A stretch of DNA of 5,802 nucleotides. It comes from Candidatus Aenigmatarchaeota archaeon. GTDB lineage: Archaea > Aenigmatarchaeota > Aenigmatarchaeia > QMZS01. Positions within the stretch are counted from its first letter, which is position 1. Every line of letters starts with the position of its first letter. The notes below the pieces were generated by a model. The model made no database searches. It was not told the origin of the DNA and saw only the letters and a program-made list of their open reading frames with translations. The translations under genes were made by a program, and so were the position numbers. The stretch is taken from positions 1 through 5,802 of the forward strand of contig JAFGCN010000005.1 of NCBI GenBank assembly GCA_016932615.1, given 5' to 3'. Shown piece after piece: positions 1 through 5,802 of the stretch.

Positions 1-34
1 GAATGTCCTGAAGGTCCTTTACCGAAAATTCCAT
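1..34 (-). CDS. Possible 5' end of an unidentified minus-strand gene (partial)
   Basis: Read on the minus strand, an ATG at 34-32 opens a frame beginning MEFSVKDLQDI that runs off the left edge after 11 codons. Only these residues are visible and no family can be named. No Shine-Dalgarno sequence lies upstream of the ATG. A TATA-like CTTTTATA (57-50 on this strand) sits only about 20 bases before the ATG, too close to serve a leaderless start cleanly. An alternative reading of the same bases is the C-terminal tail of a plus-strand gene in frame 2, ending at the TAA at 71-73. I prefer the minus-strand start because the peptide reads like a normal N-terminus, but the call is tentative. Confidence 0.3.
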   Translation of the reverse strand, partial: MEFSVKDLQDI

Positions 35-49
35 AGAATTACTTATCAG

Positions 50-57
50 TATAAAAG
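50..57 (+). promoter_or_regulatory. TATA-like box TATAAAAG
   Basis: TATAAAAG lies in the AT-rich left flank of the intergenic region. Archaeal initiation falls about 24-27 bases past the centre of the box, which puts a plus-strand start near 78-81, exactly where the GC-rich structured core begins. It could therefore drive a small RNA or a rps19-rpl22 mRNA with a leader of about 134 bases. The box also reads as CTTTTATA on the minus strand. No clear BRE is visible, so the assignment is inferred from position only. Confidence 0.3.
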
Positions 58-80
58 CAAAATTAAACCGTAAAACCATT

Positions 81-167
81 ACAGGAGTATTGCCTTAAGG
101 GTACAGGAAACTGCCCTCCTTTTGGGGCCTCTGGAAACAAAAATCCCTTAGTGAGGGACTAACCCTC
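81..167 (+). ncRNA. Candidate structured RNA or structured rps19 leader
   Basis: This GC-rich core sits between AT-rich flanks. On the plus strand, AGGG (98-101) and CAG (104-106) pair with CTG (111-113) and CCCT (114-117). The result is a 7-bp stem with a UA bulge, capped by a GAAA tetraloop (107-110). Further on, TCCCT (144-148) can pair with AGGGA (154-158), or GAGGG (153-157) can pair with CCCTC (163-167). The shared middle strand makes these two helices mutually exclusive. The GNRA loop exists only in plus-strand RNA. On the minus strand, the TCCCT/AGGGA hairpin is followed by TTTTT, so an attenuator-like element for the minus-strand gene is a weaker alternative. It matches no RNA family I recognise, and it lacks a T-arm and the conserved blocks of RNase P or SRP RNA. 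Confidence 0.3.
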
Positions 168-186
168 GTCCATATTCAACCAAGCA

Positions 187-213
187 CCCTTTTAATTTTT
201 ATCTTTTAATTTT
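187..213 (+). promoter_or_regulatory. AT-rich promoter-like stretch before rps19
   Basis: An almost pure T/A stretch with repeated TTTTAAT and TTTTTAT blocks runs directly up to the rps19 ATG, and no Shine-Dalgarno motif is present. This fits a TATA region for a leaderless or very short-leader transcript, although the best boxes lie slightly closer to the ATG than the usual 26 bases. The T-runs could equally act as a terminator for an upstream plus-strand small RNA, since archaeal termination relies on oligo-U. The sequence does not decide between these. Confidence 0.3.
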
Positions 214-600
214 ATGGCAGAATTCTTCTACAGGGGAAAAAACCCGGAAAAGCTCACTAGAGAGGAGTTTCTTAAGCTCCTTCCCTCCGGAGAGAAGAGG
301 AAGGTAAAGAGGGGCTTTACAGAGCAGGAAAAGAAGCTTTTGAAGAAAATCGCCAAATTCGAGGCGCAGAAGGGGAAAAAGCTCATAAAAACCCACTGCA
401 GGGAAATGATAATTCTTCCGGAAATGATAGGCCACAAGCTTGGCATACACAAGGGAAAGGACTTTTTTGCGCTTGACATCTTGCCTGAATACGTCGGGCA
501 CCGGCTCGGGGAATTCGCCCCAGGAACAGTAATCGTCAAGCACGGAGCCGCCGGAATCGGAGCATCGCACGGGACCAAGTTCTCGGCAACAAAGAAGTAA
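214..600 (+). CDS. rps19: 30S ribosomal protein S19 (uS19), archaeal type
   Basis: This is a component of the small-subunit head near the A-site finger and decoding region, acting in the cytoplasm. The 128 residues match the archaeal/eukaryotic uS19 (S15e-like) form. An N-terminal FxYRG segment and a basic helical region (about residues 5-48, including the GEKRKVKRG stretch) come first. The hallmark block follows at 58-73 (IKTHCREMIILPEMIG), then the LGEF core near 98-101 and the C-terminal VKHGAAGIGAS block at 108-118. Length is slightly short for archaea but complete. The ATG at 214 is supported by alignment of the FxYRG segment to family N-termini. It has no Shine-Dalgarno site, suggesting leaderless initiation. 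The stop is two bases before rpl22, so the two are surely co-transcribed. The expected L2 gene is not upstream. The protein has no N-x-S/T sequons, unlike the surface genes downstream. Confidence 0.95.
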   Translation: MAEFFYRGKNPEKLTREEFLKLLPSGEKRKVKRGFTEQEKKLLKKIAKFEAQKGKKLIKTHCREMIILPEMIGHKLGIHKGKDFFALDILPEYVGHRLGEFAPGTVIVKHGAAGIGASHGTKFSATKK

Positions 601-602
601 CT

Positions 603-1283
603 ATGTACAGCAATGAGATTAAGGGAAATACGGCAAAGGCCTGCAACTACAATGCGAGAGTTTCCTTTAAAAATTCCAAGTTCGTGTGCAGGGCCATAAA
701 GGGGATGGATGTGCAGAAGGCAAAAAAGTTCCTTGAGGAAGTCCTTGAAAAAAAGAGGAGCATAAACGGCAAATACTACTCAAGTATCGCCTCAGAAATC
801 CTTATGCTTATAAAATCTGCGGAAAAAAACGCAGAATTCAAAAATCTTGACCTTAATAACATTTTTGTGGCGCATATTGCCTCTGCCAAAGGCACCACAA
901 TGAGAAGGCGAAGGCACAAGAACAAGATTGGAAGCAAGCTTAAGGCGGCCCACCTGGAGGTCATCTTGAGGGAAAGGCCAATTGCGGGGGCAGCAAAAGC
1001 AGTCTCCAAAATCCCGGCAGCGCCGGAAAAAGCCGTGCCTGCCACCAAAACAGAAGAAACTGCAAAAGAAGTGGAAAAGGTAAAGGAAGCTGTCAAGGAA
1101 AAGGCCAAAACTGAGGCAAATGCAAAAATTGAGACCAAAAAGGAGGAAAAAGCTGCTGCTGAAAAGCCAAAGGAAAAAAAAGAGGTTGCCAAAAAGACAA
1201 AAGAAGCCCCTAAGGCCGATGGAAAAGCCGAAAAGAAAGAAGCGGCAAGGCCAAAGGAGAAAAAAGAGGCAAAACCAGAATAA
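603..1283 (+). CDS. rpl22: 50S ribosomal protein L22 (uL22) with long Lys/Ala/Glu tail
   Basis: This large-subunit protein binds 23S rRNA, and its beta-hairpin lines the peptide exit tunnel. The core spans residues 1-125: KACNYNARVSFKNSKFVCRAIKGM, the helix KAKKFLEEVLEKKR, IASEILMLIKSAEKNAEFKNLD, IFVAHIASAKG, and the final strand HLEVIL. Two oddities stand out. The loop after KKR (52) is collapsed to SINGKYYSS, missing the roughly 15-20 residues usual in archaeal uL22. The tunnel hairpin (100-117) reads MRRRRHKNKIGSKLKAAH in place of the familiar MPRAxGRA type and appears about three residues shorter. Residues 126-226 form a low-complexity Lys/Ala/Glu/Pro tail with no aromatic residue or cysteine, probably disordered or charged helix. 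It follows rps19 by two bases. S3, its usual partner, does not follow. Confidence 0.93.
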   Translation: MYSNEIKGNTAKACNYNARVSFKNSKFVCRAIKGMDVQKAKKFLEEVLEKKRSINGKYYSSIASEILMLIKSAEKNAEFKNLDLNNIFVAHIASAKGTTMRRRRHKNKIGSKLKAAHLEVILRERPIAGAAKAVSKIPAAPEKAVPATKTEETAKEVEKVKEAVKEKAKTEANAKIETKKEEKAAAEKPKEKKEVAKKTKEAPKADGKAEKKEAARPKEKKEAKPE

Positions 1284-1311
1284 AGCAAGTAGATACCGTT
1301 AGCCCAAAATT

Positions 1312-1374
1312 CCAAGGTACAGATAAGTTCTGCTCAAAAGATTAAAAAACCAATTTACAAGGCACATACCTTGG
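1312..1374 (+). repeat. Inverted repeats in the rpl22 to surface-cluster gap
   Basis: CCAAGGTA (1312-1319) is an exact 8-base inverted match to TACCTTGG (1367-1374). A closer arm, CAAGG (1358-1362), can pair with CCTTG (1369-1373) across the loop CACATA, competing for the same 3' strand. An outer GCCC (1302-1305) and GGGC (1390-1393) could close the whole element. There is no T-run after the hairpin, so it does not look like an intrinsic terminator. The stems are short and might be chance. Otherwise 1284-1410 shows no gene. Confidence 0.3.
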
Positions 1375-1410
1375 GTTGTACTGGCAAGAGGGCATAGCTA
1401 CTCCTAAGTG

Positions 1411-1425
1411 AAAAATATATATACT
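1411..1425 (+). promoter_or_regulatory. TATA-like promoter of the surface-protein cluster
   Basis: AAAAATATATATACT contains an extended TATA motif. Placing initiation about 24-27 bases past the box centre gives a start around 1440-1446, a leader of only about 10-15 bases before the ATG at 1455. This suggests that the three surface genes have their own promoter rather than depending on read-through from the ribosomal genes. Confidence 0.45.
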
Positions 1426-1443
1426 AAACTCAAATAGTATTGT

Positions 1444-1449
1444 GGTGAT
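1444..1449 (+). promoter_or_regulatory. Shine-Dalgarno site GGTGAT
   Basis: GGTGAT matches the core complementary to the archaeal 16S rRNA 3' end and lies five bases before the ATG at 1455. An in-frame TGA at 1446-1448 falls inside it, so no longer start is possible and the 1455 start is fixed. It is the only convincing Shine-Dalgarno site in the window; the other starts lack one. Confidence 0.6.
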
Positions 1450-1454
1450 ATTCT

Positions 1455-2720
1455 ATGAGAGACAAACTTCAGTACCGTACAGACCGCTTTAATGCGGATA
1501 CGCTCTTCCGAGATAATAAACCACGCCGTTCTGCACAGCCGGGAGCGCCCGATTCATCCCACCCTGTCGGCACGGCTCTAGTTACGACGACCCTGCTTTT
1601 GGGAACTGCTGCGGCGGCCGAGGATATCTCTCCTGATACGCTAAAGGACCTGTCAAAAGCGGTAAAATACCTACAAATGGGTGCTGACCTCACGCCTGGA
1701 GTAGATGCCAAATCGATAGTCGAAGAAAGGTACCTTGCTCTAGCCAATGGCTCATTTGGGGGTATCAAAGGGGGATACGGAGCAAAAAATGCAAGGGCCA
1801 ATGCGCTCGAACAACTAGAAAACTCTCAAAAAAAAGGACCTCTCACGAGAGCGCTTTCTCTTTTAGGTTGTGGCGCTCTAGCGCAAGATTACTCCTGTCC
1901 CGGTTTTGACGGCTCTGAATATGCTCACTACACCATTCCAATAAATTCCTCCTCAACATATCAACCCCTCATATATGATCCCTTTAAAAACGAGTCCATA
2001 TTCAGAACAGACCTATCAAATGACACTATCCGGCTGGTTTTTCCCAGCACCCCGGAACATATGAGCAATACCACAATGCCTGTCACCGACTACTATTTCC
2101 AGGACCCCTCCACCGGAAACCAAATAACAGCCTACCAAACATACACTCTTAACTTCGTCGACAGCCTTTCCGCTAACCTGGACGTGGTGCTCAACCACAC
2201 CAATCTCCGGTTAAATAAAACAAAAGAAGTTCCCATCGGCACAGACGGCACTGGCAGCATGACCTACTATGATGCCACTTTGTATGACCCATTCAATCCG
2301 GACTGTGCATGCGAAGTCCCAGTCTCCTACAATTTTCCGGGCAGAAGTAGCGCGAGAAACAACACCACAATGGAAGACCTTTTGGCATGTGTACGAAAAG
2401 ATGGCTTACTGGATGTGCGCAAGCTCTCCAGCACGTTTGGAAACTTCTCGACAAAGCCCGGCGAAATAGAAAGCTTGATGCGCGGACCCTATAGCCTGGA
2501 ACTAACAGTGGTATACAACTCCGGAGGGGAGCGAACCTATGGCCCAATATTCAAGGATATCCCCGCCATGCATGTTCCTTGGAATTTGGTTGGAGCAAAG
2601 GTTCCGCAAAATCCAAACCAGATCTACCTACTGCTCTATAGGAAACCCTTTGAGGGATTAGCTATCGAAGCATTCAATAGCGAGCTTTCCAGAGTAGAGG
2701 AAATTCCCAAGTATGCCTAA
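1455..2720 (+). CDS. Hypothetical exported glycoprotein, 421 residues
   Basis: I do not recognise a family. Residues 1-38 are charged and include RR at 24-25. Residues 39-55 (GTALVTTTLLLGTAAAA) form a hydrophobic segment ending in small residues, consistent with a signal peptide or an N-terminal anchor. Residues 56-134 look mostly helical, with a Gly-rich patch at 102-109. Residues 145-421 are polar and beta-rich, with repeated YDPF (174-177 and 277-280). Ten N-x-S/T sequons are present (N98, 164, 179, 189, 205, 247, 254, 302, 303, 330), nine of them between 164 and 330, which implies an extracellular, N-glycosylated body. Cysteines are at 139, 148, 284, 286 and 312. No catalytic motif is apparent. 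The first 38 codons use CGN for five of six arginines, unlike the AGR-rich ribosomal genes. The gene heads the surface cluster, with 25 bases to the next gene. Confidence 0.85.
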   Translation: MRDKLQYRTDRFNADTLFRDNKPRRSAQPGAPDSSHPVGTALVTTTLLLGTAAAAEDISPDTLKDLSKAVKYLQMGADLTPGVDAKSIVEERYLALANGSFGGIKGGYGAKNARANALEQLENSQKKGPLTRALSLLGCGALAQDYSCPGFDGSEYAHYTIPINSSSTYQPLIYDPFKNESIFRTDLSNDTIRLVFPSTPEHMSNTTMPVTDYYFQDPSTGNQITAYQTYTLNFVDSLSANLDVVLNHTNLRLNKTKEVPIGTDGTGSMTYYDATLYDPFNPDCACEVPVSYNFPGRSSARNNTTMEDLLACVRKDGLLDVRKLSSTFGNFSTKPGEIESLMRGPYSLELTVVYNSGGERTYGPIFKDIPAMHVPWNLVGAKVPQNPNQIYLLLYRKPFEGLAIEAFNSELSRVEEIPKYA

Positions 2721-2745
2721 GAAAAATAATTAAACTATATGCATT

Positions 2746-3369
2746 ATGGCATACACCCTGCCAAAATACGCTCTACTTCTTCTCATAATAGTCTTAATTG
2801 TTGCCGTTGCAAGCTCTCAGAAGCCCACCCAAAAAGAGACCTCGTTTTTTGAATTACAGCCCGAAGCAATCCTTTTGTCAATTTCGTTTGACGGTTGGAC
2901 CCGAAGCAACCTTACGGCAGGGTCGAAAAACTGTGAAGAGATAAGTCTGCCGGATGGCAGATTCGCCTATTGTGATACCCCTGGCTTAAAGGAAAGCTCA
3001 TATGTTATTTGGAGTAAAGTTCCTCCAGAAGAGGGTTTTTTTAGGAAAGTAATATCCGCTGAAATCTTTGAATTTGAAGATAAATCCTACGTGAATACAT
3101 TTAACCTTACTGAATCGTTCCGGATAGCACCTGCGCTCATAAGCCAGACTGAATCTGGAAAACTGCGCATCGACAAGTACGGTGCCACGCTGTTCAGTTC
3201 AGAAAACCACCCCGATAACACCACTGAACCTCAGAAGGACTCCGAAGAATTGAAAAGTGAAACCCTCTACTTTGATTTGGTTCAAGGCGAGACGAAGGCC
3301 ATTGTCCTTACCTATTACGAGCAATACGAGGCCGAAGTCCAGCAGATAGTCGAACAACTGGCAAGATGA
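2746..3369 (+). CDS. Hypothetical membrane-anchored or secreted protein, 207 residues
   Basis: This protein is not recognisable by family. A very hydrophobic stretch at residues 8-22 (YALLLLIIVLIVAVA) after a single Lys is a clear signal peptide or N-terminal anchor. The remaining ~180 residues are soluble and appear mixed beta, with three sequons (N55, N120, N158). There are exactly two cysteines (C63, C76), which could form one disulfide in the exported domain. The last 40 residues are acidic and helical. No Shine-Dalgarno site precedes the ATG; an out-of-frame ATG lies at 2739. The stop overlaps the start of the next gene as ATGA (3366-3369), which implies translational coupling. Because the partner is the giant cysteine-rich protein, an accessory role such as anchor, chaperone or assembly partner is a reasonable inference, but it has no direct support. 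Confidence 0.85.
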   Translation: MAYTLPKYALLLLIIVLIVAVASSQKPTQKETSFFELQPEAILLSISFDGWTRSNLTAGSKNCEEISLPDGRFAYCDTPGLKESSYVIWSKVPPEEGFFRKVISAEIFEFEDKSYVNTFNLTESFRIAPALISQTESGKLRIDKYGATLFSSENHPDNTTEPQKDSEELKSETLYFDLVQGETKAIVLTYYEQYEAEVQQIVEQLAR

Positions 3370-5802
3370 AATACCTTCCCCTGCACGAGATTGCTTTATT
3401 TTGCCTCATTCTTAACGTCTTTGGGGGGCTAGCAGCAGCGGCATGTACCTGCGGCTCCTGCCAGTACTGCGTTTCGGGTCACGAAATATGCAGTGCCACC
3501 TGTTGGAGAACCTGTACCGATCCAGAAACGGGGGAGGATTATTATTGCAAGCCCTATTGCTGCGAACGTACGTTCTGTTGTGAAGTCTGCAGAAATTATT
3601 GCGCTGGAACAGACAGCAGCTGCGGCTGCACCTCTTGTAGCGATTGCACGGCACAGAACGGCTGGTACAATAATGGAGCGCCCTACGCCTGCTGTGTTGG
3701 AGAGTCCAGATGCACCTGCCAATACCAGGATTATAGAAACTACCACTGCTCTTCTACGTCATGCACATTCGAGAGTTGGCTGCATAGAACAATCCGGTAT
3801 GACTGTTACGACTGCAACAATAACAACCACTACCTGTGCTATGGCAATGACCTTTATTTCAGAGATTACTTCTGTTCTGGTGGTGCTTGCAGTTACACCG
3901 ACTCCTTCGTAAGAGACTGTTGCGGGGGAGAAGCATATGCTTCAGACGGTGACGGCGGAAATAACCCTTCCGTTACTGCGGGTTGCAGTGGGGGGATAGG
4001 GGCTGGCTGCAGCGGCAGCTCATGCTACACAACTCCCGGCGCAAGCGGAACAGACCATTGTGAAGGAACCTGCCATACAGGAATAAATGGGTGTTATTTC
4101 AGAGAATACTTCATTGCCGATTCCAGCGACGGGTGCAGTGGCCCAGACACCTGCACGTCAACAACCCATGATGCAGACACGAACCCAAATACCTGCAACA
4201 CCTGCCGCATCCAAAGGGACTCAACTCTCAGGTGGAACCTCGGCTGCTCGGGAGGGACAAGCTGCGCGTCTTCACCAAACACCTGCTGCGGGGATGACTC
4301 CGCAGAATACAATTCTACTTGCCAGTGCAACCCGGTTTCCTGCGCATGCGGCGGGGACCAGGAGGCCTGCTGCAGGACAAGCGACAGCTGCGTGTGGAGC
4401 GGAGGATGCTACCTTCACGACCACCAGGCGGACATCGACATAGACGGAAGCATAGAATACTGCTATCACGGGACTTGGTTTGCTTTTCCCGACCTGAACT
4501 CTAGCGAAACAAACCTATCCACAAACATTTCCATTGTCGACAGGGACAAGGAAAGCGCGGACACCCATGACAAAATCCTCATCACAATCAGGGTTTACGA
4601 CCAGGACGACTGGGATGCCAGCCACATCTACCTCACAATCCAGAATCCTTCCGGGGGCATAGAGATAAACCCGCAGGAGCTTTTCGGCGGATATGTCGAC
4701 TCCAAGCACTGGATTGCAAATTACACTTACGACCCCAGAAATGACGCTCCCCTTGGAAAGTACGACGTAACGATAAAAGCGGTAGACCTGAGGGGGTACT
4801 CCGCGCAAAAGACCTTTGAGGACGCTTTTACCGTAGAAGACCTCAATATAGCAACCACCTGGAGCGGAAACACAACTGACATTTACTTTACGGGAAACGC
4901 AAAAGAGATTTTTGCCAACCTTGGAATCTCGGAGATAATCTCGCAAAACTGCAGCGAGCCCTCCATAGTGGACATACCTGACGGAAACAACGATACGCGC
5001 AAGGACTATGTTTCCTTGCGGCTTTGCGGGGTAAACAATCTCACTGCGGGAACGTGCACAGTTTCGGCAGGGGCTTTCACCTGTTACGTCCAGGACATCA
5101 AAATCACAAACAAGTCGCCGTCTCTTTCTTATGTGCTTACCGACCCAAACCACATATCCGGGAGCCAGGACATATATGTACGGCTAAATGGGACAATAAA
5201 TGGCTTTGGCATAACTGACCCGGACAAGTATGTAAACCCCTGGCAGAACCTGACTTACCTTGTAGACTGCCAAAACACCGAAAACGTCGGCTGGTGGGGT
5301 GAGTTCTTCAACCAGACAAAAACAAAAATCCACTCGCCATCTTCCCTGAACCCCACAGGGGAAACGCACATTTCAGTCGATTACAGCGAAAGGCAGGCTT
5401 ACGTAAACCTCCGTGCGCCCGGAAGAACGCAGTTCAGCTATAATTCCCTGGCAAGCTTCGTTCTGGGAAAGTACGAGTATATCGCCGACCTCAGGTACTT
5501 CTGGCCAGAATATTTGGGTGGTTACGGCTTCACTCCATTCAACTACCAGATTGCAAACAGGAGCACGAATTACACCATTGCCGCAATTGACATAACACAC
5601 CACACCCTTCCTAAAAGAGTGATACGTGGAGAACTTATAGAGGGTGTGGTTGGCGGATACTTCATAGCATCCATGGACATTGATTACTGGGAGGTCGTGC
5701 AGGCAGCCAAGTACAGATGCACAAACAAGACAACTGAAGGGCGGTATTGGGTTACAAGCCACAATGTGACTTCGGGAAACGATACCGTGGAAATTCCCGA
5801 GA
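3366..5802 (+). CDS. Giant cysteine-rich, sequon-rich surface protein (C-terminus beyond window)
   Basis: The frame starts at the ATG overlapping the upstream TGA and stays open for 812 codons to the window edge, so it is incomplete. Residues 1-25 form a signal peptide (hydrophobic 9-24, then AAAA). Residues 27-366 hold 54 cysteines. They include C-x-C-x2-C-x2-C at 27-35 and again at 86-94, six CC pairs (65, 71, 109, 185, 307, 335), and repeated aromatic-CSxxxC units (near 123-133, 164-175, 244-263 and 290-300). From 378 the composition changes. An Ig/FN3-like beta-sandwich follows at about 385-492, with PLGKYDVTIKAVD typical of its last strands, then further beta-rich sequence with only six cysteines and 17 sequons. 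One sequon (N316) lies in the cysteine zone. The protein is surely extracellular and probably disulfide-bonded and glycosylated. Its function is unknown; a surface fibre, adhesin or S-layer-associated role is inference. Confidence 0.9.
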   Translation, partial: MKYLPLHEIALFCLILNVFGGLAAAACTCGSCQYCVSGHEICSATCWRTCTDPETGEDYYCKPYCCERTFCCEVCRNYCAGTDSSCGCTSCSDCTAQNGWYNNGAPYACCVGESRCTCQYQDYRNYHCSSTSCTFESWLHRTIRYDCYDCNNNNHYLCYGNDLYFRDYFCSGGACSYTDSFVRDCCGGEAYASDGDGGNNPSVTAGCSGGIGAGCSGSSCYTTPGASGTDHCEGTCHTGINGCYFREYFIADSSDGCSGPDTCTSTTHDADTNPNTCNTCRIQRDSTLRWNLGCSGGTSCASSPNTCCGDDSAEYNSTCQCNPVSCACGGDQEACCRTSDSCVWSGGCYLHDHQADIDIDGSIEYCYHGTWFAFPDLNSSETNLSTNISIVDRDKESADTHDKILITIRVYDQDDWDASHIYLTIQNPSGGIEINPQELFGGYVDSKHWIANYTYDPRNDAPLGKYDVTIKAVDLRGYSAQKTFEDAFTVEDLNIATTWSGNTTDIYFTGNAKEIFANLGISEIISQNCSEPSIVDIPDGNNDTRKDYVSLRLCGVNNLTAGTCTVSAGAFTCYVQDIKITNKSPSLSYVLTDPNHISGSQDIYVRLNGTINGFGITDPDKYVNPWQNLTYLVDCQNTENVGWWGEFFNQTKTKIHSPSSLNPTGETHISVDYSERQAYVNLRAPGRTQFSYNSLASFVLGKYEYIADLRYFWPEYLGGYGFTPFNYQIANRSTNYTIAAIDITHHTLPKRVIRGELIEGVVGGYFIASMDIDYWEVVQAAKYRCTNKTTEGRYWVTSHNVTSGNDTVEIPE
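3854..3872 (+). repeat. Internal direct repeat, copy 1 (YFRDYF unit)
   Basis: These 19 bases match 4094-4112 at 18 of 19 positions, exactly 240 bases (80 codons) apart and in the same reading frame. They encode the YFRDYF core of an aromatic-CSxxxC unit (residues 163-169). The nucleotide-level similarity suggests duplication within the cysteine-rich region, although the flanking cysteines do not align at this offset. Confidence 0.6.
4094..4112 (+). repeat. Internal direct repeat, copy 2 (YFREYF unit)
   Basis: This is the second copy of the 19-base repeat at 3854-3872, encoding YFREYF (residues 243-249). In this copy the cysteine that follows YF in copy 1 is replaced by Ile, and the CSG element occurs seven residues later (C257). 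This fits a diverged module with a small insertion. Confidence 0.6.

Follow-up and report, generated by a model that had tools for sequence, protein, structure and literature searches.

The gene that runs off the 3' end of the DNA analysed here appears to encode a membrane-anchored, Sec-exported surface protein with a crosslinked head and a glycosylated stalk, which would serve as a pilus-associated adhesin in host contact (estimated probability of about 0.55). The window, i.e. the whole stretch of 5,802 bp, is the entire contig C5 of a Candidatus Aenigmatarchaeota (DPANN) genome referred to as G000 (1.26 Mb, 29 contigs, 97% complete). Since the window is a complete contig, and the frame 3366-5802 has no stop up to its end, the giant gene is truncated by the assembly and not by a stop codon. 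The frame is real, as it lacks stops and aligns along its length with independent genomes. Feature coordinates are given in Table 1.

Table 1. Features of the giant gene and of the two ORFs preceding it, in window coordinates.
Feature	Position	Strand	Basis or remark
421-residue ORF, predicted exported, orphan	1455..2720	+	10 sequons versus 3.8 expected
207-residue ORF, membrane/exported, upstream of the giant	2746..3369	+	overlaps the start codon of the giant
Giant surface-protein gene	3366..5802	+	812 codons visible, open at contig end
Predicted Sec signal peptide, residues 1-26	3366..3443	+	MKYLPLHEIALFCLILNVFGGLAAAA; precedes the first Cys of the module
Cys-rich, sequon-poor N-terminal module, residues 27-366	3444..4463	+	54 Cys; residue counts
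CCGDD...ACC...CVW.GGCY...D.DG..EYC..GTW cysteine module	4233..4490	+	alignment; C-terminal portion of the Cys-rich half
Ig/MG2-like beta-sandwich domain, residues 373-496	4482..4853	+	AlphaFold2 model and structural matches
Sequon-rich, Cys-poor stalk, residues 378-812	4497..5801	+	17 sequons; counts, and homologs in G003, G002 and G010

At the other end of the window, the genes for uS19 and uL22 (214-1283; the uL22 ORF has a long C-terminal extension rich in lysine and alanine) are followed by orphan exported ORFs instead of uS3. The 421-residue ORF had no homolog in the 155 other genomes of the phylum, save one marginal short match, and no relative of the 207-residue ORF was seen in the loci examined. 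The 207-residue ORF and the start of the giant overlap in an ATGA (3366-3369), which suggests an operon and makes co-translation likely. A hydrophobic leader also starts the relatives of the giant in genomes G002 and G006. A lipoprotein reading of Cys27 was dropped as the lipobox is not conserved across relatives (AAA-C in the window, LAT-C in G002, compared by eye).

The stalk half was found in four other genomes of the same family, with 35-47% identity to G003, G002 and G010. The corresponding proteins comprise 1,609 residues in G003 (start cut, end complete), 1,569 in G002 (start complete, end cut), 1,890 in G006 (end cut) and 852 in G010 (complete). The survey of related genomes that the initial annotation had proposed thus recovered the same two-part architecture in G003, G002 and G006, where the Cys-rich N-half (about 570-640 residues) exceeds that of the window protein, and only the stalk in G010; the latter indicates that stalk and anchor are able to exist without the Cys-rich half. 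Across the phylum the stalk is rare (7 of 156 Aenigmatarchaeota genomes, 4 of 104 genera). The CCGDD cysteine module is far more widespread (21 of the 156 genomes, 17 of the 104 genera) and occurs in open frames as long as 9,724 codons, so that the giant of the window belongs to a class found throughout the lineage. The protein had been called unusual for archaea, which is only partly right, Cys-rich proteins of this kind being common within Aenigmatarchaeota.

These distributions bear on an alternative in which the protein is a structural surface-layer or envelope component, its Cys-rich part crosslinking the coat laterally and its glycosylated beta domains spacing the coat from the membrane. 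This is possible, at well below even odds: G000 and other genomes encode several Cys-rich proteins that contain this module, and the sections of PMC4858521 used here report, for archaeal type IV pilus loci, S-layer-like proteins that bear conserved cysteines and a C-terminal transmembrane (TM) segment, but a stalk confined to so few genera and a Cys-rich half that is absent in G010 are unlike an essential coat protein, and the length of this half differs strongly among close relatives. The best-fitting role would be that of an adhesin, or of a surface-layer component, that is anchored and has a link to the type IV pilus; adhesion in host contact is plausible.

Contig C9 of G000 (L011 143-12001) carries three consecutive large ORFs (1,209, 368 and >2,125 residues), each with the CCGDD module, the last sitting in a 3,961-codon open frame. 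In G147, contig C44 (L114 4975-20000) carries three Cys-rich giants in tandem; their C-termini all show FPGL followed by a hydrophobic segment and a basic tail, and resemble archaeosortase sorting signals. A contig break falls inside the giant gene in 4 of 5 family genomes (window 5802, the end of C5; L043 1; L012 1; L013 5939; L014 1), both halves of the gene lie on very short contigs in the window genome, and strain variation or repeats may break assembly within it. A viral origin was rejected, no relative being found in phage records and none for the Cys module in viral contigs.

The Cys and sequon (N-x-S/T) counts given for both halves in the initial annotation were all reproduced exactly: of the 61 Cys among the 812 visible residues, 54 lie in residues 27-366 together with a single sequon, and 6 in residues 378-812 together with 17 sequons. 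Cysteines are preferentially kept in the G002 relative (45 of 51 aligned Cys, or 88%, for an overall identity of 49%). Binding of a metal (Zn, Fe-S or Cu) by the Cys-rich half, instead of disulfide formation, seems improbable. Its 54 Cys are even in number with only 7 CxxC motifs, it matches no family, metal-binding or other, and it is predicted to be extracytoplasmic, with a sequon depletion (see below) that fits folding constraints in an exported state. What speaks for metal binding, and against the crosslinked head of the preferred reading, is that neither of the two families of disulfide-forming enzymes searched, VKOR and the DsbA-like Thioredoxin_4, was found in the 97% complete genome.

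Sequon numbers were compared with those expected in shuffled sequences. For the window giant, about 4 sequons are expected in the N-half and 5.5 in the C-half; the excess in the C-half was reached in none of 3,000 shuffles, and the depletion in the N-half, taken in this protein alone, is only suggestive (p about 0.08). Observed and expected numbers in the Cys-rich half and the other half, respectively, were 2 versus 10.4 and 43 versus 17.3 in G003, 2 versus 8.8 and 40 versus 18.2 in G002, and 8 versus 11.4 and 51 versus 24.9 in G006. The comparison was extended to 24 large Cys-rich proteins of the phylum, which are partly related and do not represent independent events, using 40-residue segments and expectations obtained by shuffling. 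Cys-rich segments contained 52 sequons versus 148 expected; for the Cys-poor segments of this protein set the numbers were 393 versus 200, with 21 of the 24 proteins agreeing in each direction; a slightly different segmentation gave 59 versus 156 in Cys-rich segments and 385 versus 202 elsewhere.

For N-x-S/T, the observed/expected ratio was 0.38 over the Cys-rich segments and 1.91 over the Cys-poor ones of these proteins; other exported-like proteins gave 1.63 and cytosolic-like proteins 1.05. The reversed control motif S/T-x-N gave 0.89, 0.97, 1.06 and 1.07 for the same four categories, and the D-x-S/T control was near 1 in the same Cys-rich and Cys-poor segments. That the pattern is a side-effect of composition, with no meaning for glycosylation or folding, is thereby made very improbable, as both controls stay near 1 where N-x-S/T departs in opposite directions, and the proteins are concordant; the weak N-half depletion in the window protein is the one result that would suit it. 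These data support selection across the phylum for sequons in Cys-poor parts and against them in Cys-rich parts. The simplest reading would be that the oligosaccharyltransferase encounters both halves, glycans being favoured on the stalk and disfavoured where cysteines must pair; an STT3/AglB oligosaccharyltransferase homolog is encoded in G000. The idea of two stabilising strategies in one exported protein was thus retained for the two-module split, which the phylum-wide sequon statistics back more strongly than the window alone; the glycans and disulfides themselves are inferred.

The Cys-rich half had no Pfam match up to an E-value of 1, the window protein and its four relatives gave nothing meaningful in Pfam (G003 and G010 being without match at an E-value of 0.1), and PDB sequence profile searches with both modules returned chance-level matches only; a match to a well-characterised family with this architecture, which would have spoken against the initial proposal, was thus not encountered in either resource. 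AlphaFold2 gave a mean pLDDT of 37 for the whole visible protein, in which the Ig domain alone is usable, and no confident model of the Cys-rich half (pLDDT <50), whose head is a candidate for a new fold. Residues 373-496 modelled alone reached a pLDDT of 80.5, with nine strands of at least 3 residues, so the Ig-like fold anticipated in the second half is upheld as a predicted beta-sandwich. Using VIA-align, the domain matched SYG-2 D4 (Z 10.3, 2.4 A, 100 residues) and an alpha2-macroglobulin domain (Z 10.1, 2.7 A, 95 residues), with Z of 10-11 to MG2 domains (alpha2-macroglobulin, complement) and to Ig domains; the best Foldseek E-value was 3e-5. G003, G002 and G006 also contain a domain related to it. 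The predicted beta-sandwich is a common arrangement, which says nothing on function.

The signal leader is visible in the window, and the window gene is cut before its end. The complete C-termini of G003 (...NVFSEALGSDNLIYLLLLFFASFILLIKRKL) and G010 (...NVYSEAIGSENIFFLILLFLFVVALNFKLNKREICK) consist of a single hydrophobic segment and a basic tail, and a matching C-terminal membrane anchor (...NVLSEAVGGGNLVGIALAMLASIGIILL...) opens contig C16 of G000 (3,424 bp). There it is followed by two pilin-like genes and then by a type IV pilus ATPase, in the same order as 3' of the giant in G003, with identities to G003 of 72% for the ATPase, 60% for pilin A and 44% for pilin B. The contig extension called for in the initial annotation thus leads to a probable continuation; C5 and C16 have no 16-mers in common and do not overlap, and their join is based only on synteny. 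If C16 continues C5, about 154-176 residues would be lost between them, and the full giant would comprise about 1,050 residues and carry the C-terminal anchor itself. A 912-residue protein on contig C14 of G000 (L018 10637-13375) has only the C-terminal anchor module in common with the giant, and lies near genes homologous to those on the contig of the G006 giant.

The giant adjoins pilins and a pilus ATPase or TadC directly in G003 and G006, and presumably in the window genome by way of C16. In G006 it is preceded by two TadC genes, then a pilin-like gene and an archaeosortase that scores above the TIGR04178 cut-off; in G002, by a pilin-like gene and an archaeosortase. In another family of the phylum, G154 encodes an ATPase, a Cys-rich giant of 1,950 residues (145 Cys) and FlaJ consecutively, the ATPase of G150 is followed by a giant that has 352 Cys and a length of at least 3,915 residues, and in G148 a giant precedes FlaJ. 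Most of the window's family keeps the pilin-pilin-ATPase block without the giant, which makes the giant an accessory of the block. Phylum-wide, CCGDD proteins were not convincingly enriched next to pilus genes, which most of their loci lack; together with the block lacking the giant, this means that the pilus link may be one of location only. A pilus-type ATPase frame elsewhere in G000 (C8, 28232-29608) is broken by one TGA, which could be a sequencing error, a pseudogene or recoding.

The archaeosortase of G000 (TIGR04178, 36.7 bits for a cut-off of 23) is encoded on C26, away from the giant. In the window's family, the four C-termini with the S-E/N-A-x-G motif, TM and basic tail all stay below the NCBIfam sorting-signal cut-offs, the C-terminus of the window protein lying outside the contig, and the FPGL-TM-Lys/Arg ends of Cys-rich giants from other families scored at best 16.8 bits for PEF-CTERM (curated cut-off 23). 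The family is similar to substrates of the PEF-CTERM/archaeosortase systems (TIGR03024, TIGR04178) in having an archaeosortase directly upstream in G002 and G006, but differs in these endings.

The giant can be placed among a known kind of protein, the large anchored surface proteins associated with type IV pili in archaea, and its Cys-rich head makes it an extreme variant of that kind. Makarova, Koonin and Albers (2016; PMC4858521) describe, in the sections used here, S-layer-like or adhesin archaeal proteins associated with type IV pili, the Cys-bearing ones coming from Thermoproteales. Judged by these descriptions, they share with the window's family large size, export, conserved Cys, a C-terminal TM anchor (presumed for the window protein itself) and a pilus locus with pilins, a secretion ATPase and TadC, whereas an extreme Cys head combined with a sequon-rich Ig stalk does not appear in the descriptions. 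The Nanohaloarchaeota giants SPEARE and SVXNc_0300 (up to 9,409 residues, proposed host binders) are, in the portions of PMC10266531 drawn on, also DPANN surface proteins with a Sec signal, Ig-like domains (in tandem there) and a TM segment (presumed for the window protein), but this segment is followed there by a VirB4/TraG-like ATPase domain, and no Cys-rich head is described for them. That ATPase domain is absent from the complete C-termini of G003 and G010, which end in short basic tails, and neither protein has a Pfam match at an E-value of 0.1. The attachment-like proteins of DPANN cluster 2 type IV pilus loci (PMC11291902) are similarly encoded by accessory genes within pilus loci, Aenigmarchaeota included, but are coiled-coil proteins instead of a Cys-rich head on a beta-sandwich stalk. 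A literature search for Cys-rich Aenigmatarchaeota surface proteins or archaeosortases in DPANN found none on the subject.

In the preferred reading of a pilus-associated adhesin, the giant chain would be exported by the Sec pathway, as its leader predicts, AglB would N-glycosylate the stalk, which is built of Ig/MG2-like and further beta domains in this reading, and the head cysteines would oxidise into crosslinks, giving a compact, probably disulfide-crosslinked distal head. A single C-terminal transmembrane segment, as read from the anchor sequences, would hold the giant in the membrane, with possible processing of this anchor by an archaeosortase. The glycosylated stalk may then hold the head outward, near or with the type IV pilus, where it could touch another cell, and gene neighbourhood suggests that the giant is part of the type IV pilus gene set in the window's genus and in g3.

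A broader proposal, tentative and rather doubtful at present, is that Aenigmatarchaeota possess a lineage-wide class of pilus- and archaeosortase-linked surface proteins whose crosslinked Cys heads, of no known fold, are held free of glycans by selection as the stalks accumulate them, and that their oxidative folding needs neither VKOR nor a known DsbA; this would imply an unrecognised disulfide-forming route in DPANN archaea. That two common disulfide-enzyme families were not found poses a concrete biochemical question. Host attachment in DPANN is an open question, and the attachment proteins are largely unannotated, as illustrated by the giant of the window with its 0 Pfam matches. The opposition of sequons and cysteines offers a sequence-only test of which surface-protein domains of uncultured archaea are extracellular, carry glycans or contain crosslinks.
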